Of a stretch of DNA of 64,000 bases, positions 1 to 64,000 are shown piece after piece. Location: NCBI RefSeq assembly GCF_000473145.1, contig NZ_KI421500.1, positions 992,225 to 1,056,224 of the forward strand, in the 5' to 3' direction. A program made the translations under genes and the position numbers. The stretch comes from Leisingera daeponensis DSM 23529 (lineage in GTDB: Bacteria > Pseudomonadota > Alphaproteobacteria > Rhodobacterales > Rhodobacteraceae). The first letter of the stretch is position 1. Each line of letters begins with the position of its first letter. The notes beneath the pieces are model-generated. The model was not told the DNA's origin, made no database searches, and saw only the letters and a program-made list of their open reading frames with translations.

Positions 1-993
1 GCGATGATCGAGGATCTGATCGCCAAGGGCCACGCCTATGCTGCCGAAGGCCATGTGCTGTTCGCGGTCGACAGCTGGAAGGACCGCTATGGGCGTCTGT
101 CAGGCCGGTCCGTCGATGACATGATCGCCGGCGCCCGGGTCGAGGTTGCGCCCTACAAGAAGAACCCGATGGATTTTGTGCTGTGGAAGCCGTCCACCGA
201 TGATTTGCCTGGCTGGGACAGCCCCTGGGGCCGCGGAAGGCCGGGCTGGCACATCGAATGCTCGGCGATGTCCTATGAACTGCTGGGCGAGACCTTCGAC
301 ATTCACGGCGGCGGCAACGACCTGATGTTCCCGCACCATGAGAATGAAATTGCGCAAAGCTGCTGCGCCCATCCAGAGGGTGATTTTGCACGTTTCTGGC
401 TGCACAACGAAATGCTGCAGGTGGAAGGCAAGAAAATGTCCAAATCCCTGGGCAACTTCTTCACCGTCCGCGACCTGCTGGACCAGGGCTATCCGGGTGA
501 AGTGATCCGGCTGGTGTTCCTGCAGACCCATTACCGCAAGCCGATGGACTGGACCGACAAGAAGGCCAAAGAGGCCGAGGCGACGCTGCGCAAATGGCGG
601 GCGCTGACCGCGGGCATCGAGCCCGCGTCCAGCGCTGCTGCCGCGGTCCTGGAGGCGCTGGCGGATGACCTCAATTCCGCGGGCGCCATTGCAGAGCTGC
701 ACAAGCTGGCAGCGGCGGGCGATGCGGCGGGGCTGCTGGCCTCGGCGCAGATGCTGGGGCTGCTGACGGAGGAGATGGGCGCCTGGGCGTCCGCGCCCTC
801 GATTGACCTGTCGGCCTTTGCGGAAAAGCTGTTCAAGACGCGTCAGAAGGCTATGGAAAGCAAGGACTTTTCCGAGGTCGACAAATTGAAGGCGGCTTAT
901 GTTGAGGCAGGGCTTGAAGTGCGGATGAGCAAAACCGGCGTTGAGTTGGTGCCGGGTGCAGGGTTTGACCCTGCCAAGCTGGAGGCGCTTTGA
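1..993 (+). CDS. cysS: Cysteine--tRNA ligase, C-terminal part (5' end outside window)
   Basis: Class I aminoacyl-tRNA synthetase that charges tRNA-Cys in the cytoplasm. The reading frame is open from base 1, so the N-terminal Rossmann half with the HIGH motif lies outside the window. Visible family hallmarks are WHIECSAMS, the zinc/adenylate-region motif [19 protein letters not shown], and the KMSKS loop (KKMSKSLGN, near base 430). A helical anticodon-binding C-terminal domain follows. The stop codon overlaps the ATG of the next gene by one base, so cysS and cimA are translationally linked. Identification is secure; only the 5' truncation by the window edge is unusual. Confidence 0.97.
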
Positions 994-2627
994 TGGCCAG
1001 GGAACGGCTCTACCTTTACGACACCACATTGCGCGACGGGCAGCAGACCCAGGGCGTTCAATTCTCCACCGCGGAAAAGAAGCAAATCGCGCAGGCGCTG
1101 GATAAACTGGGCGTCGACTATATCGAAGGCGGCTGGCCGGGCGCGAACCCGACCGACAGCGCATTTTTCAGCGAAGCGCCGGACACCCGCGCCACGATGA
1201 CTGCCTTCGGCATGACCAAGCGGGCCGGGCGGTCGGCGGAAAACGACGATGTGCTGGCAGCAGTCATGAATGCCGGCACGCCTGCGGTCTGTCTGGTCGG
1301 CAAAAGCCACGACTACCATGTGACCCACGCGCTGGGGATCACGCTGGAGGAGAACCTCGGCAACATCCGGGCCTCGGTCGCCCATATCGTGGCGCAGGGG
1401 CGCGAGGCTCTGTTTGACGCCGAGCATTTCTTTGACGGCTACAAGGACAACCCGGACTATGCGCTGGCGGCGTGCCGGGCTGCGCTGGAGGCCGGGGCGC
1501 GCTGGGTGGTGCTGTGCGACACCAATGGCGGCGCTTTGCCGGCCGAGGTGAGCCGCATCGTCACAGAGGTTGTCGCAGCCGGAATCCCGGGTGAGAAACT
1601 GGGCATACATACCCATGACGACACGGAAAATGCCGTGGCGTGTTCATTGGCTGCAGTGGACGCCGGGGCGCGGCAGATCCAGGGCACCCTGAACGGATTG
1701 GGCGAACGCTGCGGCAATGCCAACCTGACCGCGCTGATCCCGACGCTGCTGCTGAAGGAACCTTATGCCAGCCGGTTCGACACCGGCGTGAGCCTGGAGG
1801 CGCTTGCGGGCCTCACCCGGATCAGCCGGATGCTGGATGATATCCTGAACCGGGTTCCGGTGCGGCAGGCGGCCTATGTGGGGGCTTCGGCCTTTGCCCA
1901 CAAGGCGGGGCTGCATGCCAGCGCGATCCTCAAGGATCCGTCGACCTATGAGCATATCGAGCCGGGCAGGGTCGGCAACGCGCGGGTGATCCCGATGTCG
2001 AACCAGGCCGGGCAGTCGAACCTGAGCAAACGGCTGACCGACGCGGGCCTGATCGTTGAAAAGGGCAACCCGGCGCTGGCGCGGATCCTGGAGCGCATCA
2101 AGGAGCGCGAGGCGGAAGGCTATTCCTACGACACCGCGCAGGCCTCGTTTGAACTGCTGGCGCGCGCAGAGCTGAACCAGATGCCCGACTTCTTTGAGGT
2201 GAAGCGCTACAAGGTCACGGTCGAGCGGCGCAAGAACAAGTACAACCGGATGGTCAGCCTGTCCGAAGCGGTTGTGGTGGTCAAGGTCGATGGCGAAAAG
2301 CGCCTGTCCGTGAGTGAATCACTGGACGAAACCGGCAGCGACCGCGGCCCGGTGAACGCGCTGGCCAAGGCGCTGATCAAGGATCTGGGCCGCTACTCGG
2401 CACAGCTGGAGGACATGCGGCTGGTCGACTTCAAGGTGCGGATCACCCAGGGCGGCACCGAGGCTGTGACCCGCGTCATCATCGACAGTGAGGACAGCCA
2501 GGGCCGCCGGTGGTCCACGGTGGGCGTCAGCCCGAACATCATCGACGCCTCGTTCGAAGCGCTTCTGGATGCGATCCGCTGGAAGCTGGCGCATGACTGC
2601 GGGGCCGGGCAGGCGGATGCAGTTTGA
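993..2627 (+). CDS. cimA: (R)-citramalate synthase
   Basis: Condenses pyruvate with acetyl-CoA to citramalate, the first step of the threonine-independent route to isoleucine. The 544-residue protein starts with the DRE-TIM metallolyase motif LYDTTLRDGQQTQGV and contains the metal-binding HTHDDTENAVA. It ends with a LeuA-type allosteric dimer domain from about residue 400, as in the CimA family (longer than many HMG-CoA lyases). The ATG at 993 overlaps the cysS stop; a TTG three bases upstream is possible but less likely. Family members may carry 2-isopropylmalate synthase labels, but overall sequence and length favour CimA. Confidence 0.93.
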   Translation: MARERLYLYDTTLRDGQQTQGVQFSTAEKKQIAQALDKLGVDYIEGGWPGANPTDSAFFSEAPDTRATMTAFGMTKRAGRSAENDDVLAAVMNAGTPAVCLVGKSHDYHVTHALGITLEENLGNIRASVAHIVAQGREALFDAEHFFDGYKDNPDYALAACRAALEAGARWVVLCDTNGGALPAEVSRIVTEVVAAGIPGEKLGIHTHDDTENAVACSLAAVDAGARQIQGTLNGLGERCGNANLTALIPTLLLKEPYASRFDTGVSLEALAGLTRISRMLDDILNRVPVRQAAYVGASAFAHKAGLHASAILKDPSTYEHIEPGRVGNARVIPMSNQAGQSNLSKRLTDAGLIVEKGNPALARILERIKEREAEGYSYDTAQASFELLARAELNQMPDFFEVKRYKVTVERRKNKYNRMVSLSEAVVVVKVDGEKRLSVSESLDETGSDRGPVNALAKALIKDLGRYSAQLEDMRLVDFKVRITQGGTEAVTRVIIDSEDSQGRRWSTVGVSPNIIDASFEALLDAIRWKLAHDCGAGQADAV

Positions 2628-3393
2628 CGCTGACCTGACGGCCTGCGCCGAACTGGTGCAGAAGAGCGATCCGGACCGGTTCCTGGCTGCCATGGCCGCA
2701 CCGGTCCAGGCGCGGCCGCTGCTGTTTGCGCTTTATTCGTTTAATATCGAGCTGGCCCGGGCGCCCTGGGCCAGCCAGGAAAGCATGATTGCCGAAATGC
2801 GGGTGCAATGGTGGCGCGACGTCGGCGCGGAGATCGCGGATGGCAAGCCCGTCCGGCGGCACTACGTTGCGACGCCGCTGGCGCGGTGCCTGAGGCCGGA
2901 TCTGGCGGCCTGCATTGACGGCATGGCAGAGGCGCGGCGCTGGGACATCTACAAGGACCCGTTTGAGGATCAGGCCGCCTTCGACAGCTATATCGACCGC
3001 ACCAGCGGGTCGCTGATGTGGATGGCGGCGGCGTCCCTGGGGCCGGCGGATGAGGCAGTGGTGCGCGATTTTGCCTATGGCGCAGGTGTCGCCAATTGGC
3101 TGCGTGCAATTCCGGAGCTGGAGGCCCAGAAGCGGATTCCGCTGCTGGACGGCACCCTGGAGGGCGTGCAAGCTCTGGCACGTAAGGGGCTGGAAAAGAT
3201 ATACAAATCCCGCATGGGCGGCGGGAAGGTTTCGAAACAGTCGGGCGCTGCGCTGCTGGCTGGGTGGCAGGCGGAGGGACTGCTGAAACTGGCCGTCCGG
3301 CAGCCGGAACGGGTGGCCCAGGGCGCGCTTGGGCAGAGCGAGTTCCGGCGCAGGGCCGGTTTGATGTGGCGCACCGCCCTCGGGCGCTGGTAG
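2617..3393 (+). CDS. Squalene/phytoene synthase family protein
   Basis: A 258-residue protein of the trans-isoprenyl diphosphate synthase head-to-head fold. It keeps the family layout (ARAPWASQESMIAEMRVQWWRD near the N-terminus, then DPFEDQAAFDSYIDRTSG). The canonical DxxxD aspartate pairs of true phytoene synthases are poorly preserved, so it resembles the NDUFAF6-like branch whose role in alphaproteobacteria is unclear. The ATG at 2617 overlaps cimA by 11 bases, implying translational coupling; a longer upstream frame is only the shadow of cimA. No crt genes are nearby, so carotenoid synthesis is not supported by context. Confidence 0.78.
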   Translation: MQFDADLTACAELVQKSDPDRFLAAMAAPVQARPLLFALYSFNIELARAPWASQESMIAEMRVQWWRDVGAEIADGKPVRRHYVATPLARCLRPDLAACIDGMAEARRWDIYKDPFEDQAAFDSYIDRTSGSLMWMAAASLGPADEAVVRDFAYGAGVANWLRAIPELEAQKRIPLLDGTLEGVQALARKGLEKIYKSRMGGGKVSKQSGAALLAGWQAEGLLKLAVRQPERVAQGALGQSEFRRRAGLMWRTALGRW

Positions 3394-3410
3394 ACAGACC
3401 TGATCCAAAG

Positions 3411-3438
3411 AAAAAGGCGCCTTGCGGGGCGCCTTTTT
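3411..3438. terminator. Bidirectional intrinsic terminator
   Basis: A perfect 11-bp stem (3411-3421 with 3428-3438, arm aaaaaggcgcc) has A- and T-rich outer ends, so it can end transcription both from the plus-strand synthase-like gene and from the convergent MFS gene. Confidence 0.85.
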
Positions 3439-3456
3439 CGTTTCAAGGATACGTTG

Positions 3457-4674
3457 TCAGGCCTCTTTGGGGCGCAGGACGAGCCACATCAGCGCACCGC
3501 CTGCCAGCACCAGGAAGGGGGCCATGGCCATGTTGACCGCGTTCCAGCCGTCCACCGGATTGCCGCCCGAGCAGTTCATCAGACCGCCGGACGCCAGCGA
3601 GGCCATGGTCACGCCGCCAAAAACCAGCAGGTCGTTCAGCCCCTGCATCCGGCCGCGCTCATAGCTTTCATGGGCGCCGGCCAGCATGGTCGTGGCGCCG
3701 ATAAAGCCGAAGTTCCAGCCGATACCCAGCAGCACCAGAGCAATGAAGAAATTCTCCAGCTCAACACCTTGCAACGCGACGGCGCCGGCGCCTGCGAGGA
3801 TCACCAGACCGGCGGAGACAATTTTCTCGACTCCGAAACGGGCAATCAGGTGGCCGGTAAAGAAGGACGGCACATACATCGCCAGCACATGCCAGGTGAC
3901 CACGTCCGCGGCGTTGCCTTCGGTATAGCCGCAACCGACCACGGCCAGAGGCGTCGAGGTCATCACCAGGTTCATCAGCGCATAGGAGACCATCGCGCAG
4001 ATCACCGCCACCGCGATCACCGGGGTCTTCAGCAGTTCGATCCGGCTGCGGCCCTTGGGGCTGTCCGCGGTGGGGGCAGGCGGTTTCGGGATATCGAGGA
4101 ACAGGAACAGCGCGGCGCCCAGAACGTTGACCGCAATCACTGCCAAATAGGTGCCAAGGAACGGAATGACAAAGGCTTGGCTGGTGGCCTTGACGAGCTG
4201 AGGGCCGATGATGGCCGCTGCCAGACCGCCCGCCATGACGTAGGAAATCGCCTTGGGCCGGAAGGCATCGGAGGCGGTATCGGCTGCGGCAAACCGGTAG
4301 AACCCGTGCGCGCTCATGTAAACGCCGGTCAGCAGGCTGCCGAGCAGGAAGATAGGGAACGAGCCAAGGTACAGACCGTAGGCGCCTACCAGCCCGCCAA
4401 TCGCGCCAAAGGCCGCGCCGGTGAAGAACCCCGCCCGGCGGCCCCAGCGCTGCATGATTGCCGAAATCGGTGTCGCGGCCAGCATCGAGCCGCCGACAAT
4501 CAGGGAAATCGGCAGAGTCGCAAAGCAGGGGTTCGAGGCCAGCGACTGCCCCGCAAGGCCGCCGATGGTGAAAATCATCGGCATCTGCGCGCCAAGGATC
4601 GCCTGCGCCAGCACCAGGATGGCGACGTTTTTCTTGGCGACGGTGTCGCTGGGGGTGGTCATGCTCATGGTCAT
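3457..4674 (-). CDS. Major facilitator superfamily transporter
   Basis: A 405-residue inner-membrane protein with about 12 hydrophobic segments. The MFS loop 2-3 signature is visible as a basic-Gly stretch (QRWGRRAGFFTGAAFGAIGG). A cytoplasmic linker at about residues 200-215 (PKPPAPTADSPKGRSR) separates the two six-helix halves. Substrate cannot be deduced; riboflavin-type (RfnT-like) MFS proteins of alphaproteobacteria are one possibility. Several in-frame ATGs lie at the start, so the exact first residue is uncertain by a few codons. It is convergent with the synthase-like gene and divergent from the DNA glycosylase. Confidence 0.85.
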   Translation of the reverse strand: MTMSMTTPSDTVAKKNVAILVLAQAILGAQMPMIFTIGGLAGQSLASNPCFATLPISLIVGGSMLAATPISAIMQRWGRRAGFFTGAAFGAIGGLVGAYGLYLGSFPIFLLGSLLTGVYMSAHGFYRFAAADTASDAFRPKAISYVMAGGLAAAIIGPQLVKATSQAFVIPFLGTYLAVIAVNVLGAALFLFLDIPKPPAPTADSPKGRSRIELLKTPVIAVAVICAMVSYALMNLVMTSTPLAVVGCGYTEGNAADVVTWHVLAMYVPSFFTGHLIARFGVEKIVSAGLVILAGAGAVALQGVELENFFIALVLLGIGWNFGFIGATTMLAGAHESYERGRMQGLNDLLVFGGVTMASLASGGLMNCSGGNPVDGWNAVNMAMAPFLVLAGGALMWLVLRPKEA

Positions 4675-4769
4675 GTGGGATGCGTAACTGTGAATATGTC
4701 GATGGGCAAGCCAGCGGAAATGAATTGGCGTTCACGCTTTCTTTCAACAGCGGTCAATCAGGGGGTGAC

Positions 4770-5429
4770 GTGGCGTCAGAAATGCAAACCTTCCATCCGC
4801 GCGCGGGCCGGATCATCCAGTGCGATGCCTGCGTGTCCGAAGGCGCGGACTGGCTGGCAGCGCAGGACAGCCGGTTTGCCCGTGCGCTGGAACTGACCGG
4901 CGCGCTTCCGCTCAGGCGCAGGCCGGATGGCTTTGCGGAACTGCTGAGTGCGATTGTCAGCCAGCAAGTCAGCGTGGCCTCGGCCAATGCGATCTGGACG
5001 CGGATGAAAGCGGCAAGGCTTACCGGGCCGCGCAAGATCCTTTGGGCCGCGGATGACGATCTGCGCGCCGCTGGCCTCAGCCGTCAGAAAATCCGGTATG
5101 CCCGGGCGCTGGCGGAGGCGCGCATTGATTACAATGCCTTGCGAAGCGCCCCTGATGCAGAGGTGATTGCAACGCTGGTCCAGGTTCCCGGGATTGGCCA
5201 GTGGACGGCGGAGATTTATGCGATGTTTTCGCTGGGCCGGGCCGATGTGTTTGCCCATGGTGATCTGGCCTTGCAGGAGGCGGCCCGGGTGCTGTTCGAT
5301 CTGCCCGCCCGCCCCAAGGAAAAGGAGATGCGGCAGCTGGCCGAAGCCTGGTCGCCGTGGCGGTCGGTTGCGGCGCGCATTCTCTGGGCCTATTACCGGG
5401 TGGCGAAGGACAGGGAAGGGATCCGATGA
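4770..5429 (+). CDS. DNA-3-methyladenine glycosylase II family (AlkA-like, HhH-GPD)
   Basis: Base-excision repair glycosylase that removes alkylated purines. The helix-hairpin-helix and catalytic loop are clear: LVQVPGIGQWTAEIYAM followed by the aspartate of AHGDLALQ. At 219 residues it lacks the N-terminal AlkA domain of the E. coli enzyme, like many short alphaproteobacterial homologues. I chose the GTG at 4770 because an aggggg Shine-Dalgarno-like run precedes it; the ATG at 4782 lacks a good ribosome site but is the alternative. The stop overlaps the next ATG (ATGA), so repair and esterase genes are coupled. Confidence 0.88.
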   Translation: MASEMQTFHPRAGRIIQCDACVSEGADWLAAQDSRFARALELTGALPLRRRPDGFAELLSAIVSQQVSVASANAIWTRMKAARLTGPRKILWAADDDLRAAGLSRQKIRYARALAEARIDYNALRSAPDAEVIATLVQVPGIGQWTAEIYAMFSLGRADVFAHGDLALQEAARVLFDLPARPKEKEMRQLAEAWSPWRSVAARILWAYYRVAKDREGIR

Positions 5430-6091
5430 CTCGTGTATTGACTGCCGGCCGCAAGGAGCCGGTTTCCGGCGAAACCCGCTCGATTGTTGTGTTCCTGCAT
5501 GGCTATGGCGCCAACGGGGCCGACCTGCTGGGTCTGGCCGATCCGCTGGGGGAGCATCTGCCGGATACGCTGTTTGTGGCCCCCGATGCGCCTGAGGCCT
5601 GCGCCGGTGCGCCCTTCGGGTTCCAATGGTTCCCGATTCCCTGGATCGACGGATCCTCGGAAGAGGAAAGCATGCGCGGAATGCAGTCCGCGATCGAAGA
5701 CCTGAACGCCTTTCTGGATGCGCTGATGGTGGACGAGGATGTGCTGCCGGAACAGGTCGTGCTGTTCGGATTCAGCCAGGGCACCATGATGAGCCTGCAT
5801 GTGGCCCCCCGCCGCGAGGACGCGGTGGCAGGGATCGTCGCATTCTCCGGCCGCCTGCTGGAGCCGGAACTGCTGAAAGACGAAGCCATCTCCAGGATGC
5901 CGGTGCTGCTGGTGCATGGGGATCAGGATGATGTGGTGCCCGTGCAGTCGCTGCCCGAGGCCGCAGAAGCGCTGCAGGAGGCGGGCTTCCAGGATGTCTT
6001 TGCCCATATCCAGAAAGGCACCGCCCATGGCATCGCGCCGGACGGGCTGAGCGTGGCACTGGCGTTCATGCGCGACAAGCTTGGCCTTTAA
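5426..6091 (+). CDS. Alpha/beta hydrolase, phospholipase/carboxylesterase family
   Basis: A 221-residue cytoplasmic serine hydrolase. It shows the oxyanion region VVFLHGYGANG, the nucleophile elbow GFSQG (Ser about 117), an aspartate in VHGDQDDVVP and a histidine in GTAHGIAP, i.e. a complete catalytic triad in the order of the acyl-protein-thioesterase-like family. The start at 5426 overlaps the glycosylase stop by four bases. The physiological substrate is unknown; short-chain esters or lysophospholipids are typical for the family. Confidence 0.88.
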   Translation: MTRVLTAGRKEPVSGETRSIVVFLHGYGANGADLLGLADPLGEHLPDTLFVAPDAPEACAGAPFGFQWFPIPWIDGSSEEESMRGMQSAIEDLNAFLDALMVDEDVLPEQVVLFGFSQGTMMSLHVAPRREDAVAGIVAFSGRLLEPELLKDEAISRMPVLLVHGDQDDVVPVQSLPEAAEALQEAGFQDVFAHIQKGTAHGIAPDGLSVALAFMRDKLGL

Positions 6092-6128
6092 AGCATTGAG
6101 AAATCCGGCCTTCCGACCCGTCGGGAGG

Positions 6129-6551
6129 TCAGGATTCCCACAGGTGCGGTTCGGCGATTTCCAGTGAATTGCCGACCGGATCGCGGAAGTAGATGGAGCG
6201 CGCGCCGCTTGGCCAGTCGAACTCCGCCTCAATCGCGATGCCCGCCGCCACGAGCCGGGCGCGCATGAGCAGCAGCCTTTCTCTTGGCTGGGCAAAGCAC
6301 ACATGCCCCGGACCGCGGGCACCATGCGGCGGTACCGGCAGACGCGGGTTTCCCGGTGGTTTTACCGTTTCTTCAGCGTTGAACAGCAGCAGAACTGACG
6401 TGCCGCAGCGGAAAAAGACATGCCGGTTGGCCACCCGCTGGATACGCTCCAGCCCCAGAATGCCGCCATAGAACGCCTCTGCTGAGTCGAGGTCGCCGAC
6501 GTAGAGCGACGCTTCGAGAATGGCGTTGGGGGCGGGGGCGGGCGGCAGCAT
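6129..6551 (-). CDS. VOC family (glyoxalase/bleomycin-resistance fold) protein
   Basis: A 140-residue vicinal-oxygen-chelate protein with one complete beta-alpha-beta-beta-beta pair: an N-terminal strand with ASLYVGDLDSAEAFYGG and a C-terminal SIYFRDPVGNSLEIAEP, the latter carrying the usual metal-ligand glutamate. A mid-sequence GHVCF provides a histidine. The ATG at 6551 was chosen because the upstream extension is low-complexity and lies over the neighbouring gene. Reaction unknown: dioxygenase, lyase or resistance roles are all possible in this family. Confidence 0.82.
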   Translation of the reverse strand: MLPPAPAPNAILEASLYVGDLDSAEAFYGGILGLERIQRVANRHVFFRCGTSVLLLFNAEETVKPPGNPRLPVPPHGARGPGHVCFAQPRERLLLMRARLVAAGIAIEAEFDWPSGARSIYFRDPVGNSLEIAEPHLWES

Positions 6552-6564
6552 GGCTGAAAGGCTA

Positions 6565-7218
6565 TCAGCGGCGGCGGGGCCTGTCACCTTTTGGCGGCCG
6601 CGCAGCGGATGGTTTGGGTCTGCGGGGCGGCTTTTGCGAAGGCTTCGGCGGCCCTGGAACACGCGGCGGCTCCACATCCTCCCACGCGCCCTGCGCCAGC
6701 CCGTCCAGGGTCCAGGCACCGATGCTGTAGCGGATCAGGCGCAGCGTCGGATGCCCCACTGCAGCTGTCATCCGGCGCACCTGCCGGTTGCGGCCCTCGC
6801 GGAGGGTCAGCGCAATCCAGCTGTCGGGGACGGTCTTGCGCACCCGCACCGGCGGGGTGCGCGCCCACAGTCCCGTCGGCTCCGGCATCAGCCGGACCTT
6901 AGCGGGCCTGGTTATTCCGTCTTTCAGTTCAACACCTTCCGCCAGGTTTTTCAGCGCCTCCTGGTCCGGGATACCCTCCACCTGCACCCAATAGGTCTTG
7001 TCCATCTTGTGTTTGGGGTCGGTGATCCAGGCCTGCAAACGGCCGTTGTCGGTCAGCAGCATGAGGCCCTCGCTGTCGCGGTCCAGCCGGCCGGCCGCAT
7101 AAACGCCAGGGCAGTCGATATACTTGCTCAGCGTCGCCCGCGGGCTGTCCTGACTGCCGCTGTCAGTGAACTGGGGCAGCACATCATAGGGTTTGTTGAA
7201 ACGGATCAGACGGGTCAT
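6565..7218 (-). CDS. rluE: 23S rRNA pseudouridine synthase, RluE/RsuA type
   Basis: Isomerises a uridine of 23S rRNA (U2457 in E. coli numbering for RluE). The motif [14 protein letters not shown] carries the catalytic aspartate (about residue 46), and [20 protein letters not shown] is the C-terminal family signature. There is no N-terminal S4 domain, which favours RluE over RsuA/RluB. A basic, proline-rich tail of about 30 residues ([20 protein letters not shown]) is probably disordered and RNA-binding. Its stop is 13 bases from the start of the VOC gene, suggesting co-transcription. Confidence 0.9.
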
Positions 7219-7273
7219 GGAACGGCAATAGGCGGGCGGCGGCCGCAGGGCAAGTGGGCCAAGACCGCGCCCC

Positions 7274-7282
7274 TGTGGATAA
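7274..7282 (-). promoter_or_regulatory. DnaA box (consensus match)
   Basis: The plus strand reads TGTGGATAA, the exact complement of the DnaA box TTATCCACA. A one-mismatch copy (TGTGGATCA) lies at 7330-7338, in the same intergenic region just upstream of the HNH-gene promoter. The match is direct; binding is inferred. Confidence 0.45.
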
Positions 7283-7345
7283 GTGTCACCCTGCTGTCAC
7301 GGAATCAGCGCAGATTGCTCGCGACATATTGTGGATCATCAGGGC

Positions 7346-7373
7346 TTGTCAGGCGCTAACCACGATATATAGT
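7346..7373 (+). promoter_or_regulatory. Probable sigma-70-type promoter of the HNH gene
   Basis: TTGTCA (7346-7351), a 16-base spacer and TATAGT (7368-7373) give five of six matches at each hexamer. The start of transcription would fall near 7380, leaving a 5' leader of about 67 bases before the HNH endonuclease ATG. Confidence 0.6.
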
Positions 7374-7447
7374 CAAAGTCAGGCTGGGGCGGGTTCCCCG
7401 CTCTGGTTCCGCAACACGGAAGATCAGGGCGAGGAAGACGTTCAACA

Positions 7448-8032
7448 ATGGATGGCGATTTCAGAGCAGAGTTTGTCAGATCTCCGGGCGCGCTGAAGCA
7501 GCACCCGGCGCTGGTGCTGAACGCGGATTACCGGCCGCTCTCTTATTACCCTTTGTCTTTGTGGACCTGGCAGGACGCGGTCAAGGCCGCCTGGCTGGAC
7601 AGGGTCGCCATCGTCGCCGAATATGACGAGGTGGTGCACAGTCCGAGCACCGAGATCCGAATACCGTCCGTGGTGGTCCTGAAAGACTATGTAAAACCTC
7701 AAAAGCGCGTGGCCTTCACGCGCTTTAATTTGTTTTTGCGGGACGAATTCCGCTGCCAGTACTGCGGCAGCAAGGGCGATCTTACCTTTGACCACGTGGT
7801 GCCGCGCGCATCCGGAGGGGTGACCAGCTGGGAAAACGTGGTCGCGGCGTGCAGTCCCTGCAATCTTAGGAAAGGGTCCAAGTCACTGCACCGGGCCGGC
7901 ATGTCGCTGCGCAAGCCGCCGCGGCGGCCGGGGGCGGAGGAGCTGCGCAACACCGGGCGCAAGTTCCCGCCAAACCACCTGCATGAAAGCTGGATGGACT
8001 TCCTGTACTGGGATACTGAGCTGGACGCCTAA
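7448..8032 (+). CDS. HNH endonuclease family protein
   Basis: A 194-residue protein with an HNH fold in its middle: CQYCG, then DHVVPRASGG (the catalytic/metal His), then NVVAACSPCNLRKG. The two CxxC pairs form the zinc knuckle. The N-terminal half (residues 20-90) is the conserved region of a family widespread in Rhodobacteraceae, so this is a housekeeping lineage gene rather than a homing nuclease. A strong promoter and DnaA boxes precede it. Its biological substrate is not known. Confidence 0.88.
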   Translation: MDGDFRAEFVRSPGALKQHPALVLNADYRPLSYYPLSLWTWQDAVKAAWLDRVAIVAEYDEVVHSPSTEIRIPSVVVLKDYVKPQKRVAFTRFNLFLRDEFRCQYCGSKGDLTFDHVVPRASGGVTSWENVVAACSPCNLRKGSKSLHRAGMSLRKPPRRPGAEELRNTGRKFPPNHLHESWMDFLYWDTELDA

Positions 8033-8228
8033 GCGAAACAGCGCGACATCTCGGGACAAGGGGTCCGGCCTCCTTATCTGTGTGTCTGCGTTAGGCGAGG
8101 CAGCTGCACAGATCCCCATGCGCAGTGCCGGCAGATGCCGCTGGCTGCGGCAAACAGTCAAGGAGGCCGGAGGTGCCGGCGGCCTCAGTTCAACGGGCCG
8201 CCTTTGCTGGGTGTGAGGGTGCGGCCTG

Positions 8229-9275
8229 TCAGGGTTTGGCGCGCTGAAGCATGCCGAACAGATCGCGCGGATCGTCCGGGTCAGCAAGCATGTCGAGATC
8301 GATGAAATAATCGGTGCCCTTGATGCGGTCGCGGATATACCGCAGGGCCGAGAAATCCTCGATGGCAAAGCCGACGCTGTCGAACAGGGTGATCTGGCGG
8401 TCGCCGGTGCGGCCCGGTTTCCTGCCTGCAATCACTTCCCACAATTCGGTCACGGCGAAATCTTCCGGCATCTGCTGGATTTCGCCCTCGATCCGGGTTT
8501 GCGGCGGGTATTCGACAAAGACCTCGGAGCGGCTGAGGATGCCGGGCGCCAGTTCGGTTTTGCCGGGGCAGTCGCCCCCGATCGCGTTGATGTGGACGCC
8601 GCTGCCGACCATGTTATCGGTCAGGATGGTCGCATACTGCTTGTCCGCGGTGCAGGTGGTGAGGATCTGCGCGCCTTCGATCGCTTCTTCGGGCGTCTTG
8701 CAGGAGACAACCTCAATCCCCATTCCCTGCAAATTGCGGGCGCATTTCTCGGTCGCCGCCGGGTCCTTGTCAAAGAGGCGCACGGATCTCAGGCCGATGA
8801 TCGCCTTCATTGCCAGCGTCTGGAATTCGGACTGGGCACCGTTGCCGATCATCGCCATCGTGGTCGCCCCCTTTGGTGCCAGATACTTGGCGGCCATTGC
8901 TGAGGTGGCGGCGGTACGCAGCGCGGTCAAGATGGTCATTTCCGTCAGCAGCACCGGATAGCCGGTATAGACATCCGCCAGCAGGCCGAAGGCGGTGACG
9001 GTCTGCAGCCCTTCAGAGGTGTTCTTGGGGTGGCCGTTCACATATTTGAAGCCATAGGCCTCGCCATCGGAGGTCGGCATCAGCTCGATCACCCCGACGT
9101 CGGAATGGCTGGCGACGCGCGGGGTCTTGTCAAACAGCTCCCAGCGCTTGAAGTCTTCTTCGACATAGTCCGCCAGATCGCGCATCATCTGCTCGATACC
9201 GACGTGATGAATGAGGCGCATCATGTTGTCAACGCTGACAAAAGGCACCAGCGCCTTGTCCGAAGGCTGTGTCAT
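8229..9275 (-). CDS. ocd: Ornithine cyclodeaminase
   Basis: Converts L-ornithine to L-proline and ammonia with tightly bound NAD+. The 348-residue protein has the Rossmann nucleotide loop AMIGNGAQSEFQ (about residue 140), substrate-side motifs around VNGHPKN, and the mu-crystallin/OCD architecture. It is the last gene of a three-gene operon: its ATG overlaps the stop of the CtlX-like gene by four bases. With arginase upstream, the operon encodes arginine to ornithine to proline conversion. Identification is strong, and length is normal for bacterial OCD. Confidence 0.93.
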   Translation of the reverse strand: MTQPSDKALVPFVSVDNMMRLIHHVGIEQMMRDLADYVEEDFKRWELFDKTPRVASHSDVGVIELMPTSDGEAYGFKYVNGHPKNTSEGLQTVTAFGLLADVYTGYPVLLTEMTILTALRTAATSAMAAKYLAPKGATTMAMIGNGAQSEFQTLAMKAIIGLRSVRLFDKDPAATEKCARNLQGMGIEVVSCKTPEEAIEGAQILTTCTADKQYATILTDNMVGSGVHINAIGGDCPGKTELAPGILSRSEVFVEYPPQTRIEGEIQQMPEDFAVTELWEVIAGRKPGRTGDRQITLFDSVGFAIEDFSALRYIRDRIKGTDYFIDLDMLADPDDPRDLFGMLQRAKP

Positions 9276-10201
9276 GCGGTTTTCCTTTCACGGGGGCTGA
9301 GGTGGATGCCTGCCAGCATGCAGCGCACCGACCCGCCTGCGGTTTCGATGGTGGGAATGGTCAGTGGCAGCAGCTCCGCGCTCTGCTCGATGACCGTAAT
9401 CTGATCGGGGCGCAGCGCGTCCAGTGCCTTGGCCGACAGGGCCAGAAGCCGTTTGCGGCCCGTAAGCTCCAGGGCGTTACCCGCAAAGCTGGCGATCTGG
9501 TCCGGTGTGAGGTCAATGACGCGGCGCCCGGTTTCTTCCAGCCGCGCGGCAACTTCGGCGCGGCGGGCAGGTTCCACGATCATGTTCAGGCAGATCAGCG
9601 CGTATTCGGTGCCGATCCCCATCAGAACATTGGTATGATACACGTCGCGGCCCGCTTCATCTTTGGCTTCAAACACCATGGGTTCAAAGTTGAAATGGGT
9701 GCAGAAGCGTTCCAGAAGCACCGGATCTGCGCGGTTGGATTTCACGGTGTAGGCAATGCGGCCGATGTGGTCCAGCACCATGGCGCCGGTGCCTTCGAGC
9801 GACAGCCCGTCCTGCTCAAGACCGGAGTAGTCGATAACATCCTGCACCCGGTAGTTCCGCTTCAGCAGCTCAATCACATCCCAGCGCCGTTCCTTGCGGC
9901 GGTTTTTCGCAAACATCGGATAGACCGCGACATGGCCGCCGGCATGGGTGGAGAACCAGTTGTTGGGAAACACGCTGTCCGGGGTTTCAGTGCCTGTGTC
10001 GTCAAACACATGCACCGAAACGCCCGCGCCGCGCAGGGCTTCGACGGCGCCGTCGAATTCCGCCAGCGCCTGCGCCGCGGTCGCCGTGACCGGGGTATTT
10101 GCCAAAGTTTGAAAGGCGTTATCGCCTTTGGTCTCGGGGTTGGAGCGGAAGTGATGCGGCCGGATCATCACCACCGCAGCGGGGGCTTGCAGGCTGCTCA
10201 C
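9272..10201 (-). CDS. ctlX: Citrulline-utilisation hydrolase, CtlX type (amidinotransferase superfamily)
   Basis: A 309-residue guanidino-group-modifying enzyme of the pentein fold. It shows the N-terminal motif MIRPHHFRSNPET, the active-site region TPDSVFPNNWFSTH (Asp/Asn-rich first strand) and LTGRKRLLALS, with a catalytic cysteine in GGSVRCMLAGIHL near the C-terminus. Family members in arginine catabolic operons are annotated CtlX and may release ornithine from citrulline or a related compound; the precise substrate is inferred. It sits between arginase and ocd with four-base overlaps on both sides. Confidence 0.85.
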   Translation of the reverse strand: MSSLQAPAAVVMIRPHHFRSNPETKGDNAFQTLANTPVTATAAQALAEFDGAVEALRGAGVSVHVFDDTGTETPDSVFPNNWFSTHAGGHVAVYPMFAKNRRKERRWDVIELLKRNYRVQDVIDYSGLEQDGLSLEGTGAMVLDHIGRIAYTVKSNRADPVLLERFCTHFNFEPMVFEAKDEAGRDVYHTNVLMGIGTEYALICLNMIVEPARRAEVAARLEETGRRVIDLTPDQIASFAGNALELTGRKRLLALSAKALDALRPDQITVIEQSAELLPLTIPTIETAGGSVRCMLAGIHLSPRERKTA

Positions 10202-11124
10202 TGATAGCTCCGTGTCGGGCGGTCGAACACGCGGCGGCCCAGGGCAGAAGCGCAGAGGTCCACCATCAGGTGCGCCGTGCGGCCGCGCTCATCCAGGAAC
10301 GGGTTCAGCTCGACCAGATCCAGCGAGGTCATCAGGCCGGAATCATGCAGAATCTCGCAGACCAGATGCGCCTCGCGCACGGTGGCGCCGCCGGGAACGG
10401 TGGTGCCGACAGCCGGGGCGACGGACGGATCCAGAAAATCCACGTCCAGCGAGACGTGCAGCATGCCATTGGCCTCAGCGACATGATCCAGGAACCGGTT
10501 GAGCGGTCCGGCGATGCCGTTTTCATCAATTTGGCGCATGTCATGGGTGCGGATGGCGCTGTCTTCCAGTGCAAGCCGCTCCTGGGTGTCCACAGACCGC
10601 AGCCCGATCATGCAGACATTCTCCTCCGGCACCGGGTTCAGGACTTCAGGAAAGCCGTCGAACCCCCTGCGCCCAGTGAAATATCCGACCGGAGTGCCGT
10701 GCAGATTGCCGCTGTCAGAGGTTTCCGGCGTGTGGAAATCGGTATGCGCGTCCAGCCACAGCACAAACAGCGGGCGGCCTGCCTTGGCGGCAAAGTTTGC
10801 TGCACCGGCCACGGATCCCAGCGACAGCGAGTGATCGCCGCCCAGGAACACCGGAAGGCCGCACTCCAGCGCGTCCTCGGCAGCCTGCGCCAGACGCGCG
10901 GTCCAGCCGATGGTTTCGTTGCGGGCATAGACCAGGCCGTCATTGGTGTCGGCGGTATAGGCCTCCGGCGCCAGGTTGCCAAGGTCTTCGACCGTGTGCC
11001 CAAGGCTCTCCAGGGCAGCGGCAATTCCGGCGGTCCGGTAGGCGTCCGGCCCCATCAGGCAGCCAGCGCGGCGCTTGCCGCTATCCACCGGGGCGCCAAT
11101 CAGAATGCAATGTTGCGAGGTCAC
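10198..11124 (-). CDS. rocF: Arginase
   Basis: Mn2+-dependent hydrolysis of arginine to ornithine and urea. The 308-residue protein has all ureohydrolase metal motifs: GGDHSLSLGS, DAHTDFH and SLDVDFLDP, plus the lid GTPVGYFTGRRG. It is the first gene of the arginase-ctlX-ocd operon. Downstream ctlX begins inside its last codons. The Lrp-type regulator is transcribed in the opposite direction from the shared 112-base intergenic region, so arginine-responsive control is likely (inference). Agmatinase is less likely given the motif spacing and partners. Confidence 0.93.
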   Translation of the reverse strand: MTSQHCILIGAPVDSGKRRAGCLMGPDAYRTAGIAAALESLGHTVEDLGNLAPEAYTADTNDGLVYARNETIGWTARLAQAAEDALECGLPVFLGGDHSLSLGSVAGAANFAAKAGRPLFVLWLDAHTDFHTPETSDSGNLHGTPVGYFTGRRGFDGFPEVLNPVPEENVCMIGLRSVDTQERLALEDSAIRTHDMRQIDENGIAGPLNRFLDHVAEANGMLHVSLDVDFLDPSVAPAVGTTVPGGATVREAHLVCEILHDSGLMTSLDLVELNPFLDERGRTAHLMVDLCASALGRRVFDRPTRSYQ

Positions 11125-11236
11125 GGTATTGGTCTCTCAAAAAGTCAGCTTTCTTCCAATTAGCTTCCGAAATGTGTTGGAAGCCAGTCAGCATTTTGCC
11201 CATAATGGTTGCTGATTGTTCGAATCGAGGTGGTAT

Positions 11237-11662
11237 ATGGACAAAACGGATGAGCGCCTGATCTCTGCACTGCGCCACAATGCGCGGGCATCGCTGTCAG
11301 ATCTGGCGCTGGACTTGAACCTGTCGCGGACGACGGTGCGGGCCAGGATCGAGCGGTTGCAGGCCCGCGGCGACATTCTGGGGTTCACTGTGGTGCTGAA
11401 GGAGGATGTGCTGCGCGATCCGGTGCGCGGCCTGATGATGATCGGGATCGAGGGCCGCGGCACCAGCCGGATCACCCGGCAGCTGCAGGGGCTGCCGGAG
11501 GTGCGGGCGATTCACACCACCAATGGCCGCTGGGATTTGATTGTGGAACTCGGCACTGAAACCCTGGAAACGCTGGATGCAGCGCTGGCCAAGATCCGCA
11601 CCTTCGAAGGGGTGGTCAGCAGTGAAACCAATCTCCTGCTCGCCACCAAAAAGGACACCTGA
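11237..11662 (+). CDS. Lrp/AsnC family transcriptional regulator
   Basis: A 141-residue regulator with an N-terminal winged helix-turn-helix (ISALRHNARASLSDLA, then LNLSRTTVRARIERLQ) and a C-terminal RAM effector domain (HTTNGRWDLIVELGTE). The ATG at 11237 follows a gaggtgg ribosome site; an upstream ATG at 11216 has none. It diverges from the arginase operon, so it is the probable local activator or repressor responding to arginine or ornithine. This pairing is the standard arrangement for such Lrp proteins. Confidence 0.9.
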   Translation: MDKTDERLISALRHNARASLSDLALDLNLSRTTVRARIERLQARGDILGFTVVLKEDVLRDPVRGLMMIGIEGRGTSRITRQLQGLPEVRAIHTTNGRWDLIVELGTETLETLDAALAKIRTFEGVVSSETNLLLATKKDT

Positions 11663-11722
11663 CCCCAGGAGAACGTCAAATATGTGAGCGGGTTAGCGGC
11701 CGCATCTCAGCTTGCCAGCAGG

Positions 11723-12190
11723 TTAACCCTGCTTGCGGGCGTGGTTGGCGGCAGCAATCCAGACCAGCGCCAGGCCAAGCGAAGCGATTGCATTCCAGCT
11801 GGCCATGGAGAGGGAAAACAGCTCCCACGGCACGTCGTCGCAGCGCACCAGCGGCGCGGCCATGATCTGCTCCATCAGCTGATCGGGCGACAGACCGCCT
11901 ACAGGGCCGGAGGTGCAGGTTGAGGGGCCTTCCCACCAGCCGCGCTCAACACCGGTATGATACGCCCCAACCCCGGCAGTGGACAGCGCCGCAAGCGCGC
12001 CCAGATACGGCAGCACCGCACCCGGAATGATCAGCGCCAGAACGCCAATCCCGACCGCCGCCGCATGCGGGTAGCGCTGCCAGTAGCACAGTTTGCAAGG
12101 CGGCATGTCGCCAATGTACTGAAACCCCAGCGCCCCGAGCAGCAGCGCGGCGGAGCCTAGGGCGGCGATAACGATCAATAAACGGTGCAT
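11723..12190 (-). CDS. dsbB: Disulfide bond formation protein B
   Basis: Inner-membrane quinone reductase that reoxidises DsbA in the periplasm. Four hydrophobic segments are present. The first periplasmic loop carries the redox pair CKLC (Cys32/Cys35 in PPCKLCYWQRYPH), and the second pair lies in STCTSG and VRCDDVPW. The 155-residue length is slightly short but typical for the alphaproteobacterial form. It follows the YqaA-type gene by two bases, so the two are co-transcribed. The putative terminator hairpin just downstream (about 11707-11722) lacks a T-run. Confidence 0.92.
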   Translation of the reverse strand: MHRLLIVIAALGSAALLLGALGFQYIGDMPPCKLCYWQRYPHAAAVGIGVLALIIPGAVLPYLGALAALSTAGVGAYHTGVERGWWEGPSTCTSGPVGGLSPDQLMEQIMAAPLVRCDDVPWELFSLSMASWNAIASLGLALVWIAAANHARKQG

Positions 12191-12192
12191 GA

Positions 12193-12771
12193 TCAGATGA
12201 ACCTCACCATCAGGAAGCCACCGAACAGGACCACCATAAAAGCCGAGAAGACCAGTCCCAGGCGGCGTTCAATGAAGTTGCGGACCGGTGCCCCGAACTG
12301 CCACAGCAGACCCGCGACAATGAAAAAGCGCAATGCGCGTGCAAGGATAGAGGTGGCAATGAATGTGCCCAGCGGCATGCCCGTCCAGCCCGACATGATG
12401 GTGATCACCTTGTAGGGGAACGGCGTGATCCCGGCGCCCAGAACCGCCCAGAAGCCGAAGTCGTTAAAGCGCGCGTTGAACTCCGCCATGGAATCGCCTT
12501 TGCCCATCGCCTCCAGCACTGGCTGGCCGATGCTGTCGTAAAAGAAGGCGCCGATGGCGTAACCAAGCATGCCGCCCGCGACAGAGGCCACCAAAGCCAC
12601 CAGAGCAACCAGCCAAGCGCGCGACGGGCGGGCCAGGATCATCGGGATCATCAGCACGTCCGGAGGAATCGGAAACACCGAGCTTTCGACAAAAGCCACG
12701 ACGGCCAGACACCAGAGCGCCTTGGGGTGATCGGCCAAGGCCATTGTCCGGTCATATAGCGGTTTCAGCAT
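12193..12771 (-). CDS. YqaA/DedA-type (SNARE-associated) membrane protein
   Basis: A 192-residue integral membrane protein. It has the DedA-superfamily N-terminal motif ESSVFPIPPDVLMIPM and the GxxxG-rich hydrophobic core GGMLGYAIGAFFYD, then RF(N)DFGFWAVLGAGITPFPYK, the part characteristic of the YqaA branch. Proteins of this group influence lipid handling and membrane homeostasis; the transported molecule is unknown here. I chose the ATG at 12771 (MLKPLYDRT), the start common in relatives. A GTG at 12816 with a GGAGG site is an alternative that adds 15 residues. Confidence 0.88.
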   Translation of the reverse strand: MLKPLYDRTMALADHPKALWCLAVVAFVESSVFPIPPDVLMIPMILARPSRAWLVALVALVASVAGGMLGYAIGAFFYDSIGQPVLEAMGKGDSMAEFNARFNDFGFWAVLGAGITPFPYKVITIMSGWTGMPLGTFIATSILARALRFFIVAGLLWQFGAPVRNFIERRLGLVFSAFMVVLFGGFLMVRFI

Positions 12772-12935
12772 GCTGCGCCCTGCGTCCTCAACGGCGTTTG
12801 CCAAGGGAGGTGGCACGTGCGCCGGCCTCCGTCAACCTTTGCTGCGGATGATTTTGCAACGGGGTGCGATTTCGGCGCAGAGAGGCCGATTTGCCTCTAG
12901 ACCTTGGCGGCAGCCTTGGCTAGGAAAAGGGCGTG

Positions 12936-13021
12936 GCCCAAGTGGCGGAATGGTAGACGCAGGGGATTCAAAATCCCCCGATGGCAACATCGTGAGAGTT
13001 CGAGTCTCTCCTTGGGCACCA
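12936..13021 (+). tRNA. tRNA-Leu (anticodon CAA)
   Basis: The acceptor stem is gcccaag/cttgggc (12936-12942 with 13011-13017), discriminator A, and an encoded CCA at 13019-13021. The anticodon arm gggga-TTCAAAA-tcccc places CAA at 12969-12971. A long variable arm (cgatggcaacatcg) and the T-loop GTTCGAGTC fit a class II tRNA-Leu that reads UUG. Confidence 0.97.
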
Positions 13022-13138
13022 CAGATTTCCGCGATATATCAAACGGATGCGCAAGGTTCTTAAGCCTGGCTAAGTGAGGCGGGCAAGACCGCCCCGCCGC
13101 GGACATTTCCCCCGGGCTGCACTTTCAACCCGCCAAAA

Positions 13139-13818
13139 TCAGCGGCTGTCCTTCAAGCCGTAATCCGCGAAGGCCGCGATCACTTCTGCCATCTCATCCT
13201 CGCTCAGGATATGCGGTTTTCCCAAGGTGAGACTGGCCGCATAACCCTTTGCCAGCGTTTCAAGCTCCACCATCCGCCAGAGGGCACGGGAAAGGCTTTC
13301 TCCGGTGGTGACGGCGCCATGGTTGGCCATCAGGCAGGCACTGCGGGCCTGCAAAGCACGGGTGATATTCTCCGACAGCTGGCGGCTGCCGAACAGGGCG
13401 TAGTCCGCCACCGGCACGTCGCTGCCGCCAAAGGCCGCCACCATGTAGTGGCAGGCTGGGATCGCCTGGCGGTTCATCGCCAGCGCGCTGCAATAGACGG
13501 GGTGAGCATGGACGACGGCGTTGACGGCAGGTTTGGCCTGCAGGATGGCCAGGTGAAAGGGCCATTCCGTAGAAGGTTTCAGCTGGCCCGCCGGAGCTTC
13601 GCTGCCGTCGAGCGGCATCTTCACCAGCATCTCTGGCGCCATCTGGTCATACGGCACGCCGGAGGGGGTGATCAGCATGTGATCCCCCGCACGCACGGAG
13701 ATATTGCCGGATGTGCCCTGGTTGATGCCTGCAGAATTCATCTCCAGACAGGCACTGATCACCGCCTGCCGCAAAGAGGTGCTGTCCTGGTAGGGAGGTT
13801 TCACCTGAGACGCCCCTG

Positions 13819-13822
<4 letters not shown>
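13139..13822 (-). CDS. Class II aldolase (probable 5-methylthioribulose-1-phosphate aldolase)
   Basis: A 227-residue zinc aldolase of the fuculose-phosphate-aldolase/adducin family. Metal ligands are visible in [12 protein letters not shown] and [11 protein letters not shown]; the catalytic Glu lies in STEWPFH. Translational coupling to mtnA (its ATG overlaps the mtnA stop by four bases) points to methylthioribulose-1-phosphate as substrate. In Rhodospirillum rubrum and some E. coli an aldolase of this kind (Ald2) cleaves it to DHAP and methylthioacetaldehyde (the DHAP shunt). An MtnB dehydratase role is the main alternative; motif inspection alone does not separate the two. Confidence 0.75.
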
Positions 13823-14925
<1,103 letters not shown>

Positions 14926-15060
14926 CTGGCTGTCTCCCTAGTCCGGCGGCCATCGGCGGGCCGCCGGAATCGCTCCGGTGTCGGGCGCTGGCCTAGCGCC
15001 GCCTGTGAGGTTAGACAACCACCAACACCAGCAGAATTCAATGAACCCGCAGCCGCCGGA

Positions 15061-15907
15061 TCAGAGCGAGTTCGCCGAGAAGGTGTCGCAGGTGCTGATA
15101 TCCCCGGTCTCATACCCGCGCGCGAACCAGGCCTGCCGCTGGGCGCTGGTGCCGTGCGAGAATGTATGCGGCTGCGGCACCTGGCCCGCATTGCGCTGCA
15201 GCGTGTCATCGCCGATCTGTTTGGCAGCATTCATCGCTTCGCTGATGTCGCCCGGCTCCAGCGTGCCGAGCTGATCCCGGGCATAGCGGGCCCAGATGCC
15301 GGAGAAACAATCGGCCTGCAGTTCGGTGCGGACGGAGATCGCGTTGGATTCGACTTCGCTGACCTGGGCGCGGATGCGCTGGGTCTGGCCAAGGATGCCA
15401 AGTTCATTCTGGACATGATGGGCAACCTCATGCGCCACCACATAGGCGGCTGCAAAATCGCCGCTGGCGCCCAGCCGCTGGCTGAGCGTGGTGAAAAAGG
15501 CGGTGTCGAGATAGACCTTCTCATCCAGCGGGCAATAGAACGGCCCGGTCGCGCCGGAGGCCCCCGCCGCAGGGCGATTGCGTCACGCCCTTGTAGAGCA
15601 CCAGAACCGCAGGGTCGTAAGCCCGCCCTAGCTGCTGGTCGAAAATCGTGGCCCACACGTCTTCTGTATCGGCCAGGGCGACGCTGACGAATTCGGCCGC
15701 AGCCTGGTCGGCCTCGGTGACCGGCGCGGATTGGCTGCTTTGCGGTGCCGTGCCTTGCAGCAGCGGCGTCAGATCCACCCCCAGGAAGGCCCCGACCACA
15801 ATAATCAGAAGTGCCCCCGCGCCGCCGATCCCGGCGGTTCTGCCGGTGAAACCCCGGCCCCGCCGGTCCTCAATGTTGCTGCTTCCGCGGCGACCTCTCC
15901 AACGCAT
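15061..15907 (-). pseudogene. Neutral zinc metallopeptidase (YpfJ-like), frameshifted
   Basis: A putative membrane-anchored zinc metallopeptidase gene, broken by an apparent single-base insertion. The 5' part (15907 down to about 15566) encodes MRWRGRRGSSNIEDRRG, one transmembrane segment (AGALLIIVVGAFLGV) and DVWATIFDQQLGRAYDP. It then loses the family frame at a run of five C (15561-15565, G on the coding strand). Removing one base restores GASGATGPFYCPLDEK, and the frame then runs into the active-site motif VVAHEVAHHVQNELG and the Glu-bearing TELQADCFSGIWARY. The span is 847 bases, one more than a multiple of three. Either a sequencing error or a real lesion. Confidence 0.8.
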
Positions 15908-16259
15908 GGTATCCTCCTGGCATCCTGGCCTGCCGGCATCTGCGGGATCAGATAGCGGCGCGGGGGCAGCTATCAACGGGAGCCCGCCCGGCCGGCCTGT
16001 CCGCCGGGTTCCCGTGTTGATAACCCCTGGCCGCCGCCTGCGGTTCCCGCCCTGCGGTGGCTGAGCCGCTCGAAAGGGGAATATTCAGGGCGGTTGCCCG
16101 GGCCTAACAGCAAGAGAAACGCCCGAGCTGGCACAACGGCTCTTGCGGTTAAGGTTAGCAAATTATTGAATGGAGGAAATTTCGTTACCGCAAGAGCGGC
16201 CGTCACAGCCGTTGCTGCAATCATTCCTAATATACTTCCCATATTCGAAAGGGCACAGC
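15908..16259 (+). promoter_or_regulatory. Intergenic control region of the RND efflux operon
   Basis: This gene-free stretch holds a probable promoter, TTGCGG (16143-16148), 17-base spacer, TTGAAT (16166-16171), and an 11-bp inverted repeat, gctcttgcggt (16139-16149) with accgcaagagc (16187-16197). The left arm of the repeat overlaps the -35 element, and the right arm lies just past the expected start site. This is what a repressor operator pair or a structured leader would look like. A third partial copy (caagag) lies near 16111. Nothing else recognisable is present. Confidence 0.4.
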
Positions 16260-17408
16260 ATGGCACGATTTTGGACTGCAGGCCTGTCTGGTGGAACCAG
16301 TCTTGCGATGGTTGCAGCAGCAGGGCTGACGTTTGCAGGGCCTGCAGCCGCCCAGCAGGGCGCGGCGCCGAAGGTGTCGGTTGCGCAGGCTGTCGTGAAG
16401 CCGATCAAGGACACGGCCACGTTCATCGGCCGGGGCGAGGCGATTGACAAGGCGGACATCATGGCGCGTGTCAGCGGCTACCTGGAAGAGGTGCTGGTGG
16501 AGGACGGCGCCGAGGTGGAGCGGGGCGATGTGCTGTTCCGCATTGAGCGCAGCGCCTATGAGGCGGTGCTGGAAAGCCGCAGCGCGGAACTGGCGCAGGC
16601 GGAGGCCAATCTGGAACTGGCTTCGCTGGATCTGGCCCGCAAACAGGAACTGTTCGAGCGCGGCTCCGTGCCGGAGGCGGACCGCGACACCGCGCGCGCC
16701 AATGAGCTGGTGGCCGAGGCCCAGGTGCGGGCCGCCAAGGCCGCGATCCGGCAGGCAGAACTGGATCTGAGCTACACGGAAGTCAGCGCGCCGTTCTCAG
16801 GCCGCCTCGGCCGGGTGCAGGTCAGCATCGGCGATGTCGTGAGTCCCGGCGGCTCGCCCCTGGTCAACATCGTGCGGGAGGCGCCGGTCTATGTCTCCTT
16901 CTCGCTGAACGAAAAACAGTTCGTCGAGATCCTGCAGGAGCTTGAGACCAATGGCCGCGACCGGTCCGACACCGGCACCGCACCGGAGGTGTTCGTCGTG
17001 CTGCCCAATGGCGAAGAGCTGGAGGAAAAGGGCCGGATTGCCTTTGCCGGCAACCGGGTCGACCCGGCCACCGGCGCCGTCACTGTGCGGGCGAAATTCG
17101 AAAATGACAACCGGCTGATCCTGGACGGCGCCTTCCTGACCGTAGGCTTGCAGTCGCAGGAGGCCGTCGACCGCATCATCATCAGCCAGGCCGCAATCCA
17201 GCGCGATCAGCAGGGCCCGTTTGTGCTGGTTGTTGACGCCCAGAACCAGGTTCAGCAGCGCTATATCGCGACCGGGGATGTGCAGGGCACCGGCATTGTC
17301 GTGCTGGACGGGCTGACGCAGGGCGAAACCGTGGTGGTCCAGGGCCTGCAAAAGATCCGCCCCGGCGTCGAGGTGGATCCCGTCCCGGCGGCACAGGCTG
17401 GAGAGTAA
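16260..17408 (+). CDS. RND efflux periplasmic adaptor (membrane fusion) protein
   Basis: A 382-residue periplasmic adaptor that would link the inner-membrane pump to an outer-membrane channel. An N-terminal signal sequence (GTSLAMVAAAGLTFAGPAAAQQ) is followed by a split lipoyl domain (GYLEEVLVEDGAEVERGDVL; LSYTEVSAPFSGRLGRV), an alpha-helical hairpin rich in Ala/Glu (residues about 90-150), and a beta-barrel plus membrane-proximal domain. The ATG at 16260 gives the signal peptide directly; an upstream start is not supported. The pump gene begins three bases after its stop. Confidence 0.92.
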   Translation: MARFWTAGLSGGTSLAMVAAAGLTFAGPAAAQQGAAPKVSVAQAVVKPIKDTATFIGRGEAIDKADIMARVSGYLEEVLVEDGAEVERGDVLFRIERSAYEAVLESRSAELAQAEANLELASLDLARKQELFERGSVPEADRDTARANELVAEAQVRAAKAAIRQAELDLSYTEVSAPFSGRLGRVQVSIGDVVSPGGSPLVNIVREAPVYVSFSLNEKQFVEILQELETNGRDRSDTGTAPEVFVVLPNGEELEEKGRIAFAGNRVDPATGAVTVRAKFENDNRLILDGAFLTVGLQSQEAVDRIIISQAAIQRDQQGPFVLVVDAQNQVQQRYIATGDVQGTGIVVLDGLTQGETVVVQGLQKIRPGVEVDPVPAAQAGE

Positions 17409-17411
17409 GCG

Positions 17412-20400
17412 ATGTTTTCCTCTCTCTTCATCTCACGCCCGAAATTCGCGATTGTCATTTCCCTGGTGCTGACAGTCATGGGGGTGATCGGGTATTTCGT
17501 GCTTCCAGTCGCCCAGTTCCCGGAAATCACCCCGCCGGTAGTGAACGTCACCGCCAGCTATCCGGGCGCCAACGCGGAAACCGTTGAAAAAAGCGTCGCC
17601 GCGCCGATTGAGGCACAGGTGAACGGGGTGGACGGGATGCTTTATATGTCCTCCAACTCCGCCGACAACGGCAGCTATTCGCTGTCGGTGACCTTCGAGG
17701 TTGGCACGGATCCGGACATTGCCTCCGTCAATGTGCAGAACAGGGTGGCGCAGGCGGTGGCAGCACTGCCTGCCGAGGTCACCGCGAATGGTGTGGTGAC
17801 GCAGAAAAGCTCTTCCAACATGCTGCTGGTGACAGCGCTCACCTCACCCGACGGGACCTATGACAGCGTGTTCCTGTCGAACTATGCCGCCATCAACATC
17901 AAGGATGCGCTGGCGCGGGTGGCCGGCGTCGGCAAGGCGGACATCCTGACAAACTTTGAATACGCCATGCGCGTCTGGCTCGATCCCAACAAGATGGCAG
18001 GCCTCGGCATTTCGCCCGGCGACGTGATCAACGCGGTGCGCGAGCAGAATATCGAGGTCTCGGCGGGGCAGGTGGGCGCACCGCCGGTGCCCGGCGACCA
18101 GGTGTTCCAGTACACCATCAAATCCAAGGGCCGCCTGACCGAAGTCAGCGAGTTCGAGGACATTGTGATCCGCACCGGTGATGGCGGCAGCACCGTGCGG
18201 CTGAGCGACATCGCGCGGGTGGAACTGGGCGCCTCCAACTACAGCGCCTCCGGCTTTTACGACGGCGTGCCGGCCACCATCCTGGCGGTCTACCAGGCCC
18301 CTGGCGCCAATGCGCTTGCCGTTTCCGAAGCGGTGCTGGCCGAGATGGACAGGCTGGCGCAGGACTTCCCCGCAGACGTCGCCTATTCCGTGCCTTTCAA
18401 CACCACTGATTTTGTCGAGCAATCGCTGAACGATGTGGTCTCCACCCTGATGATGACCTTTGTGCTGGTGATCTCGGTGGTGTTCATCTTCCTGGGGTCC
18501 TTCCGGGCCACCGTTATTCCGGCGGTGGCTATCCCGGTGTCGCTGATCGGGACTTTTGCGTTTCTGCTGGCGCTTGGCATGTCGCTCAACACCATCTCGC
18601 TGTTTGCGCTGGTGCTGGCGATCGGCATCGTGGTCGATGATGCCATCGTGGTGGTAGAGAACGTCGAACGGATCATCGCCGAGGAGGGGCTGCCCCCGGC
18701 GGAGGCTACCCGCAAGGCAATGGGCCAGATCACCGGACCGGTGATTGCGACCACGCTGGTTCTTCTGGCGGTGTTTGTGCCGGTCACCTTCATGCCCGGG
18801 ATCACCGGCAAGCTGTATTCCCAGTTTGCCGTCACCATTTCGGTTGCGGTGGTGATCTCCTCCATCAACGCGCTGACGCTGTCGCCGGCGCTTTGCGCCA
18901 TCGTGCTGAAACCCCGCTCCGGCCCGCCCAAGGGGCTTCTGGCGGTGTTTGAGAACATGATCGGCGGTGTGCGCAGCGGCTACCTGAGCGTTGTCACGCG
19001 CCTGCTGCGCCTGCCGGTGATCGGGCTGGCGATTATCGCAGCTTTCGCCTTCGGCACCGGAGCGGTGTTTACCGCGACCTCCAAGGGCTTCCTGCCGTCC
19101 GAGGACAACGGGTACCTGTTTGTCGATGTGCAGCTGCCCGATGCGGCCGCTTTGGGGCGGACGGAGACGGTGACCAGCCGGATCGACGAGCAGATCCGCC
19201 AGATCCCCGGCGTTCAGGGCACTGTCCTGGTCAATGGCTTCAGCCTGCTGAACGGGGCCGGCGCCAATGGTGCGATGATCATCGCCAACCTGGCGCCGTG
19301 GGGTGAGCGGCAGAGTGAGCCCCTGCAGCCAAACGCCATCCTTGGCCAGATCTACGGCATCGCCAACACCGAGGCGGCGGCCAGTATCGTTGCCTTCAAT
19401 CCGCCGCCGATCTCCGGCCTGGGCATGTCGGCCGGTGTCGAGATGGCGGTGCAGCAGACTGCAGGCGGCACACCGCAGGATCTGGCGCAATCCGTCGGCT
19501 CGCTGGTCTATTCCGCCAATCAGCGGCCCGAGATTGCCCAGTCCTACACCACCTTCCGGGCCAACGTGCCGCAGGTTTTTGTCGATCTGGACCGGGAGAA
19601 GGCCAAGACGCTGAACGTGCCGATTGCCGAGGTCTTCCAGACCATGCAGACGCATCTGGGGTCTTACTATGTCAACGATTTCAACCTGTTCGGGCGCGTC
19701 TACAAGGTTATGCTGCAGGCCGAAGGCTCCTATCGCGACAAGATCGAGGACATTGGCGGCCTGTATGTGCGGGCGCAGTCCGGCGAGATGGTGCCGTTGT
19801 CGACCCTGATAGATGTGGAGAACGTTCTGGGGCCGGTTCTGCTCAAGCGGCACAACATCTTCCGCTCGGCCACCGTGACGGCAGTGCCCGCGCCCGGGCT
19901 GTCAACCGGCGATGCCATCCGGGTGATGCAGGAGGAGGCCGCGACGGCGCTGCCGCCGGGCTATGCTTTTGAATGGACCGGCACCGCGCAGCAGCAGCTG
20001 GACTCCGCCGGGCTGGTGACGGTGATCCTGGCGATGGCGGTGCTGTTCGGCTACCTGTTCCTGGTGGCGCAATACGAAAGCTGGAGCATGCCCGTGGCGA
20101 TCCTGCTGTCCGTCATCGTCGCCTTGTTCGGGGCCGTGGCCGCAGTGGCTATCGCAGGCAACGACATCAACCTCTACACCCAAATCGGGATGATCATGCT
20201 GATCGGCCTGGCGTCAAAGAACGCCATCCTCATCGTGGAATTCGCAATGGAGCAGCGCGCCGCAGGGCTCAGCATCCGCGACGCCGCGCAAGAGGCGGCC
20301 AAGCAGCGGTTCCGCGCCGTGATGATGACGGCGCTGTCCTTCCTGCTGGGGGTGGTGCCGCTGATGGCAGCCTCCGGCGCGGGCGCCGCCAGCCAGCGTG

Positions 20401-20537
20401 CCATCGGCATCGCGGTCTTTGGCGGCATGCTGGCAGCGACGGTGGTCGGCGTGATCGTGGTGCCGGTGCTTTATGCGATGATGCAGGGTGTGCGCGAGCG
20501 CATCAAGGGCACGCCGGCGGCCAGCCCGGCAGAATAA
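17412..20537 (+). CDS. RND multidrug efflux pump, inner-membrane subunit (AcrB/MexB class)
   Basis: A 1041-residue hydrophobe/amphiphile-efflux-1 family transporter. It shows the N-terminal [20 protein letters not shown] helix, two large periplasmic loops (PN/PC1 and PC2/DN regions), and 12 transmembrane segments in two repeats. In TM4, [20 protein letters not shown] carries the proton-relay aspartates Asp-Asp. The docking and porter regions and the C-terminal [14 protein letters not shown] relay lysine are intact. Drug or solute spectrum is unknown. No outer-membrane channel gene follows, so the complex probably recruits a TolC made elsewhere. Confidence 0.95.
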
Positions 20538-20545
20538 CGTCAATG

Positions 20546-20571
20546 CGGCCCCCGCGAGCCTGCGGGGGCCG
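20546..20571. terminator. Strong hairpin between convergent genes (weak T-run)
   Basis: A perfect 10-bp GC-rich stem (cggcccccgc at 20546-20555 with gcgggggccg at 20562-20571, loop gagcct) lies after the RND pump stop and before the end of the convergent minus-strand gene. There is no convincing T-run on either side, so Rho-independent action is uncertain. Confidence 0.55.
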
Positions 20572-20603
20572 TCCGCATCTTCGCAAGCTTGGGCTTCGGG
20601 AAG

Positions 20604-20915
20604 TCAGCCCTGGCGGGCCCGCAGCCCGCGGTCATGGGCTGCCGACAGGATCAGATCCCATTTCCGCGGCGTGCAGCGGAATTCCGGCTCCACATCGCAG
20701 GTCAGCGGCGCACTGGCCTCCTGCGGTATCTTGCGGGCTTCGGCGGAGACGCAGCGCTCCAAAGCCCAGAAATCCGTCAGCGACGGGTTGTCGTGAATGA
20801 CTTGGCTCAGCAGCATTGCCGCAAGCTCCCTGACTTGGTGCCCGCAGGTCCGGTTCTTGAACAGCGGATCAATTTTTATGGGACGCGTATTAGCGCCATC
20901 TGCCGGATTTGTCAC
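20604..20915 (-). CDS. Conserved-looking hypothetical protein
   Basis: I do not recognise the family. Read on the minus strand, the frame has a natural amino-acid mix, including PLFKNRTCGHQVRELAAMLL, WALERCVSAEARKIPQE and EPEFRCTPRKWDLILSAAHD, with four cysteines. The plus-strand frame over the same bases is low-complexity Arg/Gln-rich and reads like a shadow. I place the start at a GTG (20915) preceded by a gggg run; a TTG at 20981 would add 22 residues. The protein is short (103 residues), soluble, with no signal peptide. Confidence 0.5.
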   Translation of the reverse strand: MTNPADGANTRPIKIDPLFKNRTCGHQVRELAAMLLSQVIHDNPSLTDFWALERCVSAEARKIPQEASAPLTCDVEPEFRCTPRKWDLILSAAHDRGLRARQG

Positions 20916-20981
20916 CAGAACAATCCCCGGCCGGCCGCAAATCAGCGCAAAAAGCGGCGTCTCCAGCGCTGCCGCCGGCAA

Positions 20982-21322
20982 CCGCCAAAGTGCCGGTTGC
21001 GCGGTGCAAGAATCGCGTGACCGCAGATTTCCCCTTGCAATTAAATTCTTTGTATGCCGGCACCCGAGAACCAGCGCAGGCTGACGGGGAAAATTACTTA
21101 ACTGTTGTCAATACAGAAAAAAAATCGGTTTTAGGGGGTGCGTCAATAGATAGCACTCTTGACTTGGGAGGCCCCCGGTGAAACCCTTGCGGGCGTGCAA
21201 AAAATATCCGCACACGCCTTGCTTGGGGGCCAAATTCTCTGGCCGTGCGTGGAGCATCATACCGCTTTCGCAAATTTCCGGGCCGGGCTGCAAATCATAA
21301 GACAAGTGGGAGAGACTTGATC
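20982..21322 (+). promoter_or_regulatory. Intergenic region upstream of the TRAP-TAXI operon
   Basis: About 340 bases without a supportable gene. A T/A-rich patch (aaaattacttaactgttgtcaatacagaaaaaaaa region, 21090-21125) could contain the promoter, but no hexamer pair with good spacing stood out. A gggaga run (21309-21314) is the ribosome site of the solute-binding gene. Nothing else is recognised. Confidence 0.3.
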
Positions 21323-22285
21323 ATGAAACACACCAAGCTGGCGATCGGTGCTTTGGTGACCGCGGCCTTTATGGCTCCGGCAGCATCTGCGCAGGAATTC
21401 ATCACCATCGGCACCGGCGGCGTTACCGGCGTGTATTACCCGACCGGGGGCGCCATTTGCCGTCTGGTGAACAAGGGCCGCAAGGAGCATGGCTTCAAGT
21501 GCGCCGTCGAATCCACCGGCGGCTCGGTCTATAACGTCAACACGATCCAAGAGGGTGAACTGCAGTTCGGCGTGGCGCAGTCCGATATCCAGTACAATGC
21601 GTACAACGGTGTCGAACAGTTTGATGGCCAGGCCTTTGAAGGGCTGCGCGCTGTGTTCTCGGTGCATCCCGAACCGTTCACCGTGGTCGCGCGTGCGGAC
21701 GCTGGCATCGCCACCTTTGACGATCTCAAGGGCAAGCGCGTCAATATCGGCAACCCGGGGTCCGGCCAGCGTGCCACCATGGAAGTTCTCATGGAAGCCA
21801 AGGGCTGGGGCATGGAAGAGTTCGCGCTGGCGACCGAGCTGAAGGCGGCGGAACAGTCCGCAGCCCTGTGCGACAACCAGATTGACGCGATGATCTACAC
21901 CGTTGGCCACCCCTCCGGCTCTATCCAGGAAGCGACCACCGCCTGTGACTCGGTACTGGTTCCTGTCGACGGTGAAGCCGTTGAGAAACTGGTTGCCGAC
22001 AACTCCTTCTACCGCACCGCCACCATTCCCGGCGGCATGTACCGCGGCACCGACGGGGACGTGAACACCTTTGGTGTCGGCGCGACCTTCGTGACCTCGG
22101 CAGACGTTTCCGAAGATGCGGTTTACGCAGTCGTCAGCTCGGTGTTCGAGAACTTCGAAGCCTTCCAGAAGCTGCACCCGGCCTTCACCAACCTGAAGCC
22201 GGAAGAGATGATCAAGGACGGCCTGTCGGCTCCGCTGCATCCTGGCGCAGAAAAGTACTACAAAGAAAAAGGCTGGATCCAGTAA
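21323..22285 (+). CDS. TAXI family TRAP transporter solute-binding protein
   Basis: A 320-residue periplasmic binding protein of a secondary (Na+- or H+-driven) TRAP system. The signal peptide [19 protein letters not shown] precedes the mature [19 protein letters not shown]. That glycine-rich segment is the TAXI hallmark, and [18 protein letters not shown] forms the second substrate-pocket motif. The ATG at 21323 gives the signal peptide; an upstream frame start is not needed. Ligand is unknown: TAXI proteins bind glutamate, aspartate or other carboxylates. The fused permease and a universal stress protein gene follow downstream. Confidence 0.92.
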
Positions 22286-22303
22286 TCCGCCGGAACAATG
22301 GGG

Positions 22304-22323
22304 CGGGGCGCATCAGCGCCCCG
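22304..22323 (+). terminator. Attenuator-like hairpin between binding protein and permease
   Basis: An 8-bp stem (cggggcgc/gcgccccg, loop atca) with a short tttct tail lies 18 bases after the solute-binding gene. Such partial terminators are common where the binding protein must be made in excess over the permease. Confidence 0.55.
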
Positions 22324-22394
22324 TTTCTGCCCCCGTGGCGGGGGAGGAAATTTGAGGCCGTGCCGCTCCACGCCGGCCCAAGGGGAGATTATCC

Positions 22395-25004
22395 ATGACA
22401 TCCGATGCTCAGGGAAATCGACCGCTCAGCGAAGAAGAGCTTCAGGAACTGGTCGCGTCCTCCGACGCCGGCGCCCGCAACCCGGTGGGGAGTGTAGGGC
22501 TGTTCCTGGCCATCGTCGCGGTCATCTGGTCGGTTTTCCAAGTCGCGCTGGCCTCGCCGCTGGCCAACCTGCTGCTGCCCGGCAGCGTGATCAACAATTC
22601 GCGGCAAATCCATTTGGCGTTTGCCATTTTTCTGGCCTACGCCGCCTATCCTGCATTGAAATCCAGCCCCCGCGGCTATGTCCCGGTCCAGGACTGGATC
22701 TTTGCCATCGCGGGCGCCGGCATCGCGCTTTACGGCTATATCTTCTATCAGAAAATCGTCGATTCCGGCGGCCTTGCAGATGACGTGGACAAATTGTTCG
22801 CGCTGGCAGGCCTGCTGCTGCTGTTCGAGGCCGCGCGCCGCGCGCTGGGGCCGGCAATGGCGATCATCGCGACGATCTTCCTGCTTTACGTGTTCTTCGG
22901 GTCTTCGGACTACGTGCCCGAGGTGATCCGCTGGAAGGGCGCAAGCCTGAAGAAGGCGATGAGCCACATGTGGATCACGTCCGAGGGCGTGTTCGGCATC
23001 GCCCTGGGGGTGTCGACCAAGTTCGTGTTCCTGTTCGTTCTGTTCGGTGCGCTTCTGGATAAGGCGGGCGCCGGCAACTACTTCATCAAGATGGCGTTTG
23101 GCGCACTTGGCCACCTGCGCGGCGGCCCGGCCAAGGCGGCCGTTGTGGGTTCTGCCGCAACCGGCCTGATCTCCGGCTCTTCGATCGCCAACGTGGTCAC
23201 CACCGGCACCTTCACCATTCCGCTGATGAAGCGGGTGGGCTTCACGTCAGAGCAAGCCGGCTCGGTTGAGGTCGCCTCCTCGGTGAACGGGCAGATCATG
23301 CCGCCGGTGATGGGGGCTGCGGCCTTCCTGATGGTGGAATACGTGGGCATCTCTTACGTCGAGGTGATCACCCATGCCTTCCTGCCGGCCGCGATTTCCT
23401 ACATTGCGCTGGTCTACATCGTGCATCTGGAAGCTGTGAAACGGAATATGCCGACGCTGGGCAACCGCGTGGTGTCCATGGGCCGCACCATTGGCGGCAT
23501 GGCGCTGTTCTTCGCAGGTTTCGCAGCGCTTTGCTACGGCGTGCAGTATCCGGTGAAATGGATTGTTGCCGCGATGCCGGGTGCCTCCGGTTTGACGCTG
23601 TCAGCACTGGTGGTGGCTGCCTATGTTGCCCTGCTGTGGCTGGCCTCCGGCGTGGACGACCTGGTGCCGGATGATCCCAACGCCGAAGAGGTCGAGCTGC
23701 CGGTGGTGGGCGAGATCTACAAGGCGGGTCTGCATTACCTGCTGCCGATCATTGTGCTGGTCTACTTCCTGATGATCGAACAGAAGTCGCCCGGCCTGTC
23801 CGCCTTCTGGGCAACGGCGCTGCTGTTTGTGATCCTGCTGACCCAGAAACCGCTCAAGGCCATTTTCCGCGGCCAGAGCGACATGGCCAATGCCTTCATG
23901 CAGGGTGTCAGCGACCTGTGGCACGGGCTGATCGACGGCGCCCGCAACATGATCGGCATCGCGCTGGCCACGGCCACCGCGGGCGTGATCGTGGGCACAG
24001 TGACCCTGACCGGTGTGGGGCAGGTGATGTCTGAGCTGGTCGAGTTCATCTCGGGCGGCAACCTGATCCTGATGCTGGTGATGGTGGGCCTTCTGTCGCT
24101 GGTTCTGGGCATGGGCCTGCCGACCACCGCAAACTATATCGTTGTCAGTTCGCTGATGGCCGGTGTGGTGGTGGAACTGGGCGCCCAGTCCGGCCTGATC
24201 GTGCCGCTGATCGCCGTGCATCTGTTTGTGTTCTACTTCGGCATCATGGCCGACGTGACGCCGCCTGTGGGGCTTGCCAGCTTTGCGGCGGCGGCTGTGT
24301 CAGGCGGCGATGCCATCCGCACCGGATTCACCGCTTTCTTCTACAGCCTGCGGACCGTGGCGCTGCCGTTTGTGTTCATCTTCAACACCGATCTCCTGCT
24401 GATCGACGTGAACTGGATACAAGGGATCCTGGTTGCCATATCGGCCACCATTGCGATCCTTGTCTTTACTGCGGGCACCATGGGCTATTTCCTCAGCCGC
24501 AACCGCATCTATGAAAGCATCCTGCTGATCTTTGCCGCCTTTGCGCTGTTCCGGCCGGACTTCTTCATGGACCGCATCATGCCGCCCTTTGCCCAGGTGC
24601 CGCCGGCGCAGCTTGTGCAGGCGCTGGACGAGGCAGAGCCAGGCGCGGAACTGCGGATCACCGTGGAAGGTCCTGATTTCGACACCTCCGGAACCAAGAG
24701 CACCACTATGATCCTGACGGCTGACGGCACCGGCGGCCAGGCGGCAGTGGATGCCTATGGCCTGCTGCTGCTGGAGGAAGACGGCGTGGTAAAGCTGGAA
24801 GAGCCGATGTTCGGCACCCCGGCGGCGCCCAATCTGGAGAGCTTTGATTTCTACGCCGACGAACCGGTGCAGATCACTTCCATCAAGGCTCCGGCAAGCC
24901 AGCTGCCCAAGGAGCTGATCTTCATCCCGGCCCTGCTGCTGGTGGCGCTGGTGGCGTTTCTGCAGCGCGGACGCGCACGTGAAGAGGAAGGAGTAACGGC
25001 ATGA
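22395..25004 (+). CDS. TRAP transporter permease, fused 4TM-12TM (TAXI type)
   Basis: An 869-residue inner-membrane protein that fuses the small (DctQ-like) and large (DctM-like) TRAP subunits. Hydrophobic segments run through residues about 30-680. DctM signatures are GSAATGLISGSSIANVVTTG, VASSVNGQIMPPVMGAAAF, and a second GLPTTANYIVVSSLMAG. A C-terminal soluble extension of about 140 residues (from GAELRITVEGPDFDTSG) before a last membrane helix resembles the DUF3394 region of this subfamily. The universal stress protein gene overlaps its stop by four bases. Confidence 0.92.
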   Translation: MTSDAQGNRPLSEEELQELVASSDAGARNPVGSVGLFLAIVAVIWSVFQVALASPLANLLLPGSVINNSRQIHLAFAIFLAYAAYPALKSSPRGYVPVQDWIFAIAGAGIALYGYIFYQKIVDSGGLADDVDKLFALAGLLLLFEAARRALGPAMAIIATIFLLYVFFGSSDYVPEVIRWKGASLKKAMSHMWITSEGVFGIALGVSTKFVFLFVLFGALLDKAGAGNYFIKMAFGALGHLRGGPAKAAVVGSAATGLISGSSIANVVTTGTFTIPLMKRVGFTSEQAGSVEVASSVNGQIMPPVMGAAAFLMVEYVGISYVEVITHAFLPAAISYIALVYIVHLEAVKRNMPTLGNRVVSMGRTIGGMALFFAGFAALCYGVQYPVKWIVAAMPGASGLTLSALVVAAYVALLWLASGVDDLVPDDPNAEEVELPVVGEIYKAGLHYLLPIIVLVYFLMIEQKSPGLSAFWATALLFVILLTQKPLKAIFRGQSDMANAFMQGVSDLWHGLIDGARNMIGIALATATAGVIVGTVTLTGVGQVMSELVEFISGGNLILMLVMVGLLSLVLGMGLPTTANYIVVSSLMAGVVVELGAQSGLIVPLIAVHLFVFYFGIMADVTPPVGLASFAAAAVSGGDAIRTGFTAFFYSLRTVALPFVFIFNTDLLLIDVNWIQGILVAISATIAILVFTAGTMGYFLSRNRIYESILLIFAAFALFRPDFFMDRIMPPFAQVPPAQLVQALDEAEPGAELRITVEGPDFDTSGTKSTTMILTADGTGGQAAVDAYGLLLLEEDGVVKLEEPMFGTPAAPNLESFDFYADEPVQITSIKAPASQLPKELIFIPALLLVALVAFLQRGRAREEEGVTA

Positions 25005-25432
25005 GCAAACCTGTTCTTTGCGCCCTGGAACTGAGCGACCGCGCCTTGGACGAAAAAGTCCTGACCGAGGCCGCCCGGCTGGCGGAGCTTGACGGCGCCC
25101 AGCTGGACGTCGTCAACGTTCTGCCCAACTTCGGCGAGACCTGGGTGTCCGGCTTTTTCGAGGAACACCACCACGAAAAAGCGGTAGAGGACACCGCCAA
25201 ACGGCTTCAGGACCTGTGCAGGAAGGTGCTGGGCGAAGAGCGCAATGCCAAGGTGCGCCACCTGGTCGCCACCGGCACCGCCTATCAGGAGATCCTGAAA
25301 GTGGCCGAAGCAGCGGGCAGCGGGCTGATCGTGATCGGCGCGCACAAGCCCGACTTGAAGGACTACCTGCTCGGGCCGAATGCGGCCCGGGTGATCCGGC
25401 ACTCGGATTGCTCGGTCTTTGTGGTCCGCTGA
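25001..25432 (+). CDS. Universal stress protein (UspA family)
   Basis: A 143-residue alpha/beta nucleotide-binding protein. It begins with CALELSDRALDEKVLTEAAR and ends with the ATP-binding motif LIVIGAHKPDLKDYLLGPNAARVIRHSDCSVFVVR (the G-2x-G-9x-G(S/N) element). Overlap with the permease stop (four bases) makes it the third cistron of the TRAP operon. Comparable UspA-TRAP pairing is known from the ectoine transporter TeaABC/TeaD, where the Usp protein modulates transport; a similar modulatory role is inferred here. Confidence 0.9.
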   Translation: MSKPVLCALELSDRALDEKVLTEAARLAELDGAQLDVVNVLPNFGETWVSGFFEEHHHEKAVEDTAKRLQDLCRKVLGEERNAKVRHLVATGTAYQEILKVAEAAGSGLIVIGAHKPDLKDYLLGPNAARVIRHSDCSVFVVR

Positions 25433-25439
25433 AACCTTT

Positions 25440-25461
25440 AGGGGCGCCTTCGGGCGCCCTT
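25440..25461. terminator. Intrinsic terminator with UUCG tetraloop
   Basis: The 7-bp GC stem gggcgcc/ggcgccc is closed by a c(TTCG)g tetraloop (loop 25449-25452), flanked by one G-T and one A-T pair. It ends the TRAP-usp operon and overlaps the stop of the convergent AttH-like gene. The T-tract is short (ttatt). Confidence 0.7.
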
Positions 25462-26509
25462 ATTCGTAGCCGGTCATCTCAAGATAGCCCGTGCCGCTGT
25501 GGCTGCCGGTGACAGTGACAGGCCCCTCCCAATAGGGAAACGAGGTGCCCATCCAGCTTTGCGGGTTCAGCGCCTGAACCTCTACAGATACCCCTTTGCC
25601 GGGAAGGGCGGCGCGCCAGCGTGTCGGGATACTGCGGCCCTCCACCATTGTGTAATCCAAGGGGTCGGCCTGAAAAGTCCCAGGCTCCAGCGGCTCCGCC
25701 GTACCGTCCGCGGAAATCCAGGTGCCAGAGGTGAAATCGCCGCTTTCTGCCCGCAGGACAAACCCCATCAGCTTGGCGCCGCTTTCAAAGCTGAGCGAGA
25801 ACCAGTCCCAGCCGCTTTGGTCCTCAGCCAGCGGCTGGCTGGACCACTCCCGGTCAAGCCAGCCGTGGCCCGTGACCTCCACTGCGCCGCCGGGCAGCGT
25901 GACTGTGCCGCTGACCTGGTAATGCGGCTGGGAGTAGTAATAGCTGGCCTGGCCGCCGGCGGATTTGACGGAGTACCCATCCTCGCCATGCAATACCAAA
26001 GGGCCGTCCGCGGTGAGCTGCAGGTCATAGGAAAAACTTTCGCCCGCAGCGGTGAGTGTCAGATTTTCCAGGTCATCTTGGGCCGACGCCATCTGCCAGT
26101 TGTCGATCCAGGCCGTGAAGGGCTGCGTTGTCACGCCCGCCTGGCCGATGCCGCCGCGGGCGATACGTTCGGCAACCAGATGCTGATCGGAGGCGGTCAC
26201 CGCCGCATGGGCCAGCCAGACCTGCGGGCTCTGCCAGCCGACTCCTTCGCCCGGGGCAAGGGCCGAACGGAACAGAGTCCATTGGATGCCGTAGTCCCGC
26301 CCGTCCGCATCTTCAAGATTGGCGGTCAAGTACCACCATTCAATGCGGAAATCCGGGTGCGGACCGTGGTCCTGCGGGAACGACAGCTGCTGGCCGCGCT
26401 GTGGCGTGGCGAACCCTTCGGCGTCGCTGCCCAGCCCGGCAAACCCCTGCGCCAGCGCGGGCGAAGCCGATGCAGCAAATACAATGGCGAGGACAGTTCT
26501 AGCGTTCAT
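25460..26509 (-). CDS. Secreted lipocalin-like / carotenoid 1,2-hydratase-domain protein (AttH/CrtC family)
   Basis: A 349-residue exported protein. The signal peptide RTVLAIVFAASASPALAQ ends before GFAGLGSDAEGF. The family motif HPDFRIEWWYLTANLEDADG and the later ASYYYSQPHYQVSG and GHGWLDREWSSQPL are typical of the AttH/CrtC two-lipocalin fold. ABC permease and ATPase genes directly upstream form the AttEFGH-like arrangement seen in Agrobacterium, so envelope lipid or hydrophobic-compound handling is more likely than carotenoid hydration (inference). The ATG at 26509 overlaps the permease stop by 11 bases. Confidence 0.85.
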   Translation of the reverse strand: MNARTVLAIVFAASASPALAQGFAGLGSDAEGFATPQRGQQLSFPQDHGPHPDFRIEWWYLTANLEDADGRDYGIQWTLFRSALAPGEGVGWQSPQVWLAHAAVTASDQHLVAERIARGGIGQAGVTTQPFTAWIDNWQMASAQDDLENLTLTAAGESFSYDLQLTADGPLVLHGEDGYSVKSAGGQASYYYSQPHYQVSGTVTLPGGAVEVTGHGWLDREWSSQPLAEDQSGWDWFSLSFESGAKLMGFVLRAESGDFTSGTWISADGTAEPLEPGTFQADPLDYTMVEGRSIPTRWRAALPGKGVSVEVQALNPQSWMGTSFPYWEGPVTVTGSHSGTGYLEMTGYE

Positions 26510-28916
26510 TGGCAAACACCTTGAGCAATTCGGCCGGATCCAGGCGGCTGAGTCGGCGCGCGGGCAGGGCGGCGGCCACCACGGCGGCCAGCAGCGCCAG
26601 CAGGAACAGCCGCAGCCAGTCACCCGGAAAGACATGCATCGGAAGCTTCCAGCCAAAAGCTTCGACATTGATCACCGCCAGCAGCGCCCAGGCCAGAATC
26701 AGCCCTAGCGGCAGCGCCAGCATCGCGGTGATCGCGGCCAGCAGCAGGCTGCGCAGCATCTCGGTTGCGGCAAGCTGGCGGCGGCTGAGCCCCATCGCCC
26801 AGACCGGCGCCAGCTGCGGCAGGCGCTGGCTCCACAGGGTCAGCAGGCTGGTCAGCATGGCAAAGGCAGCCACCCCAAGCGTCAGCAGGTTCAGCGCCGC
26901 GGTGATGACAAACGTCCGGTCGAACACCGCCAGGGAACGCGCCTTGAGACTGGTCTGGTCAATGATGTTTTCCCTTGGAATTTCAAAACTCTGCCGTATG
27001 GATTTGATGAGTCCGGGAACCTCCTGCGGCGGTAAGCGCAGGCCAAATTGCCGGTTCGGCACATCGGGCGCGCGGGCCAGCAGCTGGTCAAGCGCAACAA
27101 TCGCCTGACCGTTGGGGTTGCCGTAGTCGGAATAGATCCCGCCAATGGCCAGAACCCAGCCCGGTTCCAGCTGGAAGTTGCCGCCGGGCGACAGATCATA
27201 GCGGCGGGCAAGCTGTTCGTTGATCAGCACCGCTTCTCCGGCAGCCACTTGGTCCCAGACCTGAGGCAGGGCGTCCAGCAGCGGCCAGTGCTGGCGGTAG
27301 GTCGCATCGTCCGCCACGCCATAAATCCGCAGCGGCGCACCCTTGAACCGCACATCGCTGCTGCGGATGGGCAGCACCGTAACCCCCTTACTGTCCAGCC
27401 ATTGGGCAAGCTCTGCACCTTGGGCGTCGGTGCGGGCGGTGACATAAACCTCCGCCGCCAGGCGCTGATCCAGCCAGCCCACGAAGGTGAGCCTGAAGCT
27501 GGAAACCATTGTTCCAACGCCGATATTCGTGGCGAGCGCGAGCAGCAGCGCCATCAGGGCGAGCGACATGCCCGGCAACTGAGCGCGGGTGTCGGCCCAC
27601 AGCCATTCCGCATAGGGACGCCGGGCCAGCCGCGCCCCCAGCCGCAGGCCCGTGGCAATCAGCAGCGGCAGCAGCAACGCCGCGCCCAGCATCAGCCCGC
27701 CAAGGAAGACAAAACCGGCGACAAGTCCTTGGAAAATAGAAATAACAGCAGCTCCCGCCAGGATGCAGGCGGTGCCGGCCGCAGCAGACAGCAGATGCGA
27801 CCGGCCGGCCTGCTGCCCGCGGGCGCGCGTCGCAGGGGCCGCCAGCAGCGGCATCCGCCACAGCGCAAAAAGCGCTTTTGCACCAGCCAGAAAGGTGCCG
27901 CCAAGCGCCATTGCCAGTCCGGACAGAACCCAGCCCGGACGCAGCGAAAGGCTGCCATCGACCGGCGCCCCGTACAGCCCGGCAAGCGTGGCGCTGACAT
28001 CCGGCAAAAGCGCCGCGGCAACGATATAGCCGCCTGCCAGCCCCGCTGCGCCGGCGATCACAGCCACCGACGCCAGTTCCGCGGCAAACAGGCCGGCCAG
28101 CACCTGCATCGGCACGCCCAGACCGCGCAGGGTTCGGATCAATCCCCGGCGCTGCTCCAGGCTGAGCGTGATGGCGCCCTGAACGATGAACAGCCCGACG
28201 GCAAAGGACAGCAGGCCAAAGGCTGTGAGGTTCAGGTGGAAACTGTCCGTCAGCCGCGCCGTATCTGCTGCTGCGCTTTTGGCCGCCACACGCGTCAGCT
28301 CCGGGGCCAGCTCCGCCAGCGGTGTCAGGCCCGGGGCCTGGCCGGGCAGGACAAGCAGGTAACTCAGCGTGCCGGGCTGCCTCAGCAGGCGGCTGGCGAG
28401 GCTCAGGTCTGCCACCAGCACACCGCGGGGCAAGGCGCTGGTCCGGGTTACCGGGTGCTGCTTCTGCGCGGCAGCTAGCTCCGCCGCGGTGTCCGGATGC
28501 GCGAAAATCCGGCCCGGCGGCAGCAGCGCGTCCAGCGGTGCCGCGCCGTCTTGTTCCGCGGTGTTTGCCAGATCGGCCACCAGCGGATGACCAAGCAGGT
28601 CGATCCCCATGATATCAAAGCTTTGCCGCCCGAACCTGACAGAACCTTCCAGAACCGGCGCCAGCGCCCAGCCCGCCCGCCGCAGGGCGGCATAGCGGGC
28701 CAGCTCAATGCTTCCGCTGCCGGGCACCAGCCGGTCCGCCCCGGAGGTGCCGAGCTGCTCTGCCGCGCGGGCATAGCTGGCCCGCGCCTCGCCGTTGATC
28801 GCCTGAACCGCCGACCACAAGCCGGTTGCCAGCGCCAGCCCGATAATCAGTGTTGCAAGTTGCAGCGGGTGGCGCCGCCAGTGGGACAGGATAGCTGCCA
28901 GCGCGGCGCGGGTCAT
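26499..28916 (-). CDS. ABC transporter permease (FtsX/LolC-E-like, duplicated)
   Basis: An 805-residue inner-membrane permease with the type VII exporter layout. One N-terminal helix (LQLATLIIGLALATGLWSAV) is followed by a large periplasmic MacB-PCD-type domain, then a cluster of helices around residues 235-420, a second periplasmic domain, and three C-terminal helices ending in a basic tail (RRLSRLDPAELLKVFANER). Such permeases do not move substrate through the membrane but drive periplasmic partners. It is coupled by four-base overlap to the ATPase gene upstream and by 11 bases to the AttH-like gene. Confidence 0.9.
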   Translation of the reverse strand: MTRAALAAILSHWRRHPLQLATLIIGLALATGLWSAVQAINGEARASYARAAEQLGTSGADRLVPGSGSIELARYAALRRAGWALAPVLEGSVRFGRQSFDIMGIDLLGHPLVADLANTAEQDGAAPLDALLPPGRIFAHPDTAAELAAAQKQHPVTRTSALPRGVLVADLSLASRLLRQPGTLSYLLVLPGQAPGLTPLAELAPELTRVAAKSAAADTARLTDSFHLNLTAFGLLSFAVGLFIVQGAITLSLEQRRGLIRTLRGLGVPMQVLAGLFAAELASVAVIAGAAGLAGGYIVAAALLPDVSATLAGLYGAPVDGSLSLRPGWVLSGLAMALGGTFLAGAKALFALWRMPLLAAPATRARGQQAGRSHLLSAAAGTACILAGAAVISIFQGLVAGFVFLGGLMLGAALLLPLLIATGLRLGARLARRPYAEWLWADTRAQLPGMSLALMALLLALATNIGVGTMVSSFRLTFVGWLDQRLAAEVYVTARTDAQGAELAQWLDSKGVTVLPIRSSDVRFKGAPLRIYGVADDATYRQHWPLLDALPQVWDQVAAGEAVLINEQLARRYDLSPGGNFQLEPGWVLAIGGIYSDYGNPNGQAIVALDQLLARAPDVPNRQFGLRLPPQEVPGLIKSIRQSFEIPRENIIDQTSLKARSLAVFDRTFVITAALNLLTLGVAAFAMLTSLLTLWSQRLPQLAPVWAMGLSRRQLAATEMLRSLLLAAITAMLALPLGLILAWALLAVINVEAFGWKLPMHVFPGDWLRLFLLALLAAVVAAALPARRLSRLDPAELLKVFANER

Positions 28917-29569
28917 GCGGCCTTGCCGTGCTTCAAGTGCAGCTGGCGGTCCAGCATCTGCGCAATCGCCGCAGAATGGGTCACCAGAAACAGCGCAGCA
29001 CCGCTTTCCCGCACCAGTTCCAGCATCAGTTCCATCACAGCCGCGCTGGCGGTTTCATCCAGATTTCCGGTCGGCTCATCGGCCAGCAGCAGCTTTGGAC
29101 GCAACGCAAGGGCGCGCCCGATCGCAACCCGCTGCTGCTGGCCGCCTGAAAGCTGCTCCGGATAGCGCTCAAGCATCCCGGACAGCCCAAGCCGGTCTGC
29201 CAGCTGCTGGCCCCACACCGCGTCCCAGCGGCCGCCAAGCCGCGCGTGCAGCGAGATGTTTTGCCGGACCGTCAGGGAAGGAATCAAATTGAACTGCTGA
29301 AAAACCAGGGAAACCTCGTGCCTGCGCAGCGCCGCGCGCTGGCCGTCGCCCAGCCGGGAAAGCCGGGTGGTTCCGATTTCAATTTCACCGCTGTCGAAAT
29401 GGTCCAGCGCCCCCGCCAGATGCAAAAGGGTGCTTTTGCCGGAGCCGCTGTCCCCGGTCAGCGCCAGGCTGGTGCCCGCGGCCAGATCGAGCGAGACGCC
29501 GCGCAGCACCGCGTCTTCCGCGGTCTGGCCGGGATAAGCCTTGGTCACGTTGCGGACTTTCAGAACCAT
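28913..29569 (-). CDS. ABC transporter ATP-binding protein (LolD/MacB-like)
   Basis: A 218-residue ATPase with all motifs in order: Walker A GDSGSGKST, Q-loop VFQQFNLIPS, signature LSGGQQQRVAIGRAL, Walker B LLLADEPTGNLDETAS, and the switch histidine VTHSA. It is the first gene of the three-gene minus-strand operon that continues with the FtsX-like permease and the secreted AttH-like protein. The sequence is of the exporter class that powers lipoprotein release and toxin or antimicrobial export; the cargo is unknown. Confidence 0.93.
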   Translation of the reverse strand: MVLKVRNVTKAYPGQTAEDAVLRGVSLDLAAGTSLALTGDSGSGKSTLLHLAGALDHFDSGEIEIGTTRLSRLGDGQRAALRRHEVSLVFQQFNLIPSLTVRQNISLHARLGGRWDAVWGQQLADRLGLSGMLERYPEQLSGGQQQRVAIGRALALRPKLLLADEPTGNLDETASAAVMELMLELVRESGAALFLVTHSAAIAQMLDRQLHLKHGKAA

Positions 29570-29761
29570 CCTGCGGCACCTCCGGCGTTAGGCCGTCTTT
29601 TCCTGCAACTGCACTCAATACCGCTGGCCGGAGGAAGTCCAGTGCGGCACAAAGACAGGGACGGGATCCCGCGGCTGGCGGTCCTTGCACGAAGTGTTTA
29701 AGAACTAAAACCAATTGAGCGGCCAGCAATGGCCAGAGCGGCGGCGAACACGAGGGCCGGA

Positions 29762-30211
29762 ATGACACTGTGGAACCAGTTGCTGTGGGGCTCGATCTAT
29801 CTGAGCTTTTGCCTGATTTTGGAAATTCTGGTTCTTGTCTGGTGCGCGTCGGTGCTGAACAAGCTTTCGGCCCGGTTTTCCAAACCCTACCGGCGCTGGC
29901 AGATCGGCCTGATGCTGGTGGCCGCCATTTTCATCATTCTCGGCGGCCATACCGCGCAGGTCTGGATCTGGTCCTCGGCCTTTGTTCTGGTTGGTGCGAT
30001 CGGGGACTGGAACACCTCCGTCTACTTCTCGCTCGCGACCTATACCACGCTAGGTTACGGCGATGTGGTGCTGGGGCCGCCGCTGCGGATCTTTGCCGCT
30101 TTCGCGGCCGTGACCGGCCTGTTCGGGTTCGGCATCAGCACCGCCTTCCTGGTCAGCGCCATGGGACGCCTGTTTTCCCTGAACGGTCAGTCATATGACG
30201 GCAAGGATTAA
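29762..30211 (+). CDS. Small potassium channel family protein
   Basis: A 149-residue membrane protein. Two N-terminal hydrophobic segments are followed by a pore loop with the K+ selectivity filter TTLGYGD and a C-terminal helix (FAAFAAVTGLFGFGISTAFLV). No RCK or cyclic-nucleotide domain follows, so the protein is a bare channel. The ATG at 29762 is preferred over an upstream ATG at 29729, whose extension (ARAAANTRAG) is not hydrophobic. It ends in a four-base convergent overlap with the cardiolipin synthase gene. Gating and physiological role are unknown. Confidence 0.87.
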   Translation: MTLWNQLLWGSIYLSFCLILEILVLVWCASVLNKLSARFSKPYRRWQIGLMLVAAIFIILGGHTAQVWIWSSAFVLVGAIGDWNTSVYFSLATYTTLGYGDVVLGPPLRIFAAFAAVTGLFGFGISTAFLVSAMGRLFSLNGQSYDGKD

Positions 30212-31623
30212 AGCACCGGCGCCAGCAGCCGGGCCACCGGGGCCAGCAGCCGGATACTCAGCTTTTGCTGGTCCAGCGGCAGGCTGAGCTCCGTCGAACG
30301 CTGAAAATCCTGCCGCAGCATCTCTGCAATTTCCCCGGCAGAGGCGCGGTCGAAAAACAGCGCCATCGTCTCAAAGTTCAGCCGGAACGAGCGGTTGTCG
30401 AGGTTGGCGGTGCCGACGGCGGAGATCGTGTCATCAATGACGAAACATTTCTGATGCATAAAGCCGCCCTGATAGCGCAGGATGCGGACGCCAGCCTCCC
30501 GCAGCTCATCGAAATAGGCAAAGGCCGCCAGCCAGGGCAGCACGTGGTCGGCGTAGTCCGGCAGCAGGATCCGCACATCAAGCCCGCGCAGCGCCGCGTG
30601 TTTCAGAACGGCAAACACATCCTGATCCGGCACAAAATAGGGCGAGGCCAGCCACACCCTTTCCTGCGCGGCGGAAATGGCTGAGAAGTACAGCATCGAG
30701 CCGTTGCCGGTGGTGTCGCCAGGCCCGGTGGCGGCAATCAGCGCCGGGCGGTCCTGCGGCGAAGCTTCGGCTTCCCAGTTCAGCAGGTCCAGAACCGGTT
30801 CCTGGGTGCGCCAGTGCCAGTCCTCGGCAAACGAGAGCTGAAGCTGCTGAACCACCGGGCCGGTCAGCCGCACATGGGTGTCGCGCCACGGGCCGGCGGC
30901 GGGGTCCAGCCCCATATACTCATCCCCGACGTTCAGGCCGCCGGTAAACCCGATGCGGCCATCCACGACGACGGTTTTCCGGTGGTTGCGGAAGTTGATC
31001 CTGAGCCGGTGCCAGGGGCCGCGCTGAACCGCCGGGTCGATGAGGTTCACACCGGCATCCTCCAGCGCGCTGGTGTAGGCGCGCGGCAGCTTGCGGCTGC
31101 CGATGCTGTCGGTCATCAGCCAGATGGTCACGCCGCGCTGCGCCGCAGCGATCAGACGCTTTTGCAGCGCCAGGCCCAGATCGTCGGCATGCAGGATGTA
31201 GTATTGCACAAGGATGTATTCCCGTGCGTTTTCAATTGCCTCAAAGATGGCATTGAAGGTTTCTTCGCCGTCAATCAGCAGCGTCATGCCATTGCCGCGG
31301 CACACGTTCGTGCCGGCAATCGCTTCAAACGGGCTGGTGTTGACCGGCAGTTCCTGCGCGTCCTCGGAGTGGGCACTGGTATAATTGCGGGTGGCAATCA
31401 CCGCCTGTTCCGCTCGGCGGCGGGCCTTCCAGTAGCCTCTGAACCTGTGATGCCCGAAGATCACGTAAGCGGGCAGGGCGATGACCGGGGCGGACAGCAG
31501 GAACACAACCCACCCGATTGCCCCCTGGGGCGTGCGGGCCGTGCGGGCCGCGCTGAGCGCAGCCAGTCCGGCCGCCGTCCAGGTTGCGGCGATCGCGCCC
31601 GTGCTGACAATAAACCAGAACAT
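30208..31623 (-). CDS. cls: Cardiolipin synthase, phospholipase D family
   Basis: Joins two phosphatidylglycerols into cardiolipin and glycerol at the inner membrane. The 471-residue protein has two N-terminal hydrophobic segments (FIVSTGAIAATWTAAGLAAL; IGWVVFLLSAPVIALPAYVIF) and both HKD motifs: HRKTVVVDGRIGFTGG and MHQKCFVIDDTISAVGTAN. Length and topology fit bacterial ClsA. It is transcribed away from the YihY gene, from a start in an AT-richer 145-base interval. Confidence 0.92.
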   Translation of the reverse strand: MFWFIVSTGAIAATWTAAGLAALSAARTARTPQGAIGWVVFLLSAPVIALPAYVIFGHHRFRGYWKARRRAEQAVIATRNYTSAHSEDAQELPVNTSPFEAIAGTNVCRGNGMTLLIDGEETFNAIFEAIENAREYILVQYYILHADDLGLALQKRLIAAAQRGVTIWLMTDSIGSRKLPRAYTSALEDAGVNLIDPAVQRGPWHRLRINFRNHRKTVVVDGRIGFTGGLNVGDEYMGLDPAAGPWRDTHVRLTGPVVQQLQLSFAEDWHWRTQEPVLDLLNWEAEASPQDRPALIAATGPGDTTGNGSMLYFSAISAAQERVWLASPYFVPDQDVFAVLKHAALRGLDVRILLPDYADHVLPWLAAFAYFDELREAGVRILRYQGGFMHQKCFVIDDTISAVGTANLDNRSFRLNFETMALFFDRASAGEIAEMLRQDFQRSTELSLPLDQQKLSIRLLAPVARLLAPVL

Positions 31624-31769
31624 TCCGCGGCCTCGAATTTACACCTTTGCACTTACCTAATATGCGCATCGCCCGCACACCATAGGCGGTTATGCTACAC
31701 GCAACGCTAAAACCGCATAAAGGGCCATTGATACTGGATATTTGCGGGCGGCTGTGGAACCTTGCCTGC

Positions 31770-32636
31770 ATGCCGATCCTGCCCCCTCTGAGCCGCTGGC
31801 CCGCAGCGCTTCTGACCGCCGCCCGCCGGTTCAACCGGAAGAACGGCTGGGTCATGAGCAGCCACATCGCGATGTCGATGATGCTGGCGCTGTTCCCGTT
31901 TGTTCTGTTCACGGTTGCGCTGGCCGGCACCGTGGCCAGCCTGCTGTCGCAAGAGGTGGAAATGGACCTGATGACCGAGCAGGTGTTCAGCGTCTGGCCC
32001 GACGCCGTGGCGCGGCCGATTCTGACTGAGCTGAAGTCGGTGCTGCAGACGTCGAACACCCAGCTCGTGACCCTGGGCGGCCTGTTCGCGCTGTATTTTG
32101 CCTCCAACGGGGTCGATGCGGTGCGGGTGGCGATGGTGCAGGCCTACCACGATACCGACACCCGGCCGTTCTGGCGCGCCCGCGCCCTGTGCATCGGGCT
32201 GGTCATCATGGGCGGGGCGGGCATTCTGGCTGTCGCCTTTTTCGAGGTGTTTCTGCCGCTTTACGTGCGCCACATCACCAAGCTGCTGCCGTTCGCCAGC
32301 GTCCCGCAGGGCTGGGAGCAGGGGCTGAGCGGCCTGCTGGCGCTGGCGCTCCCCATTGGCGCGGTTCTGGCCTTTCACATCCTGCTGCCGGGCCGGATCC
32401 ACCGGTTCCGGCGGATTTTGCCGGGGGCGGTGCTGACCCTGCTCCTGTGGCTGGCCTGCGCCAGCGGGTTTGCTGTCTACGTCGGCTCATTCGCCCGGTA
32501 TTCCGCCACATATGCCGGGCTTGCGGGGGCGATGGCGGCGATGATCTTCCTCTATCTGAATTCCGCAATCCTGATCCTTGGCGCGGAATTCAACGGCGCC
32601 TTAAGCGACATGGCCGACAGCATGGGCCGGACATGA
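31770..32636 (+). CDS. YihY/BrkB family inner-membrane protein
   Basis: A 288-residue protein with six predicted transmembrane segments. It opens with NGWVMSSHIAMSMMLALFPF, the family N-terminal signature, continues through LGGLFALYFASNGVDAVRVAM, and ends with FLYLNSAILILGAEFNG, another family motif. These proteins were once called ribonuclease BN by mistake; their real function is unknown. The ATG at 31770 gives the length common in relatives; an ATG at 31692 would add 26 residues. It is divergent from cls. Confidence 0.86.
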   Translation: MPILPPLSRWPAALLTAARRFNRKNGWVMSSHIAMSMMLALFPFVLFTVALAGTVASLLSQEVEMDLMTEQVFSVWPDAVARPILTELKSVLQTSNTQLVTLGGLFALYFASNGVDAVRVAMVQAYHDTDTRPFWRARALCIGLVIMGGAGILAVAFFEVFLPLYVRHITKLLPFASVPQGWEQGLSGLLALALPIGAVLAFHILLPGRIHRFRRILPGAVLTLLLWLACASGFAVYVGSFARYSATYAGLAGAMAAMIFLYLNSAILILGAEFNGALSDMADSMGRT

Positions 32637-32766
32637 CGGCTGCGGCTTTCGCGCAACTGTTTCCGCATTTGCAACAATAAGGCAGGCTTTGCCACAATTG
32701 AGCCCCGGTTGCGGCCTAATCCCTGTCTAAACCTGCAGGAAAGCAGCAGAACCAGAAGGGGGCATC

Positions 32767-32955
32767 ATGACAAAACTGCAAAACAAACTGCGCCACATGC
32801 GTCTGTTCGAACTGATGCGCCAGCGTGAAATGGCCAGCCATGTCAGCCGCAAGCTGCGGGTGTCCCGGCTGACCGATGACGACGGCGATGAGGCAATCCT
32901 GCTGCGCACTCTGGCCAGCCGGTCGCTGACGACCCCGCACAACCGCCCGGTCTGA
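32767..32955 (+). CDS. Small basic hypothetical protein (62 residues)
   Basis: A short frame with a strong ribosome site (aggggg at 32756-32762, 5 bases before the ATG). The product is a helical, charged peptide: KLRHMRLFELMRQREM and SRKLRVSRLTDDDGDEAILL, ending in HNRPV. I recognise no family. The convergent rlmE gene ends seven bases after its stop. Absence of a competing long frame and the good translation start argue for a real gene; the short length keeps confidence moderate. Confidence 0.5.
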   Translation: MTKLQNKLRHMRLFELMRQREMASHVSRKLRVSRLTDDDGDEAILLRTLASRSLTTPHNRPV

Positions 32956-32961
32956 GGCTGC

Positions 32962-33678
32962 TTAGCCGCGGAACCCCATGGCGACAACGAATTTCTCGGA
33001 GCTGTCCGACCGCGAGGAGGGCGGCTTCATGTTCATCACCTTGGTGAACTTCTGCTTCAGCAGCTTCTGAAGCTCTCCCTCGGCGCCGCCTGCCAGAACC
33101 TTGGCCACAAAGGTGCCGCCCTCTTCCAGAACGTCAAAGGCGAAATAGGCCGCCGTTTCACACAGCGAGATAATCCGCAAATGGTCGGTCTGCTTGTGTC
33201 CTGAACTGGCCGCCGCCATGTCCGACATCACCACATCCGCCTTGCCGCCCAGCCATTCCTTAACCTGGTCGTCGGCGCCCTCATCCATGAAATCAAGCTG
33301 ATGGAACTCGGCCCCGGCCAGCGGCTCCACCTCCTGCAGATCCACACCGATGATGCGGCCCACGGCCTTGCCCGGTTTTTCCCCCAGCGCATTGATGCGC
33401 TTCACCGCAACCTGCGCCCAGCCGCCCGGCGCGCAGCCCAGGTCGACAACACGGGCGCCATTTACCAGGAACCGGAATTTGTCGTCCAGCTCCATGATCT
33501 TATAGGCTGCGCGGCCGCGGTAGCCTTCGGCCTGGGCGCGTTTCACATAGGGATCGTTCAACTGGCGCTGCAGCCAGCGGGTCGAGCTGAGCTTGCGGCC
33601 GCGGGCGGTCTTCACCTTGACCTTCAGATCCCGCTGGCCGCGGCCGGATGTGTTTTTACCAGTGGGGGTCTTTGCCAT
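32962..33678 (-). CDS. rlmE: 23S rRNA (uridine-2'-O-)-methyltransferase (RlmE/FtsJ)
   Basis: Methylates the ribose of U2552 (E. coli numbering) in 23S rRNA. The 238-residue protein carries the SAM-binding motif [16 protein letters not shown], the aspartate of [13 protein letters not shown], and the K-D-K-E catalytic tetrad including Lys in FVAKVLAGG. The N-terminal 30 residues are basic and likely bind rRNA. Gene order ppx - small DUF2007-like gene - rlmE on the minus strand is conserved in alphaproteobacteria, suggesting an operon. Confidence 0.94.
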
Positions 33679-33729
33679 GAGCGTTTTCTCCGAAGTAAGC
33701 GCTGCAGATAACCTCTTGCACCCGCCGGA

Positions 33730-34110
33730 TCAAGGCGATGCTTTTTCCCCGGATAGCGCAAGGTCCGGCCAAGGAGCGGATATGCCGAACAGCACATATC
33801 CTAAAAGGTTGGCAGCCTTGTTCCAAAGGCTGTTCTTCTCTGCCGGGGCGGGCGGAGGATCAGCTTCGCAGTCACCGGCTGCCAAGGGGCTTAGATGCCC
33901 GCTCTGAATTGCGCTGAGAAACTCAGAGGCCTCCGCTGAATCTTCGGCCGGAACACTGACCGGAACCCCGCCGAATGCCAGGCTGTAATGGGGCAGCAGC
34001 GCCATGGTGTTGATCCAGGGGCAAAATACCTTGAACCCCGCAGCCTCCAATGCAGAAACCGTTACTGAGACGGTGCTTAGCCGGTAGGCTATGGCAATGA
34101 CCGTATACAT
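33730..34110 (-). CDS. DUF2007-like small protein between ppx and rlmE
   Basis: A 126-residue protein with a ferredoxin-like start (YTVIAIAYRLSTVSVTVSALEAAG, then LAFGGVPVSVPAEDSAEASEFL) that resembles the 'putative signal transducing protein' DUF2007 family. Its C-terminal third (PPPAPAEKNSLWNKAANLLG) is a linker and an amphipathic segment. The ATG has a ggaagg ribosome site, and the gene lies 30 bases after ppx. Function is unknown; the family call rests on pattern resemblance only. Confidence 0.65.
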   Translation of the reverse strand: MYTVIAIAYRLSTVSVTVSALEAAGFKVFCPWINTMALLPHYSLAFGGVPVSVPAEDSAEASEFLSAIQSGHLSPLAAGDCEADPPPAPAEKNSLWNKAANLLGYVLFGISAPWPDLALSGEKASP

Positions 34111-34140
34111 GCATGGAACCTTCCGGATGCTGCTGATCTG

Positions 34141-35253
34141 TCAGTAGGGCCCGTCCTCCAGAACGCCATCCGCGCTCATCTGCGCGTAGAGCAGGCCTTC
34201 GCGCAGACCGCGGTCCGCAACCGACAGCCGGTCCGTCGGCCAGCAGCGCAGCAGCGCCTGCAGGATTGCGGATCCGGACATGATCAGCGCCTGCCGGTCC
34301 TCGCCGATGCGGGGGTCGCGGCGGCGGCCCTGGGGCCCAAGGTCCAGATAACCCCGGATCACCTTGTCAATCTGATCGCTGGTCATCCGCAGCCCGTCCA
34401 CCTTGGTGCGGTCGTAGCGCTTAAGCCCCAAGTGCGACGCGGCCACCGTGGTCACGGTGCCGGAGGTGCCGACGATCTGAAACCCCTCGCGCACCTGCTC
34501 ATTCTTGTAGGGGGCGAAATCTGCCAGGTTCTCCTCAAAGAACCAGCTCATCAGTGCAAAGCGGGCTGCGTCATCTTCCACATCGTTGAACTGATCGCGC
34601 AAAGTGGCGACGCCCAGCGGGACGGAAATCCAATCCACCACCTTGGCGGCGGGGAAGGGGCTTTCGCTCAGCTGAAAACCGTTGTGCAGCCGCATGATCG
34701 CCGACGGCCGGTCGCGCCGCGGGACGGAGGAGATGTCGATCCACACCAGTTCAGTCGAGCCGCCGCCGATATCGACCACCAGCAGCTGTTCGGTCTTGGT
34801 GGAAACGAGCGGTGCGCAGGAGATGACCGCCAGACGTGCCTCTTCCTCCGGCTGGATGATTTCCAGCGTCAGCCCGGTCTCGCGCTTGACCTGGCGGATG
34901 AAGTCGCGGGCGTTCTTGGCCCGGCGGCAGGCCTCGGTCGCAACCAGCCGCATCCGCCGGACCCTGTTGCGCTTGAGCTTTTGCTGACAGATCCGCAGCG
35001 CCTGGATAGTGCGCGCCATCGAGGACCGCGACAGCCGTCCGGTCCGCTCCAGCCCGGCGCCCAGTTGCACCGACTTGGAGAAACTGTCCACCACATGTAT
35101 TCCGCTGCCCTTGGGCTGGGCAATCAGCATACGGCAGCTATTTGTACCCAAATCCAGCGCAGCATAAAGCGCATCTGGATCGGGACGGGCCGGTGCAGGG
35201 GTTTCAACCGCTTGGGGAAACGCGCCCGCACCTTTCGAGCGCCTGGGCGCCAT
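34141..35253 (-). CDS. Ppx/GppA phosphatase family protein (exopolyphosphatase-type)
   Basis: A 370-residue member of the sugar-kinase/Hsp70 superfamily that hydrolyses polyphosphate or pppGpp. It shows ALDLGTNSCRMLIAQ (phosphate loop 1), SVQLGAGLERTGRLS, EACRRAKNARDF, QPEEEARLAVIS and VVDIGGGSTELVWID (phosphate loop 2), and VGTSGTVTTVAA. A C-terminal extension that would allow full-length Ppx activity is missing, as in many short alphaproteobacterial homologues. It starts the minus-strand operon with the DUF2007-like gene and rlmE. Confidence 0.9.
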   Translation of the reverse strand: MAPRRSKGAGAFPQAVETPAPARPDPDALYAALDLGTNSCRMLIAQPKGSGIHVVDSFSKSVQLGAGLERTGRLSRSSMARTIQALRICQQKLKRNRVRRMRLVATEACRRAKNARDFIRQVKRETGLTLEIIQPEEEARLAVISCAPLVSTKTEQLLVVDIGGGSTELVWIDISSVPRRDRPSAIMRLHNGFQLSESPFPAAKVVDWISVPLGVATLRDQFNDVEDDAARFALMSWFFEENLADFAPYKNEQVREGFQIVGTSGTVTTVAASHLGLKRYDRTKVDGLRMTSDQIDKVIRGYLDLGPQGRRRDPRIGEDRQALIMSGSAILQALLRCWPTDRLSVADRGLREGLLYAQMSADGVLEDGPY

Positions 35254-35460
35254 GATTCACGCCCTCCGATTATCGTGTTAACTGTGACAATAGGTGCGCA
35301 GCTGCGGCGGCGCAAGCTCCAGCCGCCAGAAGCGGAGCAATTTCCGCTGCCTAGCGGGTGCCTCATAATCCATATGAATATTTTGGCGGTAAGCCGCTGT
35401 GGCATTCGACGGTTCACAAAGCTAGGGTCGCAACAGCAAAACGTCGCTCAATCCCATCGT

Positions 35461-35480
35461 GTTGTCGAAATTCGACCAAC
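35461..35480. promoter_or_regulatory. Operator-like palindrome upstream of the one-carbon operon
   Basis: The inverted repeat gttgtcgaaattcgaccaac (arms gtcgaa and ttcgac around a single A; outer gttg/caac) lies 58 bases upstream of the first gene of the metF operon. No regulator can be named from sequence alone. Confidence 0.35.
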
Positions 35481-35537
35481 TTGCCGAGCGCCGCCGCTCT
35501 AGAACGTGGTCTATCCAGGCTAGGAGGAAATCAGGGC

Positions 35538-35834
35538 ATGCCCGACGTTACGATCGTTTACTGGCGCGATATTCCTGCGCAGGTCATCGTTGGCAAAGGC
35601 CGCCGCGGCGCCAAGCGCCAGCTCGAAGAACGGTTCGAGCAGGCCATCGACCGCGCGGCCATGAAGGTGAACGCCAAGGACGCGGACGCCTATCTTGCCG
35701 AGTGGCGCAAGGCAGCCCCGTTTTCTGTCGAGGGTGAGGCAGCCGATGTTGCCGAAGCCGAGGCCCAACGCCTGGAAGCTGAGTATGATCAGGACCGCCT
35801 GAAGGCGCTGATTGCAAATGACGGATGGGCTTGA
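35538..35834 (+). CDS. Small 'virulence factor' family protein (one-carbon operon)
   Basis: A 98-residue soluble protein starting PDVTIVYWRDIPAQVIVGKG, characteristic of the small conserved family labelled virulence factor (PF13769) that sits beside metF in Rhodobacteraceae. The ribosome site taggaggaaa is strong. Its C-terminal half is rich in Ala/Glu helices. It is 27 bases before metF and is therefore almost certainly co-transcribed with metF and the methyltransferase; a link to methyl transfer or cobalamin handling is an inference from context. The family name does not reflect a demonstrated role here. Confidence 0.82.
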   Translation: MPDVTIVYWRDIPAQVIVGKGRRGAKRQLEERFEQAIDRAAMKVNAKDADAYLAEWRKAAPFSVEGEAADVAEAEAQRLEAEYDQDRLKALIANDGWA

Positions 35835-35861
35835 CCCGCAGACCACTCTTGGGAGGCCGTG

Positions 35862-36788
35862 ATGGCTTTGCTGAACTTTAAGAAACGTGACACTGGCGCC
35901 GCCCAGACCGTCAACCCGCAGGTCGAAGCCTTCCTGCAGGACTACTCGATCGAAGTCATGCCGCGCACCGCGGAGAAGGTCGAGAACTTCCGCGACCTGC
36001 TGCCGGCCGGCACCCGTGTCTACATCGCGCACATCGAAGGCACCCCGATTGAGGATATGGTCGCCACCGCCAAGCGCCTGAACGCCGAAGGCTTCCCGGT
36101 GATGCCGCACTTCCCGGCGCGGATCATCAAGGACGAGGCCACTCTGGCCGACTGGATCGCCCGTTACCGGGGCGAGGCAGACGTCAAGCAGGCGCTGATG
36201 CTGGCGGGCGGCGTGGCCAAGCCGCACGGCGACTTCCACAGCTCCATGCAGCTGCTGGAAACCGGCCTGTTCGACAAGGCGGGCTTCACCAGCCTGCACG
36301 TTGCCGGCCACCCGGAAGGCAACAAGGACATCGACCCGGATGGCTCGACCAAGAACGTCTTTGAAGCGCTTCAGTGGAAACAGAAATTCTCTGAGCGCAC
36401 CGACGCCAAGATGGCGCTGGCCACCCAGTTCGCGTTTGAAGCAAAGCCGATCATCCAATGGGCAAACGGCCTCAAGGCTGCGGGCATCGACCTGCCGATC
36501 CACATCGGTATCGCCGGCCCGGCCAAGCTGCAGACGCTGATCAAATTCGCCATCGCGTGCGGCGTGGGCCCGTCGCTGAAGGTGCTGCAGAAACGCGCGA
36601 TGGACGTGTCCAAGCTGCTGCTGCCCTACGAGCCGACCGATGTTGTGGCCGAACTGGCCGCCTACAAGGCCGAGAACCCGGACTTCAACATCACCAACGT
36701 CCATTTCTTCCCGCTGGGCGGCATCAAGACCAATGCCACCTGGGCCATCAACAACGGCGGCGCCTCGGCGAAGCCGGTCAACTCCTAA
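35862..36788 (+). CDS. metF: Methylenetetrahydrofolate reductase
   Basis: Reduces 5,10-methylene-THF to 5-methyl-THF for methionine synthesis. The 308-residue protein has the MetF TIM-barrel motifs around PRTAEKVENFRDLLPAGTRV, MLAGGVAKPHGDFHSSMQLL, LHVAGHPEGNKDID and NVHFFPLGGIKTNATWAI. The ATG at 35862 follows gggagg; the frame includes an in-line GTG three bases upstream that is less likely. The pterin-binding methyltransferase gene starts nine bases after its stop, placing consecutive methyl-transfer steps in one operon. Confidence 0.9.
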   Translation: MALLNFKKRDTGAAQTVNPQVEAFLQDYSIEVMPRTAEKVENFRDLLPAGTRVYIAHIEGTPIEDMVATAKRLNAEGFPVMPHFPARIIKDEATLADWIARYRGEADVKQALMLAGGVAKPHGDFHSSMQLLETGLFDKAGFTSLHVAGHPEGNKDIDPDGSTKNVFEALQWKQKFSERTDAKMALATQFAFEAKPIIQWANGLKAAGIDLPIHIGIAGPAKLQTLIKFAIACGVGPSLKVLQKRAMDVSKLLLPYEPTDVVAELAAYKAENPDFNITNVHFFPLGGIKTNATWAINNGGASAKPVNS

Positions 36789-36797
36789 GGATCAACA

Positions 36798-37859
36798 ATG
36801 ACCCGTACAGTCGTAGAATCAAAAACCAAAACCGCGATCCTGGGCTTTGATGAGCCGTTCTGCGTGATCGGGGAGCGCATCAACCCGACCGGCCGCAAGA
36901 AACTGGCGGCCGAGCTGGAAGCCGGCGATTTCTCCACCGTCGAGAAGGACGCCGTGGCACAGGTTCTGGCCGGCGCAACCGTTCTCGATATCAATGCGGG
37001 TGTGGTCTACAACTCCAACCCGAACCCGAACGAGACCGAACCGCCGCTGATGAAGAAAATCATCGAGCTGGTTCAGGGCCTGGTTGATGTGCCGCTTTGC
37101 ATCGACTCTTCGGTTCCGGGCGCGCTGGAAGCCGGCCTGGAAGTCTGTGAAGGCCGTCCGCTGCTGAACTCCGTCACTGGCGAAGAAGAGCGTCTGGAGC
37201 AGATCCTGCCGCTGGTCAAAAAGTACAATGTTCCGGTTGTGGCGATCTCCAACGACGACACCGGCATTTCGGAAGACCCCGATGTGCGCTTTGCCGTCGC
37301 CAAGAAGATTGTTCAGCGCGCCGCCGATTTCGGCATCCCGGCGCATGACATCGTGGTGGACCCGCTGGTGATGCCGGTCGGCGCAATGGCGACTGCCGGC
37401 CTGCAAGTGTTTGCCTTGGTCCGCCGCCTGCGCGAGGAGCTGGGCGTGAACACCACCTGCGGCGCCTCCAACATCTCCTTTGGCCTGCCGAACCGCCACG
37501 GCATCAACAACGCCTTCCTGCCGATGGCAATGGGCGCGGGCATGACCTCCGCAATCATGAACCCGGTGGCGCTGCCGGTGACCCAAAAGGCCATCGCCGA
37601 GAAGAAGGCCATGGTCGAAGCCGCCGGCATCATCCTGCCGGAAGGCATGGACGATGAGACCTTTGTCACCATGTTCGGCCTGGGCTCCACCAAGCCGCGC
37701 GCCGGTAAGGAAATGGAAGCCATCCGCGCGGCCAACTTCCTGACCAACAACGACCCGCACGGCGGTGAGTGGATCAAGTTCAACAAGCCGCCGGCCGCCG
37801 AAGGCGAAGAAGGCCGCGGCCGTGGCGGCCGCGCCGGCGGACGCCGCCGCCGCGCCTGA
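36798..37859 (+). CDS. Methyltetrahydrofolate:cobalamin methyltransferase (pterin-binding part of split MetH)
   Basis: A 353-residue dihydropteroate-synthase-like TIM barrel that transfers the methyl group of 5-methyl-THF to cobalamin. Motifs include FCVIGERINPTGRKKLA (the Asn/Thr folate loop), VLDINAGVV, LCIDSSVPGALEAGL and TTCGASNISFGLPNRH. There is no attached homocysteine, B12 or reactivation domain, so methionine synthase is split into separate proteins, as reported for Phaeobacter and relatives. The extreme C-terminus (GRGRGGRAGGRRRRA) is a basic, probably disordered tail. Confidence 0.9.
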   Translation: MTRTVVESKTKTAILGFDEPFCVIGERINPTGRKKLAAELEAGDFSTVEKDAVAQVLAGATVLDINAGVVYNSNPNPNETEPPLMKKIIELVQGLVDVPLCIDSSVPGALEAGLEVCEGRPLLNSVTGEEERLEQILPLVKKYNVPVVAISNDDTGISEDPDVRFAVAKKIVQRAADFGIPAHDIVVDPLVMPVGAMATAGLQVFALVRRLREELGVNTTCGASNISFGLPNRHGINNAFLPMAMGAGMTSAIMNPVALPVTQKAIAEKKAMVEAAGIILPEGMDDETFVTMFGLGSTKPRAGKEMEAIRAANFLTNNDPHGGEWIKFNKPPAAEGEEGRGRGGRAGGRRRRA

Positions 37860-37881
37860 TCCGCGCAGCTTGAAACGCAAG

Positions 37882-37909
37882 AGGCCGGGCAGAGTTGTCC
37901 GGCCTTTTT
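37882..37909 (+). terminator. Intrinsic terminator of the metF operon
   Basis: A 10-bp stem (aggccgggca with tgtccggcct, one G-T pair, loop gagt) is followed by ttttt and a second T-rich stretch, typical of a Rho-independent terminator. Confidence 0.85.
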
Positions 37910-38065
37910 CTGTTTTGCATCAGAGCTTTGCAGAACGCTCTTTGGATGGATGGCTGCAGGCCGTTCGGACAGAGAAAAGCACAGCCAACCGGCCAAACCC
38001 AAAGGCGTCTCGTCATCTTGACGTGCGCCGTTCGTCTTATCTGGGAAGCGGTCTGTAAGGGAAAA

Positions 38066-38155
38066 TGGCGGAGAGACAGGGATTCGAACCCTGGGTGGGC
38101 TTGCACCCACAACGGTTTTCGAGACCGCCCCGTTCGACCACTCCGGCACCTCTCC
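38066..38155 (-). tRNA. tRNA-Ser (anticodon CGA)
   Basis: Read on the minus strand: acceptor stem ggagagg/tctctcc, discriminator G, encoded CCA (38066-38068). The anticodon loop CTCGAAA gives CGA, which reads UCG. A long variable arm (GTGGGTGCAAGCCCAC) and the T-loop GTTCGAATC confirm a class II tRNA-Ser. Confidence 0.97.
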
Positions 38156-38274
38156 GCGGGGGGTGAGGCGCGGTTTAATGTTGATTCCGCACTGGCGCAA
38201 GGGGCGAAATGCGCCTTTGTGAAAAAAAGCCGGAAGTCCGTTGCCAGCCAAAGGTTTTTGCCTAGATTTGCCCT

Positions 38275-39126
38275 ATGCAGATGATCGCCCCAACCCCCGC
38301 TGTGCTTGTGCGTTTCCTTGCCGCGCTGTGTTTCGCCATCGCCGCCCTGCCGCTTGCGGCCCGGGCCGCCGACCGCGAACGGGTGGAGGCATTTCTGGAA
38401 GTGACCGGATTTGATGTGGCGCTCGACAGCATTGCGCTGTCCGCCTCCAGCGCGCCGGAAATGCTGGGCTTCGATACCGGCGCCTTCGGCAGCCAGTGGA
38501 CAGAGTTGTCGCAGGACGTGTTCGACACCCGCGAAATGCGCGGGCTTGCCGTGGAGATTCTCGAGAACACGCTGGATGACGAGGCGCTGGATCACGCCTC
38601 AGCCTTTTATGCCAGCGATCTGGGCAAGCGGCTGGTGCGGGCGGAAAACGCCTCTCACCTGGTGGAAGATGACGAGGTGAAGCAGCAAGCCGGCAACCGG
38701 ATTATTTCCGGTTTGGTCCAGGAAGGCAGCGAGCGCGTCGCAATGTACCAGCGGATGGGATCGGCCATCGATGCGGCGGGCACCGGCGTGCGGGCGCTGC
38801 AGCAGATCCAGTTCCGCTTTCTGATGGCCGCTGCCGCCGCGGGCGTGATTGAGCTGGAGCTGGACGCCGACGGCCTGCGGGCGCTGATGAAGGAGCAGGA
38901 AGGCGACCTGCGCCTCAGCCTGCAGGCCTCCAGCCTGGCGGCCTCTGCCTATACCTATCAGGAATTCACCGACGCCGAGGTCGAGGCCTATGTCGAGGCG
39001 CTGGAGGAGGCGCCGATGCAGCGGGTTTACGAGCTGTTGAATGCGGTGCAGTATGAAATCACCGCCAACCGCTTTGAGGAGCTGGCGCACCGCATGGCCG
39101 AGCTGACACCGGGGCAGGATATCTGA
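38275..39126 (+). CDS. DUF2059 domain-containing secreted protein
   Basis: A 283-residue exported protein. The signal peptide FLAALCFAIAALPLAARA is followed by two helical repeats of the DUF2059 type; the core motif LDHASAFYASDLGKRLVRAE (Phe-Tyr-x-Ser/T-x-x-G-x-x-hydrophobic) is clear at about residue 105. Function is unknown; the domain is widespread in periplasmic proteins of Proteobacteria. An in-frame ATG two codons downstream (38281) is an equally plausible start. No clear operon partner: rplU follows behind its own promoter. Confidence 0.85.
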   Translation: MQMIAPTPAVLVRFLAALCFAIAALPLAARAADRERVEAFLEVTGFDVALDSIALSASSAPEMLGFDTGAFGSQWTELSQDVFDTREMRGLAVEILENTLDDEALDHASAFYASDLGKRLVRAENASHLVEDDEVKQQAGNRIISGLVQEGSERVAMYQRMGSAIDAAGTGVRALQQIQFRFLMAAAAAGVIELELDADGLRALMKEQEGDLRLSLQASSLAASAYTYQEFTDAEVEAYVEALEEAPMQRVYELLNAVQYEITANRFEELAHRMAELTPGQDI

Positions 39127-39162
39127 CCCGGCCAACCGTTGATGGCGCCTGTGGAAAAACGG

Positions 39163-39191
39163 TTGACAGCCCCGGCATTCCGAACCATAAG
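39163..39191 (+). promoter_or_regulatory. Promoter of the rplU-rpmA operon
   Basis: TTGACA (39163-39168, perfect -35), a 17-base spacer and CATAAG (39186-39191, four of six -10 positions) precede rplU. The transcript would start near 39198, giving a leader of about 130 bases. Confidence 0.7.
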
Positions 39192-39328
39192 CCCGCATCC
39201 CGGCCCGGAATCCGTGTGCCGGGATTTACTTGTAATCCGCCCTGCACAGGGGCGCGCTGTTCGAGGCGGCATCAGCCGGAACGCCCGCAAGGGGGCCGTA
39301 GGACGCGGTAAGAAAAGGAAAGACGCAC

Positions 39329-39883
39329 ATGTTTGCGGTCCTCAAGACTGGCGGCAAGCAGTACAAGGTTCAGGCGGGCGACGTGCTCCGTGTTGAAAAG
39401 CTTGCTGCAGATGCTGGCGATACCATCCAGTTCGACGAAATTCTGATGCTTGGCGGCGACGCACCCGTTGTGGGCGCTCCGCTGGTGGACGGTGCTGCCG
39501 TGAAGGCAGAAGTGATCGACCAGATCAAAGGCGAAAAGCTGATCAACTTTGTGAAGCGCCGCCGGAAGCACTCCTCCAAGCGCACCAAAGGCCACCGTCA
39601 GAAACTGACCCTGGTCCGGATCACCGAGATCCTGGCATCGGGTGCAACCAAATCCGCTCCGAAAGCGGCTGCCAAAGCTGCCCCGGCTGCTGACGCTTCT
39701 GCCTCGGACGACCTCACCCAGCTGACCGGCGTCGGCCCCGCAGCTGCCAAGAAACTGGCAGAAGCAGGCTTCACCAGCTTTGCCCAGATCGCAGCCTTGT
39801 CCGAAGACGACATTGCTGGTATCGAAGCGGTCAAAGTGAAGCCCGAGTGGGTTGAGCAGGCCAAAGAGCTGGCCAAAGGCTAA
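39329..39883 (+). CDS. rplU: 50S ribosomal protein L21 with C-terminal helix-hairpin-helix extension
   Basis: Ribosomal protein that contacts 23S rRNA. Residues 1-102 are standard L21 ([40 protein letters not shown]). An Ala/Lys/Pro-rich linker (about 103-125) leads to an extra domain of about 55 residues with the helix-hairpin-helix motif [20 protein letters not shown]. The whole protein is 184 residues against about 103 in E. coli. The extension occurs in many Rhodobacteraceae; its role is unknown. rpmA follows after 11 bases. Confidence 0.95.
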
Positions 39884-39894
39884 GGAGAGAGAGA

Positions 39895-40164
39895 ATGGCA
39901 CATAAAAAAGCTGGCGGTTCCTCCCGTAACGGCCGCGACTCTGCTGGTCGCCGCCTTGGCGTGAAACTCTTCGGTGGCCAGGCGGCCATCGCAGGCAACA
40001 TCATCGTGCGTCAGCGCGGCACCAAATTCTGGGCCGGCGAAGGCGTGGGCATGGGCAAAGACCACACTCTGTTTGCCACTGCTGACGGTGCTGTAAGCTT
40101 CCGCAAAGGCCTGAAAGGCCGTACCTTTGTATCGGTTCTCCCAGTGGCGGAGGCCGCTGAGTAA
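39895..40164 (+). CDS. rpmA: 50S ribosomal protein L27
   Basis: An 89-residue ribosomal protein beginning [20 protein letters not shown], whose N-terminal tail reaches the peptidyl-transferase centre. The motif [21 protein letters not shown] identifies L27. The ATG has a ggagagagaga ribosome site. It follows rplU by 11 bases; a strong terminator comes 30 bases after its stop. Confidence 0.97.
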
Positions 40165-40193
40165 GCCGACCCGAAGGGTAAAGAAATCTTTAG

Positions 40194-40226
40194 GGGGATC
40201 GGCTATAAAGCCGGTCCCTCTTTCTG
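40194..40226 (+). terminator. Intrinsic terminator of rplU-rpmA
   Basis: A long imperfect stem (ggggatcggct with agccggtccc around loop ataa; one T-G pair) is followed by ctttctgttttt. It separates the ribosomal genes from the downstream GNAT gene. Confidence 0.85.
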
Positions 40227-40448
40227 TTTTTGAGTATGCGAGTGTATGATGATTTTCCCAGCACAGGCCAAGCCGACCAGCGCAGCGCCGCCGCTCCCGG
40301 GTGTTCACGCCCGGCCAACGGGAAGTTTTGCGCAATTTGAACAGCGCGTGCCTTGCCGCAAGGGCAGGGCGTGCACATCTGATTTTGGCCGCCACAATAA
40401 TGAGGGCCTTGTCCGCCCGGAAAAACACGGCAGAGGAGGAGCACATCC

Positions 40449-40985
40449 ATGAATCTGGATCAAATCGTGTGCCAGCAGGTCATTGAAACCGAACGCTTCA
40501 TTCTGCGCCCGGTGCGGAAATCTGATGCCGGGCTGATTGAGCATTACGTCAGCGACGAGCGCGTTGCCCGCATGACCCGGTCGATCCCGCACCCGCTGCC
40601 GCCCGGCGCGGCAGAGGCGTTCGTGGCGCGCGCCATGTCGGACGAGCGCGACGAGGATGTCTGGGTGATTGACGGCACCGCCGATGGCGATGCCGAGCTG
40701 AAGGGCGTGATCGGCCTGAAACGGATGGACCGCAACCAGTCTGAAGTGTCGTACTGGACCGCACCGCCGTTTTGGAATACCGGGCTGGCCTCTGCGGCGC
40801 TCAAGGCGCTGGTGGATGCAAATCCGCAAAACAACGCCGCGATGTTTGCCTGCGTGTTCCAGGACAACCCGGCCTCTGCGCGGGTGCTGATCCATTGCGG
40901 TTTTGACTATCTGGGCGACGCCGAAAGCTTCTCGGTCGCGCGTGACGCCACTGTTCCAACCTGGACCTACAGCCGAAAACTGTGA
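40449..40985 (+). CDS. GNAT family N-acetyltransferase (RimJ/RimL-like)
   Basis: A 178-residue acetyltransferase that opens with IETERFILRPVRKSDAGLIE, the start typical of the RimJ/RimL subgroup. It retains GVIGLKRMDRNQSEVSYWT and the acetyl-CoA region PPFWNTGLASAALKALV followed by NPASARVLIHCGFDYLG. The ribosome site gaggagga is strong. It lies between rpmA and obgE, a position where such a gene is commonly found in Rhodobacteraceae. The target (ribosomal protein, amino acid or antibiotic) is unknown. Confidence 0.88.
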   Translation: MNLDQIVCQQVIETERFILRPVRKSDAGLIEHYVSDERVARMTRSIPHPLPPGAAEAFVARAMSDERDEDVWVIDGTADGDAELKGVIGLKRMDRNQSEVSYWTAPPFWNTGLASAALKALVDANPQNNAAMFACVFQDNPASARVLIHCGFDYLGDAESFSVARDATVPTWTYSRKL

Positions 40986-41097
40986 TTGGCGCGGCGCGCG
41001 CTTTGCGGTAAGGCAAACGAAACATTCCCGTCAAAGCTCCGCGCCTTGGCGGGACACTTGTACTGCGCGGGCAGGCCGCAAGATCCTGCCGCATTAA

Positions 41098-43235
<2,138 letters not shown>

Positions 43236-43311
43236 TCAGACAACCTGATAGGGTATTCCAGCCGGAAAGCACGGAAGTGCCAGACAGGGACCGGCAAAAG
43301 GCGCGAGACAC

Positions 43312-44577
43312 ATGAAAGATAACGAGAATATTCCCGCCGTGATGGCGGAGCTTGGCAAACGTGCAAAGCAAGCGGCGCAAATACTGGCGACAACCAGCGC
43401 TGATCGCAAAGAGGCGGCCCTGACCGCCGCTGCAGACGCGGTCTGGAGCCGCCGGGCGGAGATCATCGCGGCAAATGCCAAGGATCTGGAATTCGGCCGC
43501 GCCAAGGGCCTGACGGACGCGATGATGGACCGGCTGATGCTGGACGAGGCGCGGATCCAGGGCATCGTCGACGGCCTGCGTGCGGTGGCCGGCCAGCGCG
43601 ACCCGGTGGGCGAGGTGATGGAAGAGTGGGAGCAGCCCACCGGTCTGAAAATCCAGCGTGTGCGCACCCCGCTGGGGGTGATCGGCGTGATCTATGAAAG
43701 CCGCCCCAATGTGACGGCCGATGCCGGCGCGCTCTGCCTGAAATCTGGCAATGCGGTCATCCTGCGCGGCGGCTCCGAAAGCTTCCACTCGTCTCAGGCC
43801 ATCCATGCCTGCCTGGCAGAGGGCCTGAAATCCGCAGGCCTGCCCGAGGACGCCGTGCAGCTGGTGCCGACCCGCGACCGCGCGGCGGTGCAGGAGCTGC
43901 TCACCATGACAGACTACGTCGATGTCATCGTGCCCCGCGGCGGCAAGGGGCTGGTCGGGCTGGTCCAGCGCGAGGCCCGGGTGCCGGTCTTTGCCCACCT
44001 CGAAGGCATCGTGCACATTTACCTCGACAAAGCCGCCGACCCGCAGAAAGCGCTGGACGTGGTGCTGAACGCCAAGACCCGCCGCACCGGCATCTGTGGC
44101 GCTGCCGAGTGCCTGCTGATCCATCAGGACATTGCGCCGACGCTGGGCAAGGCGGTTTTGGAAGCGTTGGCCGCTGCAGGCGTTGAAATCCGCGCCGAAA
44201 AAGGGCTGCCCGGACCGGACGGGATGACCGCCGCAACGGCCGAGGACTGGGGCAAGGAGTATCTGGATTCCATCATCGCGGCCAAGCAGGTCGCGGGCAT
44301 TGATGACGCAATCCAGCACATCCGCACCCATCACTCCCAGCACACAGATTGCATCATCACCGAGGATGAGGCCGCAGTTCAGAAGTTCTTTGCCGAGCTG
44401 GACAGCGCCATCCTGATGCACAATGCCTCGACCCAGTTTGCCGACGGCGGCGAGTTTGGCATGGGGGCAGAGATCGGCATTGCCACCGGCAAGATGCACG
44501 CCCGCGGTCCGGTGGGTGCGGCGCAGCTTACCAGTTTCAAATACCTGGTGCGCGGCAACGGCACCACCCGCGCCTGA
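43312..44577 (+). CDS. proA: Gamma-glutamyl phosphate reductase
   Basis: NADPH-dependent reduction of glutamyl 5-phosphate to the semialdehyde, second step of proline synthesis. The 421-residue protein belongs to the aldehyde dehydrogenase fold: [56 protein letters not shown] (catalytic Cys), and [19 protein letters not shown]. It follows proB by 76 bases and completes the rplU-rpmA-GNAT-obgE-proBA cluster. Confidence 0.96.
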
Positions 44578-44593
44578 CACCGCTGAAAACGCA

Positions 44594-44620
44594 AAACGCC
44601 GGGCGCAGTGCCCGGCGTTT
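44594..44620. terminator. Bidirectional intrinsic terminator between proA and chpT
   Basis: Perfect 11-bp stem aaacgccgggc/gcccggcgttt (44594-44604 with 44610-44620), loop gcagt, with A-rich and T-rich outer edges serving both convergent genes. Confidence 0.88.
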
Positions 44621-44641
44621 CTTTGTGCAGGTGCCGCTCAG

Positions 44642-45238
44642 TCAGAACTGCAGCGTGATCTTTTCCAGGTTCTGCTCCAGCCGGACAGTGCGGTTCGCCT
44701 CTTTGGCCGCTTCGGGCAGCAGCGCGAACTGCACCAGTGCCGGCGTGATTTCGGCGTTGGAAGTGCCGCCGCTGACCCGCGCCCACAGCTCATCATCCAC
44801 ATTCAGCTTGCTGCCTTCGCCCATCACCGTCCATTTGCCGTCGGCGCAGAAGACCTTGACCGTGCCGCCATAGGGCAGCGCCGTTTCAAGGCACAGCGCC
44901 GCCAGCAGGGAAAGGCGGGCCTCGCTGCGGGTGCAGCCCTCCAGCGGCGACCACTGGTACTTGATGCGCCCGCCCTTGCTGATGTCCTCCAGCAGCGAAA
45001 CGATTTCGGCCCGCGCCATCTGCTGATCGCCGGCCGCGCCAAAGGCGACGCGGAAGAAGCGGATGCGCGCATTGGCGTTCGCAACGCTGTCGGAGATCAG
45101 CTCCAGCTCCGGGCCCGACATGCTGCCGGCCATGCCCAGCAGTTCCAGACCGTTATTGATGGCGCCGACCGGGCTGATCAGATCATGGCAGATCCGGGAC
45201 CCTACCAATGCCGCCAGATTGGCGTTATCTACACCCAT
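44642..45238 (-). CDS. chpT: ChpT-type histidine phosphotransferase
   Basis: In Caulobacter and Roseobacter relatives, ChpT passes phosphate from the hybrid kinase CckA to the response regulator CtrA. The 198-residue protein shows LVGSRICHDLISPVGAINNG with the phospho-accepting His18, and a degenerate kinase-like second domain (ARLSLLAALCLETALPYGG) without ATP-binding boxes. In this group CtrA usually governs flagella, motility, c-di-GMP and gene-transfer-agent genes. The gene is divergent, 34 bases away, from a DUF3553 gene. Confidence 0.9.
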   Translation of the reverse strand: MGVDNANLAALVGSRICHDLISPVGAINNGLELLGMAGSMSGPELELISDSVANANARIRFFRVAFGAAGDQQMARAEIVSLLEDISKGGRIKYQWSPLEGCTRSEARLSLLAALCLETALPYGGTVKVFCADGKWTVMGEGSKLNVDDELWARVSGGTSNAEITPALVQFALLPEAAKEANRTVRLEQNLEKITLQF

Positions 45239-45272
45239 AACTTATACTTCCTCCGAACTGGGCCACCCGCAA

Positions 45273-45455
45273 ATGAATGACCTCAACGCAATTTTAGCCC
45301 CCGGAATGTTCGTCCGGCACCCGGATCACCCTGAATGGGGCGTCGGTCAGGTGCAGTCGAACGCGGGCGGCAAGATCACCGTGAATTTTCCCGATCAAGG
45401 AAAGCTCGTGATTGACGGAGCGCGCGTCTCCCTTATCCCCGTCTTTGAGCCATAA
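45273..45455 (+). CDS. DUF3553 domain protein (60 residues)
   Basis: A 60-residue protein, PGMFVRHPDHPEWGVGQVQS followed by GGKITVNFPDQGKLVIDG. This is the compact beta-barrel DUF3553 fold related to the UvrD/CarD-type nucleic-acid-binding 'PWGVGQV' module. The ATG at 45273 lies a few bases after the chpT start on the other strand, so the two share a promoter region. Function is unknown; conservation next to chpT in Rhodobacteraceae is plausible but was not tested. Confidence 0.85.
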   Translation: MNDLNAILAPGMFVRHPDHPEWGVGQVQSNAGGKITVNFPDQGKLVIDGARVSLIPVFEP

Positions 45456-45561
45456 CGGTTGATGAAGGGTTAACGAACTCCCTCGAATTAGCCTTAAATG
45501 CCGCGCACTCTTTGCCCCAAGGGCAGGCTGCGCTCAAGCCTGAAACATGCAAGGAAAGCGA

Positions 45562-46323
45562 ATGCAACACCGCGCCCCGGAGTTTTCCGTCAAAATCGCC
45601 GGCACAGAGGCAGAGCTGCGCGCCGCCCAGGCCCTGCGGTATGAGGTGTTCGTGCGCGAACTGGGCGGCGGCGGTGCGATGGTGGATCACGCAGCCGGGC
45701 TGGAACAGGACCGGTTCGACCCGTTCTTTGACCATATGCTGGTCACCGATACCACCACGGGCACGGTCGCCGGCGTCTACCGGCTGCTGCGGGACGATCA
45801 GGCGGCAAAGGCCGGGCAGTTCTATTCCGAAGATGAATATGATCTGAGCGTTCTGAAATCCTCCGGCCGCCGCCTGCTGGAGCTGGGGCGGTCCTGCCTG
45901 CACCCTGATTACCGGGGCGGAATGGCGATGTTTCACCTCTGGTCCGGGCTGGCGGATTATGTAGAGGCGCACGGGATAGAAGTTCTGTTCGGGGTTGCCA
46001 GTTTTCACGGAACCGATCCGCAGCAGCTGGCAAATCCGCTGTCCATGCTGCACCACGGCCACCTCGCCCCGCCGGAGCTGCGCGTGCGCTCGAAATCCTT
46101 TCAACCCATGGACTTGGTGGAAAAAGATGATCTTGACCGCAAACGCGCGATGCTGGAGACGCCCGCTCTGATCAAAGCCTACCTGCGGCTCGGCGGATTT
46201 GTCGGCGAGGGCGCCTGTATCGACCATGCGTTCAACACCACCGATGTCTGCCTGATCCTGGACACCGCCCGGATGAACGAGCGCCAGCGCAAGATCTATG
46301 CCGGGGGCCGGGGCCGCGCATGA
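45562..46323 (+). CDS. olsB: L-ornithine N(alpha)-acyltransferase
   Basis: First step of ornithine-lipid synthesis: transfers a 3-hydroxyacyl chain from ACP to ornithine. The 253-residue GNAT-type protein has RYEVFVRELGGGGAMVDH, AGVYRLLRDDQAAKAGQFYS, LLELGRSCLHPDYRGG and FGVASFHGTDPQQLANPLSM, all characteristic of OlsB. The ATG at 45562 is chosen because aagga (45551-45555) sits at the right distance; an ATG at 45547 has no site. olsA overlaps its stop by four bases. Confidence 0.93.
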   Translation: MQHRAPEFSVKIAGTEAELRAAQALRYEVFVRELGGGGAMVDHAAGLEQDRFDPFFDHMLVTDTTTGTVAGVYRLLRDDQAAKAGQFYSEDEYDLSVLKSSGRRLLELGRSCLHPDYRGGMAMFHLWSGLADYVEAHGIEVLFGVASFHGTDPQQLANPLSMLHHGHLAPPELRVRSKSFQPMDLVEKDDLDRKRAMLETPALIKAYLRLGGFVGEGACIDHAFNTTDVCLILDTARMNERQRKIYAGGRGRA

Positions 46324-47150
46324 GCATCAGCTGGCAGAGCGAGGAAGCCCCGGACCCGGTCCGCATCACCGCCCTGGGCTGGTGCCTGGTGCTGCTGCGC
46401 GGGGTGCCGCTGGCGCTGCTGGTGTTCGGCGGGCTGCTGCTGCTGCTAACCGTGCGGCTGATCGAGCGGCCGCTGTTCGGGCTCCAGCGGCCGGTCACAC
46501 CGTTCATCACCCAGTTTGTCTGCCGCAACGCGTTCCGCCTGATGGGGATCCGTTATACAACCCGCGGCTCGCTGATGCGGCAGCGCGGCCCGGTTGTCGC
46601 CAACCATTCTTCCTGGCTGGACATCTTTGCTCTGAACGCGCGCAAGCGGATCTATTTCGTCTCCAAGGCGGAGGTCGCCGGATGGCCCGGCATCGGCTGG
46701 CTGGCGCGGGCCACCGGCACCGTGTTCATCGAGCGCAATCCCAAGAAAGCCAGAGAGCAGGCAGACCTGTTCGAGCAGCGCCTGCGCGCCGGGCATAAGC
46801 TGCTGTTTTTCCCGGAAGGAACGTCAACAGACGGGTTGCGCGTTTTACCTTTCAAAACAACGCTCTTCGCCGCTTTCTTCAATGACCATCTGCGCGACGG
46901 CCTGCACGTTCAGCCGGTGTCCGTGGTGTATCATGCGCCCAAGGGCGCGCCCGCCCGGTTTTACGGCTGGTGGGGGGATATGGATTTCGGCCCGCACTTG
47001 CTCAAGGTTCTGGCGGCCCCGCGCCAGGGCGCGGTGGAGCTGATCTATCATCCGCCGCTGAAGGTGGCGGACTTCCAGGACCGCAAGGCGCTGGCCGCCC
47101 GGGCCGAGGATTTGGTGCGCAGCGGCCATCAGCACGCTTTGCAAAGCTGA
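46320..47150 (+). CDS. olsA: Lyso-ornithine lipid O-acyltransferase (PlsC family)
   Basis: Second step of ornithine-lipid synthesis at the inner membrane. The 276-residue acyltransferase has an N-terminal hydrophobic segment (LALLVFGGLLLLLTVRLIE), the catalytic NHSSWLDIFAL (HxxxxD), RIYFVSKAEVAGWPGIGWLA, and FPEGTSTDGLRVLPFKTTLF. A phosphatidic-acid-forming PlsC is possible by sequence, but overlap with olsB makes OlsA the best call. Confidence 0.9.
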   Translation: MSISWQSEEAPDPVRITALGWCLVLLRGVPLALLVFGGLLLLLTVRLIERPLFGLQRPVTPFITQFVCRNAFRLMGIRYTTRGSLMRQRGPVVANHSSWLDIFALNARKRIYFVSKAEVAGWPGIGWLARATGTVFIERNPKKAREQADLFEQRLRAGHKLLFFPEGTSTDGLRVLPFKTTLFAAFFNDHLRDGLHVQPVSVVYHAPKGAPARFYGWWGDMDFGPHLLKVLAAPRQGAVELIYHPPLKVADFQDRKALAARAEDLVRSGHQHALQS

Positions 47151-47187
47151 AAAATCGCGACGGGTGCCGATTTCTGCCGCCGGACAC

Positions 47188-47216
47188 TTGTCAGCTGACA
47201 ATTTCTGATCTATAGG
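47188..47216 (+). promoter_or_regulatory. Promoter of rpsB-tsf, with -35 inside a palindrome
   Basis: TTGTCA (47188-47193), a 17-base spacer and TATAGG (47211-47216) form a good promoter. The -35 element is the left half of the perfect 14-base palindrome TTGTCAGCTGACAA (47188-47201). The leader to rpsB is about 115 bases. Confidence 0.65.
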
Positions 47217-47338
47217 CGCGGCTACGAACCCGCAGGCGGGGTTTGGCCTGATCAGGGGAGACATCCCTGACGGACCCCCGGTTGGAGCTTCTGCTCTGAA
47301 CCCCCGCCGAGGATAGAAACCGGAAAGGAAAGAATAGC

Positions 47339-48112
47339 ATGGCTCTTCCCGAGTTCACCATGCGTCAGCTGCTGGAAGCTGGCGTTCACTTCGGTCACCA
47401 GACTCAGCGCTGGAACCCGCGCATGTCGCCGTTCATCTACGGTGCGCGCAACGGCATCCACATCATGGACCTCACCCAGACTGTTCCGATGCTGGACCAG
47501 GCGCTGCAGGTTGTCCGTGACACCGTCGCCAAAGGCGGCCGCGTGCTGTTCGTCGGCACCAAGCGCCAGGCAGCCGGCCCGGTTGCCGAAGCCGCTGAGA
47601 AATCCGCTCAGTACTACATGAACCACCGCTGGCTGGGCGGCACCCTGACCAACTGGAAAACCGTTTCCCAGTCGATCAACCGCCTGAAGGAAATCGACGA
47701 GAAAATGGCGGGCGGCGCCGAAGGCCTGACCAAGAAAGAGCGTCTGGGCATGGAACGCGACCAGGAGAAGCTGCAGGCCTCCCTGGGCGGCATCCGCGAA
47801 ATGGGCGGCGTGCCGGACCTGCTGTTCGTCATCGACGTGAAAAAAGAAGCACTGGCCATCGCCGAAGCCAAGAAACTGGGCATCCCGGTTGTGGCTGTTG
47901 TCGACACCAACTGCTCGCCCGACGGCGTGGACTACATCATCCCGGGCAACGACGACGCATCGCGCGCCATCTCGCTGTACTGCGACCTGGTGGCCCGTGC
48001 GGCTCTGGACGGCATGTCGGCTCAGCTGGGCGCAGCAGGCGTTGACCTGGGCGCGCTGGAAGAAGCACCGGCAGAAGAAGCCGTGGCTGAAGAAGCCGCC
48101 GCAGAAGCCTGA
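47339..48112 (+). CDS. rpsB: 30S ribosomal protein S2
   Basis: The 257-residue protein reads [20 protein letters not shown] and [19 protein letters not shown], then [20 protein letters not shown] and [19 protein letters not shown], all S2 signatures. An acidic, Ala/Glu-rich tail ([17 protein letters not shown]) extends the C-terminus. The gene heads the rpsB-tsf unit with a stem-loop between the two. Confidence 0.97.
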
Positions 48113-48138
48113 TCCGTCCTGTCACGGAATTGACATGC

Positions 48139-48160
48139 GGGGCAGGGTATTTCCTGCCCC
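48139..48160 (+). terminator. rpsB-tsf intergenic stem-loop (attenuator-type)
   Basis: An 8-bp stem ggggcagg/cctgcccc with loop gtattt is followed by aaatccgtttt. The T-run is separated from the stem, so partial termination or RNA processing between rpsB and tsf is more likely than a full stop. Confidence 0.55.
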
Positions 48161-48190
48161 AAATCCGTTTTAGAATTGAGGGAGCCTAAC

Positions 48191-49066
48191 ATGGCAATCA
48201 CTGCAGCAATGGTGAAAGAACTGCGCGAATCCACCGGCGCAGGCATGATGGACGCGAAGAAAGCACTGGTCGAAAACAACGGCGACATGGAAGCCGCTGT
48301 CGACTGGCTGCGCACCAAAGGTCTCGCGAAAGCCGCCAAGAAATCCGGCCGCACCGCAGCAGAAGGCCTGGTGGCCGTGGTCGTCGAAGGCGGCAAGGGC
48401 GTTGCGGTTGAAGTGAACTCCGAAACCGACTTCGTTGCCAAGAACAGCGAATTCCAGACCATGGTTGCCGGCATCGCCAAAGCAGCCCTGAACGCGGATG
48501 ACGTCGAAGCGCTGAAGGCCGCAGACCTGGGCGGCAAGACCGTCGAGGCGACCCTGACCGACAAGATCGCCACCATCGGCGAAAACATGTCGCTGCGCCG
48601 CATGGAAAAGCTGGAAGGCGAGACCGTGGTCTCCTACGTCCACAACGCCGCGGCCGAAGGCATGGGCAAGATCGGCGTGCTGGTTGCGATGAACGGCGGC
48701 GACGAAGCGATCGGCAAGCAGGTTGCGATGCACATCGCAGCTGTGAACCCGGCCGCACTGTCCGAAGCTGAGCTGGACGCCTCCATCGTCGAGAAGGAAA
48801 AGCAGGTCCAGATCGACATCGCCCGCGAATCCGGCAAGCCGGAGCAGGTGATCGAGAAGATGATCGAAGGCCGCATGAAGAAATTCGTGGCTGAATCCAC
48901 CCTGCTGAACCAGCAATTCGTGGTGAACCCGGACCTGACCGTGGAAGCCGCTGCCAAAGAGGCCGGCGCCACCATCACCGGCTTTGTCCGTGTGGAAGTC
49001 GGCGAAGGCATCGTGGTCGAGAAAGAAGACTTCGCAGCAGAAGTGGCCAAGGCCGCTCAGGGCTGA
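48191..49066 (+). CDS. tsf: Elongation factor Ts
   Basis: Nucleotide-exchange factor for EF-Tu. The 291-residue protein starts [20 protein letters not shown] and contains [17 protein letters not shown] (the EF-Tu-binding TDFVAKN motif), [20 protein letters not shown] and the C-terminal coiled region. The ATG at 48191 follows a gggag site; a TTG five codons upstream is not preferred. The strong terminator at 49095 closes the operon. Confidence 0.97.
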
Positions 49067-49094
49067 TCAGCACCGCTGACAACTTGTGAATCGG

Positions 49095-49130
49095 CCGGCG
49101 GGTGGAAACTTTCACCCGCCGGTTTTTTTT
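49095..49130 (+). terminator. Intrinsic terminator of rpsB-tsf
   Basis: A 10-bp GC-rich stem (ccggcgggtg/cacccgccgg) is followed directly by eight T (49123-49130), a textbook Rho-independent terminator. Confidence 0.95.
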
Positions 49131-49577
49131 GTGCCGTCACAGGGCCGCGGCCTGCGGCACAGGCAGAACGCGGCCGGGCAGGCGGGCCGAGGACCGGGCA
49201 GGCGGTCTTGAACGTCTGGGAGTACTGCGAGGGAAGGTTGAGGGGCCCCACTGATGGGGATGGATGGAGCCCCTCCGGTATCCGGGATAGACGCGGAAGA
49301 ATACGCGCCTATACCCGACCAGGTAGGAGAGCCTTGAAATCGCAAGGGTCGTTACCCAAAGTTCCTAGGCCAAAGCCACCACTCACGGAACACGTGCAAC
49401 ATGCAGTGAATTACCCTATAACGGTAGTACTGAATTCCATACTTTTCGCTGCCAACTGGCGTCTGACCCCGGCACGGCAGACAATAGACCGGCCCGCGCA
49501 ACGGACCGGAATCTTTCGGAAAAACATGAGATTTCAGAACTCTGGCTGCGGCGCCTCAGATCCGTCCAGCGGCCCGC
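49131..49577. other. Gene-free, structured intergenic region
   Basis: About 450 bases between the tsf terminator and the end of the convergent luxR gene, with no supportable coding frame. It contains a series of hairpins: gaggggc/gcccctc (49240-49246 with 49269-49275) enclosing cccca/tgggg; a long stem gggatagacgcg with cgcgcctataccc (49284-49316, one mismatch and one bulge); and gggt/accc (49346-49357). Further on lie near-repeats agtgaatt and actgaatt (about 49415-49435). It could encode a small RNA on either strand or be a decayed element. Confidence 0.4.
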
Positions 49578-50333
49578 TCAGGCGTCAACGACGTACATCT
49601 GATTGTGCAGCGCGGCCTTCAGAACAGCCTGTGCCGTGGTCTCCACAGCCAGCGACTCCCGGGCAAGACGCAGGTGTTTTTCAATCGTGGCGGGAGTAAG
49701 CCCCATCAAGAGCGCGATATCCTGCGTGGTCTTGCCGTCGCCGACCCATTGCAGAACCTCGCGCTGCCGCTTGGTCAGGCTGCGTTTGGGCGAAGCATAG
49801 GGCAGGGTGAGGATCTTCAGGTGCGCCACGTTGTTCATCAGCACGATATCCTCGCCGCGCTCCGCCCACAGCATGTCGACGTCGTCCTGGCTCATGCCAG
49901 GTTCGGCGGCCAGCGAGATCGCGCCCTTGTACCGGTTCGACACGGAATGAAAGCTGATCGTATAGCCGGCCGTCATGTCCAGCTTCTGATTGAATTCATG
50001 CACCTTTCTGGCCTCTGGCGTCAGCGTGCCGGTGGCGGCCATGTCCTCGACAATGCGCCAGCTGCCGGCGCCTTCGTTTTCCAGCGCCCAGCGGAGCATC
50101 GGCGCCGACAAATACAGCCCCTCTTTCAGAAACCCGTTCAGGTACTCGTTCGGATGGTTGGACAGGATGACGAAATCTTCCGGGTCGCCCAGCGAGGTCT
50201 CCGTCCTGAAACGGGTGTGCCCGTAAATCAGCCGGTCAAATCCGAAGGCGGCCATTTGCTTCACATGCTCGCACCACAGCTCCTCGGTGCTCTGGGCGCC
50301 GCACAGGAAGTTCAGATAATCCTTTAACTTCAT
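49578..50333 (-). CDS. LuxR-family regulator with autoinducer-binding-like domain
   Basis: A 251-residue transcription factor. The N-terminal domain (residues about 15-165) matches the autoinducer-binding fold, and the C-terminus is a LuxR helix-turn-helix: [20 protein letters not shown], then [19 protein letters not shown]. In the pocket the Trp after GAGS and a Pro (YLSAPMLRW) are kept, but the residue equivalent to the lactone-contacting Asp70 of TraR seems to be Ala by my hand alignment. No luxI synthase is seen in the window. Its ATG overlaps the aroQ stop by four bases, so the two are co-translated. Confidence 0.88.
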
Positions 50334-50779
50334 GACGGTGCAGCCTCATCCAGATGCGCTGCCAGGGCATCCAGCGCCAGCAGGTAGCCCTTTGCGCCAA
50401 AGCCGCAGATCTGACCCAGCGCCGCCTTCGCGATATAGGAGGTGTGGCGGAACGGCTCGCGCGCGTGGATGTTTGAAAGATGCACTTCAACCGCCGGGAT
50501 TTCCACGGAAATCAAGGCGTCCATCAGCGCGATGGAAGTATGGGTATAGGCCCCGGCATTCAGGATAATCCCCTGATGCACGCCTTTGGCGGCGTGGATA
50601 GCGTCGATAAGCGCGCCCTCGTGATTGGATTGCAGGCATTCAACGTCAAAGCCCAGCGTCGCGCCATGCGCTTTGCATTCCTGCTCTACCATCGCCAACG
50701 TGACAGAACCGTAGACCTTCGGCTGCCGGGTGCCGAGCAGGTTCAGATTGGGTCCGTTCAACACCAGAATACTCGCCAT
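50330..50779 (-). CDS. aroQ: Type II 3-dehydroquinate dehydratase
   Basis: Third step of the shikimate pathway. The 149-residue protein is a standard dodecameric type II enzyme: [21 protein letters not shown] (Arg and Tyr catalytic loop), [35 protein letters not shown] and [20 protein letters not shown]. The luxR-type gene begins inside its last codon. Accordingly aroQ is upstream and luxR the second gene of a two-gene operon, an unusual pairing. Confidence 0.95.
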
Positions 50780-51048
50780 CAGATGTAATTCCTTGCTGTC
50801 CTTCTTCTTGAAGTTCTAAGACAATTCCCTTGGTAATGCGAATACACAAAAGGATGCGAATATGAAAAAACACCTGAAGGCGTAAATGCCCGGATCCCGG
50901 TTTGGATTGCGCGGAAGACTGGCAATTGGGTTTCATTCCTCCGCTTGCCAATGCATACCGGCTTGCGCGGCCTGTGCCCGGGCGGCCCCGGCGGCACAAC
51001 CGGCTGCGCAGAATCTGAAGGAAACTGTCACAAGACGGGAGAGCAGAG

Positions 51049-52260
51049 ATGCAGGCTGACCGGTTCAGCAGGATTAGGTCCTGGCAGCAACGCTATGTGA
51101 ATGAACGGAAATATCCCGGAAGTGCGCTGCTGGTAAAGCGCGGCGGCGAGGAGATTTTCTTTCACGCCGCAGGCTTGCGCAACATCGAAGAGGAGCTGCC
51201 GTTCAGCCGCGACACGCTGGTGCGGCTTTATTCGATGACCAAGCCGGTGACCTCGCTGGCGATGATGATCCTGCTGGAACGCGGGCTGTTCCACCTGGAT
51301 GCGCCGGTCAGTGATTTTCTCCCGGAATTCAGCAACATGCAGGCCCTGGTTCCGGGCGCCTCCGCGATCAGCGAGACGGAGCCGTGCCCGGTGCCAACCC
51401 TGCACCAGCTGCTGACCCATACCAGCGGGCTGAGCTACGCCTTCAACCCCGGCCTGGTGCCTGAGGCGATGGAAGCGGCGGAATTGCAGTTCAAGCCAGA
51501 CCAAGGCGGATTGGCCCCGATGGTTTCCCGCCTGGCGGAGCTGCCGCTGGCCTTCCAGCCCGGGACCCGGTGGGAGTATTCAGTGGCCACCGATGTGCTG
51601 GGCCGTGTTGTCGAGGTCGTGTCCGGAATGCCTCTGGGAAAGTTTTTTGCTGAGGAAATTTTCGAACCGCTCGGGATGCGCGAAACCGGTTTTCAGGTGC
51701 CGGCCGGGGCAGGGAACCGCTTCGCCTCGCTTTATACGCCGCTGGCCGGCGATGCCATGGCGCTGAATTCTGCCGAAACCGGCGCAGAACCCCTGCGGCT
51801 GACCGACAGCTGGCAGACCTCGCCGTTTCAGCAGGCGGACATGCACTCCGGCGGCGGCGGCCTGGTCGGAACGCTGGACGACTACATGGCATTCGCCGAG
51901 ATGCTGCGGCACCGCGGGCGCTGCGGCGACGGCTTTATCATCTCTCCGCAAACCACTGATTTCATGATGCAAAACCATCTTCCGGGTGAGATTGCCTCGA
52001 TGGGCCCGCAAAGCTTTGCAGAACAGCCGATGGAGGGCATGGGCTTTGGGCTTGGCGGTGCGGTGGTGCTGAATCCGGCCCGCGCGCGCTGCCCGGGATC
52101 GGTGGGCGATTTCAGCTGGGGCGGCATTGCCTCGACGTTCTTCTGGATCGACCGGAAACTGGACCTGTCCGTTGTCTTCCTGACCCAGCTGGCGCCGTCC
52201 AGCTCGTACCCGTCGCGCCCGGAGCTCAAAGCCCTTGTGCACGGCGCGCTGACAGCGTGA
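51049..52260 (+). CDS. Serine hydrolase of the beta-lactamase/penicillin-binding-protein fold (class C-like esterase)
   Basis: A 403-residue protein with the serine motif YSMTKPVTSLAMM (SxxK), a second-motif Tyr in RWEYSVATDVLGRVVE, and WGGIASTFFWIDRK in place of the KTG motif of true beta-lactamases. This matches EstB-type esterases and related hydrolases. No signal peptide is seen, so a cytoplasmic location is likely. It stands alone between aroQ (divergent) and tesB. Substrate unknown; antibiotic resistance is not implied. Confidence 0.87.
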   Translation: MQADRFSRIRSWQQRYVNERKYPGSALLVKRGGEEIFFHAAGLRNIEEELPFSRDTLVRLYSMTKPVTSLAMMILLERGLFHLDAPVSDFLPEFSNMQALVPGASAISETEPCPVPTLHQLLTHTSGLSYAFNPGLVPEAMEAAELQFKPDQGGLAPMVSRLAELPLAFQPGTRWEYSVATDVLGRVVEVVSGMPLGKFFAEEIFEPLGMRETGFQVPAGAGNRFASLYTPLAGDAMALNSAETGAEPLRLTDSWQTSPFQQADMHSGGGGLVGTLDDYMAFAEMLRHRGRCGDGFIISPQTTDFMMQNHLPGEIASMGPQSFAEQPMEGMGFGLGGAVVLNPARARCPGSVGDFSWGGIASTFFWIDRKLDLSVVFLTQLAPSSSYPSRPELKALVHGALTA

Positions 52261-52330
52261 CTTCCACGCACTGCGTTTCCGGGTATGATGACGAGCGCGT
52301 AAAAGACCTGACCATAGAAAGCCGCTGCTT

Positions 52331-53194
52331 ATGACCGATACCGCCAAGGTGCTTCTCGATCTGCTGGATCTGGAGACATTGGACACCAACCTTTACCGCG
52401 GCTCAGGATCCGGCGGTGAAACCCCGACGCGCATCTACGGCGGCCAGGTGATCGCACAGGCGCTTGCCGCGGCGTATGCCTCTGTTTCCGGACGGTTATG
52501 CCACTCGCTTCATGCGTATTTCATCCGTCCGGGCGATCCATCCAGGCCCGTCATTTACGAGGTCGATCCGTCCCGCGACGGCCGCAGCTTCACCACGCGC
52601 CGGGTTGTCGCGATGCAAAACGGCAAGCAGATCCTGAACCTGGCGGCGTCATTCCATGCTCAGGAAGACGGCTGGCAGCACCAGCATCCGATGCCGGAAG
52701 TTGCCGGGCCCGAGAGTTTGGAGCCGCGCCATGAAATCCTGCTGCGCAATGCGTTCCGGATCGATCCCGGCAAACAGGCCGAATTCACACGCCCGCGGCC
52801 GTTTGAAATCCGCGAGGTTGCGCCGCGCGATCCGCTGGCGCCCGAAAAAACCAGTGACGTCAATCATATGTGGATCAGGATGGAGGCCGCCAAAGGCGCC
52901 GGGCCGGAACTGCAGCACATCCTGATGGCCTATGCGTCGGATTTCGGTCTGCTGGGGTCCTCGATGCGGCCGCACGGGCTGACGTTTCACAAACCCGGCG
53001 CCATGACCGCCAGCCTGGACCATGCCATGTGGTTCCACGCGCCGGTGCATTTCGAGAACTGGCATCTTTACACCATGGACGCGCCATTCACCGGCAATGG
53101 CCGCGGTTTCAACCGGGGTGCCATTTATACCGAGGACGGCCAACTGGTGGCCAGCGTCGCGCAGGAAGGCTTGCTCAGGCCGTTAAATCCTTGA
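52331..53194 (+). CDS. tesB: Acyl-CoA thioesterase II
   Basis: Hydrolyses medium- to long-chain acyl-CoA. The 287-residue protein has the double hot-dog layout: RIYGGQVIAQALAAAYASV in the first domain, YEVDPSRDGRSFTTRRVVAM, and the second domain ending ASLDHAMWFHAPVHFENWHL with the catalytic Asp-containing SLDHAMWFH motif. It follows the serine hydrolase by 70 bases with its own ATG. A remarkable hairpin begins seven bases after the stop. Confidence 0.94.
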   Translation: MTDTAKVLLDLLDLETLDTNLYRGSGSGGETPTRIYGGQVIAQALAAAYASVSGRLCHSLHAYFIRPGDPSRPVIYEVDPSRDGRSFTTRRVVAMQNGKQILNLAASFHAQEDGWQHQHPMPEVAGPESLEPRHEILLRNAFRIDPGKQAEFTRPRPFEIREVAPRDPLAPEKTSDVNHMWIRMEAAKGAGPELQHILMAYASDFGLLGSSMRPHGLTFHKPGAMTASLDHAMWFHAPVHFENWHLYTMDAPFTGNGRGFNRGAIYTEDGQLVASVAQEGLLRPLNP

Positions 53195-53520
53195 AATTAC
53201 ACGGCTTTAGGGTGGTGAATTTCACCACCCTAAAGCCGTCGGACACCTGTAATTAACATAATTCTGATTATAAGTGTTCTGTACGGCGTCAATCCGCCTT
53301 CTGCGTCAGGCAAAGAAAATGGCTTCCCCTGGATCAGAGGAAGCCAGTTATCACCGGTCAGGCTCCTTCATTGACTGCCCGAAAGTATTTTCTTACCTGG
53401 GCCATCCCGGTGTTCAGAACGGGCGCACCCGTTCCGGATTTCATGTAAAACAGGCTTGGCCTGCTTCCGGTTATTTTTGCGGCGCCGCCGGGGGTATGCC
53501 GGCGCCGCAGGCAGAGGTCC
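53195..53520. other. Intergenic region between tesB and nrdJ
   Basis: About 325 bases without a gene. Besides the 19-bp hairpin it holds a second perfect 10-bp GC stem (tgcggcgccg at 53478-53487 with cggcgccgca at 53500-53509) close to the end of nrdJ. Nothing else is recognised. Confidence 0.5.
53201..53239. repeat. Perfect 19-bp inverted repeat (hairpin) after tesB
   Basis: Bases 53201-53219 (acggctttagggtggtgaa) and 53221-53239 are exact reverse complements with a single T between them. Outer aattac/gtaatt (53195-53200 with 53250-53255) form an additional inverted pair. It sits between the convergent tesB and nrdJ genes and could terminate transcription from both sides, although neither flank is T-rich. 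Confidence 0.9.
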
Positions 53521-56500
53521 TCAGCTGCAGCCGGAGGTTCCCCCGCAGGTGTTGCATTTCATGCAGGTGCCGTTGCGCACCAGCGTGTAGTTGCCGCATT
53601 CGCCACAGGCTTCGCCCTCGTAGCCTTGCATTTTTGCCTTTGTGCGCGCGTCCATCCCGCCAGTGGTTTGCGCCGGTGCTTCTGTCGTTTCCGGGATCAG
53701 CGCTTGCAGCGCTGCCACGGGATCTGTTCCGGTGCCCAGCAAACCCGCGTCCAGCTGGCCGCCCTGCAGCACAACCAGTTCCTGCGGCAGACGCTTGCGC
53801 AGATAGCCGGTCGAGGAGATCTGCTTCAGCACTTCCAGCGACCGGGACGCCGCGCTTTCGCTCAGCTCCGAGAGGTTCGACACGCCTTCTTCCTCGCCGC
53901 GGCCCAGATCGTCGAAGGTCGCGCCTTCGGGCTTCACATGCGCCAGATCGGTGCGGTCGAGATAGGAAACCGCCAGTTCGCGGAACACGTAGTCGAGGAT
54001 CGAGGTCGCGTTCTTGATCGAGTCGTTGCCCTGGACCATGCCCGCGGGCTCGAACTTGGTGAAGGTGAAGGCGTCGACGAACTCCTCCAGCGGCACGCCG
54101 TACTGCAGGCCGACCGACACGGCGATGGCGAAGTTGTTCATCATCGCCCGGAAGCCTGCGCCTTCCTTGTGCATGTCGATGAAGATTTCGCCGAGGTTGC
54201 CGTCCTCGTATTCGCCGGTGCGCAAATACACCTTGTGGCCGCCGACAACCGCCTTCTGGGTATAGCCCTTGCGCCGCTGCGGCATCTTGGTGCGGTGTGA
54301 CTTCAGCACCTCCTTGATGACCACTTTCTCGACGATCTTTTCAGCCAGCACCGCGGCCTTTTCGTGGTTCGACCCGCTCTCCAGCACTTCGGCCGCGTCG
54401 TCGTCATCCTCGACCAGCGCCGCCGCCAGCGGCTGGCTCAGTTTGGAGCCGTCGCGGTACAGCGCGTTCGCCTTGATGCCAAGGCTCCAGCTCAGCTCAT
54501 AGGCTTTCTGGCAGTCTTCGATGGTGGCCGAGTTCGGCATGTTGATAGTCTTGGAAATCGCACCGGAGATAAAGCTCTGGGCCGCGGCCATCATGTAGAT
54601 ATGGCTGTCAACACTCAGGAAACGCTTGCCTTTTTTGCCGCACGGGTTGGCGCAGTCAAAGATCGCGTAATGCTCTTCCTTCAGGTGCGGCGCGCCCTCC
54701 AGGGTCATGGTGCCGCAGACGTGGTCATTGGCCGCGTCGATGTCCTTCTTGGTGAAGCCCAAGTGGCGCAGCAGGTCGAAGGTCGGATCGTTCAGCTTAG
54801 GTCCCGGAATGCCCAGAACGCCAGTGCAGAAATCCTCGCCCAGGGTCCACTGGTTGAACACGAAACGGATGTCAAAGGCCGCCTCCAGTGCTGCGTCCAC
54901 CTTGGCCAGCTCATTGGGGCCAAAGCCGTGACCGGCCAGCGACGTGTGGTTGATCGCAGGCGCATTGCCGATGGAACCATGGCCCACCGCGTAGGAAACG
55001 ATCTCCTCGATCTGGGCAGAGCTGTAGCCCAGCCCCTCCAGCGCGGACGGCACCGAGCGGTTGATGATCTTGAAGTAACCGCCGCCCGCAAGTTTCTTGA
55101 ACTTCACCAGGGCAAAGTCCGGCTCGATCCCGGTGGTATCGCAATCCATCACCAGGCCGATGGTGCCGGTGGGCGCAATCACCGTGGTCTGGGCGTTGCG
55201 GTAGCCGTGCTTCTCGCCCAGCTCCAGCGCTTCATCCCAGGCACTGGCGGCCAGATCGGTCAGCAGCGCATCGGGGCAGCTCGCGATGTCCAGCGGCACT
55301 GGCTTCACGGACAGCGCCTCATAGCCGTCGGCGTTGCCCTTTGCAGCGTTGCGGTGATTGCGGATCACCCGCAGCATGTGATCTGCGTTTTTCGCATAAC
55401 CCGGGAAGGCGCCCAGTTCCGCCGCAATCTCGGCCGAGGTGGCATAGGCGACGCCTGTCATCAGCGCGGTCAGCGCACCGCACAGCGCCCTGCCCTCGTC
55501 CGAGTCATAGCTGTAGCCCATGTTCATCAGCAGCCCGCCGATGTTGGCATAGCCCAGGCCAAGGGTGCGGAAGTCATAGGACCGCTGCGCGATTTCCTTG
55601 GACGGGAACTGCGCCATCATCACCGAGATTTCCAGCGTCAGCGTCCACAGACGGCAGGAATGCATGAATTCATCCGCCTGGAACAGGCCTTCCTTCAGGA
55701 AGCTCAGCAGGTTCAGCGATGCCAGGTTACAGGCGGTGTCGTCCAGGAACATGTATTCCGAACAAGGGTTTGAACCGCGGATTTCACCGTCTTCCGGGCA
55801 GGTGTGCCATTCGTTCACGGTGTCGTGGAACTGGATGCCCGGATCGGCGCAGGCCCAGGCCGCATGGCCGACCTTTTCCCACAGATCCCGGGCCTTCACC
55901 ACCTTGGCAACTTTGCCGTCGGTGCGGTTGATCAGCTCCCAGTCGGCGTTCTTTTCGACCGCGTGCAGGAAGGCGTTGGTCACCCGGATCGAGTTGTTGG
56001 AGTTCTGCCCGGAAACGGAGCTGTAAGCTTCCGAATCCCAGTCGGTGTCATAGGTCGGAAACTCGATCGCGGTGTGGCCCTGCTTGGCGTAGTCCAGCAC
56101 CCGCTTGATATAGGTTTCCGGGATCGCCACCTTCTTGGCTTCGCGGATCGCCTTCTTCAGCGCGCTGTTGACCGCAGGGTCATAGGCATCCGCCTCCCCG
56201 CCGTCCCAGCTGCGGATCGCCTCGAAAAGGCCGTTCAGCATCTTCTCGTGCATTTTGGAGCCCGCGACGATGGACGCGACCTTTTGCTCCTCGATGACCT
56301 TCCACTGGATGAAGTCTTCGATATCCGGGTGATCGGCGTCGACGATCACCATTTTTGCTGCCCGACGGGTTGTGCCGCCTGATTTGATGGCGCCCGCCGC
56401 GCGGTCGCCGATTTTGAGGAAGCCCATCAGGCCCGAGGATTTGCCGCCGCCTGACAGCGGCTCGCCCTCGGCGCGCAGGTGGGAGAAATTGGTGCCGGTG

Positions 56501-57165
56501 CCGGAGCCGTATTTGAACAGCCGCGCCTCACGCACCCACAGGTCCATGATGCCGCCGTCCTTGACCAGATCATCGGAGACCGACTGGATGAAGCAGGCGT
56601 GCGGCTGGGGGTGCTCATAGGCGCTGTCCGACTTGGTCAGCTTGCCGGTCTTGTAATCGACATAGTGATGCCCCTGCGCAGGGCCGTCGATGCCATAGGC
56701 CCAATGCAGGCCGGTGTTGAACCACTGGGGCGAGTTCGGCGCAGACCGCTGGGTCGCCAGCATGTAGCGCATCTCGTCGTAATAGGCGCGCGCATCCTCC
56801 TCGGAGGAGAAATAGCCGCCCTTCCAGCCCCAATAGGCCCAGGCGCCCGCCAGACGGTCGAACACCTGCTTGGAGGAGGTTTCACCGCCCAGTTCCGCGC
56901 CCTCTTCGGGGACAGAGCGCCACAGGAATTCCGGCACGCCCTTTTCGCGCACCTTCTTCAGGCGGGAGGGCACGCCGGCCTTGCGGAAATACTTCTGGGC
57001 GATGACATCGCTCGCCACCTGGCTCCAGGACGCGGGGATTTCAATGTTGTCGAGACGGAAAACAATCGTCCCGTCCGGGTTGCGGATTTCCGAAGTGGCC
57101 GAGACAAAGGCCAGATCGGCATAGGCATCCTGTCCGGGTTTGGTGAATTTCCGTTCGATCTTCAT
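53521..57165 (-). CDS. nrdJ: Vitamin B12-dependent (class II) ribonucleoside-diphosphate reductase
   Basis: Makes deoxyribonucleotides with adenosylcobalamin, independent of oxygen. The 1214-residue protein starts [18 protein letters not shown] after a gaagggg site; 79 upstream in-frame codons are not supported. Active-site features are [20 protein letters not shown] (catalytic Cys region), [19 protein letters not shown] and [19 protein letters not shown]. The last 25 residues hold the CxxC-rich tail ([18 protein letters not shown]) that re-reduces the active site. No class I nrdAB is visible in the window. The long region upstream carries CtrA-like boxes. Confidence 0.95.
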
Positions 57166-57888
57166 GCTTTGCCCCTTCTCAAGCACTCGTCGTTCATGTG
57201 TCGCGGTGCCCCCGCACCATCCAGCCCCGGCCGCAGACCGCACAAACATTCCTGCGCCCGCCGCATCTGGCGCACTTGAGGCCCTCGCCGGCCATTCTTC
57301 CCAGGACTGAGTGCTGTTTTTCAGCGTTGTTGCTGCGGCTCTAGAACCCACCAGATTTAGTGCCACCGCAACCGGTGAACACAATTTGGCGTATTCTGAC
57401 ACAAGGGGTCAACGCTAAATTTACGTCTTGGAAAGGATCTTTGCTGTTGACGCTTTCCGCGGTTTGCCGGGTCGCTCAAACCGCTTCGATTCATCCACAG
57501 GCCAGCTTCATTTCCGCACCTTCCGGCCTGCTGGCCAAGACCCGGATTTTCTAGTGTCAGGCAAGTGACTTGCCGGCTTCCGGGCGAAACACGCCGGCTT
57601 TGAATACCGGGCCGTGACAGGATTTTTTCAACACCTCCCAAGGCGGTAGCGGGAAAAAGCGTTAACGGTGGCCTTACCGTGGCGTCACGCAACCGGCGGC
57701 AAGCCGTCTGCGCAACTATTAAGATTTTGACGCGCCTCCGCAGCAATTGATTAAAGAAGCCTTAACAGGAGGTTAAGAAGGTATTAATGCTCCTGATTGC
57801 AAAGGCATTCTATTGCTCTCCAAAAACGCGAAACGATTCCCGCAGGGCTGCTGCCCCGCGAAGATTCGCCACTATATTTGGTGTGGAA
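57166..57888 (-). promoter_or_regulatory. Long upstream region of nrdJ
   Basis: About 720 bases between nrdJ and tRNA-Pro, with no supportable gene on either strand (the frames present are low-complexity and lack ribosome sites). It contains the TTAA array at 57751-57787 described separately. No cobalamin riboswitch B12 box and no clear NrdR box could be found by eye. A gttaac (57661-57666) lies in its middle. Confidence 0.4.
57751..57787. promoter_or_regulatory. Tandem CtrA-type binding sites (four TTAA at 11-bp spacing)
   Basis: TTAA occurs at 57751, 57762, 57773 and 57784, each separated by exactly seven bases. This gives three overlapping copies of the CtrA consensus TTAA-N7-TTAA, the first with the preferred trailing C (TTAAC). 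The 11-bp period places all half-sites on the same face of the helix. CtrA is known to use this consensus in Caulobacter and Roseobacter relatives; binding here is inferred. Confidence 0.6.
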
Positions 57889-57965
57889 TGGTCGGGGCGG
57901 CGAGATTCGAACTCACGACCCCCTGTACCCAAAACAGGTGCGCTACCAGACTGCGCCACGCCCCG
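57889..57965 (-). tRNA. tRNA-Pro (anticodon TGG)
   Basis: Minus strand: acceptor cggggcg/cgccccg, discriminator A, encoded CCA (57889-57891). The anticodon loop TTTGGGT gives TGG, the T-loop is GTTCGAATC, and the D arm GGCGCAGTCTGGTAGCGCA is regular. It reads CCA/CCG proline codons. Confidence 0.97.
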
Positions 57966-58008
57966 GACCGTGCGCCTTCCTATCTCCGCCGGATGGATTT
58001 GAAAACCC

Positions 58009-58485
58009 CTAACAGGGCCAAACTGCGCCGCTGCCGGAAAAAATTTCGTGCCGCATCTGACTGCCAGCAGAAATGCCATAGCGGCGCGCCAGCCCGCCGT
58101 TGATTTCCAGCACCGCAAATACCTCATCGCCGCCCGGGATCGGGGTCAGGTCGCCAGGCACGGCGTTGCTGTGAACCGAGGTGACCCGGCCCTGCTGATC
58201 CAGGAAAATGATGTCGAGCGGGATCAGGGTGTTCTTCATCCAGAACGCGGCCGGCTGCGGCTGACCGTACACAAACAGCATCCCTGCCCCGCGCGGCAAT
58301 GACTCGCGGAACATCAGGCCCTGCGCCCGTTCGGCTTCGCTGTCGGCAATCTCGACCTGAAAGGCTGTCTGTCCCCAGGCGCCGCGAAGCTCAACCCGCT
58401 CCGGTGCGCACTCCGCCGCAAGCGCGGGGGCGGCCCACAAGGCTGCAGCGGCACACCAGCTCAAAGGAACCAGACGCCGCCCCAT
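58009..58485 (-). CDS. DUF192 domain protein, exported
   Basis: A 158-residue protein with a signal peptide (VPLSWCAAAALWAAPALAAE). The DUF192 core EIADSEAERAQGLMFRESLP, GMLFVYGQPQPAAFWMKNTL and IPLDIIFLDQQGRV is intact. The family is widespread and of unknown biochemical role. The ATG is five bases after the stop of the cold-shock gene upstream on the same strand, so the two are likely co-transcribed. Confidence 0.88.
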   Translation of the reverse strand: MGRRLVPLSWCAAAALWAAPALAAECAPERVELRGAWGQTAFQVEIADSEAERAQGLMFRESLPRGAGMLFVYGQPQPAAFWMKNTLIPLDIIFLDQQGRVTSVHSNAVPGDLTPIPGGDEVFAVLEINGGLARRYGISAGSQMRHEIFSGSGAVWPC

Positions 58486-58489
58486 GATC

Positions 58490-59029
58490 TCAGTCCGCGC
58501 TGCCGGGCATCAGCGCGGCCTCCCAGGCCAGCACTTCAACCGCCATGCGGCCGCGCTTGCCGTCGATCACCCGCATCGCCAGCGCTTCGCCGGGCTGCAG
58601 GTCGGCAAGGCCCGACTGGCGCAAAACCTCTACGTGCAGGAACACATCCTCGCCGCGGCCGAACACATTGGCAAAACCGAAGCCCTTGCCCTTGTCGAAC
58701 CACTTGACCCGCGCCGGCTCCAGCGGCTCGCTTTGCAGGCTGTCCATGTCCAGCTCGGCAAAATCGCTCAGCACCGGGGTGTCGTCGCGTTCGGGCGGCA
58801 TGATGGACAGCACCTCAACCGCCTGCACGCCGCGGCCGGTCTGATGCGTGACAATCTCAATCCGGGCCCCGTCCGCAACAGAGCTTTGCCCGAAATTACG
58901 CAGCACATTAACGTGGAGAAGAATGTCCGGGCCGCCCTCGTCAGATACGACAAACCCGTAACCTTTAGCCGGGTCGAACCACTTCACCAGCCCCTGAACC
59001 TGCTGCAAGCTGCTGAGATCTTCTGCCAC
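58490..59029 (-). CDS. Double cold-shock-domain protein
   Basis: A 179-residue RNA/DNA-binding protein with two CSD modules. The first is GLVKWFDPAKGYGFVVSDEG (RNP1 KGYGFV) with ILLHVNVL (RNP2). The second is ARVKWFDKGKGFGFANVFGR with VFLHVEVL. An acidic linker (about residues 80-100) joins them. Two-CSD proteins are characteristic of alphaproteobacteria and act as RNA chaperones or regulators. Confidence 0.93.
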   Translation of the reverse strand: MAEDLSSLQQVQGLVKWFDPAKGYGFVVSDEGGPDILLHVNVLRNFGQSSVADGARIEIVTHQTGRGVQAVEVLSIMPPERDDTPVLSDFAELDMDSLQSEPLEPARVKWFDKGKGFGFANVFGRGEDVFLHVEVLRQSGLADLQPGEALAMRVIDGKRGRMAVEVLAWEAALMPGSAD

Positions 59030-59162
59030 TTAAATCACCCACCGCGTTTTATTATTTTTGATGAAGCCCTGATGCGCGATTCTGGCCTCGGATTTCAAGC
59101 TAAAAAGTCTTGAAATTGTCGTGAAACTGCTATTGACCCTAGGGAAACCATAACCATTTCAA

Positions 59163-59768
59163 TCAAGGGTTAAGTCGGAGAATTTCCCACTCTCCGGCGC
59201 TTTCCTTACGGCGCCACCGGAAGCGGTCATGCAGCCGGAATGCGCCATCTGCCCAGAATTCGATTTCCACCGGCGTCAGCCGGTAACCGCCCCAGAACGG
59301 CGGCCGCGGCGGGTTCGGGCCCTTGGCGGCCGTCACCTTTGCCACTTCCGCCATCAGGGCGCCGCGGCTGTCCAGCGGCTGCGACTGCTTCGAGGCCCAG
59401 GCGCCCAGTCGGCTCTTGAGCGAGCGGGACTTGTAGTATTCATCTGCCTGCGGGCCGTCCTCGCGGCTGATCGTGCCGCGCACGCGGATCTGGCGGCGCA
59501 GCGATTTCCAGTGCATCACAAAGGCCGCCTTGCCGGCCTGTTCCAGTTCCTGCGCCTTGGCGCTTTCGTAGTTGGTGTAAAACACAAAAGCGCCGTCCTC
59601 GATGTCCTTCAGCAGAACCATCCGGGTATTCGGCATCCCCGCGCTGTCGACCGTGGCCAGCGCAATGGCATTGGGATCATTGGCTTCGGTCTGCTCCGCC
59701 TCTGCCAGCCAGGCGCGGGCAATGGCAAACGGATCCTCGCCTGCAAAAATTCCAGATCGGTCAGACAT
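59163..59768 (-). CDS. pdxH: Pyridoxine/pyridoxamine 5'-phosphate oxidase
   Basis: FMN enzyme that makes pyridoxal 5'-phosphate. The 201-residue protein has [20 protein letters not shown] (FMN-binding), [36 protein letters not shown] and the C-terminal [20 protein letters not shown]. This is the complete PdxH set. The gene is divergent from fabI with a 135-base shared interval. Confidence 0.95.
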
Positions 59769-59903
59769 TTCTGCACCTCTTCATGGGGTTTAGCTGCAAC
59801 CTATGCAGCTTCCTGCCCGGCGGCAAGGGCGTGAACCCTTGAAGCGGCCCGCCCGGCATACTAAACACCGTCTAATTCAAGAGATCACAGGCGGAGAACC
59901 TGC

Positions 59904-60707
59904 ATGTCTAGTCAACTGATGGCCGGTAAGCGCGGCCTCATCATGGGCCTGGCCAACGACAAATCCATTGCTTGGGGGATCGCCAAGGCCTGCGCCGATG
60001 CCGGCGCCGAGCTTGCCTTTTCCTATCAGGGCGAAGCGCTGAAGAAGCGTGTCGGCCCGCTGGCCGAACAGCTGGGCAGCGATATCGTCCTGCCGTGCGA
60101 TGTGTCGGACGAGGCCTCGATCGACGGCCTGTTCGCCGAGCTGGAAGCCAAATGGGGCAAGCTGGACTTCGTCGTTCACGCCATCGGCTTTTCCGACAAG
60201 AACGAGCTGCGCGGCCGCTATGTCGACACCAGCCGCGGCAATTTCCAGATGACCATGGACATCTCGGTCTTTTCCTTCACCGCGGTTGCGAAACGCGCCG
60301 AGAAGCTGATGAGCGAAGGCGGCTCGCTGCTGACCCTGACCTACTACGGTGCTGAGCAGGTTATGCCTCACTATAATGTGATGGGTGTGGCCAAGGCCGC
60401 GCTGGAGGCTTCGGTGAAATACCTGGCCGAGGATCTGGGCAAGGACGGCATCCGCGTCAACGCGATCTCTGCCGGCCCGATCAAGACCCTGGCTGCGTCT
60501 GGCATCGGCGATTTCCGCTACATCATGAAGTGGAACGAGTACAACTCGCCGCTGCGCCGCAATGTGACCATCGGCGATGTCGGCAACTCGGCGCTTTACC
60601 TGCTGTCCGACCTCAGCTCCGGCGTGACCGGCGAGAACCTGCACGTCGATGCCGGCTATCATGTGGTGGGCATGAAGGCGGTGGATGCACCGGACATTTC
60701 GAAGTAA
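59904..60707 (+). CDS. fabI: Enoyl-[acyl-carrier-protein] reductase (NADH)
   Basis: Last reduction of the fatty-acid elongation cycle. The 267-residue short-chain-dehydrogenase-type protein has [20 protein letters not shown] (NAD-binding) and the catalytic Tyr-x6-Lys within [38 protein letters not shown] is the FabI substrate loop. The ribosome site ggcggag precedes the ATG. The gpt-like gene follows after 71 bases. Confidence 0.95.
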
Positions 60708-60778
60708 AAACACATACCGGGCCCGGACAGCACACCGGGCGCCGGCAAGCTGACGCGATCTCGCGGGGAGCAAGAAAT

Positions 60779-61282
60779 ATGACTGACCGTTTGCCGCACG
60801 AAAAAGGCTTTCACATCAGCTGGGATCAAATCCACCGCGACAGCCGCGCGCTGGCCTGGCGCCTGGACGGGCAAGGCCCCGACGGCGGCGCATGGCGTGC
60901 CGTGGTGGCGATCACCCGCGGCGGCATGGCGCCGGCCATGATCGTCAGCCGCGAGCTGGACATCCGCACCGTCGACACCATCTCGGTGCGCTCCTATCAC
61001 CATCAGGCCCAGGGTGAGGCCGAGGTGCTGAAAGCCCCGGATGTGAGCCTGATGGGCGACGGCGAGGGCGTGCTGATCATCGACGACCTGGTCGACAGCG
61101 GCAAAACCCTGGAACTGGTCCGCGAGATGTACCCCAAGGCGCATTTCGCAACCGTCTATGCCAAGCCCAAGGGCCGCCCGATGGTGGACACCTTCATCAC
61201 CGAGGTGAGCCAGGACACCTGGATCTTCTTTCCGTGGGACATGGCGCTGCAGTATGTGGAGCCTTACCGCGGCAAGGACTGA
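60779..61282 (+). CDS. gpt: Xanthine/hypoxanthine phosphoribosyltransferase
   Basis: Purine salvage enzyme that joins PRPP to xanthine or guanine. The 167-residue protein shows [20 protein letters not shown] and the PRPP motif [17 protein letters not shown], with the E. coli Gpt layout ([15 protein letters not shown] near the N-terminus). The ATG at 60779 is preceded by cggggag; the long upstream frame is a shadow of fabI. A strong terminator follows. Confidence 0.92.
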
Positions 61283-61306
61283 TCCGGCCCCGGCAGAAAA
61301 ACCTGC

Positions 61307-61334
61307 AAAGGCGCGCGTCACAGCGCGCCTTTTT
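61307..61334 (+). terminator. Intrinsic terminator after gpt
   Basis: Perfect 10-bp stem aaaggcgcgc/gcgcgccttt with loop gtcaca and a T-run (61330-61334) ends the fabI-gpt stretch. Confidence 0.9.
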
Positions 61335-61450
61335 CTTTGGCCCTGCCCGCGCTGCCCGTTAGCGCTTGAGCTGTCTAGGCGGCCGTGCCAGACATAGGCC
61401 GGCGCCCGGTCCGGCGCGCCTGTCACCTCAGCCGCAGCCCGGAGCCGCTC

Positions 61451-62626
61451 ATGCCCCTGCCCCGCACCCAAGCCACCTTTGTCTCGCCCATCGTCGAATC
61501 GCGCCGCTGGGTGGCCGGGGCCGTGTTTCCGCCGGACCGCCCGCTGCTGAACGTGAGTCAGGCCGCCCCGGCCGAGGCCCCGCCCGAAGGGCTGCGGCAG
61601 GCGCTGGCCGATGCGGCGCTGAACGACGTCTCTGCCCACCTCTATGGCCCGGTGCTGGGCAATGAGCCGCTGCGCCGGGCGCTGGCACAGCAGATCTCCA
61701 GCCATTACCAGGCGCAGGTGCAGACAGAGCAGGTCGCCATCACCTCCGGCTGCAACCAGGCCTTTGCCGCCGCCATCGCCGCCCTCTGCGGTGAAGGGGA
61801 TGAGGTGATCCTTCCGGTGCCATGGTACTTCAATCATAAAATGTGGCTGGATATGGCGGGCGTCACTGCGGTGCCGCTGCACGTTGGCCAAGGAATGCTG
61901 CCGGACCTCGCGGCGGCCGAGGCGCTGATCACGGACCGCACCCGCGCCATCGTGCTGGTAACGCCCAACAATCCCTGCGGTGCCGAATACCCCGATGGCC
62001 TGGTGCAGGCCTTCTTCCGCCTTGCCCGCGACCGCGGCCTTGCGCTGATCGTGGATGAGACCTACCGCGATTTCGACAGCCGCTCGGGCGCGCCGCACGG
62101 GCTGTTTCAGCTGCCGCACTGGGACCAAACGCTGATCCATCTCTACTCCTTTTCCAAGGCCTACCGGCTGACCGGCCACCGGGTTGGCGCCATCGCAGCC
62201 TCTGCCGCGCGAATGTTCGAAATGGAGAAGTTTCTCGACACCGTCACAATCTGCCCCTCGCAGCTCGGCCAGGCCGGCGCGCTTTGGGGGATTGAACACC
62301 TGCAGGAGTGGCTCGCGGGCGAACGCCAGGAGATCCTGAACCGCCGCGCCGCGATCGAAGAGGGCTTCCCGGTGCTGGCCGCCAAAGGCTGGAAACTGCT
62401 CGGATGCGGCGCCTACTTTGCCTATGTGGAGCATCCCTTCGACAAGCCGTCCGAGGAGATCGCCAAGCTGCTGGTGGCACAGGCCTCGGTCCTGATGCTG
62501 CCCGGCTCGATGTTCATGCCGGCAGGCGACCCGGACGGCGCCCGCCAGTTCCGCATCGCCTTCGCCAATGTGGACCGGACGGGCATCCGCACTCTGTTTG
62601 ACCGCCTTGCGGCCTTTAACCCCTGA
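61451..62626 (+). CDS. PLP-dependent aminotransferase, class I/II fold
   Basis: A 391-residue aminotransferase. Motifs include VAITSGCNQAFAAAIAALCG, VTPNNPCGAEYPDG (Asn contacting PLP), LIVDETYRDFDSRSG (Asp-Tyr pair) and the PLP-lysine site LYSFSKAYRLTGHRVGAIA. The terminal arginine FRIAFANVD contacts the substrate carboxylate. I chose the ATG at 61451 with a ggag site; the longer upstream frame lacks one. Specific substrate is unknown: aspartate, aromatic or branched-chain acceptors are all possible. Confidence 0.88.
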   Translation: MPLPRTQATFVSPIVESRRWVAGAVFPPDRPLLNVSQAAPAEAPPEGLRQALADAALNDVSAHLYGPVLGNEPLRRALAQQISSHYQAQVQTEQVAITSGCNQAFAAAIAALCGEGDEVILPVPWYFNHKMWLDMAGVTAVPLHVGQGMLPDLAAAEALITDRTRAIVLVTPNNPCGAEYPDGLVQAFFRLARDRGLALIVDETYRDFDSRSGAPHGLFQLPHWDQTLIHLYSFSKAYRLTGHRVGAIAASAARMFEMEKFLDTVTICPSQLGQAGALWGIEHLQEWLAGERQEILNRRAAIEEGFPVLAAKGWKLLGCGAYFAYVEHPFDKPSEEIAKLLVAQASVLMLPGSMFMPAGDPDGARQFRIAFANVDRTGIRTLFDRLAAFNP

Positions 62627-62744
62627 TCATCCGGCAGTTTGATCCGCAACCGTCTTGCCCCTCTGCGGGCAGCCGCGTATTCAGTCAGCGGCATTTCCCG
62701 CTGCCAGGCAAACGCTTGCGCGGCAGAACACTAAAGAGGGCATC

Positions 62745-64000
62745 ATGGCCGCAGGCATGAAAAAGCTATCCAAAACCTTTGTCTGGATCCTGATGGGGAT
62801 GCTGATCGTCGGCCTTGCCGGATTTGGCGCGGTGAATTTCACCAGCTCCTCCTCCTCCGTTGCCCAGGTCGGCGATGAGGAAGTCAGCATCGGCAGCTAT
62901 GTGCGGGAACTGCAGCGTGAACAGCGCGCCTTGCAGGCCCAAACCGGCCAGGCGGTGACCATGGCGCAGATGAGCGCCTTTGGCATGGACCGGATGGTTC
63001 TGGGGCGGCTGATCTCCCTGGCGGCGCTGGATCACGAATCCAGGCAGCTGGGTCTGTCGATCGGCGATGACAACCTGATCGAGGAACTGTCGGCCATTGA
63101 CGCCTTTAAGAACGTCAGCGGCGGCTTTGACCGCGAGGCCTACCGGTTCGCCCTGCGCAATGCCGGCCTGACCGAGAAAGAATTCGAAGACGACCTGCGC
63201 CGCGAGGCGGCCCGCACCATGGTGCAGAAAGCGATGCTGTCCGGCACCAAGATGCCCGCAACCCTGACCGAGACACTGACCAGCTTCATCGGAGCGCGCC
63301 GCAGCTTCTCTTACGTGCAGCTCAATGCGGCCGATATTGCCCTGACCGCCGAGGCGCCGTCCGATGCGGACCTGCAAGCCTTCTACGAGGCCAATCAGGA
63401 CCAGTTCATGCTGCCGGAAACCAAGGTCATCACCTACGCGGCCCTGCGCCCCTCCACGCTGCTGGATGAGATCGAGGTGGACGAGGCCCAGCTCCAGCGC
63501 CTGTTCGAGGACCGTGCCGATCAGTACCAGGTGCCCGAACGCCGCCTGGTCGAACGCCTGGTCTTTGGCAGTGAGGACGCCGCAGCCAGCGCCAAGGCGC
63601 AGCTCGAAACCGGCGGCGCCACCTTTGAAAGCCTGGTCGAGGCCCGCGGCCTGACGCTGCAGGACACCGACATGGGTGACGTCGCCATGGGCGATCTCGG
63701 CGCCGCAGGCACTGAGGTGTTTGCAACCCAAGTCGGCGATGTGGCAGGCCCCCTGCCCTCCGACCTCGGCCCGGCGCTCTACCGCGTGAACGGCCGTCTG
63801 GAGGCGCAGATCACCACCTTCGAGGACGCCAAGCCGGAGCTGATCGAGGAGCTTGCCTCCGACCGCGCCCGCCGTCTGGTGGAGTCGCAGGCCGAGGATA
63901 TCGACGACATGCTCGCCGGCGGCGCCACGCTGGAGGAGCTGGCCACCGAAAGCGGCTTGGAGCTGGCCCAGATCAACTGGACCGAAGACACCAGCGACGG
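62745..64000 (+). CDS. PpiD/SurA-like periplasmic peptidyl-prolyl isomerase, N-terminal part (3' end outside window)
   Basis: A membrane-anchored folding factor. The frame begins MAAGMKKLSKTFVWILMGML, where the hydrophobic stretch (about residues 10-30) anchors the protein. A SurA-N-like helical domain follows (residues about 35-200, with LRNAGLTEKEFEDDLRREAA), then a degenerate parvulin-like domain (RRLVERLVFGSEDAAASAKA; VAGPLPSDLGPALYRVNG). The frame is open for 418 codons to the window edge, so the C-terminus is missing. The ATG at 62745 has a gaggg site. Confidence 0.85.
   Translation, partial: MAAGMKKLSKTFVWILMGMLIVGLAGFGAVNFTSSSSSVAQVGDEEVSIGSYVRELQREQRALQAQTGQAVTMAQMSAFGMDRMVLGRLISLAALDHESRQLGLSIGDDNLIEELSAIDAFKNVSGGFDREAYRFALRNAGLTEKEFEDDLRREAARTMVQKAMLSGTKMPATLTETLTSFIGARRSFSYVQLNAADIALTAEAPSDADLQAFYEANQDQFMLPETKVITYAALRPSTLLDEIEVDEAQLQRLFEDRADQYQVPERRLVERLVFGSEDAAASAKAQLETGGATFESLVEARGLTLQDTDMGDVAMGDLGAAGTEVFATQVGDVAGPLPSDLGPALYRVNGRLEAQITTFEDAKPELIEELASDRARRLVESQAEDIDDMLAGGATLEELATESGLELAQINWTEDTSD

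Follow-up and report, generated by a model that had tools for sequence, protein, structure and literature searches.

Four TTAA elements at an exact 11-bp spacing lie between tRNA-Pro and nrdJ, the gene of a B12-dependent ribonucleotide reductase, in a stretch of 64,000 nucleotides from Leisingera daeponensis DSM 23529 (the window). Are they sites of the cell-cycle regulator CtrA and, if so, is nrdJ their target? The sequence-only reading had proposed both. The positions that it gave for TTAA (57751, 57762, 57773, and 57784) are all correct, and they form three overlapping TTAA-N7-TTAA matches, starting at 57751, 57762, and 57773.

The array and its conservation in Leisingera

The minus-strand order is cold-shock-domain gene, DUF192 gene, tRNA-Pro, array, nrdJ (Table 1). 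The ATG of nrdJ (57165) is 586 bp from 57751, and tRNA-Pro is 102 bp from 57787, as the earlier estimates of 585 and about 100 bp had it; likewise, no conserved gene of ordinary size is found between the array and nrdJ, where no gene had been expected. tRNA-Pro is located within 1.5 kb upstream of nrdJ also in 63 of 96 other genera.

Table 1. Features of the nrdJ locus and the second reductase gene (window coordinates unless a locus is named).
Feature	Position	Strand	Evidence
nrdJ, B12-dependent (class II) ribonucleotide reductase, 1214 aa	53521..57165	-	NF005736 equivalog, 2211 bits (cut-off 1737)
NrdR-box-like palindrome, proximal nrdJ control region	57348..57363	-	11/16 against the NrdR-box consensus
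Second NrdR-like box, 31 bp farther upstream	57379..57394	-	11/16 against the NrdR-box consensus
TGTGGATGAATC, DnaA-box-like stretch overlapping a GANTC site	57488..57499	-	invariant in 20/20 genus loci
Fifth TTAA, 32 bp past the array towards nrdJ; possible -10 or repressor half-site	57719..57722	-	kept in 18/20 genus loci
Conserved block between array and fifth TTAA (TTGCYGC...GCRTCA); possible core promoter	57723..57750	-	2.82 changes/column against 5.6-6.2 in flanks; similar block in second genus
Four TTAA half-sites, 11-bp spacing, towards nrdJ (TTAAT-N6-TTAAC-N6-TTAAG-N6-TTAATCA)	57751..57787	-	sequence; genus conservation; constraint against spacers
tRNA-Pro (tgg), upstream neighbour, same direction as nrdJ	57889..57965	-	annotation; Rfam tRNA
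Second class II ribonucleotide reductase, 765 aa	L151:3583-5880 (G000:C2, ~1.90 Mb)		TIGR02504, 603.5 bits (cut-off 399.95)

The window (63% GC, 34 TTAA) contains three TTAA-N7-TTAA pairs, every one in the array; shuffles of the window have a mean of 0.03, and none of 100 has three. Genome-wide (4.64 Mb), 26 such sites are seen, three of them in the nrdJ array, which is the only run of three or four TTAA at 11-bp spacing. Were the TTAA density of the window uniform, the genome would be expected to contain about 4e-7 quadruple arrays, a value that is too low because TTAA clusters (uniform density predicts about one pair, and 26 are seen). The control pattern AATT-N7-AATT occurs 21 times, so that the 26 TTAA pairs are no clear excess; triples of the control are present in 8 of 21 genus genomes, and TTAA runs of three at places other than nrdJ in 4 of 21 (G002, G003, G005, G006). 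As the pair motif is not clearly above the control, and control triples occur in these 8 genomes, the weight of the evidence is in the conservation of the array, not in its occurrence.

A lack of conserved spacing among relatives had been named beforehand as evidence that would refute the proposal; within the genus the proposal passes this check, as at least three of the four TTAA stand in register in 20 of the 21 Leisingera genomes. All four are found in 15 genomes: 14 of the 20 loci in the alignment of nrdJ upstream regions, plus one genome (G017, locus L022) whose contig ends inside nrdJ, kept off the alignment and counted in the 21-genome tally; duplicates (L046, L074, and L075) were removed. 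Five loci (L011, L013, L014, L017, and L020) retain three exact half-sites in register; L019, with a single half-site left, is the sole Leisingera genome below three. The last half-site of the window's own species is TTAATCA, not TTAACCA. The array pattern matched 11 named contigs, from seven Leisingera, two "Rhodobacteraceae bacterium", in one of which (L142) the array likewise lies between tRNA-Pro and nrdJ, and two gut Firmicutes, whose matches are taken as chance.

Parsimony on the nrdJ gene tree gives 0.88 changes per column for the 16 TTAA columns, against 4.9 for the interleaved spacers and 5.6 and 6.2 for the flanks; none of 20,000 random column sets was as low as 0.88. Such a comb-like pattern of constraint is expected of a DNA-binding repeat. 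A chance TTAA run without function would agree with the genome-wide count of the pair motif, which is not clearly above the control pattern; given the genus-wide conservation and the selective constraint, with TTAA letters kept over spacers, chance is extremely improbable. Judged from sequence, the array is a real, selected, genus-specific tandem box of CtrA type.

CtrA as the candidate regulator

The genome encodes CtrA (NF045991 equivalog, 434 bits at a cut-off of 350; 74% identical to Caulobacter CtrA) and also ChpT (PF10090), the latter at 44642-45238 and hence, as had been noted, in the same window as the array. The array has the half-site, the 7-bp gap, and the TTAAC polarity of the CtrA full site TTAA-N7-TTAA of Caulobacter and Rhodobacterales, but it consists of four contiguous phased half-sites, not two, and lies some 560-600 bp above the gene. 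The earlier equation of the array with CtrA full-site sequence holds: the TTAA letters are conserved, CtrA and ChpT are encoded, and a CtrA-type motif model recognises the array. The elements look like CtrA half-sites, and their status as candidate sites is supported.

The motif model was built from 44 promoters of MshEN-domain glycosyltransferase genes with TTAA-N7-TTAA; these promoters were chosen because other quadruple arrays of the family lie there. They were read in 50 of 110 genomes with a match (L185-L234), and the pair was seen within 300 bp in 44 of the 50 (27/30 and 17/20); the window genome's own promoter of this type (L215) is without it. Because the TTAA pattern itself also served to select the training sites, the model is independent in flanks and polarity only. 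The motif has a polarity (TTAAC-N6-TTAACC, A being favoured at 27 and 28 bases past the start). Scores in the sense of nrdJ exceed those in antisense (Leisingera means 21.6 and 16.6) at 19 of the 20 Leisingera loci, all but L008, and at 7/7 loci of a second genus described below; among all positions of the window, the array's three sites on the nrdJ-sense strand rank second to fourth. By this model, the half-sites would be directed towards nrdJ. We infer that the training promoters are themselves controlled by CtrA. The top model score in the window, 19.4, belongs to TTAACCCTTCATCAACC (45459-45473, minus strand), about 220 bp upstream of chpT, and is a possible feedback site.

The genome has 23 other full sites, and the neighbour gene was scanned for 15. 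Six of the 15 adjoin ftsZ, a MotB-plug gene, dnaB, a PAS_5 gene, and two PAS or kinase genes, neighbours that fit known roles of CtrA; the remaining nine neighbours show no obvious relation or lack a Pfam match.

Regulators of the OmpR/PhoB type bind 11-bp direct repeats side by side, and in the tandem pho boxes of PhoB, an OmpR-family regulator, such repeats are extendable in tandem. The array shares this 11-bp tandem layout, while its sequence and regulator differ. As 11-bp direct repeats suit any OmpR-family protein, the array might be used, instead of by CtrA, by a different OmpR-type regulator or by a general DNA-shape protein. We regard this as very unlikely: the letters kept are precisely those of the CtrA half-site, the model derived from other promoters fits, and a Dinoroseobacter motif, TTAAC-N5-GTTAAC, has the same spacing (available text of PMC7232146).

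Between the array and the gene, the DnaA-box-like TGTGGATGAATC is invariant in the genus, and the related form TGTGGA[TGA]GAATC is seen in 17 of 96 other genera. We do not claim DnaA control of nrdJ, since other genera carry TGTGGAGGAATC, which is not a DnaA box. CtrA sites cluster at the Caulobacter replication origin, and an origin reading of the array was considered for that reason; DnaA-like boxes number one per nrdJ upstream region in the genus (700 bp, both strands, 20 loci), and an origin element is unlikely here.

Candidate targets of the array

The sequence-only reading had taken nrdJ for the only visible ribonucleotide reductase, which does not hold genome-wide: a second class II gene is present elsewhere in the genome, its product about 33% identical to the window's NrdJ over some 200 residues. 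Similar secondary matches occur, among those listed, in many genomes of the family. The class I small subunit (NrdB, PF00268) has no match in the genome.

The nrdJ upstream region from about -275 to -160 is conserved (1.37 changes per column) and, with its NrdR-like boxes, is likely to be the main nrdJ promoter. NrdR-regulated promoters carry two 16-bp palindromes about 31 bp apart; the boxes here, each of 11/16 and 31 bp apart, may be of this type. A box of at least 11/16 is found in the same interval in 89 of 96 other genera, and of at least 12/16 in 76, whereas shuffled consensus sequences give means of 7.9 (11/16; maximum 34) and 1.2 (12/16). Leisingera has the weaker form, 11/16 in 19 of 20 loci and 12/16 in one. 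The boxes, at about -200 relative to nrdJ, are closer to the gene than the array by nearly 400 bp and are far more widely conserved; from this comparison, the array is not the ordinary promoter of nrdJ. In its NrdR-type boxes, the proximal region resembles other ribonucleotide reductase genes under NrdR control, with the CtrA array as a putative extra distal input.

A conserved RNA-fold signal is seen in the nrdJ leader (57166-57370, minus strand; z of about -4.5 to -6 relative to shuffled columns), with 41 pairs, four of them showing compensatory change, in 19 of 20 genus loci (L009 left out); the leader has no Rfam match in the window or in six relatives searched. In the window's species the leader also has a zinc-ribbon-like frame, which was rejected because, by eye, indels break it in relatives.

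For the array itself, a role in nrdJ control is probable on the evidence above. We lean, on balance, towards a tandem double CtrA box that would act as a distal CtrA-dependent promoter element directed at nrdJ, adding a cell-cycle input. Its four head-to-tail half-sites, on one face of the helix, would accommodate two adjacent CtrA~P dimers, and RNA would start near 57726-57730, about 560 bp upstream of the nrdJ start codon; this start is predicted from the site nearest nrdJ, because activating full sites in Caulobacter begin near -35 to -39 (available text of PMC4287350). Input from CckA-ChpT-CtrA would thereby be added to a gene with NrdR-type proximal control. The simplest expectation, if a weakly founded one, is that transcription reads through from the array into nrdJ. 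A sigma-70-like promoter was not found by consensus scan.

Conservation covers the array and the promoter-like block but not most of the 200 bp that follow, so the product of the array need not be nrdJ. CtrA might bind the array and drive a short non-coding RNA of its own, terminated ahead of the nrdJ promoter; its end could be marked by a short conserved segment between about -420 and -400, and a loose terminator-like hairpin at -500 to -350, present in 7 of 20 loci (L003, L005, L007, L009, L015, L018, and L019), could end such a transcript before nrdJ. We hold this RNA to be unlikely. Rfam gives no match after the array in the window, RNAalifold yields 0.0 kcal/mol for sense windows from -540, -480, and -420, no terminator common to the 20 genus loci is found between the array and the proximal nrdJ region, and no sense frame of 20 codons is common to most loci before -340. 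The sole sense frame of at least 20 codons common to most of the 20 loci past the array is a 25-codon GTG frame (-333 to -258, 18/20 loci), by eye without wobble-type variation; a 129-codon TTG frame of the window is absent from the frames listed as common to the genus loci. Over the array, RNAalifold gives at most -2.6 kcal/mol, with z-scores that are meaningless because the shuffles do not vary. A small RNA or small protein from the array was also considered as a candidate and rejected, there being no conserved structure, ORF, or common terminator in the next 200 bp.

CtrA might, alternatively, bind the array and damp nrdJ or read-through from tRNA-Pro, by repression, delay, or titration of CtrA. 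The fifth TTAA, at a possible -10, resembles CtrA half-site repression as described in the accessible parts of PMC4287350 and PMC6180460. At the Caulobacter pilA promoter, as far as the available text of PMC11264516 goes, several CtrA sites share one control region, as in the array, but the four pilA sites are degenerate and irregularly spaced (31, 3, and 78 bp), unlike the exact spacing at nrdJ. According to the same partial text (PMC11264516), the upstream pilA sites repress, and artificial close-packed copies of CtrA sites gave no rise in expression, with three copies lowering it. Taken by analogy, the pilA result is the strongest published caution against assuming activation at the nrdJ array. 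The TTAACC polarity downstream and the conserved block are like those of other CtrA-type promoters, and we consider damping to be rather improbable.

Deoxynucleotide supply is already known to be tied to the bacterial cell cycle through DnaA and NrdR. Among the passages available, NrdR represses ribonucleotide reductase in Caulobacter and elevated dNTPs are held to prolong its swarmer phase (both PMC12186491), while DnaA directly regulates Caulobacter nrdB (PMC3193534). The latter is, as proposed here, a cell-cycle factor acting on a reductase, but there the factor is DnaA and the enzyme is of class I, whereas the array concerns CtrA and a class II enzyme. No link of CtrA to a ribonucleotide reductase promoter appears in the available parts of PMC6180460, PMC7232146, PMC4287350, PMC11264516, PMC9437464, PMC6538847, PMC12186491, PMC3193534, PMC3019208, PMC6472365, PMC7117780, and PMC10532879, and a literature search that left subscription journals mostly outside, with sources seen in part, found no direct CtrA input to ribonucleotide reductase. 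CtrA in this family is usually discussed for motility, division, and gene-transfer agents; the proposed element, if true, would link it to DNA precursor synthesis. Conservation of the array suggests, without proving it, cell-cycle timing of the supply of DNA building blocks.

Other genera and the origin of the array

None of the 96 other genera examined has the array at nrdJ, and six have a single TTAA-N7-TTAA pair there; the 96 are those read upstream, mostly the nearest in nrdJ, among 144 other genera with an nrdJ match. An nhmmer profile of the element puts one locus alone above noise (L061, 16.6 bits; next best 8.6 and 7.8). In the genus of this locus, the second genus referred to above, TTAA-N7-TTAACC lies about 590-605 bp upstream of nrdJ in 7/7 genomes, and all seven have a Leisingera-like block downstream of the single site. 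Because the second-genus site matches the two half-sites nearest nrdJ, the array probably grew upstream: a single full site would have been extended to four half-sites in Leisingera. Loss of half-sites in the second genus may be an alternative.

The complete reading, in which CtrA directly times the class II reductase through a genus-specific double box, the phosphorelay and NrdR act from separate regions, and the array has grown from a single site, is put forward tentatively, with somewhat less than even confidence. If it is true, two, three, and four half-sites form a natural series for the study of tandem promoter tuning by OmpR-family regulators.

Of 395 family genomes, 8 have a quadruple TTAA array somewhere, and 7 of these lie outside Leisingera; the AATT control, with 5/395, is barely rarer. 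No neighbour of the MshEN-glycosyltransferase type was recognised for the arrays in L172, L181, and L184, and in L171 the array lies 44 bp ahead of a gene whose MshEN match falls just under the cut-off. In L174, L182, and L183, the array is between carA, which adjoins the MshEN-glycosyltransferase promoter at these three loci checked, and the MshEN-glycosyltransferase gene, 48 to 50 bp from the latter. With quadruple arrays at this gene in three genera, tandem double boxes therefore recur at one other CtrA-type promoter. This promoter has a single site in most genera, and its expansion to four half-sites in the three seems, from the sequences compared, to parallel that proposed for the unrelated nrdJ array.
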